A stretch of DNA of 64,000 nt from positions 1 through 64,000 of the IMG/VR virus record IMGVR_UViG_3300020433_000671. One strand, given 5' to 3'. Both the position numbers and the translations under genes were made by a program. The DNA comes from a virus. The notes below the pieces were generated by a model, which was given only the letters and a program-made list of their open reading frames with translations, did no database searches and was not told the DNA's origin. Below are positions 1 through 64,000 of this stretch, piece after piece (position 1 is the first letter of the stretch; every line of letters begins with the position of its first letter).

Positions 1-776
1 AATCTACCGAAGTAACCGTGTGCTGCCACGATGTTGTATGTTTCTTCTTCTTGTCCGAACTTGTAACCATAGTTCTGTGACTCTAAACCAGTTGTTTCTC
101 TGATTAGAGAAGATGTTACAAGTGAACCGTGCATTGCTGCAAATAGTGCTCCACCGAACATACCTGCTACACCTGCCATATGGAATGGGTGCATTAGGAT
201 ATTATGTTCTGCTTGGAATACGAACATGAAGTTGAATGTACCAGAGATACCTAGAGGCATACCATCAGAGAATGAACCCTGACCAAATGGGTATACTAAG
301 AATACAGCAAATGCTGCTGAAACTGGTGCAGAGTATGCAACACAGATCCAAGGACGCATACCTAGTCTATATGATAGTTCCCACTGTCTTCCCATGTATG
401 CTGAGATACCGATTAAGAAGTGGAAGATTATCAACTGGTAAGGACCACCGTTGTATAACCACTCGTCTACTGTTGCTGCTTCCCAAATTGGGTAGAAGTG
501 TAGACCAATTGCGTTTGATGATGGTACAACTGCACCAGAGATGATGTTGTTACCATATAAGAATGAACCTGCAACTGGTTCTCTGATTCCGTCGATGTCG
601 ACTGGAGGTGCTGCTACGAAAGCAACGATGAAACATGCTGCTGCTGCGAGTAAGCATGGAATCATGAGCACTCCGAACCAACCAACATAAATTCTGTTGT
701 TTGTTGAAGTTACCCATTCGCAGAACTGAGGCCATCCCTGTAGGAGACCTTGTTCCCTTTTTGCTATAGTTGTCAT
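1..776 (-). CDS. psbA: Photosystem II reaction-centre D1 protein, 3' part cut by the window edge
   Basis: D1 is the photosystem II core subunit that turns over fastest in light; phage copies keep PSII working during infection. The first 258 codons are present (of roughly 360) and read without interruption from ATG at 776. They include [18 protein letters not shown] at the N-terminus, five membrane segments and the IFHFLIG and [14 protein letters not shown] stretches typical of D1. The missing C-terminal third lies beyond base 1. A canonical host-type promoter lies 150-178 bases upstream, overlapping the end of ndhI, so psbA can be transcribed on its own. No strong Shine-Dalgarno sequence is seen before the ATG. 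No intron is visible in the part present. Confidence 0.98.
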
Positions 777-826
777 GAGGACGTTAAAAAATAAGTAGGG
801 CACAAAGGGTAGTGCGATACTATATT

Positions 827-850
827 CCGATCAATCCCTTCACTGATCGG
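827..850. repeat. 7-bp inverted repeat in the psbA leader
   Basis: CCGATCA at 827-833 and TGATCGG at 844-850 form a perfect 7-bp stem with a 10-base loop, in the roughly 140-base leader between the psbA promoter and its start codon. No T-tract follows, so it is not an obvious terminator. It could stabilise the psbA transcript; that is inference. Confidence 0.55.
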
Positions 851-925
851 TATGAGAGACTTGCTTTACTTCCCCACAGGTCTCGGTTAAAGGGAAGAGA
901 AATGTCTGTTTTTCAAGACACATAT

Positions 926-954
926 ATTATATATGAAGTTTTGTATCTTGTCAA
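926..954 (-). promoter_or_regulatory. Consensus sigma-70 promoter for psbA
   Basis: On the minus strand TTGACA (954-949) is followed after exactly 17 bases by TATAAT (931-926), a perfect match to the bacterial housekeeping consensus. It points at psbA, whose ATG is at 776, leaving a leader of about 140 bases. The -35 box lies just downstream of the ndhI stop codon. Confidence 0.88.
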
Positions 955-956
955 GT

Positions 957-1532
957 TTATTTTGTCATCCAATCAAGTACCTCTGATGGAAGTTTACCAA
1001 CTCTAGGATCACTGTCCTTTACTGTATGGGGATCCATTTCACCCTTGGGGAGATATGTAAGTTCACGAAGTGACCTAACATTGGGATTGCTTGTAACATT
1101 AGTGGGCAATCGTCCAAGAGCGACATTATCATAGTTGAGTTGATGTCTGTCAAATGTAGAAAGTTCATACTCCTCCGTCATTGATAGACAATTTGTAGGG
1201 CAATATTCTACACAATTTCCACAGAATATGCAAGCACCAAAATCTATCGAATAATTTCTTAATTCTTTTTTCTTCGTCTGTTTATTCATTACCCAGTCAA
1301 CGACTGGTAAATTTATAGGACAGACTCTAACACATACCTCGCATGCGATACACTTATCAAACTCATAGTGTATGCGACCACGATATCTTTCTGAGGGTAT
1401 GAGTTTCTCATATGGATACTGAACCGTGACAGGTCTTCTACCCATATGGGATAGTGTTACAGAGAAACCCTGCAACAGATATTTAGCAGCGTCTTTAACT
1501 TCCTTTATGTAATTAAAGATGCCTTTTATCAT
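957..1532 (-). CDS. ndhI: NDH-1 subunit I, 2x[4Fe-4S] ferredoxin-like protein
   Basis: NdhI carries the two [4Fe-4S] clusters that pass electrons toward plastoquinone in cyanobacterial NDH-1 (cyclic electron flow and respiration). Both cluster motifs are complete: [12 protein letters not shown] at about residues 62-73 and [12 protein letters not shown] at about 101-112, followed by the NdhI-type segment [14 protein letters not shown]. The N-terminal membrane-associated part ([18 protein letters not shown]) is also present. At 191 residues it is slightly shorter than typical host proteins, mainly at the C-terminus. Its ATG overlaps the stop of the upstream small gene (ATGA), so translation is probably coupled. 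Phage-borne ndhI has been reported from marine viral metagenomes; it is far rarer than psbA. Confidence 0.94.
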
Positions 1533-1693
1533 GCTTTTTTACGCTTAGATTTAGATAATGTAACAACCCACGTTGCCAATCCTAGTATTACTAGAGTAGT
1601 GATTGCTGATATAGTGGGGAAAGGATAGTCTACACCAGGTGCCTCCCATGTTCCAGGAAGTAAGTAGACTGAAGGTTTGGATAAAAAGATCAT
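1529..1693 (-). CDS. 54-residue single-helix membrane protein in the ndhI cassette
   Basis: I do not recognise this protein. It begins [20 protein letters not shown] and has one hydrophobic helix (about residues 27-45, [17 protein letters not shown]) followed by a basic tail, SKSKRKKA. The chosen ATG at 1693 overlaps the previous stop as ATGA; its own stop overlaps the ndhI start in the same way. The position between a small photosynthetic-type peptide and ndhI suggests a small subunit or assembly partner of NDH-1 or another thylakoid complex. That rests on context only. Confidence 0.8.
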
Positions 1694-1821
1694 CGTTTTA
1701 CGTCGTGAGCACAACCGTCACCTGAATATTTATCTGTGTCATAGTATCCACCCTTTGTTCCGAAGAAAAGTGTTAGACCTACGAATGGTAGTGCAGTAAG
1801 TATTAGGACGGTTTCAAACAT
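1690..1821 (-). CDS. 43-residue membrane peptide, candidate NDH-1 small subunit (NdhP-like)
   Basis: The gene starts at 1821 after an AGAG-type ribosome binding site and encodes 43 residues. A hydrophobic N-terminal helix (VLILTALPFVGLTLFF) is followed by a polar tail, GTKGGYYDTDKYSGDGCAH. Size, single helix and direct linkage to ndhI fit NdhP, a roughly 40-residue NDH-1 subunit that, as I recall, was reported together with ndhI in marine viral sequences. I could not compare it with a reference NdhP, so the name is withheld. It is the first gene of a three-gene cassette joined by ATGA overlaps. Confidence 0.75.
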   Translation of the reverse strand: MFETVLILTALPFVGLTLFFGTKGGYYDTDKYSGDGCAHDVKR

Positions 1822-1891
1822 TGCTCTCTTATTATACCAATAGAAAAGGGAACCGTCAAGGTTCCCTGATCCATCTCGAACTCAAATATAT

Positions 1892-2029
1892 TTAGTCTCT
1901 TTTTAATTTAATAATGATTTGGTCATTCTCAAAGTCTGCTTTAAATTCTAAAGGTTTCTCTGGATCCCAACAGAGTTCCTCATATAAGGCATTGAGAGTT
2001 TCCATATCTTGATAGAGATCTGTTAGCAT
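1892..2029 (-). CDS. 45-residue conserved cyanophage protein
   Basis: A short soluble protein starting MLTDLYQDMETLNALYEELC and ending in a charged strand (FENDQIIIKLKRD). The motif LYEELCWDPE is one I associate with small unannotated cyanophage proteins. No membrane segment or catalytic motif is visible. It sits 70 bases upstream of the ndh cassette and is probably in the same transcription unit. Function unknown. Confidence 0.7.
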   Translation of the reverse strand: MLTDLYQDMETLNALYEELCWDPEKPLEFKADFENDQIIIKLKRD

Positions 2030-2096
2030 AAGATTTAATAAAAATACAAATTTATTTAGATTAGATTATAAAATCTAAATGGTATTTGTTGTAACA

Positions 2097-2198
2097 TTAA
2101 ATTAATCCTAGTGATCCACATGTGATCCCTACCGTTAGAAAGAATATGAATTCAAAAATAGGCATAAACCCTGCATTTTTAAGTAAAAATTGAGTCAT
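2097..2198 (-). CDS. 33-residue membrane peptide
   Basis: ATG at 2198 opens a 33-codon frame, MTQFLLKNAGFMPIFEFIFF, followed by LTVGITCGSLGLI. Nearly the whole peptide after residue 11 is one hydrophobic helix. It resembles the small single-helix subunits of photosystems or cytochrome b6f in size and make-up, but no signature of PsbI, PsbT, PsbM, PetG, PetN or PetM is present. It lies inside the photosynthesis block. Support is the block context and dense packing only. Confidence 0.5.
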   Translation of the reverse strand: MTQFLLKNAGFMPIFEFIFFLTVGITCGSLGLI

Positions 2199-2247
2199 TT
2201 GTGCTTGTGCTCCTCAGCGTATATTTAAGAAAATGTGATTTGATAGA

Positions 2248-2427
2248 TCATGCTTGTGCTCCTTGATAAACTGGTGTCATTACTCCACCACCTTCATCAT
2301 CGTCATCATCGTCATTAAAACCACTTAAGACTAGTTCAATCAACACTAAAGCAGTCATCGGATAAAAAATCCAGAGGACTGCTGCTAATGGTGAAATTGT
2401 ATTTGAGTCGGCTATGAAGTCGCTCAT
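2248..2427 (-). CDS. 59-residue single-helix protein with poly-Asp segment
   Basis: One membrane helix (about residues 13-35, LAAVLWIFYPMTALVLIELVL) is followed by NDDDDDDEGGG and the tail VMTPVYQGAQA. The uninterrupted frame, acidic patch and conserved-looking tail argue for a real gene. I believe similar helix + poly-acid + PVY-tail proteins occur in marine cyanobacteria, but cannot name one. A CATAAATA late-promoter-like element lies 36-43 bases upstream of the ATG. Role unknown; a small thylakoid subunit is the natural guess. Confidence 0.72.
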   Translation of the reverse strand: MSDFIADSNTISPLAAVLWIFYPMTALVLIELVLSGFNDDDDDDEGGGVMTPVYQGAQA

Positions 2428-2462
2428 TCGTTTGTGTTGTTATGTTGACATTTATGAATAGG

Positions 2463-2470
2463 TATTTATG
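2463..2470 (-). promoter_or_regulatory. Late-promoter-like CATAAATA
   Basis: CATAAATA on the minus strand fits the NATAAATA late consensus of T4-like cyanophages. It sits 36 bases upstream of the ATG at 2427, just after the last gene of the hli chain. It could add late expression to the small membrane-protein genes. Confidence 0.45.
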
Positions 2471-2473
2471 CTT

Positions 2474-2563
2474 TTAAACAATTACACCAGTTACTGTACT
2501 GATGCTTGCTGCTAACATAAAGATGTAAGGTACTACTTTAAATGGTACAGGTTGTCTTTTCAT
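2474..2563 (-). CDS. 29-residue membrane peptide ending the hli chain
   Basis: ATG at 2563 overlaps the hli stop TAA by one base (TAATG), the same arrangement that joins the three genes above it. The product is MKRQPVPFKVVPYIFMLAAS followed by ISTVTGVIV: a short basic head and one hydrophobic helix. It has no chlorophyll-binding ExxNxR motif, so it is not an Hlip. Translational coupling is the main reason to accept it. Confidence 0.6.
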   Translation of the reverse strand: MKRQPVPFKVVPYIFMLAASISTVTGVIV

Positions 2564-2676
2564 TATACAATACCTGGTATAAGTTGACCTGTTGTTAAGT
2601 AGGTTCCACATAGGAGAATGAATCCCAACATTGCGGGACGACCTACTGCTCTCTCGAAGATGTCTTTGTTGTTCAT
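2563..2676 (-). CDS. hli: High-light-inducible protein, divergent (Asn of motif lost)
   Basis: A 37-residue one-helix Hlip. Family proteins bind chlorophyll and carotenoid and protect photosystem assembly in high light. The core reads ERAVGRPAMLGF, where the usual chlorophyll-binding ExxNGRxAM has Val in place of Asn; Glu and Arg remain. The TTGQLIPGIV tail is typical. It is joined by TAATG overlaps to the hli upstream and the 29-residue gene downstream. Confidence 0.88.
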   Translation of the reverse strand: MNNKDIFERAVGRPAMLGFILLCGTYLTTGQLIPGIV

Positions 2677-2834
2677 TATACAAAACCTGGAATGATTTGA
2701 CCTGTTGTAAAGTAAGCACCTAGTGCTGCGATGATGCCGAGCATGGCGAATCTACCATTAAGTTTCTCAGCAACGATTTTTTCTCTTTCAATGCCGTAGT
2801 TAGCATTTTCTACTTTTTTCTCTGCTTTTGCCAT
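2676..2834 (-). CDS. hli: High-light-inducible protein (52 residues)
   Basis: The frame starts MAKAEKKVENANYGIEREKI and carries the full motif AEKLNGRFAMLG and tail TTGQIIPGFV, so this is a canonical Hlip. ATG at 2834 overlaps the preceding hli stop (TAATG). A longer in-frame start at 2912 exists but would lie inside the upstream hli gene and is rejected. Confidence 0.93.
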   Translation of the reverse strand: MAKAEKKVENANYGIEREKIVAEKLNGRFAMLGIIAALGAYFTTGQIIPGFV

Positions 2835-2941
2835 TAGAAAATACCTGGTATGATGTTTCCTGTTGTTGCGTAAGCACCGACTGCTGCTACGAAACCGAGC
2901 ATTGCTGCCCAACCATTGAATCTTTCTGCTTCTGGTGTCAT
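2834..2941 (-). CDS. hli: High-light-inducible protein, divergent (Arg of motif lost)
   Basis: A 35-residue minimal Hlip, MTPEAERFNGWAAMLGF through TTGNIIPGIF. The chlorophyll-binding motif ExxNGRxAM is altered: the Arg that normally pairs with Glu is Trp (ERFNGWAAM). A GAAAGGAG ribosome binding site lies upstream of the ATG. It is the first gene of the TAATG-linked chain. Confidence 0.9.
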   Translation of the reverse strand: MTPEAERFNGWAAMLGFVAAVGAYATTGNIIPGIF

Positions 2942-2986
2942 TGTTTTAAACTCCTTTCGTTAGATTTGTAATAGGGTTAGAAAGTG

Positions 2987-3013
2987 ACTAGCATTTTATA
3001 CACATTTGCTAGT
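2987..3013. repeat. 7-bp inverted repeat between hli genes
   Basis: ACTAGCA (2987-2993) and TGCTAGT (3007-3013) are perfect inverted arms with a 13-base AT-rich loop, in the 92-base gap that splits the five hli genes into groups of two and three. No T-run follows on the minus strand. It could act in mRNA processing or stability. Confidence 0.5.
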
Positions 3014-3033
3014 GGTGTAAGAGACCTTTTATC

Positions 3034-3147
3034 TCAGAATAAGCCAGGTATTACCCAACCTGTGAAACCGTAGTTAACTACGGCAGCGAAGAAACCCATC
3101 ATCGCAAGGCGACCATTGATTTGTTCTGCGTTCTTCCAGTAGTTCAT
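3034..3147 (-). CDS. hli: High-light-inducible protein (37 residues)
   Basis: MNYWKNAEQINGRLAMMGFF gives a complete ExxNGRxAM chlorophyll-binding motif. The C-terminal part is GFTGWVIPGLF, a variant of the usual TTGQIIPG tail. ATG at 3147 directly abuts the TAA of the preceding hli. Confidence 0.93.
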   Translation of the reverse strand: MNYWKNAEQINGRLAMMGFFAAVVNYGFTGWVIPGLF

Positions 3148-3345
3148 TTAGAATACACCTGGAATAATTTGTCCTGTGGTAGCGTACGCACCAATGAGTG
3201 CAACGAAACCAATCATTGCCCAACGACCATTTACTTTCTCAGCATTCTGAGGATATCCATCGTAGTTGATAGACTCATCAATGTATGGACGTACGTCCGT
3301 TGGATACATGTTCTGGCGACCTCCGCCTTCAGTAATAACTGTCAT
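3148..3345 (-). CDS. hli: High-light-inducible protein with N-terminal extension (65 residues)
   Basis: This is the first hli after the promoter at 3372-3400. A soluble N-terminal extension of about 33 residues (MTVITEGGGRQNMYPTDVRP...) precedes the canonical motif EKVNGRWAMIGF and tail TTGQIIPGVF. The extended form matches the longer host-type Hlips; the other four genes are trimmed to little more than the helix. Confidence 0.96.
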   Translation of the reverse strand: MTVITEGGGRQNMYPTDVRPYIDESINYDGYPQNAEKVNGRWAMIGFVALIGAYATTGQIIPGVF

Positions 3346-3371
3346 TGTGCTTTGTAAAGAACTGTAACAAT

Positions 3372-3400
3372 ATTATATATAAAAGATTAAGTTTTGTCAA
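3372..3400 (-). promoter_or_regulatory. Consensus sigma-70 promoter for the hli genes
   Basis: TTGACA (3400-3395), 17 bases, then TATAAT (3377-3372) on the minus strand: a perfect consensus promoter. Transcription would start near 3365 and read all five hli genes. Confidence 0.9.
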
Positions 3401-3422
3401 GAGGTGCGGTCTATTAAAATTC

Positions 3423-3450
3423 CTTATCAATGCCATAAGATATTGATAAG
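3423..3450. repeat. 9-bp inverted repeat upstream of the hli promoter
   Basis: CTTATCAAT (3423-3431) and ATTGATAAG (3442-3450) are perfect 9-bp inverted arms separated by 10 bases. They lie between the hli promoter and the G/C-run terminator of the upstream gene. A protein-binding operator or part of the terminator region are both possible. Confidence 0.55.
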
Positions 3451-3451
3451 C

Positions 3452-3481
3452 AATGAAAAAGGGGGGATTACCTCCCCCCCT
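3452..3481 (-). terminator. G/C-run hairpin terminator
   Basis: On the minus strand a G7 run, the loop AGGTAAT and a C6 run are followed by TTTTT. This should end transcription from the gene at 3558-3836 and insulate the hli promoter just downstream. Confidence 0.85.
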
Positions 3482-3557
3482 TAAAAAAATGTCTAAATCG
3501 CTATGTGCAACTAGCTTACTGTTAAAAACCATCTAGTTTATAGTCTATTGGCAAAGA

Positions 3558-3836
3558 CTAGTTGAATGTAACTGTATCAGTCTCAGTGTTCAAATTTAAG
3601 TTAATTGGTTGACCTGTTAGAAAATCTGTAGGATCAGAAAATGTAACAGTTTTGGTACACAAATTATCAGTATCGATATTAAAACTTATTGTATCCTGAT
3701 CAAGTTGTTTTGCAATTCCTTTGATGCCTTGATAATGTCTCCAGATCTCAGTCTGTATATTTGCATCAACATTATTCTCTAAAGCATCCTTGACACAATC
3801 TTCAAGTGCTTGTATTGCTGTTAGATAGGGGTTCAT
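3558..3836 (-). CDS. 92-residue hypothetical protein
   Basis: The N-terminal half is helical (YLTAIQALEDCVKDALENNV) with IWRHYQGIKGIA; the C-terminal half is polar and beta-like, ending TETDTVTFN. I recognise no named domain. It forms a one-gene unit, with its own near-consensus promoter (3873-3901) upstream and a strong terminator downstream, which suggests an early product. Confidence 0.82.
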   Translation of the reverse strand: MNPYLTAIQALEDCVKDALENNVDANIQTEIWRHYQGIKGIAKQLDQDTISFNIDTDNLCTKTVTFSDPTDFLTGQPINLNLNTETDTVTFN

Positions 3837-3872
3837 GTAATTAATTTTGCTAGTTTAGTCAACTACTTTGTG

Positions 3873-3901
3873 ATTATATCAAACTATCTATAAAGCGTCA
3901 A
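3873..3901 (-). promoter_or_regulatory. Near-consensus sigma-70 promoter
   Basis: TTGACG (3901-3896), 17 bases, TATAAT (3878-3873) on the minus strand. It differs from consensus at one base and drives the gene at 3558-3836. It lies immediately after the stop of the GIY-YIG-like gene. Confidence 0.8.
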
Positions 3902-3902
3902 C

Positions 3903-4397
3903 CTATGTACCAGTTTGAAAATAATCCTTTCGCATATACCTTCCAAGGATATTTGAATTGTAGAATGCAGGTGATCCATCATCATTTGCTTCAGTAAGTA
4001 CATTATTTAAAAATAATTGTCGTGTTTCTTCATAGTTTACTTTACCGAGAGTAGTATGTAAAGAGATTATTTCTCTCTTGAACGCTGCGTTTCCAAGTAA
4101 CTTTCTATCTGCCTTAAGTTCGTCAGAGCTTCCGTAGTACTTTTTCCAGTCACTCTCAGACGTAACCCTTCTCTTACCACCTCTAGGTTTACGACGCTGT
4201 GTGAAATATTTTCTGCCGATGTATTGCTTGCCAGTTTGTAGATTAGTAATCCTGTAGACGAAACCGAAGAAACCGTTAATGTCGTCAGAAGTAAAAGTTG
4301 CACCCTGATAGGTCCAGGGGTTCTCATAACTTCCCTCAGAAGTTTTCGTATCTTTTTCACTAGTCGCACTCTCCGTCTTCATCATTAACTTGGGCAT
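3903..4397 (-). CDS. GIY-YIG-type nuclease-like protein
   Basis: 164 residues. After a polar, Thr/Ser-rich N-terminus of about 40 residues comes FFGFVYRITNLQTGKQYIGRKYF, matching the GIY...YIG core of GIY-YIG nucleases (GFVY and QYIGRKYF, with the Arg two residues after YIG). A Lys/Arg-rich stretch (RRKPRGGKRR) and SDWKKYYGSSDEL follow. The family includes homing and repair-type endonucleases that nick DNA. The first motif is GFVY rather than GIY. The start overlaps the upstream gene by 38 bases; later Met codons at residues 5 and 6 do not remove the overlap. Confidence 0.8.
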   Translation of the reverse strand: MPKLMMKTESATSEKDTKTSEGSYENPWTYQGATFTSDDINGFFGFVYRITNLQTGKQYIGRKYFTQRRKPRGGKRRVTSESDWKKYYGSSDELKADRKLLGNAAFKREIISLHTTLGKVNYEETRQLFLNNVLTEANDDGSPAFYNSNILGRYMRKDYFQTGT

Positions 4398-4521
4398 AGG
4401 ATCTTATTCCATCGCCACTATCTATACGATAAGCAGAAGTATCTGAATAAACCTCTGCTTTTATCTCTGCGATTGCTCGTTCTAGATCTGCTATTAATGT
4501 TTTAAGATTTCTTTTTTGCAT
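4360..4521 (-). CDS. 53-residue conserved cyanophage protein
   Basis: MQKRNLKTLIADLERAIAEI is an amphipathic helix followed by KAEVYSDTSAYRID and an acidic end (NDEDGECD). I believe similar 50-residue proteins recur in cyanophages, without known function. It overlaps the upstream frame by 20 bases and the downstream GIY-YIG-like gene by 38. Confidence 0.72.
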   Translation of the reverse strand: MQKRNLKTLIADLERAIAEIKAEVYSDTSAYRIDSGDGIRSYAQVNDEDGECD

Positions 4522-4654
4522 TGTATTCCTTTTGGTTGAGATGAGATATAAGATCTTTATCGAGTTTCCATATCTCTTTTATAAGTTCGTAATTGTATGA
4601 TGAGTGAGTCATACCATCTTTATAGACCAACTCATAGTATTTCTTTTTGCTCAT
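4502..4654 (-). CDS. 50-residue hypothetical protein
   Basis: ATG at 4654 opens MSKKKYYELVYKDGMTHSSY, followed by NYELIKEIWKLDKDLISHLN and a basic end. It looks like a small alpha/beta protein with no recognisable motif. It overlaps both neighbours by about 20 bases in a run of four small genes that precede the GIY-YIG-like gene in transcription order. Confidence 0.68.
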   Translation of the reverse strand: MSKKKYYELVYKDGMTHSSYNYELIKEIWKLDKDLISHLNQKEYNAKKKS

Positions 4655-4793
4655 ACTTATTAAGTTTTTCTATGGTCTTATTGTATAACGAAATAGGAAT
4701 TCCCTTATGACTTAGTAAAATTAGTTTTGCCATGGTCATTTTTTCGCTGTAAAAAATAACGGGTTCGTTTTTTAATCCTATATCGCCACTCAT
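4632..4793 (-). CDS. 53-residue hypothetical protein
   Basis: The start at 4793 is preferred over an in-frame ATG at 4832 because AAGGAGA lies seven bases before it. The product is MSGDIGLKNEPVIFYSEKMT followed by MAKLILLSHKGIPISLYNKT and a charged end. No domain recognised. Confidence 0.68.
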   Translation of the reverse strand: MSGDIGLKNEPVIFYSEKMTMAKLILLSHKGIPISLYNKTIEKLNKYEQKEIL

Positions 4794-4815
4794 AGCAATC
4801 TCCTTTTTTCTTTCA

Positions 4816-4977
4816 TTACTCCCAATACTCATCTAAATGTTCTAATACATTGAGCAGTATCCTCTGTGCTGCTCCTCGTTGTTTGTCATCCCATTCAGGG
4901 TACCAACCATGATCTAACCCAGTTTTCATTTTCATGATATGAGCGACCATTGACACCTTGTTTAATCTACCGTTCAC
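4816..4977 (-). CDS. 53-residue conserved cyanophage protein, GTG start
   Basis: The frame begins with GTG directly after the talC stop codon (TAG-GTG) and reads VNGRLNKVSMVAHIMKMKTG then LDHGWYPEWDDKQRGAAQRI. I believe the WYPEWDDKQRGAAQ region is conserved among cyanophages; function is unknown. Starting at the internal ATG at 4950 would cut off conserved-looking residues, so GTG is chosen. Confidence 0.75.
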   Translation of the reverse strand: MNGRLNKVSMVAHIMKMKTGLDHGWYPEWDDKQRGAAQRILLNVLEHLDEYWE

Positions 4978-5631
4978 CTAACCACCTACTAGTTTTTGCC
5001 AATCCTTATCAAACTTTTCTATCCCCTTGTCAGTGAGAACGTGTTTATAAAGTTGGTAAAAAATGGGAACCGAAATAGTACATATGTCAGCTCCCACTCT
5101 AAAGCAATCGGAGACCTGAACAGGTTCTCTAATAGAAGCGGCAAGAACTTCTGTCTTAACTTGGTGAGTAGCAAATACATCTGCGATCTCCTCAATAAGG
5201 TGTCTTCCATCCCAATGCTGATCATATACACGTCCAACAAAAGGAGAAACATAAGTTGCTCCTGCTTTTGCAGCAAGGATTGCTTGTGCTGTACTGAATA
5301 CTAGTGTTACATTGACATGAACATCACTCACGGATAATGACTTACATGTTTTTAGTCCTTCAACTGTGCAAGGAACTTTGATTGTAATGTTTGGTCCGAT
5401 CTCCAGATACTCTTCTGCCATAACAAGCATTTCTTCAGCAGTTTCCCCAACTACTTCAGCAGATACTGAAGCGTGAAAAGGAAATATCTCTGAGATCTTT
5501 TTAATTACTTGTTTAGGATTGTCTCCCGCTTTTAACATCAGAGTAGGATTCGTTGTTACTCCATCGATTAATCCTGTCTCAAATGCAGAAGCAATAAGAT
5601 CTGGGTCAGAACAGTCTAGAAAAATTTTCAT
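4978..5631 (-). CDS. talC: Transaldolase, TalC type
   Basis: Transaldolase moves a dihydroxyacetone unit between sugar phosphates in the non-oxidative pentose phosphate pathway. Cyanophage copies are thought to push host carbon toward NADPH and ribose for phage DNA. The 217-residue frame begins MKIFLDCSDP at an ATG preceded by AGGAGAG. It has the family segments GVTTNPTL (about residue 24), NITIKVPCT (catalytic Lys near residue 83) and YVSPFVGRVYD. The short length fits the FSA/TalC subfamily rather than long host TalB. The longer frame starting at 5688 lacks homology and is rejected. Confidence 0.97.
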   Translation of the reverse strand: MKIFLDCSDPDLIASAFETGLIDGVTTNPTLMLKAGDNPKQVIKKISEIFPFHASVSAEVVGETAEEMLVMAEEYLEIGPNITIKVPCTVEGLKTCKSLSVSDVHVNVTLVFSTAQAILAAKAGATYVSPFVGRVYDQHWDGRHLIEEIADVFATHQVKTEVLAASIREPVQVSDCFRVGADICTISVPIFYQLYKHVLTDKGIEKFDKDWQKLVGG

Positions 5632-5670
5632 GACTCTCCTGTAATTTAGGTTATAGTATATATTATCACA

Positions 5671-5696
5671 TAAAAAAGAGGGGCACAACCCCTCTT
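5671..5696 (-). terminator. Hairpin terminator upstream of talC
   Basis: AAGAGGGG/CCCCTCTT stem with a 5-base loop, followed on the minus strand by TTTTTT. It ends transcripts from the DUF4278-like gene at 5722-5862. A possible promoter for talC (TTGTGC, 17 bases, TAATAT) starts within the hairpin. Confidence 0.87.
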
Positions 5697-5721
5697 AGTA
5701 TATCAACACATTTAAATGTGA

Positions 5722-5862
5722 TTAACTTTTTGAAGCAAACTTTCGTTTTACCTTGATTCCACGATACATGAGATCATGGTTTCTTTTCTGTGCTTCGATC
5801 TGTACCATCTTGCGGTACTCGTCAGTGTCATAGGTGACACCACGATAAGTGACTTGTGCCAT
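5722..5862 (-). CDS. DUF4278-like small protein
   Basis: 46 residues: MAQVTYRGVTYDTDEYRKMV through MYRGIKVKRKF. The paired YRG blocks match the cyanobacterial and cyanophage DUF4278 pattern (YRGxxY ... YRG). The start is set at 5862, where TTTGGAG precedes the ATG by eight bases; an upstream in-frame start has no such support. Function unknown. Confidence 0.82.
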   Translation of the reverse strand: MAQVTYRGVTYDTDEYRKMVQIEAQKRNHDLMYRGIKVKRKFASKS

Positions 5863-5902
5863 TGTGTTACTCCAAAGTAGTAGGGATTGTAGCCCCGTTC
5901 CT

Positions 5903-6082
5903 TCAGTCAACTTTTGCGTCCCAGTTACATTCTAATCCAAGGTCTCCGACAAGATCTATTTGATAAAGATCAATAATTTCTTGTCTTTCATGTTCAGTTA
6001 GATCAGGATAACTTTTTGCTCTAGCAACAAGACCCTCAATATCTGCACATGTAATAGACGTGGCGATTAAAATTTCTAACAT
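5903..6082 (-). CDS. 59-residue conserved protein with hydrophobic N-terminus
   Basis: MLEILIATSITCADIEGLVA could be a short secretion signal or buried helix; the rest is charged, ending LECNWDAKVD, an ending I associate with a recurrent cyanophage family. It has its own promoter (6145-6173) and a 60-base leader that begins and ends with the same 11-base repeat. No clear Shine-Dalgarno sequence precedes the ATG. Function unknown. Confidence 0.76.
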   Translation of the reverse strand: MLEILIATSITCADIEGLVARAKSYPDLTEHERQEIIDLYQIDLVGDLGLECNWDAKVD

Positions 6083-6144
6083 GAGATGAACGTATCCGTT
6101 CCGAGTCGGCTTACTTGCGTCCCTTTTGGGATGAACGTATTGTC

Positions 6145-6173
6145 ATGATAACATGACATAATTATTTAGTCAA
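6145..6173 (-). promoter_or_regulatory. Sigma-70-like promoter with overlapping palindrome
   Basis: TTGACT (6173-6168), 17 bases, TATCAT (6150-6145) on the minus strand. The -10 region lies inside a perfect inverted repeat, TGTCATG-ATAA-CATGACA (6141-6158), that could be an operator. Downstream, ATACGTTCATC occurs at the start of the leader (6140-6130) and again just before the ATG (6095-6085). Confidence 0.7.
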
Positions 6174-6466
6174 GCAATAGAATAAAAGGTGTATTTAAGG
6201 AATAGTTCCTCTCCTTTTTTAATTCGTTTAATAGTTTTCATATAATAGATCTGACTCTTATCTCCTTGTACACACCATTTCACACAGTTAGGATCTTCAC
6301 TATGATTTACAAATCCACCTAAAGGAGTCCTTATAATATCACCATCCACCACAACATGAGAGACACCAAGATACATCATAGCATCGATATCCTCCTTAGC
6401 AAATAATCCCTGTCCTGCAACAGGACTATTTTTAATATGTAATTCTGGTGGAAGTGCTGTATACAT
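6170..6466 (-). CDS. SET-domain protein
   Basis: 98 residues covering a minimal SET fold. The N-terminal AGQGLFAKEDI (about residues 17-27) is the SAM-site GxG-type motif, GGFVNHSEDPNC (about 50-61) is the NHS.xPN signature and GEELFLKYTFY (about 85-95) replaces the usual EELxxxYG...Y. SET proteins methylate lysines or occur as inactive scaffolds. Pre-SET and post-SET cysteine regions are absent. The gene abuts its upstream neighbour and lies between nrdB and small early-type genes. Substrate unknown; a host or phage protein is possible. Confidence 0.85.
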   Translation of the reverse strand: MYTALPPELHIKNSPVAGQGLFAKEDIDAMMYLGVSHVVVDGDIIRTPLGGFVNHSEDPNCVKWCVQGDKSQIYYMKTIKRIKKGEELFLKYTFYSIA

Positions 6467-6684
6467 TAAAAACTAGACTCGTCGTACTTACCTTCTCTTT
6501 GTGCCCACAGGTGACGTTCCATCTCCCACATTGCTTCTGCTGTTCCTTTTGGCAGTTCATGTTGACCTGCTTTATCTAACAACCTATCATACTCTTCAGC
6601 ACTATCAACTATTGCTTTTTTTAATTCCTCTAAGTCCCATTCTGGATCAGAGGGAGAATCCTGCGAAGGTGTCTTTTGTGACAT
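6466..6684 (-). CDS. 72-residue acidic protein between nrdB and the SET gene
   Basis: The start at 6684 follows GGAGGAAT with 10-base spacing; earlier in-frame ATGs (6708, 6738) extend further into nrdB. The product is acidic and helical (WDLEELKKAIVDSAEEYDRL) and ends HLWAQREGKYDESSF. It overlaps the nrdB end by 38 bases and abuts the SET gene. No domain recognised. Confidence 0.74.
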   Translation of the reverse strand: MSQKTPSQDSPSDPEWDLEELKKAIVDSAEEYDRLLDKAGQHELPKGTAEAMWEMERHLWAQREGKYDESSF

Positions 6685-7780
6685 CTTGTTTAATTCCTCC
6701 AACGACATAAGATTCAATCTCCGTTTCTTGTGGTGCATTTTGCTGACCCTTAGATGTGAGCCAATGCTCAGTCCAAGGTAGTGGATTATTTCTAAGGGGT
6801 TGATCGTATATAGGTTTCAAACCTACTGCTTTCATCCTTCTGTTAGCAATCCATTCTACGTAGTTGTGTAGTAGTCTTTCATTCAATCCAATCATACTAC
6901 CTTCCTTAAACAAATAGTTTGCCCATGCTTTCTCTTCATCGACACAGTTCTTAAACATATTTGCTACTGTTTCTTTCTCCTCCTTTGCTATCTCTTGCAT
7001 TTCTGGATCATCTTTACCTTCAGACCAGTTCTTCAAGATCTGTTGTGTAAGAACAAGATGCTGTGACTCATCCCTTGCTATGAGAGATAAGATTTTAGCA
7101 GATCCTTCCATAAGTTTATTTTCACCAAAGGCAAAACTGCAAGCGAAAGAAACATAAAAACGAATGCCCTCTAGAATATTGACATTGGCGACTGCCCTAT
7201 AAAGGAATCGTTTAAGATCTCGTCTTGTCCATTCAGAATTAATATGAGTCCTCATCTCAGGTGTCCAAGCAGTGCTCTGATCATATTCATGTGCATAATT
7301 TATAAAGTCATCATAAGACTTTGTAACAGACTCTGCCCTAGAGAGAATGTTATCATCAGTAAGAATGTGATCTAGAACATCTGATGGATCAGGATATACA
7401 TTCTTGATAATATAAGTGTAGGATCTGCTATGAATCATCTCCATAAACTGCCATACTTGCATACATCCTTCCAACTCAGGTAGAGAACAATATGGAATAA
7501 ATGCCATACCAGGTGCTCTACCTTGTACAGAGTCCAACATAATCTGATACTTGAGATTACTTGTAAAGATATGTTTTTGTTGTTCTGTAAGATGTGCATA
7601 GTCAGCACGATCTTTCTGGAGTGATACTTCTTCAGGTCTCCAAAAATATCCTAATTGTTGCTGTGTTAATCTGTCAAAAGTTGGAAACTTATACTGGTCA
7701 TATCTCTGCACACTTAATGGTGCTCCAAAAAACATGAATTGTTTTGTAGTATCAACAGCTTTTTTATTAAAGACTGTCAT
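6647..7780 (-). CDS. nrdB: Ribonucleotide reductase class Ia, small subunit
   Basis: NrdB houses the diiron-tyrosyl radical cofactor that starts reduction of ribonucleotides by NrdA. Counting from the Met at 7780 (MTVFNKKAVD, aligned to the T4 NrdB N-terminus), ligands and radical sites fall at the expected positions: Asp83, Glu114 and His117 in EMIHSRSY, and radical Tyr121; the second half-site is RDESQH. An in-frame ATG at 7813 would add 11 residues overlapping nrdA, and a protein starting there is possible. About 377 residues, T4-like length. It follows nrdA directly, so both subunits are co-made. Confidence 0.97.
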   Translation of the reverse strand: MTVFNKKAVDTTKQFMFFGAPLSVQRYDQYKFPTFDRLTQQQLGYFWRPEEVSLQKDRADYAHLTEQQKHIFTSNLKYQIMLDSVQGRAPGMAFIPYCSLPELEGCMQVWQFMEMIHSRSYTYIIKNVYPDPSDVLDHILTDDNILSRAESVTKSYDDFINYAHEYDQSTAWTPEMRTHINSEWTRRDLKRFLYRAVANVNILEGIRFYVSFACSFAFGENKLMEGSAKILSLIARDESQHLVLTQQILKNWSEGKDDPEMQEIAKEEKETVANMFKNCVDEEKAWANYLFKEGSMIGLNERLLHNYVEWIANRRMKAVGLKPIYDQPLRNNPLPWTEHWLTSKGQQNAPQETEIESYVVGGIKQDVTKDTFAGFSL

Positions 7781-7793
7781 ACCAGTGATTTCT

Positions 7794-10085
7794 TTAGACT
7801 GCACAACTGTCACAGACTTCCTCCTCGGTGGTTAATAGTTCGTTAATAAGATTGTCAACATCCACATCATCTCCATCCTTCTTAGAATCATATGTATTTT
7901 GATAGTAAGAAGTCTTCCAACCGTACTTGTATGTTGTCAATAAATCCTTTGCCATTTCTGACACAGGTACTTCATTATCAGGATAGTTCTCTGGGTTGTA
8001 CGACCAGTTTCCACTGATCGCTTGATCAAAGAATTTTTGCATAATAGCAACTACGTTGATATACCCTTTATTATCTGGCATATCCCATAACAATGTATAG
8101 TTGTTCTTTAAAGTCCCATAGGACGGAACAACTTGCTTAAGTGGTCCTTTCTTTGACTTCTTAATGGATAAGTAGTCTCTAGGTGGTTCAATTCCATTGG
8201 TTGCATTTGACACAACGGAACTGCTTTCCGATGGCATTTGTGCAGACAATGTTGAGTGACGTAACCCATACTTTAGGATACGTTCCCTAAGAAACTCCCA
8301 ATCACATAGTAAGTCATTTGATATAATTTCGTCAACGTCCTTCTTATATGTATCGATAGGAAGAACTCCATCTGCATACTTAGTCTTACCGAAATAACCG
8401 CATGGTCCTTTTTCCATTGCAAGACGATTAGATGCAGTCAATAAAGCAAACTGGAATCTCTCTGTAATTTTATGAACTAAATCATTTGCTTTTGTAGATT
8501 CATACTTAGCACCATTCTTAGCAAGATAATGTGCTAGACCAATGAATCCAACACCCAACGATCTTCTGTTCTTTGTAGACTGTTCTGCTGCCTTCACAGG
8601 ATACTGTTGATAATCAATCAAAGCATCAAGACCACGAACAGCAAGTTCACATAGTTCATCAAGTTCCTCTAACCTGTTAATCTTACCAACATTAATAGCA
8701 GATAGAATGCATAGTGCAATCTCACCATCACCATCAATGTGTTGAATAGGTTTGGTTGGTAGAGTAATCTCTTGACATAGATTACTCATCTCAATCTTAT
8801 CTTTAAATGAACTATGAGTATTACAATGATCAATATTCATCAAGTAAATACGACCAGTCTCTGCTCTCTCCTTCAAGATATCAAGAATTAATTCTTGAGC
8901 ACCAATGGTTTTTCTAGGGATAGACTTGTCTGATTCGTATTTAGTATAGAGTTCGTCAAAGGTATCGCTACCAAAAGCGTCATACAACCCAGGCACATCG
9001 TGAGGACTGAATAAAGTAATAGTGCCGTTTTGGAGAAATCGCTCATAAAATAATTTAGATAGTTGAATAGAGTAATCTAATTTTCTTACTCTGTTGTCTT
9101 CTGTTCCTTTGTTGTTCTTGAGGACGATGATGTCTTCTATTTCTTGGTGCCAGATTGGGAAGTGGACAGTTGCTGATCCACCACGGATGCCATTTTGAGT
9201 GCAGCATCTGACAGTGCTTTCAAACTTTTTGAGGAATGGGACAACACCTGTGTGTTGAACTTCTCCACCTCTGATTTTAGCATTGATGCCACGGATTCTA
9301 CCTGCGTTGATACCGATTCCTGCCCTTTGTGCAACATAACGACCCACGGCCATATCAGAACTAAAAATGCTATCCAAGGTGTCATCAATATCAACGAGAA
9401 CACAAGATGCAAACTGCCGAATTGGTGTTCGCACTCCCGCCATGATTGGGGTGGGGATGTTGATTTTGTGTTTGCTGATTGCGTCATAATACTTCTTAAT
9501 ATAATCTAACCTGTAGAACTTATCATCATCTTGAAAGAGAGTAACTGCAATCATGATGTACATGAACTGTGGAGTTTCAAATATCTCCCCAGTACTTCTA
9601 TCCTGTACCAAATACTTATCAGTTACTTGACGAATACCTGCATAGGTAAACAGGTAATCTCTATCATGATCTATGTATTCATTTATTTTTTCCCACTCTT
9701 CATCTGTAAACTTAGTGAGAACTTCTTTGTCATATACACCCTTCTCAATACATCTATCTACATGATCTTTGAGGATAGGATGCTTGTCAGGATGTCCATT
9801 ATATACAGACTTCCTCAAACCAAACAAGAGAAGTCTAGCAGCAACATACTGATAGTTAGGATTCTCTAGAGTAATCAGGTCATTAGCAGAACGAATAAGG
9901 ATCTCTTGAATATCCTTAGTCTCAATTCCATCAAAGAATTGAAGACCACTGTTGATTTCCACTGCTGATTCAGACACACCTGCTAGTCCTTTGCAAGCAT
10001 GTTCAACAATGTGATGAACCCTTTCTAAATCCAAAGAAGCGGTATCACCGTTTCTTTTTTTAACTTTGATTTCCGTTGGTGTCAT
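7794..10085 (-). CDS. nrdA: Ribonucleotide reductase class Ia, large subunit
   Basis: The catalytic subunit makes dNDPs from NDPs. The 763-residue frame starts at 10085, where ATGA overlaps the primase stop. An N-terminal ATP-cone region (about 1-90) is followed by the catalytic barrel, with ASCVLVDIDD (first active Cys), MSNLCQEITLP (N-x-C-x-E active-site triad), and SYYQNTY near the end (Tyr pair of the radical path). It ends CDSCAV, a CxxC tail needed for re-reduction by a glutaredoxin, which the phage may supply at 41973-42212. Confidence 0.98.
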   Translation of the reverse strand: MTPTEIKVKKRNGDTASLDLERVHHIVEHACKGLAGVSESAVEINSGLQFFDGIETKDIQEILIRSANDLITLENPNYQYVAARLLLFGLRKSVYNGHPDKHPILKDHVDRCIEKGVYDKEVLTKFTDEEWEKINEYIDHDRDYLFTYAGIRQVTDKYLVQDRSTGEIFETPQFMYIMIAVTLFQDDDKFYRLDYIKKYYDAISKHKINIPTPIMAGVRTPIRQFASCVLVDIDDTLDSIFSSDMAVGRYVAQRAGIGINAGRIRGINAKIRGGEVQHTGVVPFLKKFESTVRCCTQNGIRGGSATVHFPIWHQEIEDIIVLKNNKGTEDNRVRKLDYSIQLSKLFYERFLQNGTITLFSPHDVPGLYDAFGSDTFDELYTKYESDKSIPRKTIGAQELILDILKERAETGRIYLMNIDHCNTHSSFKDKIEMSNLCQEITLPTKPIQHIDGDGEIALCILSAINVGKINRLEELDELCELAVRGLDALIDYQQYPVKAAEQSTKNRRSLGVGFIGLAHYLAKNGAKYESTKANDLVHKITERFQFALLTASNRLAMEKGPCGYFGKTKYADGVLPIDTYKKDVDEIISNDLLCDWEFLRERILKYGLRHSTLSAQMPSESSSVVSNATNGIEPPRDYLSIKKSKKGPLKQVVPSYGTLKNNYTLLWDMPDNKGYINVVAIMQKFFDQAISGNWSYNPENYPDNEVPVSEMAKDLLTTYKYGWKTSYYQNTYDSKKDGDDVDVDNLINELLTTEEEVCDSCAV

Positions 10086-11062
10086 ACTTTCTTCCACTCT
10101 GTAAATTTGATTTGTGCCTCTATATTTTTGTATGTGTTTAATTGTACCAAAGAATTAACATCGTGTCTAGCTAATGTCATATCGTTAACATCTTTTTGTT
10201 GTATATGATTTGGCCAGATCACTACCTTATCTCCTCTGTCGATTGACTTTGAGATCCTATTGACGATTTCTCTGTTGCGAGGTTCGTTATCATAAACCCA
10301 AATATAATCGCTCCAACCAAACGTCCGAGGATCAATGTCGGAGCCAGCCATCGCAACTGAGTTTTCCAAGAGGGTAGAGTCAAACGGTCCCTCAGTAATG
10401 TAAATTGGTTTTGTTTCATCAATTTTATCTAATCCGAAGATCTTTGGTTTGTTTTCATCTAACATTACAGTAATGTATCTCATCTTGTCCTTAGGGTTCA
10501 AAGATCTTCCTTGAAATCCAAACCAGTTTTTTTCTGCATCAATAAAAGGAATAATGATTCTAGAGTGGTCTTTTTTGATGTCAGAGAAAGTAGGTTTCTG
10601 TGTGTTAACCCAAGTACAGAACTTGTCTGTAAAATAGAATAAGGACGGATTTAATTTCCGTCCTATGAGATATTGATATGCTGAATGTTCTTTATTTAGA
10701 TCAGAAACTTTTACAAGTTCACCTTGTTTTTTAAATACAGGTTTTTTAAATTTTGGTTTAGGAACATAAGATCCTTTACCTGTTGTACCCTCCTTATATC
10801 TCTCCATAATATACTCATCATGAAGATCAGGTGCTTGATCTTTTAAGAAGTTAGGTAATGTTCTGCTTACTCCACAGTTATGGCATTTATATACCATATC
10901 TGCTTTCACACGAAAAAAATACCCCCTTGCCTTGTTCTTATGCTTCTGTGAATCTCCACAGTAAGGGCAACGGAAGTTATATAGATCTGCTTTCTTCTTA
11001 GCAAACTTGTCCAGTCTACCAGAAAGGAGACTTACATAATGTGAATCAACAAACTCAGACAA
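10082..11062 (-). CDS. DNA primase (T4 gp61-like)
   Basis: The primase makes RNA primers for lagging-strand synthesis together with helicase gp41. At the N-terminus CPYCGDS (about residue 32) and CHNCGVS (about residue 60) form a zinc ribbon. A TOPRIM-like catalytic part follows, with IYITEGPFDSTLLEN (about residue 220) and YIWVYDNEPRN. 326 residues, close to T4 gp61. It overlaps both neighbours (8 bases upstream, ATGA downstream to nrdA), so primase and NrdA are co-translated. Confidence 0.94.
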   Translation of the reverse strand: MSEFVDSHYVSLLSGRLDKFAKKKADLYNFRCPYCGDSQKHKNKARGYFFRVKADMVYKCHNCGVSRTLPNFLKDQAPDLHDEYIMERYKEGTTGKGSYVPKPKFKKPVFKKQGELVKVSDLNKEHSAYQYLIGRKLNPSLFYFTDKFCTWVNTQKPTFSDIKKDHSRIIIPFIDAEKNWFGFQGRSLNPKDKMRYITVMLDENKPKIFGLDKIDETKPIYITEGPFDSTLLENSVAMAGSDIDPRTFGWSDYIWVYDNEPRNREIVNRISKSIDRGDKVVIWPNHIQQKDVNDMTLARHDVNSLVQLNTYKNIEAQIKFTEWKKV

Positions 11063-11450
11063 TACGATGGACAGTCACTATATCCATACTAGCAGGTGAT
11101 GACGGAGTTGTCAAATTTCTTAAGATTTTCTGTCCGATTGGACTAACGATGACAGATATAACAGACAGAGCACCAAAAATAGACCACATCTTTTTCTCCA
11201 TGAGTCTAAGACGGTCATCAACTTTACGTATGTCTCTTTCACAACCACGTTTAATTGCGTCTGTTTCTCTATTAAGATCTGTATGTAGTCTATCAACCTT
11301 CTCGAATAAAATCTCATCAACCTTATCCTGTTTGTCTAACTTCTCATTATGGACAGCAAGTAGTTGACCCATCTTCACGGAGTTTTCCTGAAGTGTATCT
11401 ACTACTCTTTCTAATCTTTCAATAATTGCAGTATTCAAATTGTCCGACAT
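11055..11450 (-). CDS. Coiled-coil protein with one membrane helix
   Basis: 131 residues. Residues 1-90 are charged heptad-like helix (IIERLERVVDTLQEN ... KVDRLHTDLNRETDAI) and are followed by one hydrophobic segment, IFGALSVISVIVSPI, and a short polar tail. This topology could tether something to the host membrane or serve a spanin/holin-accessory role, but there is no direct evidence. The start overlaps the stop of the gene at 11450, and its end overlaps primase by 8 bases. Confidence 0.85.
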   Translation of the reverse strand: MSDNLNTAIIERLERVVDTLQENSVKMGQLLAVHNEKLDKQDKVDEILFEKVDRLHTDLNRETDAIKRGCERDIRKVDDRLRLMEKKMWSIFGALSVISVIVSPIGQKILRNLTTPSSPASMDIVTVHRIV

Positions 11451-12709
11451 TACTTATCCACAGTTGCCTGTGCTCCTCCTGCTCTTTGTTTTTTCATCAG
11501 AGATGCAGTTTTCTTCTGCAACTCTTTTCTAATCTGAACTATCTTATCGTTTGCTTTAGTTTTTTCAAGACCAATTTGCTGACGAGTCATCTGTTGTTTC
11601 ATCTGCTGATCAGTATTCTCTTCGACGTTACGCATATGCTTCATACGCTTATCCATAAAGAACTTACCAGCTTCACCAGGCATAATTCTCTCAATAGAAA
11701 TATCTCCTCTGTAACGATAGTTAATAAGAAGACGAAGTTTCATACGAAGTTCGGCAGGATTACTTGCATATACAACTGTCTCACCAACCTCAGGAAGTTT
11801 TACTTTATATTGAAAGAGACGACTCCTGACTTCCATTCCCTCTTGTAATTTATTACCAGGCATCACTAGTTTATCAGCGTCCTTTTTCTTAAGTTTTTTT
11901 CTAAACCTCATGACTGGATCATATCCTGCAACTGGTCCTGTTGCATCTGCTTTACTACTAAATCCAGGTTTACCAGGTGTGCTACCTGTGGTCATCAACT
12001 CTTCTTTTTTAAACTTTCCTGGTGTAGGTTTGTGTCCTGATCCAACGTAACCATCCTTTACATCTTTTACATGAGACTTTCTAAATTCTTTCTTACTCTC
12101 ACCTTTATCTTTGAGACTGTAGATAGATGACTTAGTTAACTTACCACTCTTTCTTCCACCTTTTGCTTGGTAAGCAATGTTGGGTGAATATTCTTTTAAT
12201 AGATCGCTAGTACAACTACACATATGTTCTATACCCTCGTTCATTCGGTTGTCATAAAAACTTGGTAATGGATCTTTCTGTATTCTTTTAGCATATTCTT
12301 TCTTTGCAACAGCATCCGTTGTTGGAATTTTACCTTCAACTAGATCTCTTACAAATCCCATTGTAGCAGCATTTGCATATAGACTACCACATCTTGCGGT
12401 AATAGTTTCCTTTAATCCATCGTAAATAATACTACCAGTAACATGACCAAGTGTATCTAGTTTATCACTAGGAACTTTTATTTTCATAACAGTATACACA
12501 TAGTCTCTATGTGGTCCTGGAAAAGCATGTGGGATACTCTCGTCAAGAATGAATGTTTCCATCTCACCCTTTCCAAATGAACCAAGTGTATTCCACTTCA
12601 ACATGGTCTGAGTTACTTCATCTGGTTGACCATACTCTTCTATAAGTTTTTCAGCATATTTCTTTGCGTCTTTATGCTTCCAATTTTTTAGCGAATCCTT
12701 TGAGTTCAT
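11450..12709 (-). CDS. 419-residue conserved cyanophage protein, probably virion-associated
   Basis: The first 180 residues form a conserved-looking domain (NWKHKDAKKYAEKLIEEYGQ, GHVTGSIIYDGLKETITARC). A Lys/Gly-rich linker follows (about 190-260), then a domain with YDPVMRFRKKLKKKDADK and YRYRGDISIERIMPGEA, and a Gln/Lys-rich helical tail. I recognise it as a recurrent T4-like cyanophage protein without assigned function. Position next to Lys-rich structural-type genes suggests a packaged or head-associated role. Confidence 0.88.
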   Translation of the reverse strand: MNSKDSLKNWKHKDAKKYAEKLIEEYGQPDEVTQTMLKWNTLGSFGKGEMETFILDESIPHAFPGPHRDYVYTVMKIKVPSDKLDTLGHVTGSIIYDGLKETITARCGSLYANAATMGFVRDLVEGKIPTTDAVAKKEYAKRIQKDPLPSFYDNRMNEGIEHMCSCTSDLLKEYSPNIAYQAKGGRKSGKLTKSSIYSLKDKGESKKEFRKSHVKDVKDGYVGSGHKPTPGKFKKEELMTTGSTPGKPGFSSKADATGPVAGYDPVMRFRKKLKKKDADKLVMPGNKLQEGMEVRSRLFQYKVKLPEVGETVVYASNPAELRMKLRLLINYRYRGDISIERIMPGEAGKFFMDKRMKHMRNVEENTDQQMKQQMTRQQIGLEKTKANDKIVQIRKELQKKTASLMKKQRAGGAQATVDK

Positions 12710-13071
12710 CAGAGTTTCTCCAGTTCTTCTTGCAAATCAGGATCCACCTCTAAAGATGGCATCATTCCTATAGGATATTTATTCAAGTAAAGTAGTAGAG
12801 TTTTTATCAAACTCCAATACTCTCTTTCCATCTTAAAAAAAATTAAGGGTGTTGCTGCTTCACCAAAAACATTATAAAGTATGATTAAATGATTGATAAG
12901 AAGATGAGTTCTTAAAGAACCCCCTCGAACATAACGTTTCAATAATCTTTTAAGATACTTGAAACGTTTCATATCTTCATCAAAATCCTCCCTCGTCATA
13001 GAGGAAGGATTTTCATAATGTTTGATGGCGAAAAGAATGTAATTAGAGTCATTCAGTTCGTCAATTAACAT
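12709..13071 (-). CDS. 120-residue helical protein
   Basis: Rich in helices with a basic middle (KYLKRLLKRYVRGGS) and a hydrophobic stretch THLLINHLIILYNVFGEAA. It ends with an acidic tail. One-base overlaps on both sides place it firmly in the 11450-13655 unit. No named domain is assigned. Confidence 0.85.
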   Translation of the reverse strand: MLIDELNDSNYILFAIKHYENPSSMTREDFDEDMKRFKYLKRLLKRYVRGGSLRTHLLINHLIILYNVFGEAATPLIFFKMEREYWSLIKTLLLYLNKYPIGMMPSLEVDPDLQEELEKL

Positions 13072-13655
13072 TAGCTACCAAATGTGAGTGTTGCTACGTC
13101 GGATATAACTTCTGGAGCACCATTGTTGGAGTTAACTTTAACTCTGTACTGGTTACCATCGTTTGCTGCAGTCTGTCCTGAAAGAACAAGGTTTGTGCTA
13201 GTTGCACCAGATACATTAGAGAATCTACCTGTACTTGCAGTACGTTTCTGCCATTGGAAGGTTGCTGTACCACTGTTGGTTACAGATGCTACCACTGCGA
13301 ATGTTGCTGCACCACTTGAAGTTGTCTTGTCTGTATTGTTTGTAGACAAAGTAATAGTGTTTGCTGCATCTGCTGCGATAGTATCATCACTTAGCGTCTC
13401 ATCAGCATTTGCTTCTGGATTAGTGAGAAACATAAGATGCTCTGCACGATGACGAGTTGCACCAGATACATCAGTATATGTATGATACGCCCACCAACCA
13501 GGTGCTGTAATACCACGACTTTTATTTGCTGCTAACGCTGCTTCTGTTTCGTCACAAAAGACGATAGTTTTTGTAACCGACCCACCGCTATTACCAATAG
13601 TTAGACCGACAGCAGTCTGGTTAGCAGTGGAGTCAACTCTTCCGTATAAAGACAT
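13071..13655 (-). CDS. Virion protein with Ig-like domain
   Basis: 194 residues. The N-terminal part (MSLYGRVDSTANQTAVGLTI, TIVFCDETEAALAANK) matches a recurrent cyanophage structural protein type. The last 90 residues form an Ig-like fold: ATFAVVASVTNSGTATFQWQ then TNLVLSGQTAANDGNQYRVK, with the Tyr-corner-like DGNQYRV. Such domains decorate phage capsids and tails and may bind host surface sugars. A perfect TATAAATA late promoter lies 28 bases upstream. Confidence 0.87.
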   Translation of the reverse strand: MSLYGRVDSTANQTAVGLTIGNSGGSVTKTIVFCDETEAALAANKSRGITAPGWWAYHTYTDVSGATRHRAEHLMFLTNPEANADETLSDDTIAADAANTITLSTNNTDKTTSSGAATFAVVASVTNSGTATFQWQKRTASTGRFSNVSGATSTNLVLSGQTAANDGNQYRVKVNSNNGAPEVISDVATLTFGS

Positions 13656-13682
13656 GTTTCTCCGACGTGTATTCTGTATGAT

Positions 13683-13690
13683 TATTTATA
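13683..13690 (-). promoter_or_regulatory. T4-type late promoter TATAAATA
   Basis: Exact T4 late consensus on the minus strand, 28-35 bases upstream of the ATG at 13655. It would be read by host polymerase with gp55 and mark the Ig-like virion gene as late. Confidence 0.8.
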
Positions 13691-13693
13691 AAG

Positions 13694-13885
13694 TTAACTT
13701 TCTAGCAGTGCTTTCTCAAGTGCCTCAACTAGTTTGTCATCTACTTTATTGCCTGATTTAGCAGCAGCTTTCTTGAGTAATCCGATAACAAACACCTTTA
13801 GTTTGTCCTCTAGGTCCTCAGGGATTTTATCTACCGCTTTGTTAATAATGTCAATAGCGATAGGGAGTAAAAATTTAGTGATCAT
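13694..13885 (-). CDS. 63-residue amphipathic helical protein
   Basis: MITKFLLPIAIDIINKAVDK then LEDKLKVFVIGLLKKAAAK and a charged end: two amphipathic helices. It has no conventional membrane segment, although the helices could associate with membranes. It stands alone between two virion-type genes. No family recognised. Confidence 0.75.
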   Translation of the reverse strand: MITKFLLPIAIDIINKAVDKIPEDLEDKLKVFVIGLLKKAAAKSGNKVDDKLVEALEKALLES

Positions 13886-13919
13886 AATTTTGTACCAAGG
13901 TAGGTACTCTATATATGCG

Positions 13920-15029
13920 TTAACACTTCCACTTTCTAAGTGCTAATGCTTTACGAGTTGGTCTACCTTTTTCATCTTTCATCGGTCCTTTAACTCCACT
14001 CATACGAGCACAAAAAGATCTCTTTCTAGGACCACCTTCTGGTTGTGGTCGTTTTAAATCAGAACCAGGATTCTCACGTTCGTAAGACTTTCTACCTTTC
14101 TCATTCAAACCACCAGTCTTATTCTTACCTTCCTTGCGTTGCCATGCAGCAGACTTCTCTTGTATTTTTTCTAACTGATCTAATGCTTCACTCGACCAAT
14201 ATACATGTGTTTCTGTTTCCTCTCTTTTATATGCAGGTACTTTAGCACCTTTCACACCACGACGTGCTTTGTGTTCTTCTCTACGTTTTTCAATAGTCTT
14301 GCCTCTCTTACCCTCAGGGTCAAACATGCCAGGATCACCATGACCAGGACCCATTCTTCTATAATTTCTGATAGATGCTTTACCGTAATCACTACGACCT
14401 TTATCTACCTTTGCCTCTGGTAGTACTTCTTCATTTTTAGGACGGCAATCAGGAACTAACTTACCACCTTTCATCTTCATACCTACTTTCTTATGAGTTT
14501 TCCAACATTCTGCTTGAAAATCAGAAAAAGATTTACGTCCTTCAAACTCTTCTTTCTTACTACTATTACCCCAGTTTGCAGCACCAACTTTACGACACTT
14601 AACTAATGCACCTGATGCATAAGCACTTGGCCATACTGAATATCTTGACTTAACCTTATGGTAACAGGCATCTTTACTACCACTACCTTTACCTTTTTTA
14701 TCCTTGGTTTCGGAGATTTGAGTTTCTTCTTTCATTTTTTTCTTGGGTTTGTCAGTTGAAACATAAGTTGGTTTTGCAGCACCTGATTTAGATTGTTGAT
14801 TAGGATCTGCTTTCTTTTTGCGACGAGCAGCAGATAATCTTTCTGACTTGCTCATGCTTGCTCTCTTTGCTGAGGACACACATTTAGGAGTTCCCTCACC
14901 TGGTTCATCACTTGCACAAGTTCCACCAGTTACTACGTTAACCCAACCACCTTTACCATCCTTGGATTTAGAACCCTTGAACCATTTGTGGAGTGAACCT
15001 TCGTCGATTAGCTGGTGAAAATTTTTCAT
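13920..15029 (-). CDS. Lys/Gly-rich virion-type protein with DUF5872-like segments
   Basis: About 369 residues, strongly basic. Cys-containing blocks include GGWVNVVTGGTCASDEPGEG and PKCVSSAKRASMSKSERLSA. Also present are ACYHKVKSRYSVWPSAYASG with ALVKCRKVGAANWGN, and KRSFCARMSGVKGPMKDEK. Similar blocks occur in DUF5872-type and other cyanophage structural proteins, and in giant-virus proteins. The start at 15029 gives an ATGA overlap with the upstream gene. Basic charge suggests DNA contact or packaging in the head; function is unproven. Confidence 0.85.
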   Translation of the reverse strand: MKNFHQLIDEGSLHKWFKGSKSKDGKGGWVNVVTGGTCASDEPGEGTPKCVSSAKRASMSKSERLSAARRKKKADPNQQSKSGAAKPTYVSTDKPKKKMKEETQISETKDKKGKGSGSKDACYHKVKSRYSVWPSAYASGALVKCRKVGAANWGNSSKKEEFEGRKSFSDFQAECWKTHKKVGMKMKGGKLVPDCRPKNEEVLPEAKVDKGRSDYGKASIRNYRRMGPGHGDPGMFDPEGKRGKTIEKRREEHKARRGVKGAKVPAYKREETETHVYWSSEALDQLEKIQEKSAAWQRKEGKNKTGGLNEKGRKSYERENPGSDLKRPQPEGGPRKRSFCARMSGVKGPMKDEKGRPTRKALALRKWKC

Positions 15030-15244
15030 GACCACGTTTTACCCATATCTTCTATAGTGCAGTTGGCGATAGGAGAGTCGCTGATTAATGTTTTAAATAC
15101 ATATTCAGTCATAACAGAATTCTGGTATAACATCTGAGAAGAGTAAGTTTTACCTTTAAAATCTTCTCTAACAGCGTCTGCTTCTGCATTATTAGTAGCA
15201 TAACCATTACCAATAAGAAATTGTCTTGCTTCTGTGGGTGTCAT
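15026..15244 (-). CDS. 72-residue hypothetical protein
   Basis: MTPTEARQFLIGNGYATNNA looks like a small helical domain; the rest is polar and ends IEDMGKTWS. It is linked by ATGA overlaps both to the gene upstream (15241) and downstream (15029), so it is part of a co-translated set of Lys-rich virion-type genes. Confidence 0.82.
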   Translation of the reverse strand: MTPTEARQFLIGNGYATNNAEADAVREDFKGKTYSSQMLYQNSVMTEYVFKTLISDSPIANCTIEDMGKTWS

Positions 15245-16056
15245 GATCCTAATCCTCTACCTTTATCGTAGTTGTCTTTTCCACCATACCTTGCCATGGT
15301 ATTAACATAATCTTGAGAAGATTTAAATCCTCTCTTCTTAGCATCAGCAGCAGTTTGTTTTTTAACATCTGCTGCTTTCTTATACTTACCAGTACCTGCA
15401 GTAGATTTTTGACCCTTTACTTTCTTTTGTTGTCTGCTGCCACCTGTCATGACTGCACCTTTACCATGTTCTTTCCTGATTTTATCAAGAACGAATGACA
15501 ATGCAGCATCCTTAGGTTTGTTCCCAGATGGTTTTTTAGTTCCACCCTTATCGTAACCCGTTTCTTTTTTAAGTCGGGTTGCTTCATGGAATTGTCCAAA
15601 GGTCAAGATCGAATTTTCAGTGCTCTCTTTTGTGCTTTTTTCTGAAACTTCTTCTTGACTGTCATAGGTTTTAGATTCAAAGTGAGGGTTTTTCATTTGC
15701 GGACCTTTCATAAGCTCTTTACGAGCCTTCTCATTATTTTTTTGACGTTTTTTAAAGTCCGTCTCTAAGTATGTATCATCTTTTTTCTTTCCTTCTTCTA
15801 CTTCTTTTTTCTTTCCATAAGTTATACAAGGATCTTGTCCACATCCACAATTTTTTGGTTTCTTTTCTTCATGTACATATCCCAATTTCTTGTACTTGTC
15901 ATGGTCAGCCATACTGTTGGCTTTATACTTCTTCCCAGTCTTCTTATCAATCATGATGTGAGGTTTAAACTCTTTCTCCATCACATCTGTAACTTTAGGA
16001 TTGATCTTAACTCCTGTCTTCTTTTTTTCGTTTAGTTCTTTAAAACTAAGCATCAT
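15241..16056 (-). CDS. Lys-rich virion-type protein with Cys pair
   Basis: About 271 residues, low complexity and basic. It contains MIDKKTGKKYKANSMADHDK, followed by KKLGYVHEEKKPKNCGCGQD and a central Glu/Lys-rich stretch. The C-terminus has EHGKGAVMTGGSRQQKKVKG and GGKDNYDKGRG. The ATG at 16056 or 16053 is preferred over the 16086 start, which lies well inside the preceding gene. Cyanophage genomes carry several such proteins next to head genes. Confidence 0.8.
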   Translation of the reverse strand: MMLSFKELNEKKKTGVKINPKVTDVMEKEFKPHIMIDKKTGKKYKANSMADHDKYKKLGYVHEEKKPKNCGCGQDPCITYGKKKEVEEGKKKDDTYLETDFKKRQKNNEKARKELMKGPQMKNPHFESKTYDSQEEVSEKSTKESTENSILTFGQFHEATRLKKETGYDKGGTKKPSGNKPKDAALSFVLDKIRKEHGKGAVMTGGSRQQKKVKGQKSTAGTGKYKKAADVKKQTAADAKKRGFKSSQDYVNTMARYGGKDNYDKGRGLGS

Positions 16057-16753
16057 CCTCTGCCTCGTCGTGAATAACATGCTCATGCATGCCTCCCTCC
16101 AAGATTTCTAGTTTAGAAACTGGAACATGTTTTTCAATACCATGCTCAAAGAAAACGTCATAGTGTTGTACTACACCATTCTCATCAAGGTCATGCATTC
16201 CTTTGATACAATTACCAACACCAAACTCCTCATGTTTTACTTTTGATGCACAGTCATGCTTTTTCTTTTTCTTACTACCATATCCTTCACCCATCTCTTC
16301 TTTCTTCTTCTTCTTTTTCTTCATATCACCATCATGTGATCCTCCACAATTTTCTCCAAGAACCTCCAAGTTCTTATCGTAGTTAACATAATGCTCGTGT
16401 GGACCTTCTTGAATAATTTCTAATTCTTCTACAGGCACATTCTCCATAATAAAATTACCATCAGTAATATCATAATGAGTTACAGTACCATCTTCCAATA
16501 GTGTATGTGCTTCTGGAATTACATCATACTCTCTGTCTTCCATCTTAACTTTAGACGCACAAAGGTGAGTCTTCTTACCCATCGCCTTAGCAATAGTCTT
16601 ACGACGATTCAATAGATAAGAATCACTCTTATCTTTATCACCATCATTATCCATGTCACCATCTTCTTTACCGACAGGATCTAATTTTTTCTTTTCATAC
16701 ATTTGCACTTGTTTCAGTGCTTCCGAAAAATCGGGTAGTTCTCTAAGATTCAT
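16046..16753 (-). CDS. Acidic/Lys-rich virion-type protein with duplicated domain
   Basis: 235 residues. The DGDMDNDGDKDKSDSYLLNR segment (about 32-51) resembles an EF-hand-like Asp/Gly calcium loop. It is followed by two copies of a domain: CASKVKMEDREYDV...VTHYDITDG...VPVEELEIIQEGPHEH and CASKVKHEEFGV...VQHYDVFFE...VPVSKLEILEGGMHEH. A poly-Lys linker (KKKKKKK) separates them. The repeat is visible by eye along about 60 residues. Function unknown; the neighbours suggest a virion component. Confidence 0.85.
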   Translation of the reverse strand: MNLRELPDFSEALKQVQMYEKKKLDPVGKEDGDMDNDGDKDKSDSYLLNRRKTIAKAMGKKTHLCASKVKMEDREYDVIPEAHTLLEDGTVTHYDITDGNFIMENVPVEELEIIQEGPHEHYVNYDKNLEVLGENCGGSHDGDMKKKKKKKEEMGEGYGSKKKKKHDCASKVKHEEFGVGNCIKGMHDLDENGVVQHYDVFFEHGIEKHVPVSKLEILEGGMHEHVIHDEAEDDA

Positions 16754-16757
16754 GGTA

Positions 16758-17912
16758 CTATCTGTCCTTGTCCCTTTTATTTAGCTTACGAATGAATTCA
16801 CCTGGTGTTAATCTTTTCATATAATTGGCAAGTTTATCTGTACCAATCTCACCAGCAGGTTTATAATTAAAAAACTTAAGTTTATTTATTTCCACTAAGT
16901 CTTTTAACCAAGTACGAAAAAGATGATCAGACTCATCAATAGAGATGACGTAATTGCTACCACGACTAACAACTTTAGAAATGACTCCTGTATTATCGTT
17001 CTCGACATAAGATCCCACCTTAAATAAATTTGAATTGAAATATGCTTCACGAAGACCTTGAGGATCTAACTTAGGAGCAATCTCATACAGATCGTATGAT
17101 GCTTCAGCAAAATCATCAAACTCTTCTACTTGCATTGCTTGACGTAAAGTTGTATATAACTTTTCCGTGCCATCTTTACCTAAACTTTTTGTCATTCCTC
17201 GTTTAAAGGAATCAAAATCATCTTCTGCTGCTGCCTTACGAAGTTTAGATGCAGACATACCTTCTACACCTTCACCATCTGGGTCTCTTGCTCCCGCAGA
17301 AACTACATTGATCTCATCAAATGTGTATAGATCTCCATTGTATTTCTGTGCAAGACTATTAAACTCACTAACTCTATCACCACCCACTACCAAATTAACT
17401 GTGCTATATCCCTCAGAGTCAAGAGTGCTAAGAACATCAAAGATAGTTCTCATATCTTCATTGTTTTGAATAGCATTAGCATGATCAGGATATGCTTGCT
17501 TCATGAATCCAATTTTAGTTCCTGCATCAAGAGGATTCTTCTTAGGATCTTCAGATCTAGATGGATATATTCTATACTCTCCTCCACTAGATTTTGCCTG
17601 TTGAGCAACTCTATTTAAAAGTTTCTCATGTCCAACAGTAGGTGGATTAAATCTTCCAAATGTAACAGATATGCTACCTTGATCGACCTGACCCTCGCCA
17701 GCTCCCGTTTCTTCTCCTCCATTTTGCTGTGTTTGTGCTGCTGCCTGTTGACCAGACACCTTTACTAGTTTACCGTCCTTAGAAATGTGGGTGACGTTGC
17801 CATTTACATCGGCATACTTACCATACCCTACATGCTTAAGTTTTAATTTCTCTGCTTCTTTTGCAGCGAAGGATCTTTCGGCTTCAGTTAGGAAAGCACT
17901 GAACTTTTTCAT
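16758..17912 (-). CDS. Cytidylyltransferase/NMNAT-like nucleotidyltransferase
   Basis: 384 residues. After about 75 variable residues comes a Rossmann nucleotidyltransferase core: SVTFGRFNPPTVGHEKLLNR (about 82-101) carries the (T/H)xGH active-site motif, and NLVVGGDRVSEF and GMSASKLRKAAAEDD supply the later nucleotide-binding motif. The C-terminal 130 residues are a separate module, with VGSYVENDNTGVISKVVSRG. The family transfers nucleotides to phosphate acceptors (NMN, phosphopantetheine, CTP-dependent). Many cyanophages have such a protein among virion-type genes; its substrate is not known. It overlaps the ligase-like gene by 29 bases. Confidence 0.88.
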   Translation of the reverse strand: MKKFSAFLTEAERSFAAKEAEKLKLKHVGYGKYADVNGNVTHISKDGKLVKVSGQQAAAQTQQNGGEETGAGEGQVDQGSISVTFGRFNPPTVGHEKLLNRVAQQAKSSGGEYRIYPSRSEDPKKNPLDAGTKIGFMKQAYPDHANAIQNNEDMRTIFDVLSTLDSEGYSTVNLVVGGDRVSEFNSLAQKYNGDLYTFDEINVVSAGARDPDGEGVEGMSASKLRKAAAEDDFDSFKRGMTKSLGKDGTEKLYTTLRQAMQVEEFDDFAEASYDLYEIAPKLDPQGLREAYFNSNLFKVGSYVENDNTGVISKVVSRGSNYVISIDESDHLFRTWLKDLVEINKLKFFNYKPAGEIGTDKLANYMKRLTPGEFIRKLNKRDKDR

Positions 17913-18870
17913 TCTGCCAATTCTTACTAAGGTTAAAGTTTGCTCTACTAAAAGTTAGTCTATCCACTATCTTGTAAGGATTGGTTGAAACCGTAACGAA
18001 CCCCTCATGTTGAGAAAGTTCTCCATCGATGTAACATTCAACATTTCCATTTACAACAATAGCACCGAGTAGACGCTGTTTCAGTTGGAAGATTTTATGC
18101 CATACCTTAAAGGTACTTACATTTACTTCTCCCTTATATTTAGCATCTAACGTATCATACATTTTTTGAGGATGCGGAAGTTTGCCTTGTCTTACGAATG
18201 AATTGATATGTTTTGCTATCTCAGTGCGGGATTGTGGAACCTTTGCAACCATGAGTGTAGGTAGTATCTTTGCTAGATGTCTCCATCCCAAGGGTGGTTC
18301 TACAGTAGCATTGTTAGTATCAACAAAGTAGCAACTAGAAGTGCTATCAAGACTAACTCCTATCTTACCTTCAGCAGTAGAACTGAGTTCTGTATACTCT
18401 GTATGTGGTGCTAGAATAATTTTTTCAGAAATCTTATGACCAAACTTATACTGAATAGTATTAGGACAATAAACATTCCCCCCACCGACACCGATCCAAT
18501 CAGCTTGGATAATACGATTGATGCGAGGAAGGTTATCAAGACATAACCTAAGAATGTCAGAGACAGTGCCTTGATGATTCTTATCAATGTCTTCATGACT
18601 GTAATTGATTTTGATTTTACGTTTGTTGAAGACGGACTTGGTGCCCACAAAGAACTTACCATTCTCAGGATTAGTACCAAACACTATGGCAGGAGCACCA
18701 TCCCATTTGACAGACAGTCTAGTAACTGTCACAAGTTCTTTGATGGCATCTATTGCAACCTTACGTCCTTGAAGGATTGAATCTTCTGGGTGTTCAAGGT
18801 GTTTGTTGGGCATCTCAACCGTTTCTGATACCCATATTATACTACATCCACACGCTGTTTTGGGTTTCAT
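17884..18870 (-). CDS. Ligase-like nucleotidyltransferase-fold protein (DUF6267-type)
   Basis: The protein has LSVKWDGAPAIVFG (about residues 52-65), which matches motif I (KxDG) of covalent nucleotidyltransferases (DNA/RNA ligases, capping enzymes). FFVGTKSVFNKRKIKINY follows. Near the C-terminus HEGFVTVSTNPYKIVDRLTF resembles motif IV (EGxV) and a motif V Lys. The segment KHLEHPEDSIL near the N-terminus occurs in related cyanophage proteins. Start could be 18870 or 18813. Substrate and activity are unproven; adjacency to the NMNAT-like gene is suggestive. Confidence 0.82.
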   Translation of the reverse strand: MKPKTACGCSIIWVSETVEMPNKHLEHPEDSILQGRKVAIDAIKELVTVTRLSVKWDGAPAIVFGTNPENGKFFVGTKSVFNKRKIKINYSHEDIDKNHQGTVSDILRLCLDNLPRINRIIQADWIGVGGGNVYCPNTIQYKFGHKISEKIILAPHTEYTELSSTAEGKIGVSLDSTSSCYFVDTNNATVEPPLGWRHLAKILPTLMVAKVPQSRTEIAKHINSFVRQGKLPHPQKMYDTLDAKYKGEVNVSTFKVWHKIFQLKQRLLGAIVVNGNVECYIDGELSQHEGFVTVSTNPYKIVDRLTFSRANFNLSKNWQNEKVQCFPN

Positions 18871-18883
18871 TGTGCCACTTTTC

Positions 18884-20278
18884 TTACTGGAGTTTCCAAT
18901 ACACAGACGACTTATCTGACTGTGAAGATGCGTACAAATATATTTCTTTTATGATCTGGTCAGAATCTTTATGAGAGGATACCCAATCTAAAAATTTTAA
19001 TCCAGTATATTTACTATACTTCCATGCTTGTTCTGCTGTTTTAATCCATGCCATGTCAGTTCCTTTATTCTTTAAACCCTTTGCTTTATATTTCACCAGT
19101 AACTTATATATTTCCTCATCTAACTTATTAGTCTTAGCTTTACTCCAAGTATCTGTTGCACCATACTCAGGTAGTGTGCCAAACTTACCATCCTTTAATA
19201 ATTCTTGTACTTTCTTACCTTGTATTTTACCTTGTGCAGCAGATTTACCTTTCAATTCTAACTTCCAATCACCTTTTGTAGGACCACCAAAGTTTCTTGC
19301 TTGAAATTTTTCAAAATTACCTGTGCCATAGTACACATAAACATCCATGGGATGACTATCACCTTTCCTACCATTATCGAATGTCAAATCATACTTTACA
19401 AAAGATGCTTTTTCGTTTGCTTTTCTTTCAGAGGGAGGTCTATCATTTAACAATTTCATATTAGGTCTACCTTCAATTTTTTTCAAAGATATACCAACTA
19501 ACTCCCCCTCTGCTCTCAATTGTAATAGAGCATTGTTTAAACAATCAATAGTAGTTTCTTTATCAAGATGTTTTTTTACTTTGGTCTTATCTTTCACCAT
19601 CCATATATCAGAAGGATTCCATTTATCTTCTGATGATAAGTTAGTTTGATTCTTCACTCTATTGAATGCATTCTTAACTGCACCATCATCAATAATAGAA
19701 TCACCTCTAACAAATGTCCATCCTTTACCACCTACCTTACCAAATATTGTATTAGCACCTGCCCAAGATGATTCTTGCCAATCTTTTCCTAGTGAAATAA
19801 TTTCACTTAACTTAGCAGTTACATCACAATATCTCATACCACATTTAAAATCCTCTTCAGTAAACGCTTTTTTCTTTTCTATATTAGGACAGTAATATCT
19901 CATAGCAGCATAGACACATTGTGCAGATTCTACTAGTGCAGTTTGTGCAGCACCACCACCAGATCCTTTACTATTTTCTGGTTTAACTTCTATTCTAATA
20001 ACTTGTTTTTCTCTTATCGGAATATCTAAGGCAGTGCCTTTTGTATTAGTTGTAATTCCTGGATATTTTTCATCTAATGCACCTTTTATATTTTCAACTG
20101 CTGCAAGTCTTTTTGTTTGAGGAACAAAAACTTTTAATGCTATCTGAACTTTCTTGGTTGAATCCTTGTCCTCTACATTCTTAACATCAAATAGGTAATA
20201 AGAATAATCATCACCCCCCAATGCCTGCATTACATCTTCAAAAGCAGTTCTGTTTATTGGGGGTATTGTTATTGCCAT
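18884..20278 (-). CDS. Conserved cyanophage protein, possible PD-(D/E)XK nuclease fold
   Basis: 464 residues. ALDIPIREKQVIRIEVKPEN (about 82-101) fits the D...ExK core of PD-(D/E)XK nucleases, followed by a helix with GGGAAQTALVESAQCVYAAM. A second nuclease-like pattern is PSDIWMVKD (about 222) ... GELVGISLKKIEG (about 263). Either could be the real core. The product sits two genes from the ligase-like and cytidylyltransferase-like proteins. An AATAAATA late element lies 25-32 bases upstream. The fold assignment is by eye only. Confidence 0.83.
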   Translation of the reverse strand: MAITIPPINRTAFEDVMQALGGDDYSYYLFDVKNVEDKDSTKKVQIALKVFVPQTKRLAAVENIKGALDEKYPGITTNTKGTALDIPIREKQVIRIEVKPENSKGSGGGAAQTALVESAQCVYAAMRYYCPNIEKKKAFTEEDFKCGMRYCDVTAKLSEIISLGKDWQESSWAGANTIFGKVGGKGWTFVRGDSIIDDGAVKNAFNRVKNQTNLSSEDKWNPSDIWMVKDKTKVKKHLDKETTIDCLNNALLQLRAEGELVGISLKKIEGRPNMKLLNDRPPSERKANEKASFVKYDLTFDNGRKGDSHPMDVYVYYGTGNFEKFQARNFGGPTKGDWKLELKGKSAAQGKIQGKKVQELLKDGKFGTLPEYGATDTWSKAKTNKLDEEIYKLLVKYKAKGLKNKGTDMAWIKTAEQAWKYSKYTGLKFLDWVSSHKDSDQIIKEIYLYASSQSDKSSVYWKLQ

Positions 20279-20298
20279 TAGTCAGACACAGGTCTCCA

Positions 20299-20508
20299 CT
20301 AATATTTATTGTCTATATTATCATCTAATGCTTGTTCTGCATGTTCCAGTATAGGAACTATATGTATGATATTATCAATGTTAGCCATCATATCCGCAAT
20401 GTGCTTTGCAATGTATGGTTTTTCAGTACGTGCTGCAAATGATAATGCGTTACGTAGGTTCTGTTGTGCTTCCTTTAATGAAGTCTCTACTTGTTGGGAT
20501 AGTGCCAT
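20299..20508 (-). CDS. 69-residue helical conserved protein
   Basis: MALSQQVETSLKEAQQNLRN then ALSFAARTEKPYIAKHIADM. The pattern of a small helical bundle with LRNALSFAARTE recurs in cyanophages as an unnamed family. The start at 20508 gives the best match; in-frame ATGs lie four and thirteen codons upstream. It overlaps the membrane protein gene upstream by 59 bases. Confidence 0.78.
   Translation of the reverse strand: MALSQQVETSLKEAQQNLRNALSFAARTEKPYIAKHIADMMANIDNIIHIVPILEHAEQALDDNIDNKY
20303..20310 (-). promoter_or_regulatory. Late-promoter-like AATAAATA
   Basis: AATAAATA on the minus strand, 25 bases upstream of the ATG at 20278 and inside the last codons of the preceding gene. It matches NATAAATA and would start late expression of the virion-type block to the left. 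Confidence 0.55.
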
Positions 20509-20677
20509 GATTGTCATTCCAATGTCTAATGTTACCTGCAACAATAAAACAGTTAGTGACTACTAACTGTATAAAAATAAAAGTTCTGATAACGCAGATA
20601 ATGTCATCATACTTTTTTGTTGTTTCATCTTGAAAAGATCCGAGTGCATACTTCCAGATCTTCCATGCCTCACTCAT
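20450..20677 (-). CDS. 75-residue membrane protein, conserved in cyanophages
   Basis: MSEAWKIWKYALGSFQDETT then KKYDDIICVIRTFIFIQLVV, one membrane helix (about residues 28-50), then AGNIRHWNDNH. I recognise this combination from other cyanophages; function unknown. Start overlaps the tiny upstream gene as ATGA. It shares 59 bases with the next gene downstream. Confidence 0.82.
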   Translation of the reverse strand: MSEAWKIWKYALGSFQDETTKKYDDIICVIRTFIFIQLVVTNCFIVAGNIRHWNDNHGTIPTSRDFIKGSTTEPT

Positions 20678-20751
20678 ACCCAGTACTTATATAATGTAAA
20701 TATTACAAAGATTAGTACGATGGTAGCGATAGCACCCATTACATAAATCAA
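20674..20751 (-). CDS. 25-residue membrane peptide with TTG start
   Basis: The frame reads (TTG)IYVMGAIATIVLIFVIFT then LYKYWV, a single membrane helix. TTG at 20751 has AAGGAGG seven bases upstream and overlaps the mazG stop; an internal ATG at 20739 would be 19 bases from that site. Its stop overlaps the next start as ATGA. Coupling on both sides supports expression. Confidence 0.6.
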   Translation of the reverse strand: MIYVMGAIATIVLIFVIFTLYKYWV

Positions 20752-21170
20752 ATGTCTCCCTCCTTACGGTTTTCTGAATGATGAACGTCAAATTCTCCAA
20801 GAGGATATCTTGACTTCAACTTTTCTACATTCATTTCAATAATTTCATCGATTGTAGTGTCAAGTGACATACATGCTTGTGCAACATACCACATGATATC
20901 TCCAAGTTCCCTCTTCATATGAAAGATGTTATCTTCATTTACAGGTTTACCTTGGAAAACAATCTTCTTTACTACCTCAGTAAACTCACCACCCTCTGCA
21001 CATATACCAAGAGCAGCAGTTAGAAGTCTATGAACAGGAAGTCCATCACCACTTTCTTCTGATTGAATCTCAAAACATCTAGAATTAAACTCATCATAAT
21101 TCTTAGATGCTTCAGACGTTACTGCATTAACGAATTCCATATAGGCATCCGTATTTACTCGCTTAGTCAT
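20748..21170 (-). CDS. mazG: MazG-type nucleotide pyrophosphohydrolase
   Basis: 140 residues. The all-alpha NTP-PPase core is present: AALGICAEGGEFTEVVKKIV (metal-binding EGGE) and MKRELGDIMWYVAQACM (ELGD). The family hydrolyses (d)NTPs; in cyanophages it has been proposed to recycle GC-rich host nucleotides or alter ppGpp signals, with later work favouring dGTP/dCTP hydrolysis. Its start overlaps the gp41 stop by 8 bases. Confidence 0.94.
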   Translation of the reverse strand: MTKRVNTDAYMEFVNAVTSEASKNYDEFNSRCFEIQSEESGDGLPVHRLLTAALGICAEGGEFTEVVKKIVFQGKPVNEDNIFHMKRELGDIMWYVAQACMSLDTTIDEIIEMNVEKLKSRYPLGEFDVHHSENRKEGDI

Positions 21171-22533
21171 ACTTTAAATCTTGAAAAGTTTTCTTTGGTG
21201 TAAATTTATTTACCAAATCAATCTCAGGTTCACCAGAATCAACTAGATCTTTCTGAGCATCATCAATATCATACAACCTCATCTTTGATCTGTCAATACC
21301 TATACAAAATCTTTTATAAGAAGTAGGATCGTTGTATCTATTTTTCAATTGCTTTACCATGATTTGATTCATATCTTCCAACTCTTCTGTAGAAATAAGG
21401 GCAAACATAAGATCAGCAGTAGCAGGCAATCCAAAAGATTCAGAGGTGTCAGTGAGATCAACATCGCTACTACCGTAACCGCTACGAGTAGTTTGAGTGG
21501 CAGATATAATCGGAACGTTCGCCTCAACTGCGAGACCCCGTAATTCTTCTGCAATTGCTTTGACATAAGTGTAACTGTTAACAATGGATCCTTTGTACCT
21601 TTGAGAGGCACAAATGTTTAAATAATCTACAAATATAATATCAGGTTTAACAGATCTTTTGAGGGCAAGATCATTGATAAGAGATTTAAAGTGTCCAACA
21701 TGTGCAGACGCAGTAGGATACTCTTTAATAATTAATTTACCTTGAGTTTTTTTAGCAAGACTTGCAATCTTTTTTTCAAACATTATCTTCGGAAAATCCG
21801 AAAGTTTTTGAATGGGGATGTTGAGTAAATTTGCATCAATGCGTTCAGCGATTTTTTCCTCCGCCATTTCCAACGTGATGTAAAGGACATTTTTACCTTG
21901 AAGAAGGGCTGAGGAGGCACAGTGACACATAAACAAAGACTTGCCCACACCAGTACCAGCGAGTGCAATATTGAGAGTCTTGTTAGGAAGACCACCCTTC
22001 GTAATTTTATTGAAGAGAGATAGATCGAAAGGGATCTTATCTTCTTTACGATGATAGAAATCATACCTTGCTTCTGCATCTGAGACATAATCATGTCCTA
22101 CGTGCTGATCAAATGATACTCCAAGTGCTTCGGATAAAATTTGTGGAATAGCACCCTTATCTTTCTTAGAATCTTGACCATCAGCAATCTTAACACTCTC
22201 CATGAGAGATAGGTAGATTGCACGTTCTTGACACCACTTCTCAGTAGCATCTATCAACCAATCATGATCTGAAATATCATTAGAAAGAGTATTTAGAACA
22301 CCAATAACATCTTTAAATTGTTCCTCGGTTAAATCAGTTCTCTCCTGACACTCAATTCCTAAAGCATTAAGAGAAGGTAACGCATCATATTGACTAACAT
22401 ACTCATGTATCTCTAAGAAAATAATCTTATATTCACGAGCAGTAAAATACTCTGACTTGAGAAAAGGTAATACTTTTCTTGTATACTTTTCACTGTATAC
22501 TAGATTGCTAAGAATAGTTACTTCTAGATTCAT
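21163..22533 (-). CDS. Replicative DNA helicase (T4 gp41-like)
   Basis: 456 residues, DnaB family, which unwinds the fork and recruits primase. An N-terminal domain (about 1-150) is followed by the RecA-type motor with Walker A LAGTGVGKSLF (about residue 195), Walker B DIIFVDYLNICAS (about 295) and ISATQTTRSGYG (about 340). The gene abuts the 2OG oxygenase upstream and mazG downstream. Confidence 0.96.
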   Translation of the reverse strand: MNLEVTILSNLVYSEKYTRKVLPFLKSEYFTAREYKIIFLEIHEYVSQYDALPSLNALGIECQERTDLTEEQFKDVIGVLNTLSNDISDHDWLIDATEKWCQERAIYLSLMESVKIADGQDSKKDKGAIPQILSEALGVSFDQHVGHDYVSDAEARYDFYHRKEDKIPFDLSLFNKITKGGLPNKTLNIALAGTGVGKSLFMCHCASSALLQGKNVLYITLEMAEEKIAERIDANLLNIPIQKLSDFPKIMFEKKIASLAKKTQGKLIIKEYPTASAHVGHFKSLINDLALKRSVKPDIIFVDYLNICASQRYKGSIVNSYTYVKAIAEELRGLAVEANVPIISATQTTRSGYGSSDVDLTDTSESFGLPATADLMFALISTEELEDMNQIMVKQLKNRYNDPTSYKRFCIGIDRSKMRLYDIDDAQKDLVDSGEPEIDLVNKFTPKKTFQDLKYD

Positions 22534-23153
22534 TACATGTAGTGAAGATAAGATCCAACAATATATTTTGTGCCTTTGGTAACTGGACGACCAGCATGAC
22601 GGTACATCCAGTTTGGAGGGAACATCAATATTCTAGCACACTTTGGATCAATTGCATGATTAATTTTTGGAAACTCTGTAGTTCCACCTTCCTCAACATC
22701 ATTCAAGTATAAGAAACATACTAAAAATCTACGAGCAGAATTGTGGTCTCCAACGTCAACATGATCTGCAAATTCATCAGTAGAATTTTCACGATATTTT
22801 TTAATCCTATACTCTTCAAATGAATATTTGGCAGGAAAGTCTGGACCTAGATCAACTTCATCTACATACCTACCAACAGATTCAATAAAATGATATTGAA
22901 TTTGTTTTTGTATACCCATCCATGCAACATCTCTTGCTGCATACCGTTTAGATATATTCATCTCGGTAAACGTAGGTCTTTGTGATCTATCGATGTATTC
23001 TTGATGCTCTTCTTGTGAATTAAATAATTCTATTATTTCTTCACAGAGTTCTTTATCGCAAATATCATCATAAGTTTTAATATAATCTGTAAGTCTTGTA
23101 AGAGAGGGTTTAACTAAATCTGATAATGAGACATTTAAAGGACTAACTTCCAT
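22533..23153 (-). CDS. 2-oxoglutarate/Fe(II) oxygenase (prolyl-4-hydroxylase type)
   Basis: About 206 residues. The jelly-roll core includes [20 protein letters not shown] (HxD iron ligands), [15 protein letters not shown], and [20 protein letters not shown] (second His and the Lys that grips 2-oxoglutarate). Family members hydroxylate proteins or other substrates; the cyanophage substrate is not known. The start at 23153 is chosen because GAGGAG lies eight bases upstream; it overlaps the uvsX stop. A second oxygenase lies at 48780-49376. Confidence 0.94.
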
Positions 23154-24153
23154 AACAAAACTCCTCTGCAGCAATTTCATCAAGTGCTTGCATCACTTCA
23201 GTGGTAAAATATGTTTCTGGTTCCTTAAGTATTTGTTTTGCATATACTTTTTTACCATTCATCTCATATCTACCTGCTACATTTTTCCAGAGTCCACCCT
23301 TCTCACCTAATTCTAACAATCCATAGTACTTGTCAAGACCTTTGTCAAAAAACAGACGTGTTTCAATTTGAGAATTTTCTTTAGTTAGTCTGGATTTGTG
23401 CGTTTTGCATTTGATAATATTTCCAACAATCTCCGTACCATCCTTTTCCTTCTTTTTTGATAGATATACAATTGTTGATGAAGCATACTTAAGTCCACTT
23501 CCACCTCCCATTTCTTTCGTAGGCACATAAGAACCAATCACATCATATGTATGATTAGTGACGAGCATTGGAACATTTGCTTTACCTAATTTTAACGTTA
23601 ATACACGAAAAGCACCCTTAATAAGTTGACTTTTAGTCATGTCACGTACCTGTTTATCTGCCGCAACATCTTGAATTTCTTTCTCTGTAGAAAGCATACC
23701 CAAAGAATCTAAAACAAACATTAAAGGTTGACGCTTTTCTTCAGATTGTTCTTCATATTTGTCTAAGATTCTACATGCTTGTGTTCTAAACTGTTCAATA
23801 GTAGAAACAGGAACAATCATCATGCGATCAGATGGAATACCACGATCCTCAATCATCTGCTTAGATATAGCAGACTCAGATTCAAAATAAATTACTCCAG
23901 CATCGGGATTAGATTCAAGGAAATGCTGAACAATCCCAAGACAAAAGAAAGTCTTGCCAGTAGAAGACTCACCAGCGATAGCGGTAATTTTATTTGAGGG
24001 AACTCCACCATAAATTGAACCGCTAACCAAAGCATTGAAAATATGACTACCAGTGTCAATGAAACTAGCAGTGTCTCCTGCTGAGACACCATCACTAACA
24101 AGTCCTGCATACTCATTGCCAATCTCCTTTGCTACATCTGTTAGAAAACTCAT
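23143..24153 (-). CDS. uvsX: Recombinase (T4 UvsX/RecA family)
   Basis: 336 residues. Walker [12 protein letters not shown] (about residue 60), catalytic/Walker B region [18 protein letters not shown] (about 145), and [14 protein letters not shown] (about 205) identify the strand-exchange recombinase used for repair and recombination-dependent replication. It works with UvsY (49383-49811). Start overlaps the 50-codon gene upstream as ATGA. Confidence 0.97.
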
Positions 24154-24302
24154 GGACTTTTTTTAAATAATTTTGTAATGTAATTAGAACGTTTCATGGC
24201 ACGTTCAAACCATTCTGCTTCTGATTTGTCGAAGAACTCTTTTTCATCTGGCACTGCACCAGCACCGAAAGCTTTTTGATATTCAACAATGTATGTGGTC
24301 AT
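24150..24302 (-). CDS. 50-residue protein between polymerase and uvsX
   Basis: [20 protein letters not shown] then [20 protein letters not shown] with a basic end. ATGA overlaps link it to the polymerase stop (upstream) and to uvsX (downstream), so expression is very likely although no domain is recognised. It may be a small replication accessory factor; that is context only. Confidence 0.8.
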
Positions 24303-26785
24303 CCGAATAAAAATTCAAGGTTAGCAACTTTTTCTGGCTTCCATCCGATTGTATCCATAATAACTTTAATTGGTTCAAGAAAACTCTTGTTAAATTGTAA
24401 GTCATAATCCACCTGTTTGTCAAGTCCAAACTCACGAGGAAAAGTGTTCAAGAAACTGATTACATTTTCTCCGATTTTGTTGGGTGTTTTTAGATATACA
24501 AATTTAATCTTTTCGCCATCCTGTATTAAGGGATACTTATGTTTTAATTTGTTCTTCTTATTATGAAAGTTATAGAGCAATGCTCCTCTAACATGAATAG
24601 GTGTTCCTTTTGAATAAAGGGTAGCAGGATGTGCCCATTTATTTAGATTATTACATCCTCTCGGAAATGAGATATCTTCAATAGGTAATGATGTAAACTC
24701 TTCCCTAAAATTAGCAATAAATTTCTGTGCTGCATCTTCATCTTTGTTCATAATTACAGACATACAATCTCTAATTGCTGTGCGACAAGCAGCAGGAGTA
24801 GAAGACTTAACTGCCTCAATACCCATCATCTTAAGTTTAGGTTTCTCATAACGAACACCTTCACTATCCCACACATTAAGAATGTAACGTTTCTTAGCAG
24901 TCCATATACCCTTATTGGCAATGTTCTCCCTTTTCATGAACATCTTTTGCTCATAAGCACCTACGTACTCGGCCAATTCTTCGTAAGAACTCGTAATATA
25001 CTTCTCAAGTTCCATCTCACAGACCTTATTAAGGAACGAGACAATGCTCTTATCAGTTTTCTCTCTGCCCTTGTATACAGTGTCGACCAAAGGACCGAGA
25101 TTGAGGTAGATACTATCAGTATCACTAGCAATAACATAATCTTCCTCCTCTGTTTTAAGTATTTTATTCAAATAAGTATTCATTTTGTTTTCAATCCAAC
25201 GAATACTTACTTGTCCACTAAGTGTGATCGCTTCAGCGTTCGCAAGATTGTAGTACCTGAAGTATTGGTTACCGATAGCACCGTAGGCAGAATTAAGTTG
25301 AATCTTTCTTGCCATTTGGATGTTGTTGAACTTTGAGATATCTCTCTTGAGTTGCTCTGTTGGTTTCTTTTCATTTTCCTGTTTGGCGATAAGCATCTTC
25401 TTCTTATAGATTGTTCGCTCATCGTAAATTTTTTGCATGATTTTTGGTAGGAATCCATGAATATCCTTACGGTATTGAGCACCGTTAGCACATGTTGCGA
25501 ACTCAGGATCAATCTCTACATCTTGATTTAAGATCCTTTCAACGCTCGCACTGGGATGTCTAGTCTCCCTGAGGGTTTCTGGGGAGATATTGTACTGCAT
25601 AATAAGATGAGGATACAGACTATTGAGGTCAAAACTGACAACCCAATCATACTTTCCTGGAATCGGTTCTTTGACATAAGCACCTGCGTATTTTTCATCT
25701 TTTTTAGATCCCTTACGGGGTGGAACAACAATGTTCTTCTCACGTAGGTAATTGTAAATAATGGTATCCCACATACGAACCTGTGAATACACATCCTCAA
25801 AGTTTACCTTAGCATCATAAGACATAGTGATTGCTAGTTCTAGCAACTTCATCTTGTCTTCAAGACGGTCAATCAACTCAACGTCTTGGATGTTGTATTC
25901 CATGAACTTCTGCCAATCAGATGTATAGAAGTCCTTAAAGTTTTCATACTCACTGTGATCAACCTTACGTTGTCCTAATTCGACAAAAGCAATGTGATCA
26001 AGTCTGTAGGATTCTTGGTTACTATAAGTAAACTTACGGTAAAGGTCAAGGTAGTCAAGAATGTTGACCCCACTAATATCATAAGCATAGTTTTTACGTC
26101 CTTGGACATATACTTCCCTCTCATTTGCACGGTTCCATGGTGACAGACTCTTCATCCATTTCTCACCAAGGACTCTGTTTACACGTCTAGCAATGTATGG
26201 TACGTCATACAAATTAACATTCCATCCTGTAAGAATATCTGGAGTATTTTCAACCCACCAACCAAGAAAATGATTTAACATTTCTTTTTCATTCCAAAAG
26301 ATGTGAGTCTCTAGACCTTCTGGTGCTTCAAATTCACGAGTTGCCCAACAATAATACTTCTTAGTCACCATATCCTTAATGGTGATTGATAACATTTCTT
26401 CTGCTGCCTCTTCTACATTAGGGAATCCATTTTCGCATTGAACCTCAATGTCCATTGCATAGATTTTCATCTGATTGATACTGTAATCAATCTCATTAGG
26501 AAACTCTTGGGTAATAAACTGATATACAAATCGCTCATACCCATGTACTTTAAACCCATCAACATTCTCATACTGTGAGATAAACTCTCTTGCCTCTCGT
26601 GAAGATTCAAACTTAACTGGACGGACGTTATCTCCTTCAAGTGTTTTGTACTTCTCTTCTTTATTTGAAGTTACGAATAAAGTAGGACTAAAATGGGTAC
26701 GAGATTGAACTCTTTGTCCATCTTCGTACCCACGATATAGAATTGTATTACCTGCAAGTTGAACGTTGGTGTAGAACCTACTCAT
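24299..26785 (-). CDS. DNA polymerase (T4 gp43-like, family B)
   Basis: 828 residues from the ATG at 26785 (MSRFYTNVQLAGNTILYRGY). The 3'-5' exonuclease motifs are KIYAMDIEVQ and DILTGWNVNLYDVPY; polymerase motif A is SFDLNSLYPHLIMQYN, motif B KIQLNSAYGAIGN and motif C VIASDTDSIYL. All catalytic Asp residues are present, so both activities should be intact. The start overlaps the upstream Sm-like gene by 8 bases; the 26824 start would extend further into it. No intein is seen. Confidence 0.98.
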   Translation of the reverse strand: MSRFYTNVQLAGNTILYRGYEDGQRVQSRTHFSPTLFVTSNKEEKYKTLEGDNVRPVKFESSREAREFISQYENVDGFKVHGYERFVYQFITQEFPNEIDYSINQMKIYAMDIEVQCENGFPNVEEAAEEMLSITIKDMVTKKYYCWATREFEAPEGLETHIFWNEKEMLNHFLGWWVENTPDILTGWNVNLYDVPYIARRVNRVLGEKWMKSLSPWNRANEREVYVQGRKNYAYDISGVNILDYLDLYRKFTYSNQESYRLDHIAFVELGQRKVDHSEYENFKDFYTSDWQKFMEYNIQDVELIDRLEDKMKLLELAITMSYDAKVNFEDVYSQVRMWDTIIYNYLREKNIVVPPRKGSKKDEKYAGAYVKEPIPGKYDWVVSFDLNSLYPHLIMQYNISPETLRETRHPSASVERILNQDVEIDPEFATCANGAQYRKDIHGFLPKIMQKIYDERTIYKKKMLIAKQENEKKPTEQLKRDISKFNNIQMARKIQLNSAYGAIGNQYFRYYNLANAEAITLSGQVSIRWIENKMNTYLNKILKTEEEDYVIASDTDSIYLNLGPLVDTVYKGREKTDKSIVSFLNKVCEMELEKYITSSYEELAEYVGAYEQKMFMKRENIANKGIWTAKKRYILNVWDSEGVRYEKPKLKMMGIEAVKSSTPAACRTAIRDCMSVIMNKDEDAAQKFIANFREEFTSLPIEDISFPRGCNNLNKWAHPATLYSKGTPIHVRGALLYNFHNKKNKLKHKYPLIQDGEKIKFVYLKTPNKIGENVISFLNTFPREFGLDKQVDYDLQFNKSFLEPIKVIMDTIGWKPEKVANLEFLFG

Positions 26786-27026
26786 TCGCTGCGTTATACT
26801 CCTTGGTAATTTGTTCTGATGCATCCACTATAGTCAAAACTGAGTCAGATGTCAAGAACAAATCACGTTGTGAAGCAAATGCAGGAAAAGGTGATAGAAC
26901 TCCTTCAGGTGAAATACTAAAACATTTTTCAACTAATATCGATGGTTCTTCATCTAACTCAGTTACTTGACCGATTAAATATTCACTCCTGTTTGTCATC
27001 AACAGGACTTTCAGATTCGTTTCCAT
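26778..27026 (-). CDS. 82-residue Sm-like candidate upstream of DNA polymerase
   Basis: METNLKVLLMTNRSEYLIGQ then VTELDEEPSILVEKCFSISP forms a small beta-barrel-like pattern: strand, turn and a strand with conserved Gly-x-Val. The end VLTIVDASEQITKEYNAANE matches the C-terminal shape of three other proteins in this window (26983, 34511, 46870). The start at 27026 has GGAG six bases upstream. It overlaps both neighbours. Confidence 0.74.
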   Translation of the reverse strand: METNLKVLLMTNRSEYLIGQVTELDEEPSILVEKCFSISPEGVLSPFPAFASQRDLFLTSDSVLTIVDASEQITKEYNAANE

Positions 27027-27348
27027 TGGTTGCTCCAACTAGTTGATTGTATTTTGAGACTACATCATCATGTGTTTCATAAGCACTAATGATTTCATCA
27101 TAACGAACAATTATCTTTTGTTCTTTTGAAAGAGGTGCATAAGGTTCCATCGTAATTTCAGGATTACTGAGTTTATGGATGTTACCATCATCATCCTCAA
27201 CACTCATTGCATCAGAAACCCAAACAGTATATGGTTTGATTAACTGATAACCAAGGATTTTTTTATCTGGATCTCCTTCTTGACTAATTTCACGGATGTC
27301 ACAAATAACATCTTCACCTCCTCTTGTTCTTACGACCCTTACGCTCAT
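26983..27348 (-). CDS. 121-residue Sm-like candidate
   Basis: MSVRVVRTRGGEDVICDIRE then DPDKKILGYQLIKPYTVWVS: first-strand pattern with GGEDVI, a counterpart to SGEEVL (46870) and TGEEIV (34511). The helix-like end has IIVRYDEIISAYETHDDVVS. Probable start is the ATG at 27348; the longer frame to 27444 is inside the upstream gene. Function unknown. Confidence 0.75.
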   Translation of the reverse strand: MSVRVVRTRGGEDVICDIREISQEGDPDKKILGYQLIKPYTVWVSDAMSVEDDDGNIHKLSNPEITMEPYAPLSKEQKIIVRYDEIISAYETHDDVVSKYNQLVGATNGNESESPVDDKQE

Positions 27349-27544
27349 AGTCCCTCCTTTCAATTTCGTGTACTGCTCCCTTGATAACATCCTTAAGGAT
27401 TCTATCTTCGGGTATATTTTTTTGTTCTGCGATGGGTCTAACAATTCGCAGAAGTTCTTCAGTATAACCTGAAGGCACCTCTAATGTCAAGAGGTCTGAT
27501 TCCCCACTGTAACTATTTGGTTTGCAATTTAAATAGACATTCAT
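27314..27544 (-). CDS. 76-residue hypothetical protein with basic tail
   Basis: MNVYLNCKPNSYSGESDLLT, a helical centre (ELLRIVRPIAEQKNIPEDRI) and a strongly basic end, RRDYERKGRKNKRR. GGAGG lies five bases before the ATG at 27544. It is the first gene after the terminator at 27555-27582 and overlaps the Sm-like gene by 35 bases. The tail could bind nucleic acid; no domain is recognised. Confidence 0.75.
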   Translation of the reverse strand: MNVYLNCKPNSYSGESDLLTLEVPSGYTEELLRIVRPIAEQKNIPEDRILKDVIKGAVHEIERRDYERKGRKNKRR

Positions 27545-27554
27545 CATATCCTCC

Positions 27555-27582
27555 AAATAAAAAGAGACCCAACGGGTCTCTT
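27555..27582 (-). terminator. Hairpin terminator AAGAGACCC
   Basis: AAGAGACCC/GGGTCTCTT with a 3-base loop, followed by a T-rich tract on the minus strand. It ends the small unit 27602-27787 and anything read through from hsp20. The stem is almost the same as that of the gp23 terminator. Confidence 0.88.
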
Positions 27583-27601
27583 CTGTTGTACATTATATAT
27601 G

Positions 27602-27787
27602 CTAATAATCATCACTTGTCTGTGACTCCACCCATTCAGCATTGTTTTTACAGTATGCATCAGCATCTATTTGCATATGCCAGTGGGTGACAGTATGAAG
27701 AGTCTGTATTAAGACCATCAGACCTAGTAAGACCACAGGTCCTGACCACAGTGGATGCACCATTATCTCACCTGGTGTTCGTTTCAT
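27602..27787 (-). CDS. 61-residue membrane protein
   Basis: One membrane helix (about residues 17-35, GPVVLLGLMVLIQTLHTVTH), then a polar end, DAYCKNNAEWVESQTSDDY. A TTGACA-type promoter (about 27817-27845) precedes it and a terminator follows, so it is a one-gene unit with a host-type promoter. Family unknown. Confidence 0.72.
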   Translation of the reverse strand: MKRTPGEIMVHPLWSGPVVLLGLMVLIQTLHTVTHWHMQIDADAYCKNNAEWVESQTSDDY

Positions 27788-27816
27788 ACTCTAACATAAA
27801 CTTTTTTATATAGAGC

Positions 27817-27845
27817 ATATTAGACTTATTTTAATCCGATGTCAA
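27817..27845 (-). promoter_or_regulatory. Sigma-70-like promoter
   Basis: TTGACA (27845-27840) on the minus strand with TAATAT about 17 bases downstream. The -35 box overlaps the stop codon of the CP12-like gene. It drives the 61-residue membrane protein gene at 27602-27787. Confidence 0.65.
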
Positions 27846-27976
27846 TTACAATACATTAAACATGATTGATTTGTCGGATGATCATCACATTCTTTTTCCC
27901 AAAAAGATTTTTTGGGAACTCTTTTGATATCTGACTTAGCGTCTTTGATGACGCTGAAAGGAGTAGTGAGTTTCAT
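27842..27976 (-). CDS. 44-residue CP12-like mini-protein
   Basis: The product is MKLTTPFSVIKDAKSDIKRV then PKKSFWEKECDDHPTNQSCL and MYCN. The C-terminal half fits the C-terminal module of CP12 (CDxNPxxxECLxY): Cys30 and Cys39 with eight residues between, Asp-Asp-His-Pro after the first Cys, and CLMY. CP12 inhibits GAPDH and phosphoribulokinase through such a redox loop. The N-terminal CP12 segment and AWDxVEEL core are absent, and the last two acidic residues are Cys-Asn. GGAGG lies seven bases before the ATG, which overlaps the hsp20 stop. Function as CP12 is a hypothesis. Confidence 0.75.
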   Translation of the reverse strand: MKLTTPFSVIKDAKSDIKRVPKKSFWEKECDDHPTNQSCLMYCN

Positions 27977-28413
27977 GATGCACCTCCTAGGTAATCTTTA
28001 CGTGAGTGATGTTCTGGTATTACTTTTCCTAACTCCACGGTGAGGAGTCCATCTTCAAAAACGACCTGTCGAACTTCGCAATCTTCGCTGAGTTGCCAAG
28101 TGCGTTTGAACGAACGTTGTGCCAAGCCCCTGTGCTGATATGTTGCATCTGTTTCTTTATCTTCTTTGATGCCTTCAACATGTAATTTTCCAAACTCCGT
28201 GAAGACTTTAACCTCTCCCTTCTTGAAGCCTGCCAGTGCGACTTCCAATCTTGACTCATGATTATTCAACTGCACCAAGTTATATGGTGGGTAATTAGAT
28301 TGGGAATCCGCCTCCCAAAATCTATTTAGATAATCATCCATTCCTATGCTGTTCTTAGTAATCTTGTCCAATAATTCTGGAAGATTCGCAGCATGATACC
28401 TTGTTAAGTTCAT
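27973..28413 (-). CDS. hsp20: Small heat-shock protein, Hsp20/IbpA type
   Basis: 146 residues with an alpha-crystallin domain (about 48-138): YNLVQLNNHESRLEVALAGF, KVFTEFGKLHVEGIKED and CEVRQVVFEDGLLTVELGKV. Hsp20 holds unfolding proteins, perhaps host photosystems or phage virion proteins, and is widespread in T4-like cyanophages. AAAGGAGG lies seven bases upstream of the ATG. It diverges from the plus-strand island; the 144-base gap must hold promoters for both sides. Confidence 0.94.
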   Translation of the reverse strand: MNLTRYHAANLPELLDKITKNSIGMDDYLNRFWEADSQSNYPPYNLVQLNNHESRLEVALAGFKKGEVKVFTEFGKLHVEGIKEDKETDATYQHRGLAQRSFKRTWQLSEDCEVRQVVFEDGLLTVELGKVIPEHHSRKDYLGGAS

Positions 28414-28557
28414 AGTTTTGCCTCCTTTAAAAGCGAGTTTTAGTTGTGTGTCCCTTACGGCGACACTATTATTTAATCATACATTATAGAAATCTTAAAT
28501 GGTATACGCCGTACATTTATCATACGGATATAAACACCTATATAGTCTTAGGTAACA

Positions 28558-29070
28558 ATGTCAAGTGGCATGAAAAAATTTATTCCTTTTATTATGCTTG
28601 CATCGGTTGGTGCTTTGATAAACCCAGTAAGGGCAGACATTACATCTAGATTTGCTTCAAGTGTACAACTAAGTGTTGGAGGTGCTCATACAACAGCTGA
28701 GAGAATTGGATCTTCGTATTCAATTTCTGGTTCTAATATTGACACTACCGATGGAACAACTGCTGGTACAGTGTCTGCTGGCACTATAGCATCAGGTGTT
28801 TATTCGCCTGGAACTATTGCAGCAACACAGGACACTGCTGGTGCAGCATTCAGCTTCACTCAGTCATACACTCAAGCTGACGCTATTCCAGGTAATGCTG
28901 TAACAGTTGGTGCATCACAAAACTTTGGTGATATATCAAGTGTTGCTGCTGGTACTACTGGTGATCTTGCTGGTCAAGTTACTAGTGCTCACACTTTTGC
29001 TAGTGTCTCTGCTGGTGGTGCTAATACTACAGCTACAACTCAGTTCGTAACAGAGCTAACTATAAAATAG
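28558..29070 (+). CDS. Secreted protein with repeat-like Ser/Thr/Gly composition
   Basis: 170 residues. MKKFIPFIMLASVGALINPV (from the second Met at 28570) followed by RA^D is a signal peptide. The mature part is rich in Ala, Gly, Ser and Thr, with beta-like VSAGTIASGVYSPGTIAAT. GAAFSFTQSYTQADAIPG is shared with the next gene (GAAFQFTQSYQGPG). It starts at 28558 or 28570. An extracytoplasmic or virion location is likely; curli-like or adhesin-like assembly is possible but unproven. Confidence 0.8.
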   Translation: MSSGMKKFIPFIMLASVGALINPVRADITSRFASSVQLSVGGAHTTAERIGSSYSISGSNIDTTDGTTAGTVSAGTIASGVYSPGTIAATQDTAGAAFSFTQSYTQADAIPGNAVTVGASQNFGDISSVAAGTTGDLAGQVTSAHTFASVSAGGANTTATTQFVTELTIK

Positions 29071-29080
29071 GTGATTAAGG

Positions 29081-29545
29081 ATGAATAAATTTATCCTATT
29101 ATTCTTATTATTAATTCCGTCTAAAACTCTTGCAGTGCCTGTGGTCCCCAATTTCCAACAGGGAAGTATGACTAGCCATACAGAAACTGAAAGCACTATA
29201 ACGGAAACCATAAATTCAGTAGATTATAGAACAGGATGGGAATACAGCGTGACTGGGGTAGGCGTTTCCAACAATGGAGAGCCACTCAACCCCAATGTGA
29301 ATACATCAACAGTGACTATAGATCCAAGCGTAGGATCAGGAGAGGGAGCAATCACAGGGAGCGTAACATCTTCCTTCGATGCTTTAGATCTCTCCAGTCA
29401 AAGCAAGTACACAATGACAACTCCAGGTGCAGCGTTTCAATTTACCCAGAGTTATCAAGGACCAGGTATGACAAATCAAACTCTCATACAGAGAACAACA
29501 GTAATAGAGTCCGTCACGGACACAACAAGCGTGTTTACCCAATAA
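29081..29545 (+). CDS. Secreted protein, paralogue of the upstream gene
   Basis: 154 residues starting with the signal peptide MNKFILLFLLLIPSKTLAVP. The mature part is beta-rich and Ser/Thr-rich, ending with GAAFQFTQSYQGPGMTNQTL then a Thr-rich end. It shares the GAAFxFTQSY block with 28558-29070, so the two probably arose by duplication. Its TAA overlaps the ATA that opens the next frame. Confidence 0.8.
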   Translation: MNKFILLFLLLIPSKTLAVPVVPNFQQGSMTSHTETESTITETINSVDYRTGWEYSVTGVGVSNNGEPLNPNVNTSTVTIDPSVGSGEGAITGSVTSSFDALDLSSQSKYTMTTPGAAFQFTQSYQGPGMTNQTLIQRTTVIESVTDTTSVFTQ

Positions 29546-30564
29546 AAGCATTATGTCTATCTGCTCTGAGTGTGGTCATTACTGCCCCTGTGAATGCACA
29601 AGGTGTAGGGGGTGTGAGTGCAACCGCAAATCCAATCGCTAATAGTTCGGGCTCGGTCACGAACCAGGCAATACAAGTTTTACAAGGTCCATACGTAACT
29701 AACACCTATGGTGGTGGTGTATCGTGTCAGGGTACGACCCTCAATATGACACCATACATCCAATTTGCTGACTCAAGGAAAGACCCTTGGGAAGATTTCT
29801 ATAACGAACCACAATACAATACTACTGATATCAGTGGTACAATGACTCCTACCTATGTTACTGTCAAGAATTATCCTTGGGAGGATTGGTACGATGATAG
29901 AACTTATACTAATGCTGCTGGTGAAGAAGTAAGGTGGTTCCCAGATGGATCAGACATTACTATCATTGAAGATATAGATGGTCCTAATGGTGTACCAGAT
30001 ATAGTTGACACTGGTGGAGAGATGACCCCATCATGGTTTAAACCTGTGCGTACAGACATGAAGGCAAATCAAAGTTTTAACGTAGGTCTTTCTGCTACAC
30101 TTTCTATACCATTGAACAGAGGTATGCAAAGGAGGTGTAGAGAGGCAGCAGAGGCACAGACAGCATCTGTTGTGCAGTTGACTGCTAATAAAAGATTAGA
30201 CTTTGAGATTGCTCGTCTTAAAAATTGTGGTGAACTCATGAAGGCTGGTATCATGTTCCATCCTAAATCACCCTATGCATCTATATGTGCTGACGTAGTT
30301 GTTACTGCACCTGGTGGACAAATTATTCCACACGAACACCAGATACCTCAACCAAAATGGACTAACCCTTCTTCTTCAGAGGGGGTAGACCTTTCTTCTC
30401 TCGGTAACGGTTCGTCTGTATCTCCGATAAAGTTGGACGGTAAGGTTTCTTCCCAAGAATCTTCTGAACTTTCGCAATCGTCTTCTTCACAACAGGTTTC
30501 ACAACCTTCAGGAGCAGATCTGCTAGGGGTTTGGCAAATAGGGCACTCGCTGTCGCCACAGTAG
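29542..30564 (+). CDS. Secreted protein with non-canonical (ATA) start
   Basis: The frame from 29542 gives (ATA)KALCLSALSVVITAPVNA^QGVGG, a good signal peptide, but no in-frame ATG, GTG or TTG lies between the upstream frame and this point. The ATA overlaps the previous TAA as ATAA, like the usual ATGA overlap. The mature part includes QVLQGPYVTNTYGGGVSCQG and RRCREAAEAQTASVVQLTAN and KRLDFEIARLKNCGELMKAG. Relatives in cyanophages have a similar core. The last 67 codons are Ser/Gln-rich and antisense to the opposing gene. Confidence 0.75.
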   Translation: MKALCLSALSVVITAPVNAQGVGGVSATANPIANSSGSVTNQAIQVLQGPYVTNTYGGGVSCQGTTLNMTPYIQFADSRKDPWEDFYNEPQYNTTDISGTMTPTYVTVKNYPWEDWYDDRTYTNAAGEEVRWFPDGSDITIIEDIDGPNGVPDIVDTGGEMTPSWFKPVRTDMKANQSFNVGLSATLSIPLNRGMQRRCREAAEAQTASVVQLTANKRLDFEIARLKNCGELMKAGIMFHPKSPYASICADVVVTAPGGQIIPHEHQIPQPKWTNPSSSEGVDLSSLGNGSSVSPIKLDGKVSSQESSELSQSSSSQQVSQPSGADLLGVWQIGHSLSPQ

Positions 30565-31264
30565 CAATTGTCGCAGTGGTTGTTACCACTCCTACTGATG
30601 GTAGGTACTGATCCATGATAGGGACAGGTTCCCAGATAGTCTCACAAATTTTACCATCAGGTGTTAGTTTATATTCTTTTACTTGCTCATCACCTTTCTG
30701 ATTTCTATCACCTATACGTCTTGCATTCTTAGGAGGACATTCGACTTCTTTAGGAATCTGACCATCTGTAGGTGGTGGGGGAGGTGGTGATGGTGCCTCT
30801 ATAGGTTCTTGTTCTTGTGTATCAACACCTTCATCACCTTTTTCTGGTTCGGTATTAATTGTTTGCCAAAATAATTCTCTAGCATCATAGTCTGCTGGTA
30901 AGTATGAAGGCATACCAGCATCACATAATGTAGTAGTTGCTTTAGGATCATCATTCACAAGGTTTTTATTCCTTGATGGATCCTTCTTAGCATTCTCTTT
31001 GTGTACTTCTACACAACCAGGCATATTAACAATAGGTGTACCAGCATTAACAGTGACTGGTACATCTATTGGTACTGCTTGTGGGGGATTAACTAACCAC
31101 TCACGTGTTTCACGTATATTAATATCCCTTATATCAGCAACAAAATTATCACGAATACCTATGGTCTCAGTGCCAATCAAAGGTATTCCTGTTCCGTTGA
31201 CTGTTATGTCAGGTATATCAAGTCCACGGATAGTAATATTAGGTACATTATGAATAGGATCCAT
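30362..31264 (-). CDS. 300-residue protein with Pro-rich linker and membrane helix
   Basis: The N-terminal 120 residues are beta-like (NITIRGLDIPDITVNGTGIP). A Glu/Pro-rich linker with SPPPPPPT (about 155-170) is followed by a Cys-containing domain (ECPPKNARRIGDRNQKGDEQ), a hydrophobic stretch (VVTTTATIATVATASALFA) and a basic tail. It converges on and overlaps the plus-strand gene by 203 bases. Function unknown; the membrane anchor and cluster suggest an envelope role. Confidence 0.82.
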   Translation of the reverse strand: MDPIHNVPNITIRGLDIPDITVNGTGIPLIGTETIGIRDNFVADIRDINIRETREWLVNPPQAVPIDVPVTVNAGTPIVNMPGCVEVHKENAKKDPSRNKNLVNDDPKATTTLCDAGMPSYLPADYDARELFWQTINTEPEKGDEGVDTQEQEPIEAPSPPPPPPTDGQIPKEVECPPKNARRIGDRNQKGDEQVKEYKLTPDGKICETIWEPVPIMDQYLPSVGVVTTTATIATVATASALFAKPLADLLLKVVKPVVKKTIAKVQKILGKKPYRPTLSEIQTNRYREKKGLPPLKKKG

Positions 31265-31279
31265 AGGTAAGTATCCATT

Positions 31280-31537
31280 TTATTTTGGAGGTAACTCCTT
31301 CTTATAATCTTTAGGATCTTTCAATCCTTTAACAGGACCACTAGTTTCTGGCCAAGCATTTATTAGTTGTAAATATACTTCTTCTCTAACGATTTGTCTA
31401 ATCTTTTCTATCTTAGCATCCTCTCTCTTCTGAGGACCACCAGTTTGTTGGTCGATGACATGATTGCCACCGACAAACGCACCAGTTCCTACAACTGCTG
31501 CTGCTGTTACTCCTGATGTGATCTTTTGTACGTCCAT
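31280..31537 (-). CDS. 85-residue membrane-associated protein
   Basis: MDVQKITSGVTAAAVVGTGA (hydrophobic helix about 7-25) then a charged, helical end with EDAKIEKIRQIVREEVYLQL. The ATG at 31537 overlaps the preceding TAA (TAATG), indicating coupled translation. No family recognised. Confidence 0.8.
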   Translation of the reverse strand: MDVQKITSGVTAAAVVGTGAFVGGNHVIDQQTGGPQKREDAKIEKIRQIVREEVYLQLINAWPETSGPVKGLKDPKDYKKELPPK

Positions 31538-32145
31538 TAACAACCCTTAAGATCTGCTGCCATGTTACCACCAAGTTCAGCACCTTGATTACCACCAAAC
31601 ATTGTTACCCAACCAGCAGCAAGCCAACCAACAAAAGGTATACCACTAACGGCAGGTGCAACAGCAGTACCAACGCCACTACCAACGAGACGACCAGTCT
31701 GTTCTCCACCACCTCTTGCTTTGATACAAGCGATTGTTTTTTCTGAGAGTTTTCCGTCTGGGTTTGCAGATGCTTGGACTGCAAGTGCTGATGGATCAAT
31801 CCATGCTGTATTGGTTGATACTGGTCCTCCATGGTGTGCTGCACCATCGGCAGTAAATTCAATAACTTGTTTGGTAGTATTATTAGCGAGTCCCAGAAAG
31901 CCGCCTTTACTTTTTTTATCAATGGTAGTAATCATAGTCTTAGGATCGTTAGCTCTGTAACGTACACTATAACCATCTTCACTAACATTTGCTTCATATG
32001 AAGTGTATGCTCCTACTGGTATATTCAAACTAGGAAGTTTAGATGAATCTCTCCTAGCAAGCATACCAATCATACCTATATGAGATATACCTATGACTCC
32101 ACCCAATCCAAGGGCAAACCATTTTGTTAAATTAATTTTATCCAT
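31537..32145 (-). CDS. 202-residue protein with N-terminal membrane anchor
   Basis: The first 30 residues are a signal-anchor helix (WFALGLGGVIGISHIGMIG). The body (about 45-130) is beta-rich (YTSYEANVSEDGYSVRYRAN). The C-terminal part is hydrophobic and Gly-rich (GIPFVGWLAAGWVTMFGGN), a second membrane segment, ending KGC. Unknown family; part of a five-gene membrane cluster. Confidence 0.82.
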   Translation of the reverse strand: MDKINLTKWFALGLGGVIGISHIGMIGMLARRDSSKLPSLNIPVGAYTSYEANVSEDGYSVRYRANDPKTMITTIDKKSKGGFLGLANNTTKQVIEFTADGAAHHGGPVSTNTAWIDPSALAVQASANPDGKLSEKTIACIKARGGGEQTGRLVGSGVGTAVAPAVSGIPFVGWLAAGWVTMFGGNQGAELGGNMAADLKGC

Positions 32146-32160
32146 AACGATACTCGTAAT

Positions 32161-32403
32161 TTAAAAAGGTGAACTTGGAACAGGAAGTCCCATACTAGCA
32201 CCATCAGTAGAGGGAATTTCAGGAAGTCCTACATCACCTGAAAGAGCACCGCCAACAAGACCGCCAGCAAGACCACCTAGTGCTTTCTCTTTTATGTTTT
32301 CTATGATTGCATCCTTGCGTACATAAACGTAGCCAGCAGTGCCAACAACGGCAAGAGATACAACAGCAGACGCAACAGCGAGTACATTAATTACTTTTTG
32401 CAT
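32161..32403 (-). CDS. 80-residue membrane protein
   Basis: MQKVINVLAVASAVVSLAVV is a signal-like hydrophobic helix; the rest has IIENIKEKALGGLAGGLVGG, a glycine-zipper-like segment, and a Pro/Ser end. The start at 32403 is chosen because it lies after the upstream gene's stop; the frame to 32454 would be inside it. Glycine-zipper segments often insert into membranes. Confidence 0.78.
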   Translation of the reverse strand: MQKVINVLAVASAVVSLAVVGTAGYVYVRKDAIIENIKEKALGGLAGGLVGGALSGDVGLPEIPSTDGASMGLPVPSSPF

Positions 32404-32407
32404 GATT

Positions 32408-32842
32408 TTAAATTTCGTAAGTTTTCTTTTCTTTGCTATTAGGATCAACCGCAATGATTTTTAATGGTGCTTGCTCAATACGAATAGTTTGAGTAGGACC
32501 ACCGTTTCCTCCATTTCCACCACCATTACCATTAGTCATCTTCATAGTACCATCTCCCTTCTTAGAAGCGGTCTGGATTCCGAAGCTAGCTAGCACCCCT
32601 GTAAAAACCGAAGCTATGAAAGTTGGATCGATTTTCTGTTGTGGTACACCTGGTATGGCGACGTAGTTTAAAGTCAAGATTCCTCCAGACCAGGCAAGAA
32701 CAGTAATGCGAACAAATGTACTAATGATTGCTGCTTGTTCATCAGCGTCTGGAAGTATAGCATCCTTAGCTTTGCCAAAGAAACCTTTTTTCTTTTCTTC
32801 TGGTTGTTCTTCAACAACCTCATTTTTAATCTCTTCGGGCAT
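32408..32842 (-). CDS. 144-residue two-helix membrane protein, candidate holin
   Basis: An acidic/Lys-rich head (KKKGFFGKAKDAI) leads to two hydrophobic helices (about 40-62, IISTFVRITVLAWSGGILTL; about 73-90, TFIASVFTGVLASFGI). A Gly/Asn-rich spacer (NGNGGGNGGNGG) and charged tail follow. Two helices with short soluble ends resemble holins, but no family match is recognised. Confidence 0.8.
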   Translation of the reverse strand: MPEEIKNEVVEEQPEEKKKGFFGKAKDAILPDADEQAAIISTFVRITVLAWSGGILTLNYVAIPGVPQQKIDPTFIASVFTGVLASFGIQTASKKGDGTMKMTNGNGGGNGGNGGPTQTIRIEQAPLKIIAVDPNSKEKKTYEI

Positions 32843-32870
32843 GAAAAGTATCTGTAACTATATTATATAT

Positions 32871-33296
32871 CTATTCAGAAGACTGCCTTTTTTTACCGAT
32901 ATTATATTTGGATTCAAGAGTCCATTCACCCTTTTCTTTGTATGCAATAACTTTAATTTGACTTAGAGGTGCAGCTTGTGTAACAGTGTCTTCCTTTACA
33001 ATTTCTACTAGACCCCAATCAGATAAAAGTTTAATTATACGATTTCGACGTTGAACATCATTCTCAGATAGATTTGCTTTCTTACCATCAAGTGCGAAGA
33101 GTTCTTTAAAATGTACTATGTAATACTGTCCTTTTTTATGAAGGATGTGACATGATTGAAATAATTTTTTTTCTTTTCTGGATGCAACTCCAATACGTGT
33201 AAGAGTCTCACGAACTTTAAGGAAATCATCAGGTTCCTTTAAGTTCACCTCCACCATATCATTCTTTGTCCATTGAACCTCTTTAAGTTCACTCAT
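32871..33296 (-). CDS. regA: Translational repressor RegA
   Basis: RegA binds start regions of phage mRNAs and represses early translation. Residues 15-110 align closely with T4 RegA: VNLKEPDDFLKVRETLTRIG, SCHILHKKGQYYIVHFKE and LLSDWGLVEIV. The protein is 141 residues against 122 in T4, with 13 extra at the N-terminus. ATG at 33296 overlaps the gp62 stop as ATGA, the T4 gene order. Confidence 0.96.
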   Translation of the reverse strand: MSELKEVQWTKNDMVEVNLKEPDDFLKVRETLTRIGVASRKEKKLFQSCHILHKKGQYYIVHFKELFALDGKKANLSENDVQRRNRIIKLLSDWGLVEIVKEDTVTQAAPLSQIKVIAYKEKGEWTLESKYNIGKKRQSSE

Positions 33297-33697
33297 AGTT
33301 TCTTACCTCCTTTATTCAGTTTCTCTTTAATGTAATTTAATTGCTTTGGAGTTAAGATCCTTAAGGCTTGAATTGCTTTATCACTACTATAACCATAGTA
33401 TTTTTTCACAAGGTCAAGATCTTTCACCGTTTCTTTTTTACCCCAAGGAGAAAATCTCTTTCGGGATCTGACGGTATTTATAAAGAAATCATACTGAAGT
33501 TTCTTATCTAAGTTAGGATATTGATTCATCTCATTTGCATACATCACAGTATCAATATGATGTGACATACACTTATTGATTACAAAAGGAGAATAATTTT
33601 TTTCCCAATCAGGATCTTCATCCTCCATCAAATTTTTCTTTGTCACATTGATACTGTTTAGATAATCCTTTAAAGGATACCGATCATCATATGGCAT
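33293..33697 (-). CDS. Clamp-loader small subunit (T4 gp62-like)
   Basis: 134 residues, shorter than T4 gp62 (187). Cyanophage-type N-terminus DYLNSINVTKKNLMEDEDPD, then VMYANEMNQYPNLDKKLQYD, and the gp62 segment FFINTVRSRKRFSPWGKKE with KKYYGYSSDKAIQALRILT. With gp44 it loads the gp45 clamp. It is normally next to gp44; here four genes (dam, an Sm-like gene, a small gene and pyrE) lie between them. Confidence 0.9.
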   Translation of the reverse strand: MPYDDRYPLKDYLNSINVTKKNLMEDEDPDWEKNYSPFVINKCMSHHIDTVMYANEMNQYPNLDKKLQYDFFINTVRSRKRFSPWGKKETVKDLDLVKKYYGYSSDKAIQALRILTPKQLNYIKEKLNKGGKKL

Positions 33698-34514
33698 AGT
33701 TTGTTAAAATAAGTTCTTTACGTTGTTCCTGATCTTTCATATAATCACCTACTGATCTCATGGTATATGTGTGATCATACTCGTAAGGTGTCCATTCCTT
33801 AAAACGTTCTTTTATTAATTGAGAAGAATTATATGATATCATCATAGGAGAAGTATAACCATCACACCATTCAGAAAACTCATCATGATTAAATCCTTTA
33901 TGCATGGCACCTTTTTTACCATATAGAGAAGATTTTATTTCATAAGGAGGATCTAAGTACATGAATATATCCCTATCATCACATAACATTCTTTCATAAG
34001 AAAGATTTGTTATAGTCCAATTTTGTATCAACTCTGAATACTCAGGTAATTTCTCTATTCCTCGTAAACTGAAATTGGAGTTTGATGCTTGGGATGAAAA
34101 GGATGAGGACTCTGTGAGACCAGAAAAAGAGCACTTGTTAATAATATAAAAATAACAGGCACGACTAATGTCGGATTGTTTTTCATCGTTAAGAAGTTCT
34201 TTACTTTCCAAAAAAAGTTCTTTTGCTTTTTCTGGAGTTGCATATGCTGTTTTAAAAGTTTTGAGTCTGGTCGTAATTTCATTACCATTATCCTGTAGTT
34301 GTTGCCAAAAATTAACTAGAGGTACATATAGGTCATTGACCCATATCTCTAGATGAGGATATGCCTGTGTCATATAAAGAGCAACAGACCCACCACCAAG
34401 AAAAGGTTCACGATATTCTTTATACTTATTCATATCTGGTAAAAACTGTGCTATTTTTTTAACAGCACGAGACTTCCCACCAGGATAACGAAGAGGTGTT
34501 TTCAAAGAGGTCAT
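33687..34514 (-). CDS. dam: DNA adenine methylase, Dam family
   Basis: 275 residues. LRYPGGKSRAVKKIAQF is the N-terminal motif of Dam-type enzymes, EPFLGGGSVALYM (about 37-49) the SAM motif I region and FMYLDPPYEI (about 182-191) the DPPY catalytic motif IV. The enzyme methylates adenine N6, probably in GATC-like sites, and could protect phage DNA or control packaging. It overlaps gp62 by 11 bases. Confidence 0.94.
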   Translation of the reverse strand: MTSLKTPLRYPGGKSRAVKKIAQFLPDMNKYKEYREPFLGGGSVALYMTQAYPHLEIWVNDLYVPLVNFWQQLQDNGNEITTRLKTFKTAYATPEKAKELFLESKELLNDEKQSDISRACYFYIINKCSFSGLTESSSFSSQASNSNFSLRGIEKLPEYSELIQNWTITNLSYERMLCDDRDIFMYLDPPYEIKSSLYGKKGAMHKGFNHDEFSEWCDGYTSPMMISYNSSQLIKERFKEWTPYEYDHTYTMRSVGDYMKDQEQRKELILTNYAI

Positions 34515-34801
34515 AAAATCAATTGCTTGTCAGGAGTAATAATATTATTACCAAATATTTTTTCATACTGCTTAACTACCTGAGGTGCAACTGCAACAGA
34601 ATAGATAACATGTTTCATATCCAAAGCAATCTCAGGAAATTCTGGATCAATAACAGTTGCCCATGGAGCAAATCCTACTTGATCTTGATGAGGAATAACA
34701 ACTAAACCATTCTTAACTGTCAAAATACCATTCTTCCAATCTACAACTTCAGCAACAATTTCTTCACCAGTTATCAGACGTATTAATTTTATATCAATCA
34801 T
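34511..34801 (-). CDS. 96-residue Sm-like candidate
   Basis: MIDIKLIRLITGEEIVAEVV then DWKNGILTVKNGLVVIPHQD. A strand-turn-strand with TGEEIVAEV and LTVKNGLVV gives an Sm-fold-like pattern; VIYSVAVAPQVVKQYEKIFG at the end matches the VxxYxxI endings of the three other candidates. Sm rings bind AU-rich RNA in the host Hfq family, but this protein lacks clear Hfq motifs. It overlaps dam by four bases. Confidence 0.82.
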   Translation of the reverse strand: MIDIKLIRLITGEEIVAEVVDWKNGILTVKNGLVVIPHQDQVGFAPWATVIDPEFPEIALDMKHVIYSVAVAPQVVKQYEKIFGNNIITPDKQLIL

Positions 34802-34803
34802 GT

Positions 34804-35028
34804 TTATATACCTTGATCTTTAGTTCTTTCAAAAAATTCTTTCATCGATGATGAAACATCTGGTGGTTCAGGATCTTTAATACCCTTAATTTTTTTCCAA
34901 TTATTATACATTGCTTGCATATGCCATGATTGAGCAAGACTCTTAGGACCATTTTCTAACAACTCAAGTTCTTTCTTGTTAGTTGTATATGATTTGTACT
35001 CCTCTCTCCACTTAGTATTTTCTGTCAT
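34804..35028 (-). CDS. 74-residue conserved protein
   Basis: MTENTKWREEYKSYTTNKKE then SLAQSWHMQAMYNNWKKIKG: a small, basic, helical protein. It lies between the Sm-like gene and pyrE; start overlaps the pyrE stop (ATGA). Function not known. Confidence 0.82.
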   Translation of the reverse strand: MTENTKWREEYKSYTTNKKELELLENGPKSLAQSWHMQAMYNNWKKIKGIKDPEPPDVSSSMKEFFERTKDQGI

Positions 35029-35567
35029 GATGTAATGTCCTCCAATTTGAATAGTGAAACAAACTCTAGTTCATTATTATACCATACTTTATGATTTTCC
35101 ATCCTATCAACAATAGTAACCACTCTATTGACAATATATCCTGCATCACGTAGCACATTGACTGCCTTGATTGCACTACTGCCTGTTGTAGTTACATCTT
35201 CTAATACTGTAACGATTGAACCTTTAGGTGGTTTGTTACCTTCAATAACTTCTTTTGTACCATATCCTTTAGGATTTTTCCTAACAATAAGAGCATCAAT
35301 ATGCCCACCCTTATAGTATGCTCTCTGTGCAACACCACAAACCAATGGATCAGCACCCAAAGTAAGACCACCAACTGCTACTGACTTAGGATCTACTTCC
35401 TTAATCATTAGTGATGATAACAATGCATTACCCTCACATGAAAGAGTTACAGGTTTACAATTAATATAATGCTCCGACTTTTTGCCTGAAGACAATACAT
35501 AATCACCTTTTTTATATGCTCTTTCTTTCAGTAGGTTGAGCAATGTTGCTTTGTTTACATCAGTCAT
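35025..35567 (-). CDS. pyrE: Orotate phosphoribosyltransferase
   Basis: 180 residues, type I phosphoribosyltransferase. VTVLEDVTTTGSSAIKAV (about 118-135) is the PRPP-binding loop; YINCKPVTLSCEGNALLSSL and GGLTLGADPLVCGVA are typical of PyrE. It converts orotate and PRPP to OMP in de novo UMP synthesis. Linked with nrdAB and talC it would increase pyrimidine supply. ATGA overlap with gp44 shows it is in the replication operon rather than a separate insertion. Confidence 0.95.
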   Translation of the reverse strand: MTDVNKATLLNLLKERAYKKGDYVLSSGKKSEHYINCKPVTLSCEGNALLSSLMIKEVDPKSVAVGGLTLGADPLVCGVAQRAYYKGGHIDALIVRKNPKGYGTKEVIEGNKPPKGSIVTVLEDVTTTGSSAIKAVNVLRDAGYIVNRVVTIVDRMENHKVWYNNELEFVSLFKLEDITS

Positions 35568-36508
35568 TTAAAATTACACTCCAACATTAATTGCGTTAAA
35601 CAGGCAAGAAGATTAATCTCCTGATCTACTACGAAAGCAGACTTATACTGATACTCTGCAATAATAAGCACAGCAGCAGCAACACTAGGACCGTCCATCA
35701 CAGATGACAGATTGTCATACAATTTACGCATTATAGAAACAGGATCACTATCAAGATTTTGAGTAACCCATTTTTTTACATCATTAAATTTCTTATTCTT
35801 TAATGCGTCTACTAATGTATCTATCTTGGTATCACCTAACGTTGCAAGGATTCCAGTATCGATATCACCTGTAGAACTGTATCTTTGGAGTTCGTTGAGG
35901 ACTCTTCTGAAATCTGGGAAGTATTTTTGTACGACTGTGGCAACCACTTTGTCATTGAACCGTACCTTCTCTTTGGACAAGATGTCTCTGCATCTCTCAA
36001 AGAACTCTGCCGCCAGAACTTGTTTAGTTTTTCCACGGACATTGAAATCTATTACTGTTGTTCTACTATGTAACGGTTCTATGATTTTATTCTTAAAGTT
36101 ACACGTGAATATGAACCTACAGTTTTTTTGAAACTCTTCAATCGATGCCCTGAGGAGTAATTGAACATCCGCCGTCGTATTGTCTGCTTCATCAATAATG
36201 AGAACCTTATGACGAGATGTAGATGTAAGAGAAACAGTAGCAGCAAAGGTCTTTGCCTGATTGCGTACAGTGTCCAAGAATCTACCCTCATCAGACCCAT
36301 TAATGACATAACTATCTACCCCTAATTCATTACATAGTGCTTTAGCTATAGTAGTTTTTCCGATACCCGCAGTTCCAGAGAGCAAGAGATTTGGAATCTC
36401 ACCTTGCTCTACAAAACCTTTGAAAGTATCTTTCACATTTGTAGGAAGTATGCAGTCCTCAACTTTCTGAGGTCTGTACTTCTCTACCCATAAAAAATCA
36501 TTAGGCAT
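35564..36508 (-). CDS. Clamp-loader ATPase (T4 gp44-like)
   Basis: 314 residues, AAA+. NDFLWVEKYRPQKVEDCILP at the start, Walker A LSGTAGIGKTTIAKAL (about residue 43), Walker B VLIIDEADN (about 105), sensor RFIFTCNFKNKI and the arginine-finger region LHSRTTVIDF. Start at 36508 gives an overlap with the gp45 stop; the 36562 frame is rejected. Together with gp62 it loads gp45. Confidence 0.97.
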   Translation of the reverse strand: MPNDFLWVEKYRPQKVEDCILPTNVKDTFKGFVEQGEIPNLLLSGTAGIGKTTIAKALCNELGVDSYVINGSDEGRFLDTVRNQAKTFAATVSLTSTSRHKVLIIDEADNTTADVQLLLRASIEEFQKNCRFIFTCNFKNKIIEPLHSRTTVIDFNVRGKTKQVLAAEFFERCRDILSKEKVRFNDKVVATVVQKYFPDFRRVLNELQRYSSTGDIDTGILATLGDTKIDTLVDALKNKKFNDVKKWVTQNLDSDPVSIMRKLYDNLSSVMDGPSVAAAVLIIAEYQYKSAFVVDQEINLLACLTQLMLECNFK

Positions 36509-37160
36509 TCGGTTCCAAAGCAATAAAGTATTTGATGCCACTACCTTGGAAGAGGGCAACATTTTGTTTACTAATGGTTACATTGTAATCACCAGCAAGT
36601 AGTTTCAAGTTTTCAACTTTGAAACAATAGCAGAAATCATCATCACTAGCACCAACATGAACTGAGTAACTATTAGAAGTATCATTCTTTTTATCAGTTA
36701 CACATAAACTCATTTCAGTGCCATCCCCATAAAGACATAGGTCTGGTAATTGATAAACCATGGCAGCACGTTGTAGTTGCTGCAAAACACCTGCCTCTAG
36801 ACGGAACTTAACATCCACAGAAGGAATACTAATCTCTTTTTCTGGAGGTTGAGTAATAATATCAGGATCAGCATAGAAGAAACGAGTCTTAGACTTGCCA
36901 CGCTTATCACTTACAGTGACGTAATTTGTGTCTGAAGTATCAATCTTTGGTTGGTCAAAAAGAGATAACCCTCCAAGGAACACTCCCAAGTCGTAGATAG
37001 AAATCTGCGAATCAAACTGTTCTTCGACATCTGCAATAGCAAGTATGTTCTTATTAATACTAAGAGTTGAAATTTGATTGCCAGGTTTAATGACAATAGA
37101 TTTGTTAATAGAACAAAAGTTCTTAAGTACTTCAATTGTTGGTTTGGTAATTACTGTCAT
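36501..37160 (-). CDS. Sliding clamp (T4 gp45-like)
   Basis: 219 residues. The two-domain clamp fold is seen as IKPGNQISTLSINKNILAIA, YDLGVFLGGLSLFDQP and VENLKLLAGDYNVTISKQ. The processivity factor also activates T4 late transcription with gp55. It abuts DUF3310 (37161) and overlaps gp44. Confidence 0.95.
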   Translation of the reverse strand: MTVITKPTIEVLKNFCSINKSIVIKPGNQISTLSINKNILAIADVEEQFDSQISIYDLGVFLGGLSLFDQPKIDTSDTNYVTVSDKRGKSKTRFFYADPDIITQPPEKEISIPSVDVKFRLEAGVLQQLQRAAMVYQLPDLCLYGDGTEMSLCVTDKKNDTSNSYSVHVGASDDDFCYCFKVENLKLLAGDYNVTISKQNVALFQGSGIKYFIALEPNA

Positions 37161-37472
37161 TTACTTGTCATAATCAACGGTGAATGCGGTTGCTCCAGTT
37201 TGAGCAGCGTTTGCTTTTGCTTGTTTGTCATTAAAGTGACAAAGGAGCACAGCATAATGGATAATCTTAATAATATCCTTTCGTGCTGAACCCTTTCTGT
37301 CATACCTTGAGGCATATTTCAAAATATTAGACCTACAGAATGCCTCTGCGTCACCTACAGAATCAATCAAGTCCAGTGTCTGAACATTGTTTGAAGAGTA
37401 GTGCCCACCGTAAGTCTGACTAATGTAATCAGAGACCTCTTTCAAGATCTCATCTTCATTGTACTTCTTCAT
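37161..37472 (-). CDS. DUF3310-like protein
   Basis: 103 residues. GGHYSSNNVQTLDLIDSVGD, AEAFCRSNILKYASRYDRKG and ARKDIIKIIHYAVLLCHF match the DUF3310 pattern (H...DL...FC.GN..KY..R...K...D..K). Members are small phage proteins proposed to affect nucleotide metabolism, without firm function. It precedes gp45. Confidence 0.85.
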   Translation of the reverse strand: MKKYNEDEILKEVSDYISQTYGGHYSSNNVQTLDLIDSVGDAEAFCRSNILKYASRYDRKGSARKDIIKIIHYAVLLCHFNDKQAKANAAQTGATAFTVDYDK

Positions 37473-37478
37473 AATATA

Positions 37479-38546
37479 TCAATTATCCTCATTAGTATAC
37501 TCTGAATCTTCGCCTGCGTCAACCTTTGTATAAAGATCTAAGAAAGATTGTTTAGTATCATCATCAAATCGATTAACACATTTAGTGATAGAATCCAAAC
37601 GATTTCCAAAGATATCATATGCTTGAACAATGTGAACCAAACGACGAGTGGTAACAACCTCATCTACACCACCATCAAAGAAAGTCTTACGAATAATACC
37701 TGCCCACTTGACTAGGTTATCAGCAAACTCTTTTTCACAACCAGCATTAATAAGAATCTTATTTTCAATGTTAGCAGATGGATAATCTTGCTCAAAAGTT
37801 ACTGGGAATCTTTCAAGGAATGCTTCATTAAGAATATTAGTCCCAACAAAACGACCATCATCACTTCCTTTACCTTTAGTGTTTGCAGTTGCGATAACAG
37901 TAAATCCTTTAGATGGTTGTACATACTTACCAATTTTTTTAAGGAAGACACCTTTACCTTCAAGTACAGACTGAAGACACAAGATCTTGTTAGATGCTAG
38001 GTCAATCTCATCAAGAAGTAAAACTGCACCACGCTCAAGTGCCTCTATCACAGGACCATTATGCCAAACAGTATCACCATTAACAAGACGGAAACCACCG
38101 ATGAGATCATCCTCATCTGTTTCAATTGTAATATTGACACGAATTAACTCTCTCTTTGCTACTGCACATGCCTGTTCAACCGACATAGTTTTGCCATTAC
38201 CAGAGAGTCCAGTAATGAAGATAGGATAAAACTTACGAGAAGAAATTACTTTACGTACATTATTGAAGTTACCAAAAGGAACATAAGAATCTTCTTTTAA
38301 AGGAATATAATTTGCAGAAGAATTTGCAGAAGGTGCTTCATATGCTTTTTCAATTTGTTCAGCAGTCAAATTCCATTTGCCAACACCTGTTTTATAAGAC
38401 TTCAAACGTTTACAAGCAGTGGCATAAGATAGTTTCAATTGACTTGCTGCCTCACGGATGTTCTTACATCCAACCTCGTCTCCAACGTGCTCAGAAAGAT
38501 ACTGCACGAGTTGCTCAGTTGTAACAGGGTTTGGGGCAAATGTCAT
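37479..38546 (-). CDS. MoxR/CobS-like AAA+ ATPase
   Basis: 355 residues. An N-terminal helix-turn-helix-like region (CKNIREAASQLKLSYATACK) is followed by AAA+ motifs: Walker A IFITGLSGNGKTMS (about 113), Walker B GAVLLLDEIDLAS (about 172) and sensor FTVIATANTKGKG (about 213). Cyanophage annotations call it CobS after the cobaltochelatase subunit, but no cobalamin pathway is present here. A MoxR-type ATPase next to a VWA protein (39733-41889) is a common chaperone/peptidase pair. Confidence 0.92.
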   Translation of the reverse strand: MTFAPNPVTTEQLVQYLSEHVGDEVGCKNIREAASQLKLSYATACKRLKSYKTGVGKWNLTAEQIEKAYEAPSANSSANYIPLKEDSYVPFGNFNNVRKVISSRKFYPIFITGLSGNGKTMSVEQACAVAKRELIRVNITIETDEDDLIGGFRLVNGDTVWHNGPVIEALERGAVLLLDEIDLASNKILCLQSVLEGKGVFLKKIGKYVQPSKGFTVIATANTKGKGSDDGRFVGTNILNEAFLERFPVTFEQDYPSANIENKILINAGCEKEFADNLVKWAGIIRKTFFDGGVDEVVTTRRLVHIVQAYDIFGNRLDSITKCVNRFDDDTKQSFLDLYTKVDAGEDSEYTNEDN

Positions 38547-38579
38547 AGGGTTCCTTTGTTGTCTATACAGATAGTATAA

Positions 38580-38605
38580 CAGAAAACCCCTCCGAATGGA
38601 AGGGG
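38580..38605 (-). terminator. Probable hairpin terminator
   Basis: CCCCTTCC-ATTC-GGAGGGG followed by TTTTCTG on the minus strand. One bulge and a short T-run make it weaker than the others. It separates the 38617-41889 unit from the CobS-like gene, whose -10 box (TATACT) lies just downstream. Confidence 0.65.
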
Positions 38606-38616
38606 CAAGTGGACAC

Positions 38617-39138
38617 TTATTTAACTGTCACCCAATCTGGTTTTCGGGATGGGTCACGTAGATAATTAGATGCAACCCAAGGTTTGCTGGCAATATAATT
38701 TTTGTAAGCAGTAAAAGTGTCATAGCTTGTGTTATATTTAAACTCATCAGGACCTGCAAAAGCGAATGATTTGGGTAAAGTAGGTTTTTGTAACGGAATT
38801 ATATTTGCTGCTTCTTCTAGTGTTTGCTGACAACTATGTATCTTACTGTATCTATGTGTGTATTCTTGACACAATGCTAGACCATGAGTCAGTAACCACC
38901 ATGCATTAGTAAGACATTCATTTGCCCATGCAGTACAAGGATGATTTCGAAATGCACCTTTTTCTGTCTTGTATGGTTGACCATCAAGACGATGTAGTTC
39001 ACCATATCCATGACCCCATTTGTCAGAGCAAACAATAGAAAGCATCTGACAAGTTTCTAGTGGCATTTTGACAATATGTTTGTCAGGTAATACTTGAGCA
39101 GATACGTAGGGTGATGGGTCAGTAACAAAGATGTTCAT
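38617..39138 (-). CDS. 173-residue conserved phage protein
   Basis: MNIFVTDPSPYVSAQVLPDK then HIVKMPLETCQMLSIVCSDK, with NHPCTAWANECLTNAWWLLT and EYTHRYSKIHSC. This DKHIVKM ... E ... Q.LS ... NHPC.W pattern recurs in phage genomes as a protein of unknown function. Several conserved His, Asp and Cys residues suggest an enzyme or metal site. ATGA overlap with the DUF4385 gene. Confidence 0.86.
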   Translation of the reverse strand: MNIFVTDPSPYVSAQVLPDKHIVKMPLETCQMLSIVCSDKWGHGYGELHRLDGQPYKTEKGAFRNHPCTAWANECLTNAWWLLTHGLALCQEYTHRYSKIHSCQQTLEEAANIIPLQKPTLPKSFAFAGPDEFKYNTSYDTFTAYKNYIASKPWVASNYLRDPSRKPDWVTVK

Positions 39139-39596
39139 TCATTAGACCTCCATTGTTTTCTCATTCTAACATAAGTATCATTTTTTGCAACGATGTCACG
39201 AACCTTCTTAAATATAGTAGCAGACTTAGCAAAATCACAAGTAGCATGATCTGGCTCTTGGGGTCTTACATTTCCTTCTTCATCATATTTCTTACCTGTG
39301 TGATGATTGGCATATCTTCTTGAACGAGTAAAACCCATTTCCAAAAATTTACGACACATATCCATACCGATGAAATCTTTTTCATCTCGGTAGTCAAGAT
39401 ACATGCCGAAGATATGATTAGAAGACTCTACTGCAATCTCTGGTGTCTTAAATCTCCAATGAGCACATATATCGTTAGTATAAGGGCGAACCAGTAGAAC
39501 TCCTTGCTCTCCCCTTCCAATACGATAAAGTTTGCGAGTTTCTTCATCTGTAAAGTCAAGAGATTTATAATCGAGGTCATAATTAAATTCCTTCAT
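39135..39596 (-). CDS. DUF4385 protein
   Basis: 153 residues matching the DUF4385 pattern throughout: KLYRIGRGEQGVLLVRPYTN, AHWRFKTPEIAVESSNHIFG, DFIGMDMCRKFLEMGFTRSR and RYANHHTGKKY. Present in bacteria and T4-like phages; function unknown. Overlaps at both ends. Confidence 0.93.
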   Translation of the reverse strand: MKEFNYDLDYKSLDFTDEETRKLYRIGRGEQGVLLVRPYTNDICAHWRFKTPEIAVESSNHIFGMYLDYRDEKDFIGMDMCRKFLEMGFTRSRRYANHHTGKKYDEEGNVRPQEPDHATCDFAKSATIFKKVRDIVAKNDTYVRMRKQWRSNE

Positions 39597-39736
39597 TCTA
39601 GTACTGCTGTTACCCCCATTATAGTTGCATTAGGGTTTCTTGCCAAAGCAACTTCTTTGGCATCTTCATAGTCTGTAGCAATAACAATCTCTTCAAAGAT
39701 TGTACCTGCTTTGAATAGTGATACTTTACATTTCAT
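39593..39736 (-). CDS. 47-residue protein coupled to the VWA gene
   Basis: MKCKVSLFKAGTIFEEIVIA then TDYEDAKEVALARNPNATIM: beta-strand, helix and strand, a compact fold. ATGA overlaps at both ends (with the VWA gene and DUF4385) make it a secure small gene. Similar small proteins are seen in cyanophages; function unknown. Confidence 0.84.
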   Translation of the reverse strand: MKCKVSLFKAGTIFEEIVIATDYEDAKEVALARNPNATIMGVTAVLE

Positions 39737-41889
39737 GCGATTTGCTCAATGAATGCATTGAGGATAGTTTTGTTGTTCATTTTAGAACTCATGTGTTTTT
39801 TGAACGCACGAGTTAGTTCTGCCTTGGTAGCAACTTCTGATTTTTGTTTTACCTCAAGATCTTGGGTGCCTGCACCATTGTTTTTATCTGGCATAAAGAA
39901 TGCTTCAGTAAAACCTGCTTTCTCTTTGATGGAAGCAAAACGTTCTTTTCTCCATTGCTTGTCAATAGCATCATATTCTGCCATGTCTCTGCAGAGATCA
40001 CGAACAAGTCTGCTCAATTCTTGTTTGCTGCACAAACGAATACCAACCCAATTATAGTCAGTGATCTCACGATAGTATGATACTATTTCTTTTGTAGTAT
40101 CATAAGGATGACTTGAGATCTTACGAGTGTAACCAGTTTTAGGATCACGAAGGAAGAATACATTGTTACGAGAATGGCAGAGATAAGAGCAATGAGTTTC
40201 ACCAGCACGATACCCATGATCATCAGGAAACTTGTGAACATAACTCATAGGATTTGATTCACCATCAGTCAAACAAATAACATTGACTTTACTAACACCC
40301 TCAAGTTTCTTTAGGTCGGAAACAATATTGCGAGTGCAATAGATTGCTTCTGCTAGGGGAGTACCACCAAGAGTATAAGGAGTGTAGTAGGAAAGTCTCC
40401 AACCATTCATGGCAAATGCCTGAAGATATACTAGTTGCAAAGATCTCTCTAGTGATTGCTTGTTCTGACGAGAAGAGAAGAACTCAAACAAACGGAAGTC
40501 ATCAGTTAGAGCAAGTTCGTTTTCTTTTTGATCTGCAGCAACTTTTTCCATTCCATCACCTCCATAATATGAACTGAATCCAGATTGGAAAGCATATACT
40601 CTGAAAGGAATACCAGACTTCTGACAGAACCAAACTAGATTGTAAGTTTGCTTTAGAGTATCAAGTAACTGAGACTGCATAGAACCAGACCAGTCAAGGA
40701 ACATTACCAAACCATGATTCTTACCTTCAGGGATAACAGTAACTTTCTTAAAGATATCATCATTGTATTTGTAAGTGTGTAGTTTGTTAGTGTTGATGAC
40801 ACCAGTCTTAGCAGTTGCAGCACGACGATACTCATCTGCTGATTTTTTCATCTCAAACTGTTTGCAAAGATAGTTTACAGTTTTTTGAGAATCTTTTTTG
40901 AAAGTATTGTAATGATCTACACCATACTCAATATTACTAACATCATGTTTGTCATTTTCATAAAAATGATTGTATAGATTTTCTTGAATCTCTTTGTGAG
41001 GAATAACATAATCCTCAACCTTAGGATCGGGAACAGTAAGATATACCCACTCTTTACCATTGTCATCAACCAAACTCTCAAGTGCTTCAGCAAATGCTCT
41101 GTCTGTAACACTCTCAGTCTCATCAGGGGTGCCTGTCTGTCCACCAATCTGATCCTCATACATTTTATCTTCTAACTCATCCAACATTTCATCTGTGATC
41201 TCAGGTTTGTTTGAGTTACCTTCTCCTTGATCTTGGTCAAGATCCTGATCATCACCATCACTATCGATATCAAACTGACTATCAAAATTAGAACCTGTTT
41301 GATCATCAAGATCTTGATTCAAAGGAATCTCAGGCAACTCATCTAATTCTTTCTTACTCTGTTTATCAGCACAGTACTCATAAAGTTTTTCTGCAAGATC
41401 AATAACATCTTCAAAGGTCTTAGTTGTCTCTGTACGGTTAACCCATACTCTTTCTTCATCATTGAAAGGAATATTTGGATTACCTTTGAAGTAAAGATTG
41501 ATACGATCAATCAAAGATAGATCTAGAGGATCTTCACCCTTCACACCAAAGAAATCATCATCCCACAATTCACGATAACCTTCAAAGAAAGACTTACGAA
41601 GACCAGGATATGTAACTTTCATCATACGCTCAATACGAGCATCTTCTAGAACATTGATAAAATCCTTTGGAGCAGAACCAAAATCTTTGTTTGGTGTATA
41701 GAGAGCGTGACCTACCTCGTGTCCTACTAGGAGGTCGTAGACGGTATTAGAAGCGGTTTTCCAAATGGGAAGAATCAACAAACGCTTTTCAACATCAAAG
41801 CAAGCAGTGCTGACATTACGGTGCTCAACAGTAAGATTTTCAGTTGCCAACAGTTTGGCGAGAGTTCCTTTGACTTCCTGTGTGTTCAT
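39733..41889 (-). CDS. VWA-domain protein with HEVGH metalloprotease motif
   Basis: 718 residues. HEVGHALYTP (residues 57-66) is a zincin-like HExxH motif, with NVLEDARIER following. A long acidic linker (about 195-250, DIDSDGDDQDLDQDQGEG) leads to a von Willebrand A domain: GLVMFLDWSGSMQSQ (MIDAS DxSxS, about 395) and VICLTDGESNPM. The pairing with a MoxR/CobS-like ATPase (37479-38546) resembles CobS-CobT and MoxR-VWA systems. Substrate unknown. It starts the unit under a TTGCAC/TATAAT promoter. Confidence 0.92.
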   Translation of the reverse strand: MNTQEVKGTLAKLLATENLTVEHRNVSTACFDVEKRLLILPIWKTASNTVYDLLVGHEVGHALYTPNKDFGSAPKDFINVLEDARIERMMKVTYPGLRKSFFEGYRELWDDDFFGVKGEDPLDLSLIDRINLYFKGNPNIPFNDEERVWVNRTETTKTFEDVIDLAEKLYEYCADKQSKKELDELPEIPLNQDLDDQTGSNFDSQFDIDSDGDDQDLDQDQGEGNSNKPEITDEMLDELEDKMYEDQIGGQTGTPDETESVTDRAFAEALESLVDDNGKEWVYLTVPDPKVEDYVIPHKEIQENLYNHFYENDKHDVSNIEYGVDHYNTFKKDSQKTVNYLCKQFEMKKSADEYRRAATAKTGVINTNKLHTYKYNDDIFKKVTVIPEGKNHGLVMFLDWSGSMQSQLLDTLKQTYNLVWFCQKSGIPFRVYAFQSGFSSYYGGDGMEKVAADQKENELALTDDFRLFEFFSSRQNKQSLERSLQLVYLQAFAMNGWRLSYYTPYTLGGTPLAEAIYCTRNIVSDLKKLEGVSKVNVICLTDGESNPMSYVHKFPDDHGYRAGETHCSYLCHSRNNVFFLRDPKTGYTRKISSHPYDTTKEIVSYYREITDYNWVGIRLCSKQELSRLVRDLCRDMAEYDAIDKQWRKERFASIKEKAGFTEAFFMPDKNNGAGTQDLEVKQKSEVATKAELTRAFKKHMSSKMNNKTILNAFIEQIA

Positions 41890-41912
41890 CCAATTCCCTT
41901 GATTACTCTTTT

Positions 41913-41942
41913 ATTATAACAGGCGAAGGTCGGAATGTGCAA
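41913..41942 (-). promoter_or_regulatory. Sigma-70-like promoter for the VWA gene
   Basis: TTGCAC (41942-41937), 18 bases, TATAAT (41918-41913) on the minus strand, 24 bases upstream of the ATG at 41889. Confidence 0.75.
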
Positions 41943-41972
41943 GTCTTGGGACAGTTTCTTTACTGGCACATA

Positions 41973-42212
41973 TCATGATATCAATCCTTTATTAGTTAGA
42001 TAATGAAGAGTATCTTTTAATCCACCAACATGCTCTGTGCCAATGGTAATCTGAGGATAAGATGCATCACAACCAAACTCAGCTTGAAATTGAGTATTGT
42101 TAAAATCATCATCAAGATAATATGTAACTAAAGAATCAAATTGAACAGACTTCAAAAGTTGTTCAACTCTTTCGCATTCAATGTTTCTATCGCTGTAGAT
42201 GATTGCTTTCAT
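41973..42212 (-). CDS. Glutaredoxin-like protein with altered active site
   Basis: 79 residues with thioredoxin-like fold features: MKAIIYSDRNIECERVEQLL then SYPQITIGTEHVGGLKDTLH (cis-Pro and the GG of glutaredoxins). The canonical CPYC is replaced by NIEC; only one Cys remains where the resolving Cys would be, and the site is one residue short. It may reduce NrdA by another mechanism or be non-catalytic. I believe cyanophage relatives share this NxECERV form. Confidence 0.87.
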   Translation of the reverse strand: MKAIIYSDRNIECERVEQLLKSVQFDSLVTYYLDDDFNNTQFQAEFGCDASYPQITIGTEHVGGLKDTLHYLTNKGLIS

Positions 42213-42356
42213 TTATCCCTCTATATCGTATTCTATTCCAATGTGTTTACACAACCTTCCTCTATAATTCTGCCTACTCTGTGTCATCTTACCACCCAAA
42301 AGGATTGTAAGTTCCTCTATACGTTTAATAATTCTTTCCTTTCTTTCTTCATTCAT
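42213..42356 (-). CDS. 47-residue basic helical protein
   Basis: MNEERKERIIKRIEELTILL then GGKMTQSRQNYRGRLCKHIG. A helical, basic peptide with no recognised motif. ATG overlaps the preceding TAA (TAATG), and its stop abuts the glutaredoxin start. Context supports expression. Confidence 0.76.
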   Translation of the reverse strand: MNEERKERIIKRIEELTILLGGKMTQSRQNYRGRLCKHIGIEYDIEG

Positions 42357-42613
42357 TAGTCTAATGAACCTAGGTCGTTGTGTCTAACTGGTTTATGATC
42401 TTTAAATTTATCATGGTTACCATCACCAGGCATTTTACCAAAAGCAACATACTCTATTGCTTGCATGGAACCTTCAAGTCTAGTTAAATCTCTTTCTAAC
42501 TTAACATATTCATCATACAATGGTTGTAGTTCTTGCTTTCTTACCTGCAATTGCATAGAACGTTTTGTAAAACGTTGAATTAGTTGTTCAGGACTTTCAG
42601 TTTTTTTAGTCAT
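42356..42613 (-). CDS. 85-residue coiled-coil protein
   Basis: Helical throughout (LIQRFTKRSMQLQVRKQELQ, EYVKLERDLTRLEGSMQAIE) with an end FKDHKPVRHNDLGSLD. Probably dimeric coiled coil. I recognise it as a recurrent small cyanophage protein of unknown function. Confidence 0.83.
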   Translation of the reverse strand: MTKKTESPEQLIQRFTKRSMQLQVRKQELQPLYDEYVKLERDLTRLEGSMQAIEYVAFGKMPGDGNHDKFKDHKPVRHNDLGSLD

Positions 42614-42628
42614 TTTGTTAGAAAATAA

Positions 42629-42928
42629 TTAATCACGTTGTCGCCAGTCATCAGACCGTTCCTCGTGAAACCAGTCTACCACATCTTCTGGATTTTGGAA
42701 ACCCCTGATATGTTTACTTGAATCGGGGTCTCCAATATTCAAGTTATTCAAAAAAGAATCGTTTGGGTTAGTAGATAATCTTCTTGCTTGATTTAACATA
42801 CCTCTTGCACTTGTATTTGCTTTCGCTAGTTTTTGTGCCCATATCATATCATCTATTCCAACCTCAGTTCCTGATGCAATAGATTTACAAATGCCTTCTA
42901 AACGAAGACGATATTGGGTAGATAACAT
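42629..42928 (-). CDS. 99-residue conserved protein
   Basis: MLSTQYRLRLEGICKSIASG then MIWAQKLAKANTSARGMLNQ, ending with DPDSSKHIRGFQNPEDVVDW. Helical N-terminus. The pattern recurs in T4-like cyanophages; no function assigned. Member of the gp55-gp47-gp46 unit. Confidence 0.85.
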   Translation of the reverse strand: MLSTQYRLRLEGICKSIASGTEVGIDDMIWAQKLAKANTSARGMLNQARRLSTNPNDSFLNNLNIGDPDSSKHIRGFQNPEDVVDWFHEERSDDWRQRD

Positions 42929-42954
42929 TTGTTAATGTGTAGTATTACTAATAG

Positions 42955-43230
42955 TTATACACTTAAAATTTCCTTCATAATAAAGTCTTTAGATAAGACA
43001 GGTTTTCCAAACAAATCTAATTGTAGATTTGATGCATCACGTGTTACCTTATTTTTGTCTTTGCGAGTGTGCTCCCAATAGAATGTGTTGTCTTCTCTTT
43101 GATAAAACCAACTGGTGTCATGTGAGGATAATAAAAACACACTGTAGAGGTGTGGATAAGTCTTCTTGGGTTTCTTTTCATAGACCACACCCATAGGAGT
43201 CTTATAAAAATTAGGATGTTCGTACTTCAA
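42955..43230 (-). CDS. 91-residue conserved protein
   Basis: MKYEHPNFYKTPMGVVYEKK then TWFYQREDNTFYWEHTRKDK-like segments (DTSWFYQREDNTFYWEHTRK). Beta-rich with many aromatics. It lies six bases from gp46. Function unknown. Confidence 0.82.
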   Translation of the reverse strand: MKYEHPNFYKTPMGVVYEKKPKKTYPHLYSVFLLSSHDTSWFYQREDNTFYWEHTRKDKNKVTRDASNLQLDLFGKPVLSKDFIMKEILSV

Positions 43231-43236
43231 TTTTAT

Positions 43237-44958
43237 TTAGGATTCGTCAGACATTTTTGAGAAATCGTTGACTTTCTCAAACTTTAAAGTTCTTGAGAAT
43301 TTGTCTACTAGTATATCACCCTTATGAGAAATCACAAAGACATTTGTTCCATCTCCAAGACTTCTTAATATTTGAAGAAGTTCTCCAGTACCAGAAGAAT
43401 CGAGTGAACTATCAAAGACTTCATCAAGAATAAGAAGATTAGTAGCAACACTATTCTTCATCCTAGCAACTTCTCTCCATGTAAACAGTAGTGCTAAGTC
43501 AATCTTTTGTTTTTCACCCTCAGAGAATGATGCATAAGAAAACTCATCACGAAAACGACTTTTGATAACTTCATTAAATTCTTCATCCAATGTAAAGTTA
43601 ACAAAAAATTCCATGGACTGAAGGTATTTGTTAATTAATTGATTGAATATAGGAACATATTTTTTAATAATCTGACTCTTGATACCAGAGTCTTTTAATA
43701 AAGAAGATACAACGTGAAACTCATCTAACTTTTGATTGACTGCAGCACAATCTTTTTCAGTTGTTTTATACTCAGAAACATAGTCCTTTAAAGTTTTTTC
43801 TTCCTGATCAATATTAGGATTGCTTTGTTGAAGTTCAAGAATCTGTTTAGATATTTCAAGATTTTCCATTTCAAGACGAACAATCTCTCGTTCTTGTGCA
43901 GTAGCATCACTACGAACTTCATATAATTTTGCAGAAGTTTCCTCTATCTTAGTGACAACACTTACTGCCTCAGTAATATCTTCAGTAAATGCTTCAATCT
44001 CGGTAGCAAGTGTTTTTCCAGTATCAGTTAAAGTATCAACTTGATTTTTCTTAAAAGAATTACTAATGTTTTGTGTACATGTAGGACACACATCGTGACT
44101 CTTAAAAAATTTAAGATTGTTTGCAATTAATTTAAGTTCAGATTTTTTATCTGCTTGTCCTTGACGAAGTTTACGAACAAATTTTTTATGAACTTCTACA
44201 TCTCCCACCTCTTTTTCAAGAACATCAATTTGATTTTGAAGATCAATATGATTAGATTTTACATTTTCAATATTTTTACAATTTTTATTATAACGATTAC
44301 GTTTTTCTTCTTGACGATTTTTGTTAACTTGTTGTAATGAGTCAAGTAACTTTTGTTGACTTTCTACTTTTTCTTTAGTAAGACGAAGCATATGTCCACA
44401 ATCATTACTTTGACTTTGTGCTGAACGAACTCTATCCTTCAGCAAAGCATTCATGTTTGAGAAGATCTGGATGTCCAGTAGATCTTCGATAACTTCTCTC
44501 CTGACACTTCCCCCAAGTTGCATGAAGGGGACAAATGTGGATGAACCAAGTATGACGACTTGGGTAAAACTTTTGTAGTTGAGTTTGAGAACTGATTGCT
44601 CCAAGTATTTCTGCGTGTCTTTGGCAGCAGCGTCTTGGTCAACCATCTTATTGTTCTTGTAAACCTCAAAGATATTGGGTTTTGCTCCTCTAAAAACTCT
44701 GTATTCATCTTTGCCTATGGAAAAACATACTTCAACTTTTAATCCTTTTTCATTAATACTATTTACTAATTGTCCACGATTAATTTTTCTAAATGGTTTA
44801 TTAAACAGTGCGAAACAAAGAGCATCTAACATAGTAGATTTGCCTGCACCATTAGACCCCACAATTAATGTTGAGGGTGTCTCACAAAAATCAATTTCAG
44901 TCCACTGGTCTCCTGTTGATAAGAAGTTTTTCCAGCGAATAGTTTCAAATGTAATCAT
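43237..44958 (-). CDS. Recombination endonuclease subunit (T4 gp46-like, SbcC/Rad50 family)
   Basis: 573 residues. Walker A IVGSNGAGKSTMLDAL near residue 35, two long coiled-coil arms around the zinc hook CPTC (about residue 287), signature FSEGEKQKIDLALLF (about 480) and Walker B NLLILDEVFDSSLD (about 510). With gp47 it resects DNA ends for recombination and degrades host DNA. Confidence 0.97.
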   Translation of the reverse strand: MITFETIRWKNFLSTGDQWTEIDFCETPSTLIVGSNGAGKSTMLDALCFALFNKPFRKINRGQLVNSINEKGLKVEVCFSIGKDEYRVFRGAKPNIFEVYKNNKMVDQDAAAKDTQKYLEQSVLKLNYKSFTQVVILGSSTFVPFMQLGGSVRREVIEDLLDIQIFSNMNALLKDRVRSAQSQSNDCGHMLRLTKEKVESQQKLLDSLQQVNKNRQEEKRNRYNKNCKNIENVKSNHIDLQNQIDVLEKEVGDVEVHKKFVRKLRQGQADKKSELKLIANNLKFFKSHDVCPTCTQNISNSFKKNQVDTLTDTGKTLATEIEAFTEDITEAVSVVTKIEETSAKLYEVRSDATAQEREIVRLEMENLEISKQILELQQSNPNIDQEEKTLKDYVSEYKTTEKDCAAVNQKLDEFHVVSSLLKDSGIKSQIIKKYVPIFNQLINKYLQSMEFFVNFTLDEEFNEVIKSRFRDEFSYASFSEGEKQKIDLALLFTWREVARMKNSVATNLLILDEVFDSSLDSSGTGELLQILRSLGDGTNVFVISHKGDILVDKFSRTLKFEKVNDFSKMSDES

Positions 44959-45209
44959 TAAGGTGGGATAATAAGATCGTCTTTTTTAACAATGAAATAA
45001 GTGTATCCATATGTGTTACAATTTATAGAAATAACAGCAGGATCACACTCAATAATTTCTAGAGTATCCTTATAATTTTCTGCTTCTAATTGTCCAGCAT
45101 ATCGTTCAGCATCATCTCTATCCTCAAATACAGTCACTGTTTTTTTACGGTCTTTGCTTTTTATAGCATAGATACCACCAGATTTTATATCTGATAAAAC
45201 AAATGCCAT
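44958..45209 (-). CDS. DUF3110-like protein between gp47 and gp46
   Basis: 83 residues. VTVFEDRDDAERYAGQLEAE matches the cyanobacterial DUF3110 signature (VFEdRDDAeRYA..LEA); the protein ends with a beta strand, YGYTYFIVKKDDLI. It abuts the gp46 and gp47 genes by single-base overlaps. Its presence between a heterodimer's two genes suggests a role tied to them, but that is inference. Confidence 0.86.
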   Translation of the reverse strand: MAFVLSDIKSGGIYAIKSKDRKKTVTVFEDRDDAERYAGQLEAENYKDTLEIIECDPAVISINCNTYGYTYFIVKKDDLIIPP

Positions 45210-46243
45210 CAGATTTCTGCTGCCTCCATATACAATGACCTCATAACAGTTTTAATGTTTGATTTGTTAACCTTAAGATCTATTCCATCTATGTAGTTAT
45301 CAAGAAGAGTCATTGTATCTTCGGTTTCCAACAGTCCTGAACCTTTTTCTACTTCTACACTTAAGTCTTCAATGATTTTCAAATCACCAAGACCCATGTC
45401 TTGAAGTTGACTAACAACATAATCAAATTTTGAATAGTCACCTTTGTCTTCTACAATGAGTTTGACGAAGGTTCCTTTAACTTCGTCTTCATTCGGTAGT
45501 ACAACTCCACCATTATAATACAACTTATGAAAAGTGTCAAAGGGATTTCTATGGAAAGTACATCGTAGAGTGTCTGTGTTAAAGACATGAAAGCCTCTTT
45601 TAGTGCCGTAATCATTCCAGTAAAGTTGATAGGGGTTTCCAAGATATGTAACATTTTTCTTAGTAGATTTCATGTGATAATGACCACTAAACACTTTCTT
45701 AAATTTAGAAAAATATTTAACATCCATACCATTTGTCATAACATGACCAGGATGTGCCTCAAAACCATTAAGTTCTAAATGACCCATGCAGACATCAGCA
45801 GAACTTTCTGTAACAGCTCGTAGAGAATCCTCATAGTTTTCATCACATATCCAAGGTAAAAGGAGTATGGGAAGACCGTCAAGAATAAGTGTAGTGGGTT
45901 CTGTATATGAAATTATGTTTTCATATTCTCCAAGTAATTCAGTTGGAGCATTAACTCTTAAAGTGTTTTTATAATAAATGTCATGGTTGCCTATAAGAGT
46001 ATGCATTTTAACATTCCTCTCTTTAAGAGGATCAAACCACATCTCTTTTGCTGCATCTAATGACATAAAATTAATAGATCTACGTTTATCAAACGTATCA
46101 CCTAGATTAATTATAGTATCAATTTTGTTTGCATCCACAAAAGGAATTACAACTTCATTGTAATATTTTTTGTAATGATCAATAAAATATTGATTATCAT
46201 TACGTACACCGAAATGCTGATCGGTTATCAATAAGACTTTCAT
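45209..46243 (-). CDS. Recombination nuclease subunit (T4 gp47-like, SbcD/Mre11 family)
   Basis: 344 residues. Calcineurin-type phosphoesterase motifs in order: DQHFGVRND (about 7-15), NLGDTFDKR (about 46), LIGNHDIYY (about 84), and VFSGHYHMKS (about 180). All metal ligands are present. It forms the nuclease half of the gp46/47 complex. Confidence 0.97.
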   Translation of the reverse strand: MKVLLITDQHFGVRNDNQYFIDHYKKYYNEVVIPFVDANKIDTIINLGDTFDKRRSINFMSLDAAKEMWFDPLKERNVKMHTLIGNHDIYYKNTLRVNAPTELLGEYENIISYTEPTTLILDGLPILLLPWICDENYEDSLRAVTESSADVCMGHLELNGFEAHPGHVMTNGMDVKYFSKFKKVFSGHYHMKSTKKNVTYLGNPYQLYWNDYGTKRGFHVFNTDTLRCTFHRNPFDTFHKLYYNGGVVLPNEDEVKGTFVKLIVEDKGDYSKFDYVVSQLQDMGLGDLKIIEDLSVEVEKGSGLLETEDTMTLLDNYIDGIDLKVNKSNIKTVMRSLYMEAAEI

Positions 46244-46246
46244 TTA

Positions 46247-46780
46247 CTATCTTTTTTGATTCATTTCAACACGAGTCTTGATCTGATTATACCCAGAATC
46301 AGTATCTCCGTCAACTGTGAATACATGATCGTAACCTGACTTCTCTAAAATTTTATCTTTAATATCTAACTGACGTTTTTCTTTAGCAATACGACGTAAG
46401 AATGCATAATAAACTATTTGTGTAAAATAAGCAAATGGATTCTTAGACTTTGTTGGATTAAAATTATCGATATATTGTATACAATTTTCTATACCATCAC
46501 AAATCATGTCATCCTTATACATGTAATTAATAAAGTTCGGTCTATACGACAAATGTGTAGCAATCTTTAAAAAACAACTTCCAATATAATTTCCTACTCT
46601 AGGTCTACTTTTACTCTTCCAACCCTTTAAAGCAGCAAACTGCTCATCAGGATCCATATCAGAAAGACCTTCAATCTCCTTTACGGCAGCATTATACACC
46701 TTTTCTTTATACTTGATGATAGCAGCAAGAAACTCTTGGTTATCAACGTAGTGCTGTTTTTGTTTTTTTATCTTTTTCAT
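46247..46780 (-). CDS. Late sigma factor (T4 gp55-like)
   Basis: 177 residues (T4 gp55: 185). The sigma region-2-like core is MICDGIENCIQYIDNFNPTK and SKNPFAYFTQIVYYAFLRRI. gp55 directs host RNA polymerase to NATAAATA late promoters, several of which are in this window. The gene has a perfect consensus host promoter, so it is made early and opens the late phase. Confidence 0.95.
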   Translation of the reverse strand: MKKIKKQKQHYVDNQEFLAAIIKYKEKVYNAAVKEIEGLSDMDPDEQFAALKGWKSKSRPRVGNYIGSCFLKIATHLSYRPNFINYMYKDDMICDGIENCIQYIDNFNPTKSKNPFAYFTQIVYYAFLRRIAKEKRQLDIKDKILEKSGYDHVFTVDGDTDSGYNQIKTRVEMNQKR

Positions 46781-46800
46781 AAGTGTCTTGCTTTGTATAT

Positions 46801-46829
46801 ATTATAACAGGGCTTGACACGTTTGTCAA
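46801..46829 (-). promoter_or_regulatory. Consensus sigma-70 promoter for gp55
   Basis: TTGACA (46829-46824), 17 bases, TATAAT (46806-46801) on the minus strand: perfect consensus. ATG is at 46780, so the leader is about 15 bases. The unit would continue through gp47, gp46 and the small genes to the glutaredoxin-like gene. Confidence 0.9.
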
Positions 46830-46869
46830 TTTGATGTACACTAACCGTGTAAGGGTTCAGGGAAAGGTT

Positions 46870-47310
46870 CTATTTATCAATAGGATCAAATTTATAGATC
46901 TTTTCAAATAAATTTCTTGCCTCGTCAATTTTTCCTAGATAACCCATCTCAGGTTGTGGATTAATTTTTTGAGTGTCTTTTTTGTTTTTTCCTTTATTCT
47001 CTTGTTGAATGAATGCTTCGTACATAAATGTAATTTCTTTACTCATTGAAGAGACTGTTACAACGTCTTTCTCTCTTAGAATATAAAAATCTTCGTCAGA
47101 AAATTGCATCCATTTTGCAAATCCTACGCCCCGAACGTTGCGACCACTATCATCTTTATTTTGCATAACTACTGTAGAAACAGGATTTTGAACAAAACAA
47201 AGTGTTTCCCCATTGTCTTCTGTAAGAACTGCTTTACCTAGCACTTCCTCTCCACTAACGAGTTTAAAAACTCCGTAAAATTCTTCTTCATGTTTTGCGT
47301 AACTAATCAT
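46870..47310 (-). CDS. 146-residue Sm-like candidate
   Basis: FYGVFKLVSGEEVLGKAVLT (about 12-31) gives the strand-turn-strand SGEEV pattern shared with 26983 and 34511. The middle has FVQNPVSTVVMQNKDDSG and KEITFMYEAFIQQENKGKNK closes the shared core. A charged C-terminal extension (about 110-146) is specific to this copy. It follows uvsW with an 8-base overlap. Function unknown. Confidence 0.82.
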   Translation of the reverse strand: MISYAKHEEEFYGVFKLVSGEEVLGKAVLTEDNGETLCFVQNPVSTVVMQNKDDSGRNVRGVGFAKWMQFSDEDFYILREKDVVTVSSMSKEITFMYEAFIQQENKGKNKKDTQKINPQPEMGYLGKIDEARNLFEKIYKFDPIDK

Positions 47311-48787
47311 TGGATTTTAGTTTTACATCTATGAGTTCATAATTAAAGTTTTCTTGATTGTAGATTTTGATTCTCTCTCTTAAATGATTTAGTGTGTAAT
47401 TATTTCCACGATCTGTAGAGATATCATCCGCAATATCATATAGTGTTGCTACTTCTTTTCCCCTATACTGTCGAAGTACCCTCCCGATAGACTGAAGGTT
47501 TCTGACTCTTGACTTGCTTGGGGAGGCGAATATAAGGTTATGTAACCTTTTAATGTTAACACCAGTACTAAAAGTCCCATAAGAGGCGACAATAATGCCA
47601 TTGTTTTCAGGAGTTTCATTTTCAATTAACCTCCGTATTTCTTCACGATCATCAACATCAACTCCTCCATAAACTAAATGTACTGGTCTATCAGTGTAAT
47701 TATTTATCATATTATATAAAGGAAGACCGTGCTTCTCCACGTAATTGAATAGCACTAGAGTGTTTCCCTTCAAATCACACGCTAAATTGCGGATAAATTT
47801 ATTACGTTGTTCATGTTCACAGAGGTAATCCATCTCTTCTTGATACCCTTCAAAGATTTGCTCACTGTGTTTAAGTACAATAATTTGCACTTTTAATCTA
47901 GAGACATGACCTTTTTTCATTAGATCAGATGTTTTAGTAACCTTTGAACATCTACCAAACACACCTTCTAATACCAACTGATTAGTATCAGAACCATCTA
48001 ATGTACCAGTAAACCCAATACGATACTTACAACTATGCAACTTAGACATCAATCTGGTTAGTGATTTTGCTTTAAACAGATGTGCTTCATCACCAATTAC
48101 AACATCAAACTTATCAAAAAATTTCCGTGGTTCTTTATATAAGGATTGCCAAGTTGATATAACTACATCATGGTCTGTATATTTTTCTTCACCAGCATAA
48201 ATTTTATGACAATGGTAATCAGTGTTCCAACCGTACTGTGTAAAATCTTTATACATTTGTTCTACAAGAGATGTGGTTGGCACTATAATAAGTACATTCC
48301 TTTTAACGTTTACATGAAAACGAACTAATGCGTATATCATCAAAGATTTACCACTGGCAGTTGGCGACAATAGGAGTCGTCTGTTGTATTTCAGGGATTC
48401 ATATATTGCTGAATATTGGTAATCCCGAACCTTCAACCCCGAAGGAAGACCCAATGCTTGAACAAATCCAACTACAGACTCAGGAGTTATTAATTCGTTC
48501 TGATCCTTGGGATGTCCAAAGTATTGAGATTCCTCGAACTGATAATGATATCCTCTTTCCTTTGCCCAGTCAGTTAGATAATCTACTAAACCGCAATAAA
48601 TTTCCCCAGTAGCAGGTGAGTATAACCGTACCTTACCGTCCCAACCTTTATATCTCCTCGTCTTTTGCATATATTTTGCCGAGGGTATTTCAAAGGTAAA
48701 AAATTCTGCTGCCTCTTTATGAAGATGAGGTTCTGCTTTCACCTTTAAATAAACTTCGTTCTTTTTCTGAATAATTAAATCAGACAT
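47303..48787 (-). CDS. uvsW: Recombination helicase UvsW
   Basis: About 494 residues. N-terminal domain (TFEIPSAKYMQKTRRYKGWD), then SF2 motifs: Walker A LLSPTASGKSLMIYAL (about 133), DEAH VVIGDEAHLFKAKS (about 230), motif III IGFTGTLDG (about 257) and motif VI QSIGRVLRQYRGKE (about 445). It resolves recombination intermediates and R-loops, shutting off origin replication. Start at 48787 overlaps the 2OG gene stop. Confidence 0.96.
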   Translation of the reverse strand: MSDLIIQKKNEVYLKVKAEPHLHKEAAEFFTFEIPSAKYMQKTRRYKGWDGKVRLYSPATGEIYCGLVDYLTDWAKERGYHYQFEESQYFGHPKDQNELITPESVVGFVQALGLPSGLKVRDYQYSAIYESLKYNRRLLLSPTASGKSLMIYALVRFHVNVKRNVLIIVPTTSLVEQMYKDFTQYGWNTDYHCHKIYAGEEKYTDHDVVISTWQSLYKEPRKFFDKFDVVIGDEAHLFKAKSLTRLMSKLHSCKYRIGFTGTLDGSDTNQLVLEGVFGRCSKVTKTSDLMKKGHVSRLKVQIIVLKHSEQIFEGYQEEMDYLCEHEQRNKFIRNLACDLKGNTLVLFNYVEKHGLPLYNMINNYTDRPVHLVYGGVDVDDREEIRRLIENETPENNGIIVASYGTFSTGVNIKRLHNLIFASPSKSRVRNLQSIGRVLRQYRGKEVATLYDIADDISTDRGNNYTLNHLRERIKIYNQENFNYELIDVKLKSND

Positions 48788-49376
48788 AAGGAGGTCCAGT
48801 AAACCAACATACAATAGATTTTCTAATACCTGATGTTACAGGACGAACTCTGTGCCATTGTGTGCTAGAGAAAAAAATTGCTTCACCCTTTTTAAGACGA
48901 AAAGTTTGATATCTTGGTTCAGTGCCTGGTTTAAATGTTTCCAAATCAAACTCTCCACCTTCATACTCATCAGGTTCATTCATAAACAAACTCATACTAA
49001 TTTTTCTAACCATTGGACCTTGTGGTGAGTCGACAAAATGGGGATGTTGATCAACATGCCAATCATAAAAACCACCTTCGGGATACATACCAAATTGAAC
49101 TGGTTCAACATCATTAACATTTAAGAACCATTTAGCATCACGATTAATCCTACGCACTAGTTTCATCAATTCAAAATTTAATTTATAATCTCTAAGCCAC
49201 ACTTGTTGTGATGATCTCATAGATTTATCTTTTACTCCATCATGAGTATTATTTTTATCAACTACGATAGTACTTTCTTGCCAATCTAATTTTGTATTTG
49301 CTATTGCACGTCTAACTGCATTTAAAATATGAAGAGGAAATGTAATTTGAATGTAGGGAGCACCATATTTAATCAT
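48780..49376 (-). CDS. 2-oxoglutarate/Fe(II) oxygenase, second copy
   Basis: 198 residues. PEGGFYDWHVDQHPHF carries the HxD ligands, MNEPDEYEGGEFDLE the typical strand, IFFSSTQWHRVRPVTSGIRK the distal His and Arg. It is not closely similar to the oxygenase at 22533-23153, so the two probably have different substrates. It lies between uvsY and uvsW, possibly linking it to DNA metabolism. Confidence 0.94.
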   Translation of the reverse strand: MIKYGAPYIQITFPLHILNAVRRAIANTKLDWQESTIVVDKNNTHDGVKDKSMRSSQQVWLRDYKLNFELMKLVRRINRDAKWFLNVNDVEPVQFGMYPEGGFYDWHVDQHPHFVDSPQGPMVRKISMSLFMNEPDEYEGGEFDLETFKPGTEPRYQTFRLKKGEAIFFSSTQWHRVRPVTSGIRKSIVCWFTGPPYV

Positions 49377-49382
49377 AATTAA

Positions 49383-49811
49383 TTACATACCAGATTGAAA
49401 TCTTTTCCACTCAATTGCATTCTTGATATGATAAGTACGACTATTAATTTGTCGCATAATACTATCAAGATAATATACAACTTGATCTATATATTCAATT
49501 TTGTATTGTAGTTTTTGTACGTCTTCGTCTGCTTCAATAAACATTGAGATCTCTTCTTTTGTAGTGAGTTTGAGATCAAATGGTAGTTCTTTATATACCT
49601 TCGCAGGTGCTTTTCCTTTGTAGTATAACCACTTTTCTTTAACAAGACGTTTCATCTCAATCTCTCTTTCCTTTTTCATTAGAGAGAATTTATTATAAAA
49701 TTCCATATATTTCATATGGAGTTGTGGAATTGCTAGAGAGTCATTGTCATGTTGATCTTCATCCAGTTTGGAATCAGCATTCCACATTTCCTGCAATGTT
49801 TCTAAATTCAT
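49383..49811 (-). CDS. uvsY: Recombination mediator UvsY
   Basis: 142 residues, helical. MNLETLQEMWNADSKLDEDQ, KYMEFYNKFSLMKKEREIEM and KLQYKIEYIDQVVYYLDSIM fit T4 UvsY, which loads UvsX on ssDNA. Six bases separate it from the 2OG gene. It is the usual neighbour of baseplate/tail genes. Confidence 0.93.
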   Translation of the reverse strand: MNLETLQEMWNADSKLDEDQHDNDSLAIPQLHMKYMEFYNKFSLMKKEREIEMKRLVKEKWLYYKGKAPAKVYKELPFDLKLTTKEEISMFIEADEDVQKLQYKIEYIDQVVYYLDSIMRQINSRTYHIKNAIEWKRFQSGM

Positions 49812-49831
49812 AATATAGAAAAATCAATAAG

Positions 49832-50380
49832 TTATCTTTTTGTTTGTGTGTTTGTATTTCTTATTTCGTATAGTGTATATCTAAATATCGCTGTTGAAGT
49901 GAAGTAATCATTATCACCACCAGTAACATCAAATGGTAGTGATGTCAAACTCACAGGAAACATGTCTTTAAATACAACATCGAAATTTGCAATGTTATTG
50001 TTGTTCAATACTTGTAATGTAGCATCTGAAAATCTAGGATCTTCTGAAGGACTCTCTGCAAATCTGTCTAACCAAACTCTTCTTTCTTTAAACTCTTGAG
50101 GAGTTCCTAATGCTCTCATCCAATTATGGATTTGCATATAATTTCTTAGATCTTCATCAACAATAAACTCCATAGAAAATTCACTATAACGCATATTCCC
50201 TTCAACTGGAATGGGAACCATACCTCTAGTTGGTATTTCAACTTGTCCTAATTGCACCGTAGGAATTTCTGCTTTTTGGCACAAGAAAGAAACCTTTCGT
50301 GCTTTATCCAAAATGAATAAAAATCCTATTGGAGAAAGAAAGTTTCTATTTGTTAATTGGTCTTCGTACCAGTTTGCCAT
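49832..50380 (-). CDS. Tail/baseplate-type structural protein
   Basis: 182 residues from MANWYEDQLTNRNFLSPIGF, with VSFLCQKAEIPTVQLGQVEI, YSEFSMEFIVDEDLRNYMQI and a C-terminal beta region FTSTAIFRYTLYEI. The pattern resembles tail-tube-fold structural proteins of cyanophages that lie next to uvsY. A CATAAATA late promoter lies 23-30 bases upstream. The 50413 start is less likely. Confidence 0.87.
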   Translation of the reverse strand: MANWYEDQLTNRNFLSPIGFLFILDKARKVSFLCQKAEIPTVQLGQVEIPTRGMVPIPVEGNMRYSEFSMEFIVDEDLRNYMQIHNWMRALGTPQEFKERRVWLDRFAESPSEDPRFSDATLQVLNNNNIANFDVVFKDMFPVSLTSLPFDVTGGDNDYFTSTAIFRYTLYEIRNTNTQTKR

Positions 50381-50402
50381 TAGACTATTCTTGTTCCAAT
50401 AA

Positions 50403-50410
50403 TATTTATG
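50403..50410 (-). promoter_or_regulatory. Late-promoter-like CATAAATA
   Basis: CATAAATA on the minus strand 23 bases upstream of the ATG at 50380; matches NATAAATA. Confidence 0.7.
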
Positions 50411-50416
50411 CACCCA

Positions 50417-50444
50417 ATAAAAAAGGACTCCTTAGAGTCCTTTT
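50417..50444 (-). terminator. Hairpin terminator after the CX3C gene
   Basis: AAAAGGACTC/GAGTCCTTTT stem with a short loop and TTTTTTATT tail on the minus strand, 20 bases after the stop of the 55-codon gene. Confidence 0.9.
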
Positions 50445-50463
50445 ATAGTCTTTCTTTTTATTG

Positions 50464-50631
50464 TTAGTAAAGAATTTGTTTACAGATTCTTTTACAACTT
50501 GGTTGATCTGCTTCGCATTCAATCAGACATTCATAGTAATCATCTAATTTTTGGTCATCTTGACTAATGGCATAGTTGCCGTAACTATGATTCCATGATG
50601 CCATGTTATTATACGAAACGATATTATGCAT
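50464..50631 (-). CDS. 55-residue twin-CX3C peptide
   Basis: MHNIVSYNNMASWNHSYGNY, then DDQKLDDYYECLIECEADQP and SCKRICKQILY. Cys35-x3-Cys39 and Cys46-x3-Cys50 form two CX3C motifs, the pattern of small helical-hairpin proteins held by disulfides. AAGGGAGAA precedes the ATG by seven bases. It has its own late promoter (50724-50731) and terminator, and follows gp23, so it is a late one-gene unit. Function unknown. Confidence 0.84.
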   Translation of the reverse strand: MHNIVSYNNMASWNHSYGNYAISQDDQKLDDYYECLIECEADQPSCKRICKQILY

Positions 50632-50723
50632 ACTTGTTCTCCCTTTAACTTAACTCATAATATAGACAAGTTTCAGTGCATCTTGTTGTTCCTCTCTTGC
50701 GTGTAGGTTGCCCTGACTGCTAT

Positions 50724-50731
50724 TATTTATA
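50724..50731 (-). promoter_or_regulatory. T4-type late promoter TATAAATA
   Basis: Perfect TATAAATA on the minus strand in the gap after the gp23 terminator, 93 bases upstream of the twin-CX3C gene. Confidence 0.8.
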
Positions 50732-50775
50732 TTGACACTGCATGGATTTTAACAAAAATAAATGCCTATTTTTGC

Positions 50776-50806
50776 ATAAAAAAAGAGACCCTTTTGGGGT
50801 CTCTTT
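50776..50806 (-). terminator. Hairpin terminator after gp23
   Basis: AAAGAGACCC/GGGTCTCTTT stem, loop of five, followed by a T7 run. It ends the capsid operon 20 bases after the gp23 stop. Confidence 0.93.
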
Positions 50807-50825
50807 AGATTGTATGTAATTGGAA

Positions 50826-52214
50826 TTACATGATGTTTGCAACTTGTGTACGTCTGTAGTACTTGTTAGCATTTGCTGTAAGAGCACCAGATCCCTGAGT
50901 AAGACCGCCTGAGAATGGGTTAGAAACCATACCGTAACGAGTCTTGAATCCAATCTTGGGTTGGAATGTATCTGGGTTAATCGCTCTGACTTGCTGCAAT
51001 GGCACGTAAGGGCAATAGAACAATCCAGCGTCATAAGGAGAAGTTCCTTTGTATCCTGCAACATAGAAGTGCTTATCAGCAACGTTAGCAGAATATGGGT
51101 CAACGTAAACTCTGATCTTACCGTTAAGAGTACCAACGAGAGTAGAGGAAGTATCGTCTACATTTGTTAATGCGTTGTTACCTTGTAGAGCAGGTGTGTA
51201 ATCTAGAACACCAGCCATACCTAGAGCAGAAGCAACGTCTGCAGAGCAGATCAAGATGTTGCCCTTCCCACGACGAGTTTGCTGACCGATAGCGTTTGCG
51301 TCTCTTTCAATTTGGAATAGAAGTCCTTTGAATTTCTCAACTGACCATCTACCATTTGAGTCAACATCAAGGTCGAAGATACCAGCGTTAGCAGTATTGT
51401 TTTGAGCACCAGCAACAGCGTTTGTGTAGATAGTTCTAACAACTTCTCTGTTGATTTCAGCAAGAATCTCTGTTGAGAGAATGTTGCTTAGCTCTGTCTC
51501 GGCATCAAGACCATGAATTGCTTTCAAGTCCTGAGCAAGCTCAATACTGTACTCTGCTTTTAGAGCACGTGCTCTGGCAGTAACAGTTACCTTCTCAATA
51601 CTGAATCCCATCTCACGGAATTCATTGTTTGATACTGAATCATCTAGTGCTTCAACCGTAGCGGTTGTCATACCTTCAGCATCACCAGTCTTCTCGTAAG
51701 TACCAGCAGGTGAATCGTTAAGAAGTCCTGGGTTAGCACCTTCAGCGTCGTTAACACCAGAAGAAGAAGCAGTAGGATCGTAGTTTGACAATCCTTCTCC
51801 CTTTCCACCAGAGAAACCAGCGTTAGGCTCATTAAAGAATGCCTCACGGAAGTCGCTGTTAGCAGGTCTACGCTCGGAACCGTAGGCAGTTCTCATTGCG
51901 AAGATAAGTCCAGTAGGACCAGTCATTGGCTGAACGCCAGCGATATCATATGCAATAAGTTGTGGCATTGAACGTCTGATTAGACTGATCAATACTGGAT
52001 CATAACCTGCAACACCGCCAGTAGCTGCGTTTGCTTGGGTATAACCTGTTGTTTGCAGAGTTTCGTTAAGGACTTGTCCTTCTTCGATCTGTGCTTTTTC
52101 TTGGTTCTCAAGAAGTTGTGCGACTACGCCACGCTTATGTGAATCGGTGATCTCTGGAAGAGCTTCGTGATTCAGAACGGGTGCCCACTTTTCTTGGAGG
52201 TTTTTAATAGACAT
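50826..52214 (-). CDS. Major capsid protein (T4 gp23-like)
   Basis: 462 residues. MSIKNLQEKWAPVLNHEALP, an N-terminal prohead peptide that is removed by gp21, followed by the HK97-fold shell protein with RSMPQLIAYDIAGVQPMTGP, IEKVTVTARARALKAEYSIE and KIGFKTRYGMVSNPFSGGL. Both the coding level and flanking terminator fit a highly expressed late gene. It is preceded by gp22. Confidence 0.98.
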   Translation of the reverse strand: MSIKNLQEKWAPVLNHEALPEITDSHKRGVVAQLLENQEKAQIEEGQVLNETLQTTGYTQANAATGGVAGYDPVLISLIRRSMPQLIAYDIAGVQPMTGPTGLIFAMRTAYGSERRPANSDFREAFFNEPNAGFSGGKGEGLSNYDPTASSSGVNDAEGANPGLLNDSPAGTYEKTGDAEGMTTATVEALDDSVSNNEFREMGFSIEKVTVTARARALKAEYSIELAQDLKAIHGLDAETELSNILSTEILAEINREVVRTIYTNAVAGAQNNTANAGIFDLDVDSNGRWSVEKFKGLLFQIERDANAIGQQTRRGKGNILICSADVASALGMAGVLDYTPALQGNNALTNVDDTSSTLVGTLNGKIRVYVDPYSANVADKHFYVAGYKGTSPYDAGLFYCPYVPLQQVRAINPDTFQPKIGFKTRYGMVSNPFSGGLTQGSGALTANANKYYRRTQVANIM

Positions 52215-52246
52215 TTGTCTCTGTAAAAGTAGTTTTTATTAATAAA

Positions 52247-53272
52247 TTATTTGGACCAACGAGCGATTGCATCTACGTACTTAGACATAGCACCGCTAGT
52301 TGTGCTTTCGACAAGGGGTTCAGAACTTTCTTCGGTGGGTTCTGTTGCTGATTCAGCAACTTCAGCCTTCCTAGTGAAATATGATTCCTTGATCGTATTG
52401 ACCTTATTTCTAAAGTCTTCTTCAGTTTCAAACTCAACACCCTCTGCGAGAGAAGCAAGCTTCTCTTTTTGGGTCTCAGCGAGTCCCACTGCACATTCGT
52501 TCACAATTTCCATTTTAACAAACTCTCCAATACGCTTGTTCAAAGCAACATTAGAATCGATTTGCTCGTTGAGTTTAGCTTCCATATCATCTAACTCACC
52601 TGCCATACCATCAAGCAGGTTGAACTTCTCCTCAGGCACTGTAAAGTTGTGCTCTAAGAAGAGACCTTTTAGACCGTTGAAGAACGATTCTGCCATCTCG
52701 GTCTTAATGCCATGCTCGATCTGAAGGGAATTTTCCTTCATCCACTGATCGGCGGCATAAGAGAGATAATCGTCTACCTTCTCGGCCAAATCTGTTTGAA
52801 TCTTTTCAACTTCTTCAGTCAGGGCAGATTCATATGCCTCTTGCAACGCTGCTGCTTCTTTGTTAACACGGCTTGTTACAGCTGCTTCAAAGATTGTTGC
52901 TGCTTTTACTCGGAACTCTTCTGAGAGTTCTTCACCAGCGACAAGAGCGTCAACATCTTCAGTAAAGTCGAGGTCGGTTTCAGCGATTGTTTCTTCTTCG
53001 CCATCTTCTACCTCCTCCATTTTAGCAGATGCATCACTTGGTTTTGTGGAAGGAACAGGTGCTCTACCTACTGCAGCAGCAGCAGATTTACCTGCATTCT
53101 TGGTGCCTTTTGCACCTTCCATGGAATCCGAGGTGACATCAATTACCTTTTTTGCCCCACCTTTTGAAGTATCGATCTTCTCAGCAGGTTTTGCATCTTT
53201 GGTAACGACATTAGAACCTTCGGTCACTTCTTCCATGTTATCTAACTCTTTATCGAGTGAGGTCTCAGCCAT
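52247..53272 (-). CDS. Prohead core scaffold (T4 gp22-like)
   Basis: 341 residues, strongly acidic and helical: EEVEDGEEETIAETDLDFTE and VNKEAAALQEAYESALTEEV. Gene order gp20-(core)-gp21-gp22-gp23 supports the scaffold call. In T4 it is cleaved by gp21 to small peptides. Late promoter TATAAATA 39 bases upstream of the ATG. Confidence 0.92.
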   Translation of the reverse strand: MAETSLDKELDNMEEVTEGSNVVTKDAKPAEKIDTSKGGAKKVIDVTSDSMEGAKGTKNAGKSAAAAVGRAPVPSTKPSDASAKMEEVEDGEEETIAETDLDFTEDVDALVAGEELSEEFRVKAATIFEAAVTSRVNKEAAALQEAYESALTEEVEKIQTDLAEKVDDYLSYAADQWMKENSLQIEHGIKTEMAESFFNGLKGLFLEHNFTVPEEKFNLLDGMAGELDDMEAKLNEQIDSNVALNKRIGEFVKMEIVNECAVGLAETQKEKLASLAEGVEFETEEDFRNKVNTIKESYFTRKAEVAESATEPTEESSEPLVESTTSGAMSKYVDAIARWSK

Positions 53273-53310
53273 TTTTTGAACTCCGTGTAAGCTTTAGCGT
53301 TATCTTTATT

Positions 53311-53318
53311 TATTTATA
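53311..53318 (-). promoter_or_regulatory. T4-type late promoter TATAAATA
   Basis: Perfect TATAAATA on the minus strand, upstream of gp22 at 53272; would transcribe gp22 and gp23. Confidence 0.82.
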
Positions 53319-53320
53319 AA

Positions 53321-53965
53321 TCACAAACTCTTTAAAAATGCTGCAAATGCGGAGATTTTACGCTCTTGCAGATTAATTAGAGTTGCTTCATCAATTTCTT
53401 GTTTGATTTGAGCAACAGCAGACTCTTTAAGTATGCCATTCTCCCAAACCCATTCTTTTCCTTCCATGATTCCATTTACAAATGCATCTGGAGCTGAAGG
53501 ATCTGCTACAATATCAGCAGCAGTGGCAAGCATGAAATCATCACATACAACATTGCAGTTAGATTCCTTCTTGATTGATCCCATACCTCTGGAAGAAACT
53601 CCAAGTCTTACACCCTCATCGAGTAAAGATTTTGCAATTTTTCCGTTTGGTGTATCAAGTATCTTTGCTCTACCGATGAAGTTATTTCCATCTTCTTTCA
53701 AAGATTGTATCTTATGTGAAACCCTATCTAAATTAATAGAAGGTCCGTCAGGGTGACCTAACTCACCAAGAGCACGACCAGATTTGATATAAGACTCATC
53801 ATATTTAGCAACTTCACGTGCTAATGTTCTTTGAGGATACATTCTTCCATTACGGTTTTTAATTTCCGCTTGCAAGAACACACCTTCAATATAGTAATTT
53901 TTCTTACCTTCTTTCTCTTCCGTTAGAAATTGAACGTCTGTAAGTTCTTCAGCTATCAGTCTCAT
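53321..53965 (-). CDS. Prohead protease (T4 gp21-like)
   Basis: 214 residues, serine protease family U9/S77-type. GRALGELGHPDGPSINLDRV contains the catalytic His region and RLGVSSRGMGS the catalytic Ser region. It cleaves scaffold and capsid proteins during head maturation. The start overlaps the upstream core gene by 17 bases. Confidence 0.96.
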   Translation of the reverse strand: MRLIAEELTDVQFLTEEKEGKKNYYIEGVFLQAEIKNRNGRMYPQRTLAREVAKYDESYIKSGRALGELGHPDGPSINLDRVSHKIQSLKEDGNNFIGRAKILDTPNGKIAKSLLDEGVRLGVSSRGMGSIKKESNCNVVCDDFMLATAADIVADPSAPDAFVNGIMEGKEWVWENGILKESAVAQIKQEIDEATLINLQERKISAFAAFLKSL

Positions 53966-54311
53966 CTTTTGGTTCCTCTGTGGTTTCAGGTTCCTCTGTG
54001 GGTGTTTCAGTTTCAGCAGTAGGTTGTTCTACTTCATTTGGATCAGGATCTGAAGGAAGTCTGATACCAGAGGTATCAACATCTGTCACTTCAGCATCAC
54101 CTATCGCATCAACAGATTTTTCTATTTCATCAGCACTTGCTTGAGCAGTATCATCTAACTCAAAACCCATTGCTTTTGCAAATTCAAGTTTTCTTGCTTG
54201 AATTGCATCATATGTAGAAGAAGACAAAGCATCATTCATTGAATCGATTGCTTTTGCTTTTTCATCACCAAAAATTTGTTGAACGATTTGTTTAGCAATA
54301 TCACTAGGCAT
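53949..54311 (-). CDS. Prohead core protein (gp67/gp68-like by position)
   Basis: 120 residues, helical first half (IAKQIVQQIFGDEKAKAIDS), then a very acidic Pro/Thr-rich tail (EVEQPTAETETPTEEPETTE). It lies between portal and protease as T4 gp67/68 do. The functional name rests on position and acidity; sequence similarity to T4 is not clear. Confidence 0.82.
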   Translation of the reverse strand: MPSDIAKQIVQQIFGDEKAKAIDSMNDALSSSTYDAIQARKLEFAKAMGFELDDTAQASADEIEKSVDAIGDAEVTDVDTSGIRLPSDPDPNEVEQPTAETETPTEEPETTEEPKDETDS

Positions 54312-54343
54312 AATAAGTTCCCACTGTAGTATTATTTAGTAGT

Positions 54344-55948
54344 TTAAAATTCTCCCCGCTTTTGATCCGCAGGATCAACGCCAGAATCATTAGGTGCTAC
54401 CTCAGCAGGTGGTGCTCCATCCTGCTGTTCACCGCCTGCTTCCATCGCTGCTAATTCGTTAGGATCTTGTATGATACCTGAATCCATTTCAGAATCAATT
54501 TGTTTGTCAATCTCTTTCATTTCTTCTGTAGTTTGCTTTAGAACTTGACGACGCATATATTCAACAGAGAAATATTTACCAACAAAGGGATCCATAAGAT
54601 TGACTTGATTCATACGCTCGTTACGAATTTCAATCTCTTTGAGTTCAGTAAAGTAATTGTCAGCAATATAATCAAATTGGATATGAGTCTTCATATCATC
54701 CCACTCTTCAAGAGTTATAACACCCTTAAGAACTAATTGAGCTTTCAGAAGATCCATGAAAAGTTCAGAGAATCTTTTGCGAAGACGTGCAATAAATTTC
54801 TGGAACTTAACTTCATCACGAGTAATTTCTGCAGCACGACCAATGTTAAAAGTCGTTTCTGTTTCTAGACGTGAACTAGGTACGTTAAGTGCTTTGTATA
54901 ATTTTTTCTGGAAATATTTTACATCCTCAAGTTCTCCAAGATTTTGTCCACCTGGAAGTGTAGAGATTTCTGTTCCCCTACCACCTTCTCTACGTGGTAA
55001 CCAGAAGTCCTCTAACATAGACATGAACTTCTTGTCATCCTTGATCTCACCAGTGTTTGCGTCATAGACCATTTTATTTCTATAACGACTCATCACTTCA
55101 CGGAGATACTGTTCCGCTTTATTCTTAGGTAAGTTACCTACATCAATGTAAAAAATTCTTCTTTCTGGTGCTCTTGATAAACGGTAGATAACAAGAGAAT
55201 CTTCAATCATTCTTAACTGATTGACTGCCTTAATCGCCTTATGTAAGTGACTAAGAGTCATGTTCTTATTGAGATCCTGTATACCAGAATGACAATATGT
55301 AATAGAATCAGTAGTAATCTTCATACCCTGATTCGTAGAGTTCTTCAAACCTTTAGGGTTATACAAGAAGTACTCTGCTGATTTCTGTGTTAATTGAGTA
55401 TTAAGATCTGCACCACGCAATTGCTCTGGACGCTTGTTCTCATACTCAGTTACCTTGCGAATCTTACGAGGATCGATGTAACGAAGTTCAAGAAGACCTG
55501 CATCAGGTTTTTTAGGGTCAATTACTTTATGATAAAAAAGTCTTCCATCAACATACCATCTACGGAAGATCTCATATGAACGATTTTCAAAATCAAGAAG
55601 ACGTAAGACTTCATCAAATTCTTCTCTCATTAATGTTTTAATTTTATCCGACACCTTCAGGTTGGAAAGTTCCAACTCAACTGGTACATCATCAAAATTT
55701 CCACATATTGTTTCGTTGACAATATCGTCAACTGCACTATCGCATTCAGGATTTAAAACCATCTCCCTATATCGGGTGATAAGTTCATAATCGTTGCGAA
55801 TTGTTCCGTCAAAATCAACAGAATAACCATAGTATCCGCCACCAACTACGGGTTGCGAACCATCCATGTTATCTTTTTGAACAAAAGAAGGTCCCCTAGG
55901 AACCTTCTTCGCTCTTTCAAGACTATATCCGAAGAGCTGATTTGCCAT
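54344..55948 (-). CDS. Portal vertex protein (T4 gp20-like)
   Basis: 534 residues. YDANTGEIKDDKKFMSMLED, PRREGGRGTEISTLPGGQNL and LGELEDVKYFQKKLYKALNV are portal signatures. It forms the dodecamer through which DNA is packed by gp17. A GATAAATA late element lies 30 bases upstream. It is the classic cyanomyovirus marker gene. Confidence 0.98.
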   Translation of the reverse strand: MANQLFGYSLERAKKVPRGPSFVQKDNMDGSQPVVGGGYYGYSVDFDGTIRNDYELITRYREMVLNPECDSAVDDIVNETICGNFDDVPVELELSNLKVSDKIKTLMREEFDEVLRLLDFENRSYEIFRRWYVDGRLFYHKVIDPKKPDAGLLELRYIDPRKIRKVTEYENKRPEQLRGADLNTQLTQKSAEYFLYNPKGLKNSTNQGMKITTDSITYCHSGIQDLNKNMTLSHLHKAIKAVNQLRMIEDSLVIYRLSRAPERRIFYIDVGNLPKNKAEQYLREVMSRYRNKMVYDANTGEIKDDKKFMSMLEDFWLPRREGGRGTEISTLPGGQNLGELEDVKYFQKKLYKALNVPSSRLETETTFNIGRAAEITRDEVKFQKFIARLRKRFSELFMDLLKAQLVLKGVITLEEWDDMKTHIQFDYIADNYFTELKEIEIRNERMNQVNLMDPFVGKYFSVEYMRRQVLKQTTEEMKEIDKQIDSEMDSGIIQDPNELAAMEAGGEQQDGAPPAEVAPNDSGVDPADQKRGEF

Positions 55949-55977
55949 TATATTTCTAGATTAAATTGGTCCTGATC

Positions 55978-55985
55978 TATTTATC
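55978..55985 (-). promoter_or_regulatory. Late-promoter-like GATAAATA
   Basis: GATAAATA on the minus strand 30 bases upstream of the portal ATG; overlaps the stop codon of gp19. Fits NATAAATA. Confidence 0.68.
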
Positions 55986-56571
55986 AGTCATTGGAAGTAG
56001 GTGATAAAGGAGTCCAGTATTGTGTCTGGAGTTCAACTGTAAATTCTTCAATCGCATCATTGTTACCGAAATCAAGATCGATAGCAGCAATGTTACTTGG
56101 GAATACATTGTAGAACCTATAAGATTTAAGCACCTGAGGTTTTTCACCATCTTTGATATCACGTGCTAACTGATGGACACTCATATCAGCGAAGTAACCT
56201 GTGCTGTCATCTTGATCACCAAGTCCTGCAGCAGAAGTAAAGTTCTCGTTGAATGCTTGAATGCTACTTGCCCAAAGTTCAAATGCATTACGAAGAGCAA
56301 AATTGCTATCGTTTTGTATGGTAATTGTCCAAGGTTCGAATGTTCTGTCTCCTGCAATCTTTAAAACACGACCTCTGAAAGGAACCTCAATAACTCCAAT
56401 CTGAGAAGAAGGAAGATTTGCTGCACGAACAGTAAACTTTCCAAGATTTACAAGACTTGCATTATTAATAATTCCTGAAGGGAACGCAAGGTCTACTTGA
56501 AATAAATTAGGACGAGCAAAGTCTGAAGCGACATTTGCTTTAAAATCGTCAATAGTACCTCTTTTTGCCAT
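55984..56571 (-). CDS. Tail tube protein (T4 gp19-like)
   Basis: 195 residues from MAKRGTIDDFKANVASDFAR. PNLFQVDLAFPSG and GRVLKIAGDRTFEPWTITIQ (compare T4 INVAGDRTFDDWTVTV) and YRFYNVFPSNIAAIDLDFGN match gp19 well. Subunit of the inner tube. The start at 56571 aligns with homologues; the 56586 Met is rejected. Confidence 0.97.
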   Translation of the reverse strand: MAKRGTIDDFKANVASDFARPNLFQVDLAFPSGIINNASLVNLGKFTVRAANLPSSQIGVIEVPFRGRVLKIAGDRTFEPWTITIQNDSNFALRNAFELWASSIQAFNENFTSAAGLGDQDDSTGYFADMSVHQLARDIKDGEKPQVLKSYRFYNVFPSNIAAIDLDFGNNDAIEEFTVELQTQYWTPLSPTSND

Positions 56572-56626
56572 GGTTATTGAATCCAATCTCTTTCTTTAAT
56601 ATTTAGAATAATTCATATTTTCATGC

Positions 56627-56655
56627 AAAAAAAGAGACCCCCAAAGGGATCTCTT
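56627..56655 (-). terminator. Hairpin terminator after tail sheath
   Basis: AAAGAGATCCC...GGGGGTCTCTTT with a T7 tract on the minus strand. The stem is a close relative of those at 27555 and 50776. It ends the sheath transcript. Confidence 0.87.
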
Positions 56656-56684
56656 TGTCTATTTTGTATGGACAGATGTATTTA

Positions 56685-58934
56685 TTAACTTGCTACTTCC
56701 GTGAATGCAACACCAGTTCTGGTTGCAGTAAATGTAAGAGTAATGTAGTTAATTGTACGTGTTGGTTTCACGAAGATTTCTGCGTAAAATTCACCACGAT
56801 CAACTGCCTCAGGTGGGTTGTTATCCTCATCACACTTAACCAAGAAGTCTGTCACACCACGACGACCTTGAACTTCACGAAGATAAGGTTCAACAATATT
56901 GAGGAATAGTGAACGCTGTGCAGCATCGTTTTGCTCAAAGAGTTGAGACTTAGCAGCACCAGAGATAACTCTCTCAATTGTTAGGAACAGACGACGTACG
57001 TTGATTCTATCAAATGCGGATGCAAATCCTTGTGCTGTCTTATCACCAAATAGAACTACACCTTGACCAGGGAAAGAAACTACAGGGTTAACACGAGCAG
57101 CATACAAGCGATCACGTTGAGTCTTGTTAGGAGTATATGTAAGTTTAATTGCATTCCTCAAAATACCACGTTGGAAACCTGCGGGTGAGAACCATGGTTC
57201 AGCAGTTTCGGTGGTTTGTAAGCAAAGACCAGCAATGTCACCGTTAGTTGGAATGTAACGATATACGTCGTTATACTTGTCGTAGATATACTTGTATCCA
57301 GAATCAAATACAACGTAATTACTGGAAGGTAGTGTATTAAAGAAATTAATAATGTTATTGGTAATTGTGTTTGAATTGCTTATACCAATGACGTTACCAC
57401 GACGAGGAGATACAAATAACATGCAATCTCTACGTTCTTCAACAATATTTGTTAAAGCGGTAATCTTAGCAAGTGCCTCAGCATCTGTAGCACCAGAAGG
57501 ACCAGTTAAAATAAAGTCGATTGTCTGTGACTCAGGATCTTCAAGTAGTTCGTATGCAGTAGTAACATCAGTATTACTGACACTATAAACACCACCACTT
57601 GTTGCATAATCAGCACCTGAACCAAGTCTATAGTAGAATGTTGAGTTATTCTTAGAACCTAGAGTTGTACGACCTGCAGGATAATCAGTAGATCCATCTG
57701 AAGAACGTAGTAAGTTAAACTGACGATTAGCTGCGGAAACACCCCAAGTACCAGTAGAACCAGATGCACCTGCGTTAAATACTCCTAACTCATGCTCACC
57801 CCAGTAAACATACTCGGAACGTGCCTTTAGAACATTTACGTAGTAGTTTGTTTCACCAACAGAAGTCTTAGCATCAGATGCTTTAGAAAGACCAATGAAA
57901 CGCTCAAGTAAAGCACCAGTCGTACCAGTAATCTTACCATCAATATCAACTACAACAACATGTAGTTCGTCACGGAATCCTCCTTGCTCTGTAGCAAACT
58001 TAGAAGTTTCAGGACGTGGAGCAACGCTTACCCACTTTACACCAGGTAGATACTCACGCTCATCATACTCATCACGAACTGCAGTTATTGCAACAGCAGT
58101 TGAGTTTGTATCAGTAACGCTATCTGCAGCAGCAAAACTAATACTATCCTTATTGAGACCAATATACAAACGACGTTCGATAGTAGTATCAATAGCAGCA
58201 GTATTTGTTCCCTGAGTAATTACTTGATTGTCTGAGAGAATACCAGTAACACCGCCAGAAGGAAGACCGATTTCTAGTTTCTTATTGGCAGGATCCCATG
58301 CGAGAACATTTACTGTTTCATCAGAACCACCAATACTAATTGTAGTTGCAGAACCAACTGCAAAATCACCAACAACAGTGTCTACAGTAAGAACAATGCT
58401 ATACTTGAAGACTTTACCAGCAGCACCAGAAGCGGCAGATACTGCTTCATCAGCAACAAACTCATGTTCGTTACCTGAACCAGGAGCAGGAAGAACAGCA
58501 ATTTGATCAGCACCAGCATCAGTTACAAAAATACCTATTGAGTTGCCTTTACTTCCAGGAGTTTTTGCTGCCCAAGTAAAATTATTATTTGCAGTCTCGT
58601 AGTTTGTTTCGTAGTCATCAAAATTTTTGATGAGAGGTGCAGTTCCTGTATCAACAGCATTCTTCAATGAAGATGAAGTTACACGAACAGTTTTAAGAAC
58701 ACCACCATAGGAAAGGAACTGAGAAGCAGTAAACCAAAACTCGTAGTTGTTTTCATTTGGTTTACCAAATACATCCGTAAGTTGTCTTTCGTTAGCAATA
58801 GTTACGATTTCTTCAACTGGACCTTGTTCAAACGGTGCCGCAAGAACGCCAACATTTGCGGTAGATAGCGTGGTAATAGTGGTCAGGTCTCTTTCCTGAA
58901 CTACTACACCTGGCGATGATTGATTTGCTGCCAT
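56685..58934 (-). CDS. Contractile tail sheath protein (T4 gp18-like)
   Basis: 749 residues (T4: 659). MAANQSSPGVVVQERDLTTI is the usual sheath N-terminus; FWFTASQFLSYGGVLKTVRV and the C-terminal domain (RINVRRLFLTIERVISGAAK, YITLTFTATRTGVAFTEVAS) complete the fold. The extra length is in the middle, where protruding domains vary. Under a TATAAATA promoter with its own terminator. Confidence 0.98.
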   Translation of the reverse strand: MAANQSSPGVVVQERDLTTITTLSTANVGVLAAPFEQGPVEEIVTIANERQLTDVFGKPNENNYEFWFTASQFLSYGGVLKTVRVTSSSLKNAVDTGTAPLIKNFDDYETNYETANNNFTWAAKTPGSKGNSIGIFVTDAGADQIAVLPAPGSGNEHEFVADEAVSAASGAAGKVFKYSIVLTVDTVVGDFAVGSATTISIGGSDETVNVLAWDPANKKLEIGLPSGGVTGILSDNQVITQGTNTAAIDTTIERRLYIGLNKDSISFAAADSVTDTNSTAVAITAVRDEYDEREYLPGVKWVSVAPRPETSKFATEQGGFRDELHVVVVDIDGKITGTTGALLERFIGLSKASDAKTSVGETNYYVNVLKARSEYVYWGEHELGVFNAGASGSTGTWGVSAANRQFNLLRSSDGSTDYPAGRTTLGSKNNSTFYYRLGSGADYATSGGVYSVSNTDVTTAYELLEDPESQTIDFILTGPSGATDAEALAKITALTNIVEERRDCMLFVSPRRGNVIGISNSNTITNNIINFFNTLPSSNYVVFDSGYKYIYDKYNDVYRYIPTNGDIAGLCLQTTETAEPWFSPAGFQRGILRNAIKLTYTPNKTQRDRLYAARVNPVVSFPGQGVVLFGDKTAQGFASAFDRINVRRLFLTIERVISGAAKSQLFEQNDAAQRSLFLNIVEPYLREVQGRRGVTDFLVKCDEDNNPPEAVDRGEFYAEIFVKPTRTINYITLTFTATRTGVAFTEVAS

Positions 58935-58980
58935 GTTTAAATACTCCTAGAAAATGATGTCAACATCGGTTGTCTAAGAT

Positions 58981-58988
58981 TATTTATA
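58981..58988 (-). promoter_or_regulatory. T4-type late promoter TATAAATA
   Basis: Perfect TATAAATA on the minus strand, 47 bases upstream of the tail sheath ATG and just after the gp17 stop region. Confidence 0.82.
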
Positions 58989-58999
58989 TTTTTGAAACG

Positions 59000-60652
59000 T
59001 TACCTAAACTCCCACATATATGAACTATCTCCGTATTCCGCAATCTCCCATCTCTCCCCTTGTGCATCAATAATATGATCATCCTCTAATCCATCTGATA
59101 CAAATCCGAAGGGTGCCATATCTTGTTCAATATTTTCTCTTTGATCATCATAAATTCTTTGTCTCACATCATTGTCATGCATCTCTTTAAAATATTCTTG
59201 CATTGCCATCCACGAGAATATAACAAGGCACATAGCGAGGTCATCATTACATCCATCCTCTGCGGCAAAAGATTGCCCCTTGACTATAAAGGTAGTTAAC
59301 TCTGAAATAGTATCGTAATCTTTAATTATTAATTTATCTTCTTCCAATAGTGCTTTAAGATTAGAGCAACCAACCGCTTTGACAGCAGTACTCATTTTTA
59401 CACCAAGTTGTGTTTTCTTACCTGAGAATCCCTGTCCTAATTGTTGACCTGCTCTCCCTCTCATAGCAACCTGTAGTAAGTTTTCATACTCAAGATCAAA
59501 TTGAATGATATCTGCAACTTGACCACCAATATCATTTACCTCACATAATACATAAGCATTGTTATAATTTTTTGCTACATCTACTATAATATTAGGAAAT
59601 ATAATAGGTTTGATATCATTATTTCTATACTTAGCAACCATTTCATATGGCACGGTTGTAGTGTCTATGACACAAAACGCTGAATAGTCTTGACTTACAC
59701 CACGAGAAACATCAACAGTTATGATATAATTATGATCTTTTTCTACGTGTTTATATATCGATAGACCTCTATTTTGTTGAATAGGATCTTCATAAGGCAT
59801 AGACCTTAACTTACTAGGACTAATCAATGTATCAACAGATCCTAAGAACTCACATTCAAACTCAACCTTGAATTGTGATTCTGATGTATTAGCAATGGTT
59901 TGTTCCTTCCATGCTGCATCTCTACCAGGAACTTCAGACCAATGAACTTCCGTTGGTACATATTCATTTTTCTTTCTTTCTGCATCATGCCAAAGTTTAT
60001 AGAACATATTCATCCCGTGAGGGGTAGAAATGATGATAACCTTGGTAGATTTACCAGATGAGATAGTAGGATATACAGAACTAAAGAACTGATCAGCGAT
60101 ATGATTCGGAACGAATGCGAATTCATCAAGAAATATAATATTAAACGACATCCCCCGCACAGCACTAGATGAAGTAGAAGCAGCCATGATTTTACTTCCG
60201 TTTTCCAATTCCAAACTACCTCGGTTCCATTGGAGGATTCCTTGTTGGAGCCATTTTGGGAGATTTTCATAAGATAATTGTAGTCTTTGCAGCATCTCAC
60301 GAGAAGTTGCTGCTTTGTTTGCTAGGATTGCGACATTAACATTCGCATTAAAAAGAACATACCACAACAGATAAGAAGTCACAATAGTTGACTTACCTGA
60401 CTGACGTGGTAACTTTGCTATATTGAATCTATTTAAATGAAATTTTTCTACCATTTCCTCTTGGAAATGATACATGTCAAAAGGAATCAAACCACTATCA
60501 AGAGAAACAATCTTGATATAAGTTTGAATAAAATATACAGGATCCTCAGAACACTTAATATACTCCTGAACTTCTTCAGGACTAAACTGAGTGGCAACGT
60601 TTGCTTTCTTTAAATTTGGATTACCAAGATATTGTTCTTGATTCGTATTCAT
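59000..60652 (-). CDS. Terminase large subunit (T4 gp17-like)
   Basis: 550 residues. ATPase: Walker A AKLPRQSGKSTIVTSY (about 90-105) and Walker B NIIFLDEFAFV (about 173). Nuclease: IITVDVSRGVSQDYSAF (about 308), CEVNDIGGQ and GCNDDLAMCLV (about 465) supply the acidic residues. It pumps DNA into the prohead and cuts it. The preceding 87-residue gene stands where gp16 would be. Confidence 0.98.
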   Translation of the reverse strand: MNTNQEQYLGNPNLKKANVATQFSPEEVQEYIKCSEDPVYFIQTYIKIVSLDSGLIPFDMYHFQEEMVEKFHLNRFNIAKLPRQSGKSTIVTSYLLWYVLFNANVNVAILANKAATSREMLQRLQLSYENLPKWLQQGILQWNRGSLELENGSKIMAASTSSSAVRGMSFNIIFLDEFAFVPNHIADQFFSSVYPTISSGKSTKVIIISTPHGMNMFYKLWHDAERKKNEYVPTEVHWSEVPGRDAAWKEQTIANTSESQFKVEFECEFLGSVDTLISPSKLRSMPYEDPIQQNRGLSIYKHVEKDHNYIITVDVSRGVSQDYSAFCVIDTTTVPYEMVAKYRNNDIKPIIFPNIIVDVAKNYNNAYVLCEVNDIGGQVADIIQFDLEYENLLQVAMRGRAGQQLGQGFSGKKTQLGVKMSTAVKAVGCSNLKALLEEDKLIIKDYDTISELTTFIVKGQSFAAEDGCNDDLAMCLVIFSWMAMQEYFKEMHDNDVRQRIYDDQRENIEQDMAPFGFVSDGLEDDHIIDAQGERWEIAEYGDSSYMWEFR

Positions 60653-60916
60653 TTATTCTGGTCTGTATTCTTGAGATTTGTATGCTGTATAATCTGGTGC
60701 AAGATTAGATTTTTTAAAATATTTGTTTATAACATCTACTTGATCTTGATATTTAGCAATGATATTTAACTCAGTTTCAATTGCTTCGGTAATATCAGAG
60801 TGTTCTCCTATACCTGCAGGATTAGTAAGATATACCTCTACATTAGCAACATGTTTTTGGATATCTCCTTGTGCATGTGCTAGAAGTGCTCTAATTAATT
60901 GTTCTCTCATACTCAT
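60653..60916 (-). CDS. 87-residue protein in the small-terminase position
   Basis: MSMREQLIRALLAHAQGDIQ then KHVANVEVYLTNPAGIGEHS: helical and conserved among cyanophages directly upstream of gp17. GGAG lies seven bases before the ATG. T4 gp16 lies at this place, but no sequence similarity to gp16 is evident; a small-terminase role is a reasonable guess only. Confidence 0.88.
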   Translation of the reverse strand: MSMREQLIRALLAHAQGDIQKHVANVEVYLTNPAGIGEHSDITEAIETELNIIAKYQDQVDVINKYFKKSNLAPDYTAYKSQEYRPE

Positions 60917-60920
60917 AAAT

Positions 60921-61382
60921 TTACTCCATTAATGTACCACGTGATCTGCGAAGAACTCGTAGTTCTTCAAAATCTTTTTGTTTTGTACCACCATCGTATG
61001 GCCAAGCGTATCCCTCACCAATCATTTGTTCGTTGAGAGATACATTATCATCACCAACGTACAACCAACCAAGTAACCGACCATACTTACCAACCCCACC
61101 CTTAAGTTCAGTCCTAATAGTGAGTTCGTCGTCTCCCTTAATAGCAGCATTGAGTTTTTCTTTTAACCAATTAGTAGCATCTATTCCCAATGCCTTCTCT
61201 TCCAAGTTCCTTGTTCTTTTCTCTGGCGTATCAACGCCTGCAATTCTAACTCTTTCTTTCTTGTATAGATCAAAACCGAGATCGATAGTAACGTCAATAG
61301 TGTCACCATCAAGCACCTTGTTTATTTTTGTCACTCGGAAATTGTAACAACTCTTTCGTGACGGTGGTGTCATTGCTCCCAT
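60921..61382 (-). CDS. Thermonuclease (staphylococcal nuclease-like)
   Basis: 153 residues. TKINKVLDGDTIDVTIDLGF (catalytic Asp), RVRIAGVDTPEKRTRN (Arg and Glu of the active site) and GKYGRLLGWLYV (second Arg) are all present, so activity is expected. The enzyme cleaves DNA or RNA at 5' positions. Role in infection may be host DNA breakdown. The start overlaps the membrane peptide gene by 74 bases. Confidence 0.94.
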   Translation of the reverse strand: MGAMTPPSRKSCYNFRVTKINKVLDGDTIDVTIDLGFDLYKKERVRIAGVDTPEKRTRNLEEKALGIDATNWLKEKLNAAIKGDDELTIRTELKGGVGKYGRLLGWLYVGDDNVSLNEQMIGEGYAWPYDGGTKQKDFEELRVLRRSRGTLME

Positions 61383-61482
61383 CTTTCATCTCCATAAATG
61401 ACATCTTTAGTATATAGTAGATGTACCAAGAGACGATTACGACAAGTATTGCGACCATAATAACAACACTCCAAACCACCAT
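61309..61482 (-). CDS. 57-residue membrane protein overlapping the nuclease
   Basis: MVVWSVVIMVAILVVIVSWY is one membrane helix followed by a polar tail. The frame overlaps the nuclease start by 74 bases in another frame, a larger overlap than is usual here; a Shine-Dalgarno sequence is not obvious. The long helix and position immediately upstream of the nuclease argue for a real gene, but with moderate certainty. Confidence 0.58.
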   Translation of the reverse strand: MVVWSVVIMVAILVVIVSWYIYYILKMSFMEMKDGSNDTTVTKELLQFPSDKNKQGA

Positions 61483-61565
61483 TTGACCAAAACTTATCGT
61501 ACATGAATATGTATGGTAATTACCACACGCACTTTTTATTCTAGGTAGTTATACTTATACATAGT

Positions 61566-61573
61566 AATAAATA
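61566..61573 (+). promoter_or_regulatory. Plus-strand late-promoter-like AATAAATA
   Basis: AATAAATA on the plus strand 12 bases upstream of the ATG at 61585; the only NATAAATA element noticed on the plus strand ahead of a gene. Confidence 0.58.
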
Positions 61574-61584
61574 CTTAGACAATC

Positions 61585-61692
61585 ATGAAAACATACTTAA
61601 CCGCAATGTCAATCTTCGCTACAGTTATTACTGCGGTAGCATTTGCACCACAGTTAGCATACGCAGGTCAAGTATCATACTTCACTCTATAA
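61585..61692 (+). CDS. 35-residue exported peptide on the plus strand
   Basis: MKTYLTAMSIFATVITAVAF then APQLAYAGQVSYFTL: a complete signal peptide (LAYA^G) followed by only seven or eight mature residues. It converges with the minus-strand gene at 61682-61888, with 11 bases shared. A late element precedes it. The gene is isolated on the opposite strand. Function unknown; a released peptide or small membrane anchor are possibilities. Confidence 0.68.
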   Translation: MKTYLTAMSIFATVITAVAFAPQLAYAGQVSYFTL

Positions 61693-61888
61693 GTGACCCT
61701 TTTTGTCTAACGTAATCTAATCCTGATTCGTTAGTAACCATATCAATAAAAGAAGGATGCTCCCTGAGATAGGGTACATCCTCCTTACTGTTTTGAATTG
61801 CTTCGTATGAGTTTGCAGCGTACTCACAAATTTCGTGGTGATGCTGTTCAGCATCGTGATACCCAATGGTATAGTGACTTAGGGGCAT
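61682..61888 (-). CDS. 68-residue conserved cyanophage protein
   Basis: MPLSHYTIGYHDAEQHHHEI then CEYAANSYEAIQNSKEDVPY. The pattern HYTIGYxD...HHEICEYA...DVPYL.xHP is one I recognise from other cyanophages; no known function. A His-rich loop is notable. Overlapping host- and late-type promoter elements precede it (61918-61950). Confidence 0.85.
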   Translation of the reverse strand: MPLSHYTIGYHDAEQHHHEICEYAANSYEAIQNSKEDVPYLREHPSFIDMVTNESGLDYVRQKGSLIE

Positions 61889-61917
61889 GATCTTTCAATC
61901 CCATAGTTATGTACATG

Positions 61918-61950
61918 TATTTATTATAGCACATAAGTAAAATTACGCAA
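61918..61950 (-). promoter_or_regulatory. Overlapping host-type and late promoter elements
   Basis: On the minus strand TTGCGT (61950-61945), 16 bases, TATAAT (61928-61923), with AATAAATA (61925-61918) overlapping the -10 box. The gene at 61888 could therefore be read by both early and late polymerase forms. Confidence 0.62.
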
Positions 61951-61971
61951 ATGTGTGTGTATTCTACTACA

Positions 61972-62232
61972 TCACTTTTCTCCAAATACCATGTCTTCAA
62001 CAGTTGATTCTCGAATACCTAAATGCTCACAAATAAGTTTATCAATAGCAGCATACGTATCAGATAAAATAATATGAGAACGACTTTTGATTGCTATTTC
62101 ATCAATGTCATCACTTGAGACAAGTGTTCCCATCACACATTTTTCAGCAAAAGCACGATAACCAGACATTTTTTTAATTCGTTCTTCAACGATTTTATTT
62201 AAATTGATAGTCACTTTGATGTCTGTATCCAT
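61972..62232 (-). CDS. 86-residue hypothetical protein
   Basis: MDTDIKVTINLNKIVEERIK then SSDDIDEIAIKSRSHIILSD and a helical end with LICEHLGIRESTVEDMVFGE. Alternating strands and helices; no recognised domain. It follows the membrane-protein pair at 62251-62822. Confidence 0.8.
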   Translation of the reverse strand: MDTDIKVTINLNKIVEERIKKMSGYRAFAEKCVMGTLVSSDDIDEIAIKSRSHIILSDTYAAIDKLICEHLGIRESTVEDMVFGEK

Positions 62233-62250
62233 TAGTAATGATCTCCTATT

Positions 62251-62472
62251 TCAATCATCATCAGATAACTGTTTGAATACTAAGAGTGGTTCATCAACTC
62301 CCTCCATTTCTGGATGTTGTTTATAAGCTCTCATTGCGTCATTATAATTTCTTACTGGTCGTTTGTCAAACTCTTCTAGTGTAGATGTTGTCATTTTCCA
62401 CATAAAAGCAAAGGTTGCTCCAAACAGACCAACAAAAAAACACAGGTATATGAATACTGTTATATCATTCAT
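62251..62472 (-). CDS. 73-residue membrane protein
   Basis: MNDITVFIYLCFFVGLFGAT then FAFMWKMTTSTLEEFDKRPV. One membrane helix and a cytoplasmic tail ending HPEMEGVDEPLLVFKQLSDD, a pattern that I recognise in cyanophages. ATGA overlap with the next upstream gene. Confidence 0.84.
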   Translation of the reverse strand: MNDITVFIYLCFFVGLFGATFAFMWKMTTSTLEEFDKRPVRNYNDAMRAYKQHPEMEGVDEPLLVFKQLSDDD

Positions 62473-62822
62473 CTTCTTAATATTTTTTGAATTGGAACTT
62501 GTTTTATCTTATCAATAATATCAGTTTCTATTCTGTCTAGTATATTTACATCTAAATGCATGAATGGTGGAATGATACCAAGCATTCTAAGTAATCCATC
62601 TACAAACAATGCAAGTGTGGTAAATCCAAGAATCATACTAATGACAGTGGCATCACGATTATGTTTTGCCATAGACTCTTCATCTATACGTCTTGCCTCA
62701 TCGATAGCTGTTTTGACAGCAGCATCAATCAAGAGATTAACTTCTTGTTTAGTGTAAGTATTTCTTGGAGAATTTGTCGTTACTGATGTAACAGGAAAGT
62801 CCCGTATTAAAGTTTTAATCAT
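62469..62822 (-). CDS. 117-residue membrane protein
   Basis: Helical N-terminal part (QEVNLLIDAAVKTAIDEARR), one membrane segment (about 61-77, ISMILGFTTLALFVDGLL) and amphipathic helices after it. Coupled (ATGA) with the 73-residue membrane protein gene; the two may form a complex. Family known only as conserved in cyanophages. Confidence 0.83.
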   Translation of the reverse strand: MIKTLIRDFPVTSVTTNSPRNTYTKQEVNLLIDAAVKTAIDEARRIDEESMAKHNRDATVISMILGFTTLALFVDGLLRMLGIIPPFMHLDVNILDRIETDIIDKIKQVPIQKILRR

Positions 62823-62849
62823 GATTGTTGCTTTTCTATATGTATTATA

Positions 62850-63011
62850 TCACATCATTTCGTAATTGTGTGACAATGGTCGTTTACCCATTTTTTCTTG
62901 ATGTTCTCTATCTAACTCGTATAATTTACTCATCATCTTTTGTTTCTTTTCAATGTCGTCAAGTTTCTTTTGAACGTCCCTAATTTCGGACTCAATCGAT
63001 CTATCGGTCAT
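62850..63011 (-). CDS. 53-residue coiled-coil peptide
   Basis: MTDRSIESEIRDVQKKLDDI then EKKQKMMSKLYELDREHQEK: one charged helix with heptad spacing, ending GKRPLSHNYEMM. A TATAAATA late promoter lies about 75 bases upstream. I assign no function. Confidence 0.76.
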   Translation of the reverse strand: MTDRSIESEIRDVQKKLDDIEKKQKMMSKLYELDREHQEKMGKRPLSHNYEMM

Positions 63012-63083
63012 TTAAATTTTTAAATACTGCTCTCAAACCTCCTTGCCTAAAACTACACAACAAGTTGTTGATTTGAGTAAAAG

Positions 63084-63091
63084 TATTTATA
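63084..63091 (-). promoter_or_regulatory. T4-type late promoter TATAAATA
   Basis: Perfect TATAAATA on the minus strand immediately after the Lys-rich gene's stop codon; it would read the small genes from 63011 downward. Confidence 0.75.
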
Positions 63092-63093
63092 AT

Positions 63094-64000
63094 TTAAGAT
63101 TTCTTCATTTTTGCTTTCGCCTTTGCTTCATCCTGTTTTTTTAAGTAACTTTTAAGTTGCTTTAATTTAATATCACGAATCAGTTTAGAACGTTTGCTAA
63201 GATATGGAGGGTTAGTTTTTTGGATAGCTTTGATTGCCATATCACCAATACCCTCTTCTATTTCATTCTCTTCATTTGCCTTAACACAGTTTGGATATCT
63301 CTTTCCAAACATAGTTTTCATACCTTTCTTCTTATATCCTTTCCAACATTTTTCATCAAGGGTTTCTTCGTTACCTTCTTTTACACTTTTAGGTTTCTTA
63401 TCAGGAACAAATTTGACTGGTTTTGATACTGTGCCACCTGTTTTTTTGTCAAGCACTGCAACTCTAGGTGGTGTAGATTCCATGTTCTTGAAATCTTTAT
63501 GAGTTCCCTTTAACTTTTTATATGACATCCTTGCATAAGATGTATTCTTAGGCATTGATATTTCATTTACATCTTCAACTTCTTCTTTCTTTGTTTTTTT
63601 CTTAACATTCTTTTTGTAGTATTCAGTCTTCTTTGGATCAGCACCTAAGAAATAATCCATAGAGGAACCTGATTTATCATACTTAATTTTTTCTTCTACT
63701 GAACTAGGTGTACCATCTCCATGCTCAATAGGATTACCTTTAGCATCTTTCTGATGATGTTCTTTCCTCAAACCTAAACGACCCAAGAGAGATTTTTTCT
63801 TAGGTGATTTATATCCGTGACGTTTGGCATAATCCATATAGGATTCTCCCTTTCTCAACTTTTTAGGATCAGATTTTGGTTTGGATGCAGCAGCACGATC
63901 TTCACGAGCACGTTGATTTGCACCAGGACCACCTAACTTTCGATCCTTATCAGGATCGGGATGCCAGTAGTCTCCTCTTTCGTTAATCATTTTATCCATA
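63094..64000 (-). CDS. Lys-rich virion-type protein, may extend beyond the window
   Basis: 301 or more residues. GDYWHPDPDKDRKLGGPGAN and GESYMDYAKRHGYKSPKKKS, a Lys-rich linker and CWKGYKKKGMKTMFGKRYPN with a CVK end. The WHPDP...LGGPGANQRAREDR block and the Cys/Lys block recur in cyanophage structural proteins, like those at 13920 and 15241. ATG at 63999 may be internal, since only one base of upstream sequence is present. Confidence 0.82.
   Translation of the reverse strand, partial: MDKMINERGDYWHPDPDKDRKLGGPGANQRAREDRAAASKPKSDPKKLRKGESYMDYAKRHGYKSPKKKSLLGRLGLRKEHHQKDAKGNPIEHGDGTPSSVEEKIKYDKSGSSMDYFLGADPKKTEYYKKNVKKKTKKEEVEDVNEISMPKNTSYARMSYKKLKGTHKDFKNMESTPPRVAVLDKKTGGTVSKPVKFVPDKKPKSVKEGNEETLDEKCWKGYKKKGMKTMFGKRYPNCVKANEENEIEEGIGDMAIKAIQKTNPPYLSKRSKLIRDIKLKQLKSYLKKQDEAKAKAKMKKS

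Follow-up and report, generated by a model that had tools for sequence, protein, structure and literature searches.

Three neighbouring genes predicted to act in nucleic-acid or nucleotide chemistry raise the question of whether a phage could carry their products together in its virion. They lie in a window of 64,000 nucleotides, the whole stretch analysed here (positions 1 to 64,000 of IMG/VR record IMGVR_UViG_3300020433_000671), for which an original prediction, made from the letters alone, had envisaged a virion-borne set of proteins that cut, activate and seal. Our analysis suggests that the cluster is an injected enzyme kit, its members being enzymes predicted from sequence and structural models. 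The reading we favour, with a probability of about one half, is that some of the internal cargo of marine T4-like phages, among it an injected, restriction-type nuclease, is produced from a late operon.

Layout and conservation of the operon

The first gene, at 18884..20278 (minus strand, as for all features described here), encodes a nuclease-like protein of 464 aa (PHROG_1462, T4-GC 533). It is followed by a DUF6267 gene at 17884..18870, whose 328 aa product has a predicted ligase-like fold, and by a gene at 16758..17912 for an HxGH-type nucleotidyltransferase of 384 aa with a second, C-terminal domain (PHROG_395, T4-GC 190). Genes and products are referred to by their lower coordinates. The ORFs lay where they had been predicted, with a 29-base overlap between 16758 and 17884 and a 13-base gap between 17884 and 18884. 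The first 19 residues of 17884 were poorly modelled (pLDDT 34–41 in AF2) and are missing or unconserved in homologues; as such, the conserved protein probably starts at M20 (window ~18813), which probably widens the gap to 18884 to some 70 bases.

Exactly at −31 of 18884 and 16046 we found the late-promoter-like elements that had been claimed: ATAAATA at 20303..20309, with coordinates worked out from its offset of −31 in the printed sequence, and CTAAATA at 16778..16784. Within the operon a −31 site is present only at the first gene, with the second and third genes coupled, an arrangement that we count in favour of an injected cargo. Lys-rich neighbours were likewise confirmed around the three ORFs: a downstream PHROG_764 gene (16046..16753), the product of which differs in length and composition among phages, and a PHROG_1784/1418 gene (15241..16086) with a relative in phage S-SCSM1, ORF89 (PHROG_1418), that is annotated as a virion protein. 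The co-occurrence of the three genes was also borne out, as 18884, 17884 and 16758 make up a late operon that is conserved among marine T4-like phages. Culturable relatives such as P-SSM7, S-SM1 and S-SSM5 have it as well.

The nucleotidyltransferase family was found in >500 phage records and DUF6267 in ~470. DUF6267 also stands alone in other phages, which counts against the favoured reading. DNA methyltransferases are found near such stand-alone genes; many of these loci are related by descent, and therefore we do not treat them as strong evidence. A natural DUF6267-cyt fusion, suggested by the fact that PHROG_455 spans both proteins, was found in none of the loci examined, and thus we make no argument from fusion.

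Predicted active sites of the ligase-like and nuclease-like proteins

The KxDG and EGxV motifs of covalent nucleotidyltransferases had been proposed for 17884, which we found to be a member of Pfam DUF6267 (PF19782; E 4e-95) containing both (KWDGAPA and EGFV). Ten residues (K55, D57, G58, K78, Q122, D124, E289, G290, K300 and R304) were identical in 91/91 DUF6267 sequences, so the motifs are not a matter of chance. The AF2 model (pLDDT 89.5) points to the nucleotidyltransferase-domain fold of ligases: all 50 matches listed by VIA were polynucleotide ligases (best Z 8.2 over 175 residues), and among them the nearest solved folds were RNA ligases rather than DNA ligases. Foldseek alone was weak, with E 0.03 and above. 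At the level of fold and motif the proposal for 17884 is thus upheld, and its ligase-like predicted fold and invariant KxDG/EG/K are counted towards the favoured reading.

Motif I, KxDG with its nucleophilic lysine, corresponds to K55, D57 and G58, and motif IV (EG) to E289 and G290, each in 91/91 sequences. An invariant D124 within QxD lies at a plausible place for motif III and may stand where ligases have glutamate. The KxK of motif V is incomplete, with K300 present and position 302 being V or I in 91/91, followed by the invariant R304; as this second lysine is missing, we do not class DUF6267 as an RNA ligase. Alignment of the DUF6267 profile with the T4 Rnl1 and Rnl2 families (hhalign) gave non-significant E-values of 0.045 and 0.15 and covered only motifs IV–V, and a PDB sequence search with the profile returned nothing meaningful. 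A match of DUF6267 to the PADLOC REase_II profile (E 8e-4, residues 227–322) left out the conserved motif I and was therefore treated as spurious.

The nearness of RNA ligase folds would suit a role in RNA repair, whereby the ligase-like protein and the nucleotidyltransferase have RNA substrates (host-cleaved tRNA or caps) and the nuclease, too, cleaves RNA. We judge this very unlikely, given the restriction enzyme profile match of one nuclease family and the methyltransferases that adjoin the cluster in two cases (both described below), as well as phage S-CREM1, which carries DUF6267 and already has an annotated RNA ligase.

Two nuclease patterns had been put forward for 18884, one of which stood. 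The D...ExK pattern (D85...E97VK) is unconserved, with E97 in only 14/47 homologues, and was ruled out as a nuclease site. The PSD...SLK pattern lies within an NPSD...GISLK motif in which P222, D224, S264 and K266 are identical in 47/47 homologues, a degree of conservation that argues against chance and makes P222-x-D224...S264-L-K266 the putative active site. This includes the conserved PD/PxD acid of PD-(D/E)XK nucleases (P222 and D224). The canonical (D/E)xK is absent, with S264-x-K266 in its place in 47/47 homologues, and candidate displaced acids are E117 (46/47) and E341 (E in 45, D in 2). Such displacement of the acid from the (D/E)xK position is known in active restriction enzymes of the CCGG family (PMC6344858). 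In the AF2 model of 18884 (pLDDT 93.8), residues 5–105 adopt an RsfS/nucleotidyltransferase-like fold, and PDB matches in Foldseek and VIA-align were confined to this N-terminal domain (residues 4–109); structural matches along the whole protein led to phage proteins that carry no functional name. PDB sequence searches with the 18884 nuclease profile and with the V5/V8 profiles returned nothing meaningful.

Non-canonical sites such as these, with serine for D/E in the nuclease and DUF6267 short of the second motif V lysine, could also belong to inactive structural components of the head that retain enzyme folds, and a virion location would agree with this. We give the idea little credence, however, as the predicted catalytic residues, far from varying freely, are invariant across very divergent sequences (91/91 and 47/47), D...SxK recurs in ~8 unrelated families, and the CCGG-family enzymes with displaced acids are active (PMC6344858).

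A capsid-targeting-like sequence, virion detection and the nuclease slot

The call of an HxGH-type nucleotidyltransferase for 16758 proved sound: the protein matched PF01467 with 24.3 bits (curated cut-off 21), its FGRFNPPTVGH is a TxGH variant of HxGH, and FGRF[NQ]PPTxGH is conserved in the family, with SASKxR or ISGTKMR downstream. A PDB sequence search with 16758 alone found nothing, and one with the family profile gave a single partial match (E 0.003). Together with PF01467, weak NCBIfam matches to nicotinate-nucleotide adenylyltransferase would accord with a proposal by the authors of the S-SCSM1 publication, in which the orthologue is annotated as NMNAT. The HxGH enzyme would then be an injected NMN adenylyltransferase sustaining host NAD+, e.g. 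against an NAD-depleting defence, with DUF6267 and the nuclease as bystanders. This seems distinctly unlikely to us, since similarity to any named enzyme is weak and the tight coupling to DUF6267 would be left unexplained.

The start of the nucleotidyltransferase is a finding beyond the original prediction. Its N-terminal peptide MKKFSAFLTEA (17880..17912) nearly copies the capsid-targeting sequence MKTYQEFIAEA of T4 IPII/IPIII, and the junction between LTE and A resembles the T4 prohead protease site. The pattern was present in 82/86 nucleotidyltransferase homologues as compared with 3/9,361 internal Met, so that, judged by sequence, 16758 bears the targeting signal of T4-type internal proteins. 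A T4-type capsid-targeting-like sequence also begins the nuclease found at this locus in phage Melnitz-3, and we count both observations in favour of injection.

The cytidylyltransferase/'NMNAT' of T4-GC 190 counts among the core proteins of cyanophages and among their virion proteins (PMC3037559, PMC9602691, PMC10665884), its presence in virions having been reported already in 2010 (PMC3037559). Published proteomics places orthologues of 16758, rather than the protein itself, in the virions of at least three phages (S-SM1, S-SCSM1 and S-CREM2), which further favours an internal cargo, and a homologue of 18884 in one virion set (S-SCSM1 ORF90, annotated as a virion protein). DUF6267 is not listed in the S-SCSM1 or S-CREM2 virion sets; the S-SCSM1 copy lies elsewhere in the genome, without a virion-protein label. 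The S-CREM2 proteome table contains no gene from the stretch ahead of the nucleotidyltransferase. Thus, the idea of a virion-carried set is supported in part, for the nucleotidyltransferase and one nuclease homologue, and not for DUF6267; a joint cut, activate and seal reaction of the three is conjecture. Counting against cargo is the remark of the S-SCSM1 authors that proteins of this kind may have been carried over into CsCl fractions.

Across phages, the slot before DUF6267 is occupied by ~8 sequence-unrelated families. The nuclease is replaced wholesale even between close relatives, at a fixed position ahead of DUF6267 and the nucleotidyltransferase, and a D...SxK signature was found in 15/15 slot genes and in no true control family. 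This turnover with a shared signature, seen at the level of sequence, again goes beyond the original prediction. One slot family, that of L099 and S-CAM9, matches the PADLOC REase_II profile (type II; E 2e-10 and 8e-10) and is distinct from the family of the window's own 18884. We count these unrelated D...SxK families and the type II profile match towards a restriction-type nuclease, along with the methyltransferases beside the cluster: in L175 a DNA methyltransferase lies between nuclease and DUF6267, and in ACG-2014f a methylase and a PD...ELK protein precede the nucleotidyltransferase. Against it count the absence of an adjacent methyltransferase from most nuclease loci, and phage S-CRM01, in which DUF6267 and the nucleotidyltransferase are present with no slot-sized gene ahead of DUF6267. 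For T4-GC 190, the papers open to searching gave no earlier report of the capsid-targeting sequence, of the coupling to a ligase-like DUF6267 or of a nuclease slot with exchangeable occupants.

That close relatives differ by replacement of the whole nuclease gene, combined with a late signal, is also to be expected in phage–phage competition, and two of the close slot families occur in few named phages. The nuclease might then be a late weapon against co-infecting phages (superinfection/mutual exclusion) or a homing-like selfish gene, its neighbours serving other purposes. We regard this as unlikely in view of the virion detection of the S-SCSM1 homologue and the start of the Melnitz-3 nuclease; for a selfish gene, moreover, the fixed place would be odd, and no long repeats indicating mobility were found around the nuclease gene.

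Proposed mechanism and comparison with known systems

Under the favoured reading of an injected, restriction-type cargo, the nucleotidyltransferase would be loaded into the prohead via its N-terminus, which the prohead protease would then trim. The nuclease would be loaded too, through a signal of its own (as in Melnitz-3) or via DNA or other cargo, and both would reach the cell along with the genome. There, the nuclease would act as a restriction-type endonuclease of repeatedly replaced specificity; because that specificity keeps changing, its most likely target, early in infection, would be DNA other than that of the phage itself: the host's chromosome, resident elements or the DNA of a rival phage. 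Most speculatively, DUF6267, made from the same message, may be a ligase-fold nucleotidyl-lysine enzyme sealing or adenylylating nucleic-acid ends, and the HxGH enzyme may provide or recycle a nucleotide, e.g. by NMN + ATP -> NAD+. Possible, if doubtful, is a fuller scheme in which marine T4-like phages inject the nucleotidyltransferase and a restriction-type endonuclease, the specificity of which they exchange by replacing the whole gene, and in which a dedicated enzyme of ligase fold, representing a new lineage, would protect or repair the ends of the phage DNA. Such a scheme would mirror restriction and repair, carried in the virion and used for attack.

Should both the ligase-like fold and the nuclease slot be borne out, an enzyme kit, partly inside the particle, would be present in several hundred ocean phages. 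Active enzymes would then join the T4-type cargo already known to be injected, the ~8 unrelated nucleases would constitute a natural set serving one purpose, and the recurrent 'cytidylyltransferase' of cyanophage particles would be explained.

The T4 proteins IPI, IPII, IPIII and Alt start with a capsid-targeting sequence that agrees in length and pattern with the one seen here, and T4 internal proteins resemble the cluster in being found in the virion, in their late genes and Lys-rich neighbours, and in having a varied repertoire that shares one targeting signal (PMC3012670, PMC9958956). In contrast, the cargo proposed here is nucleotidyltransferase- and nuclease-like and joined to a conserved gene of predicted ligase fold, whereas IPI and similar internal proteins of T4 inhibit nucleases and are not nucleases themselves. 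DUF6267 is similar to T4 RNA ligase 1, Naegleria Rnl and Trl1 in predicted fold (Z ~8), and has KxDG, EG[FY]V and the first lysine of motif V in the order expected of the covalent nucleotidyltransferase superfamily. It differs from these three ligases in having no significant sequence-profile similarity, D as the putative motif III acid, V/I for the second motif V lysine, and none of their typical C-terminal domain. The displaced-acid type II restriction endonucleases of the CCGG family (Cfr10I, NgoMIV and PfoI) show the same P-x-D...S-x-K layout as 18884, one slot family has the PADLOC type II match, and methylases lie nearby now and then; unlike CCGG-family enzymes, the slot nucleases are phage-borne, virion-linked and usually without a neighbouring methyltransferase. 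Finally, the cyanophage virion cytidylyltransferase/'NMNAT' (T4-GC 190) and 16758 are of the same protein family.

Gene order in the window

The window belongs to a viral record of 75,490 bases, and its closest named relative is P-SSM7, a Prochlorococcus phage of the Kyanoviridae. The original prediction of a nuclease-like gene (18884; 18884-20278, 464 aa), a ligase-fold-like gene (17884; 17884-18870, 328 aa) and an HxGH-type nucleotidyltransferase gene (16758; 16758-17912, 384 aa) as neighbours is confirmed. All three lie on the minus strand, with uvsX, gp41 and mazG upstream of them, and are adjoined by Lys-rich genes on the same strand. Their P-SSM7 counterparts are T4-GC 533, 71 and 190, in a gene order that is repeated in S-SSM5 and P-HM1. 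Late-promoter-like elements were identified at -31 of 18884 (ATAAATA) and at -31 of the minus-strand ORF 16046 (CTAAATA), and none was found in the 120 bases preceding either 17884 or 16758. Additionally, the 17884 and 16758 families overlapped or nearly touched in all pairs observed (spacing of -40 to +23 bases). Because of these promoter-like elements and this spacing, we infer that 18884, 17884 and 16758 probably form a single late transcription unit.

Nuclease-like genes preceding DUF6267

No match to 18884 was found in Pfam. Its predicted structure (pLDDT 93.8) matched solved folds only over residues 5-105 (RsfS and polymerase-mu/Cid1-like proteins, Z 8-10), such that the nuclease half was barely covered. 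In 47 divergent homologues P222, D224, S264, L265, K266 and N278 were invariant, and E117 nearly so.

The gene preceding the pair formed by the 17884 family (DUF6267) and the nucleotidyltransferase belonged to the 18884 family in 89 loci, whilst in 22 others it came from several families that mostly could not be joined by profile comparison. A pattern of x-x-D-hydrophobic-x-hydrophobic...S-x-K was present in 15 of the 15 slot genes tested and in two of 82 control families, both themselves slot genes, although it was composed after the families had been viewed, making the test partly post hoc. Slot genes fetched later, from S-SM1, S-CAM9, S-RIM44 and ACG-2014b, agreed with the pattern, each coming from a family already seen. 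At four loci (L004, L025, L015 and L011) DUF6267 was 88-94 % identical to that of the window, yet the slot genes were quite different. Moreover, the family shared by locus L099 and S-CAM9 matched a PADLOC profile for type II restriction enzymes (E 2e-10 and 8e-10) with the motif covered, and at L175 an N6/N4 DNA methyltransferase is sandwiched by the nuclease and DUF6267. Two genes upstream of its nucleotidyltransferase, ACG-2014f (L324:1386-2783) carries a 169-aa protein with a canonical PD-x5-ELK motif and a type II-like adenine methylase, which may together make up a complete restriction-modification pair within the slot region. Judged from sequence, this position is a slot for putative restriction-type nucleases, occupied many times independently or diverged past recognition, which is the main addition to the original prediction.

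In S-CRM01 (L254:4995-10802) no slot-sized gene precedes DUF6267, and the four genes that stand between it and the nucleotidyltransferase include one with a serine/threonine kinase annotation.

The ligase-fold-like protein DUF6267

The 17884 product matches Pfam DUF6267 (E 4e-95), a family with 470 phage records. Almost all of these are from cyanophages, the other carriers being Methylophilales, Pelagibacter, Vibrio, Stenotrophomonas and Pseudoalteromonas phages; none of the papers searched names DUF6267. A Foldseek search of the PDB with its predicted structure (mean pLDDT 89.5) placed polynucleotide ligases on top with weak E-values, and on structural re-alignment all 50 entries listed were polynucleotide ligases, including Naegleria Rnl (Z 8.2), T4 Rnl1 (8.0), fungal Trl1 (7.7) and T4 Rnl2 (6.5). 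An alignment of 85 diverse sequences was used, and K55, D57, G58, K78, Q122, D124, E289, G290, K300 and R304 were invariant in 91 of 91 DUF6267 proteins. Counted from aligned C-terminal ends rather than by superposition, E289 and K300 appear to lie within 1-2 residues of T4 Rnl1 E227 and K240 (numbered with the help of the Rnl1 sequence); the same count, from aligned range ends and again not by superposition, places them within 1-2 residues of Naegleria E312 and K326 (numbered from structure entry titles). As the second lysine of motif V is missing, motif III has D as its acid, and the DUF6267 profile had no significant similarity to the T4 Rnl1 and Rnl2 family profiles, we do not class DUF6267 as an RNA or DNA ligase. 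It resembles, and may function as, a nucleotidyl-lysine enzyme.

DUF6267 also occurs on its own in other phages. Around such loci (L075-L082 and L107-L174, without the nucleotidyltransferase), 138 neighbouring ORFs included numerous DNA methyltransferases (13 N6_N4_Mtase and six MethyltransfD12), 21 ResIII/DEAD-type helicases and one MjaI-type restriction enzyme, counts that are inflated by the shared descent of the loci.

The nucleotidyltransferase, virion carriage and comparison with T4

For 16758, the PF01467 match exceeds the cut-off, and a second domain is located C-terminally. Residues 1-11 (MKKFSAFLTEA) agree in pattern at each position with MKTYQEFIAEA of T4 IPII/IPIII; in T4, an N-terminus of this type, of ∼10 residues, sends proteins into the head (PMC9958956). 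A search pattern derived from these peptides occurred at the N-terminus of 82 of 86 nucleotidyltransferase homologues, against a background of three among 9,361 internal methionines in the ORF set. The Melnitz-3 slot nuclease begins similarly (MQGFKTFLSEA). The nucleotidyltransferase has been found in purified virions of S-SM1 (PMC3037559; N-terminus MKKFSAFLNEA) and likewise detected in S-SCSM1 (PMC9602691; MKSFLQFLKEA) and S-CREM2 (PMC10665884), and its detection in S-CBWM1 is cited by the S-SCSM1 authors (PMC9602691). The 18884 homologue of S-SCSM1, ORF90, is annotated as a virion protein in a record with 45 virion proteins identified by mass spectrometry (PMC9602691). The proposal of a cut, activate and seal set carried in the virion is partly supported: relatives of the nuclease and the nucleotidyltransferase have been detected in virions, but DUF6267 is absent from the virion proteins listed for S-SCSM1 and S-CREM2. 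As it is unlisted in these two sets and stands alone elsewhere, DUF6267 may act solely inside the infected cell, with more than one purpose.

Elsewhere in the window, a Lys-rich protein with a C-terminal DUF6321 (13920-15035, minus strand) may be another internal head protein because of its capsid-targeting-like start (MKNFHQLIDEG, two codons past the listed start). The same nucleotidyltransferase domain also occurs in jumbo phages, where it lacks a capsid-targeting N-terminus, and in Klebsiella phage Muenster (L251:5471-6522) its gene lies immediately 3' of an annotated DNA adenine methyltransferase. The 'ribonucleotide reductase alpha subunit' genes of S-RIM32 (L092:6730-7011) and PHROG_4808 correspond to the nucleotidyltransferase C-terminal domain, made a separate gene by splitting, and this label looks wrong.

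Gene order, conservation, the slot, the capsid-targeting-like peptide and the presence of nuclease and nucleotidyltransferase relatives among detected virion proteins are observations; in the mechanism that seems most likely, the cargo would be packaged and trimmed as in T4 and ejected along with the DNA, whereupon the nuclease would cut non-self DNA. More speculatively, DUF6267 might work on nucleic-acid ends, with the nucleotidyltransferase providing or recycling its cofactor. Among known systems, the internal proteins of T4 come closest in kind, as they too are variable cargo behind a common targeting signal (PMC3012670); unlike the T4 proteins, however, the cargo here looks enzymatic and is accompanied by a conserved ligase-fold partner.
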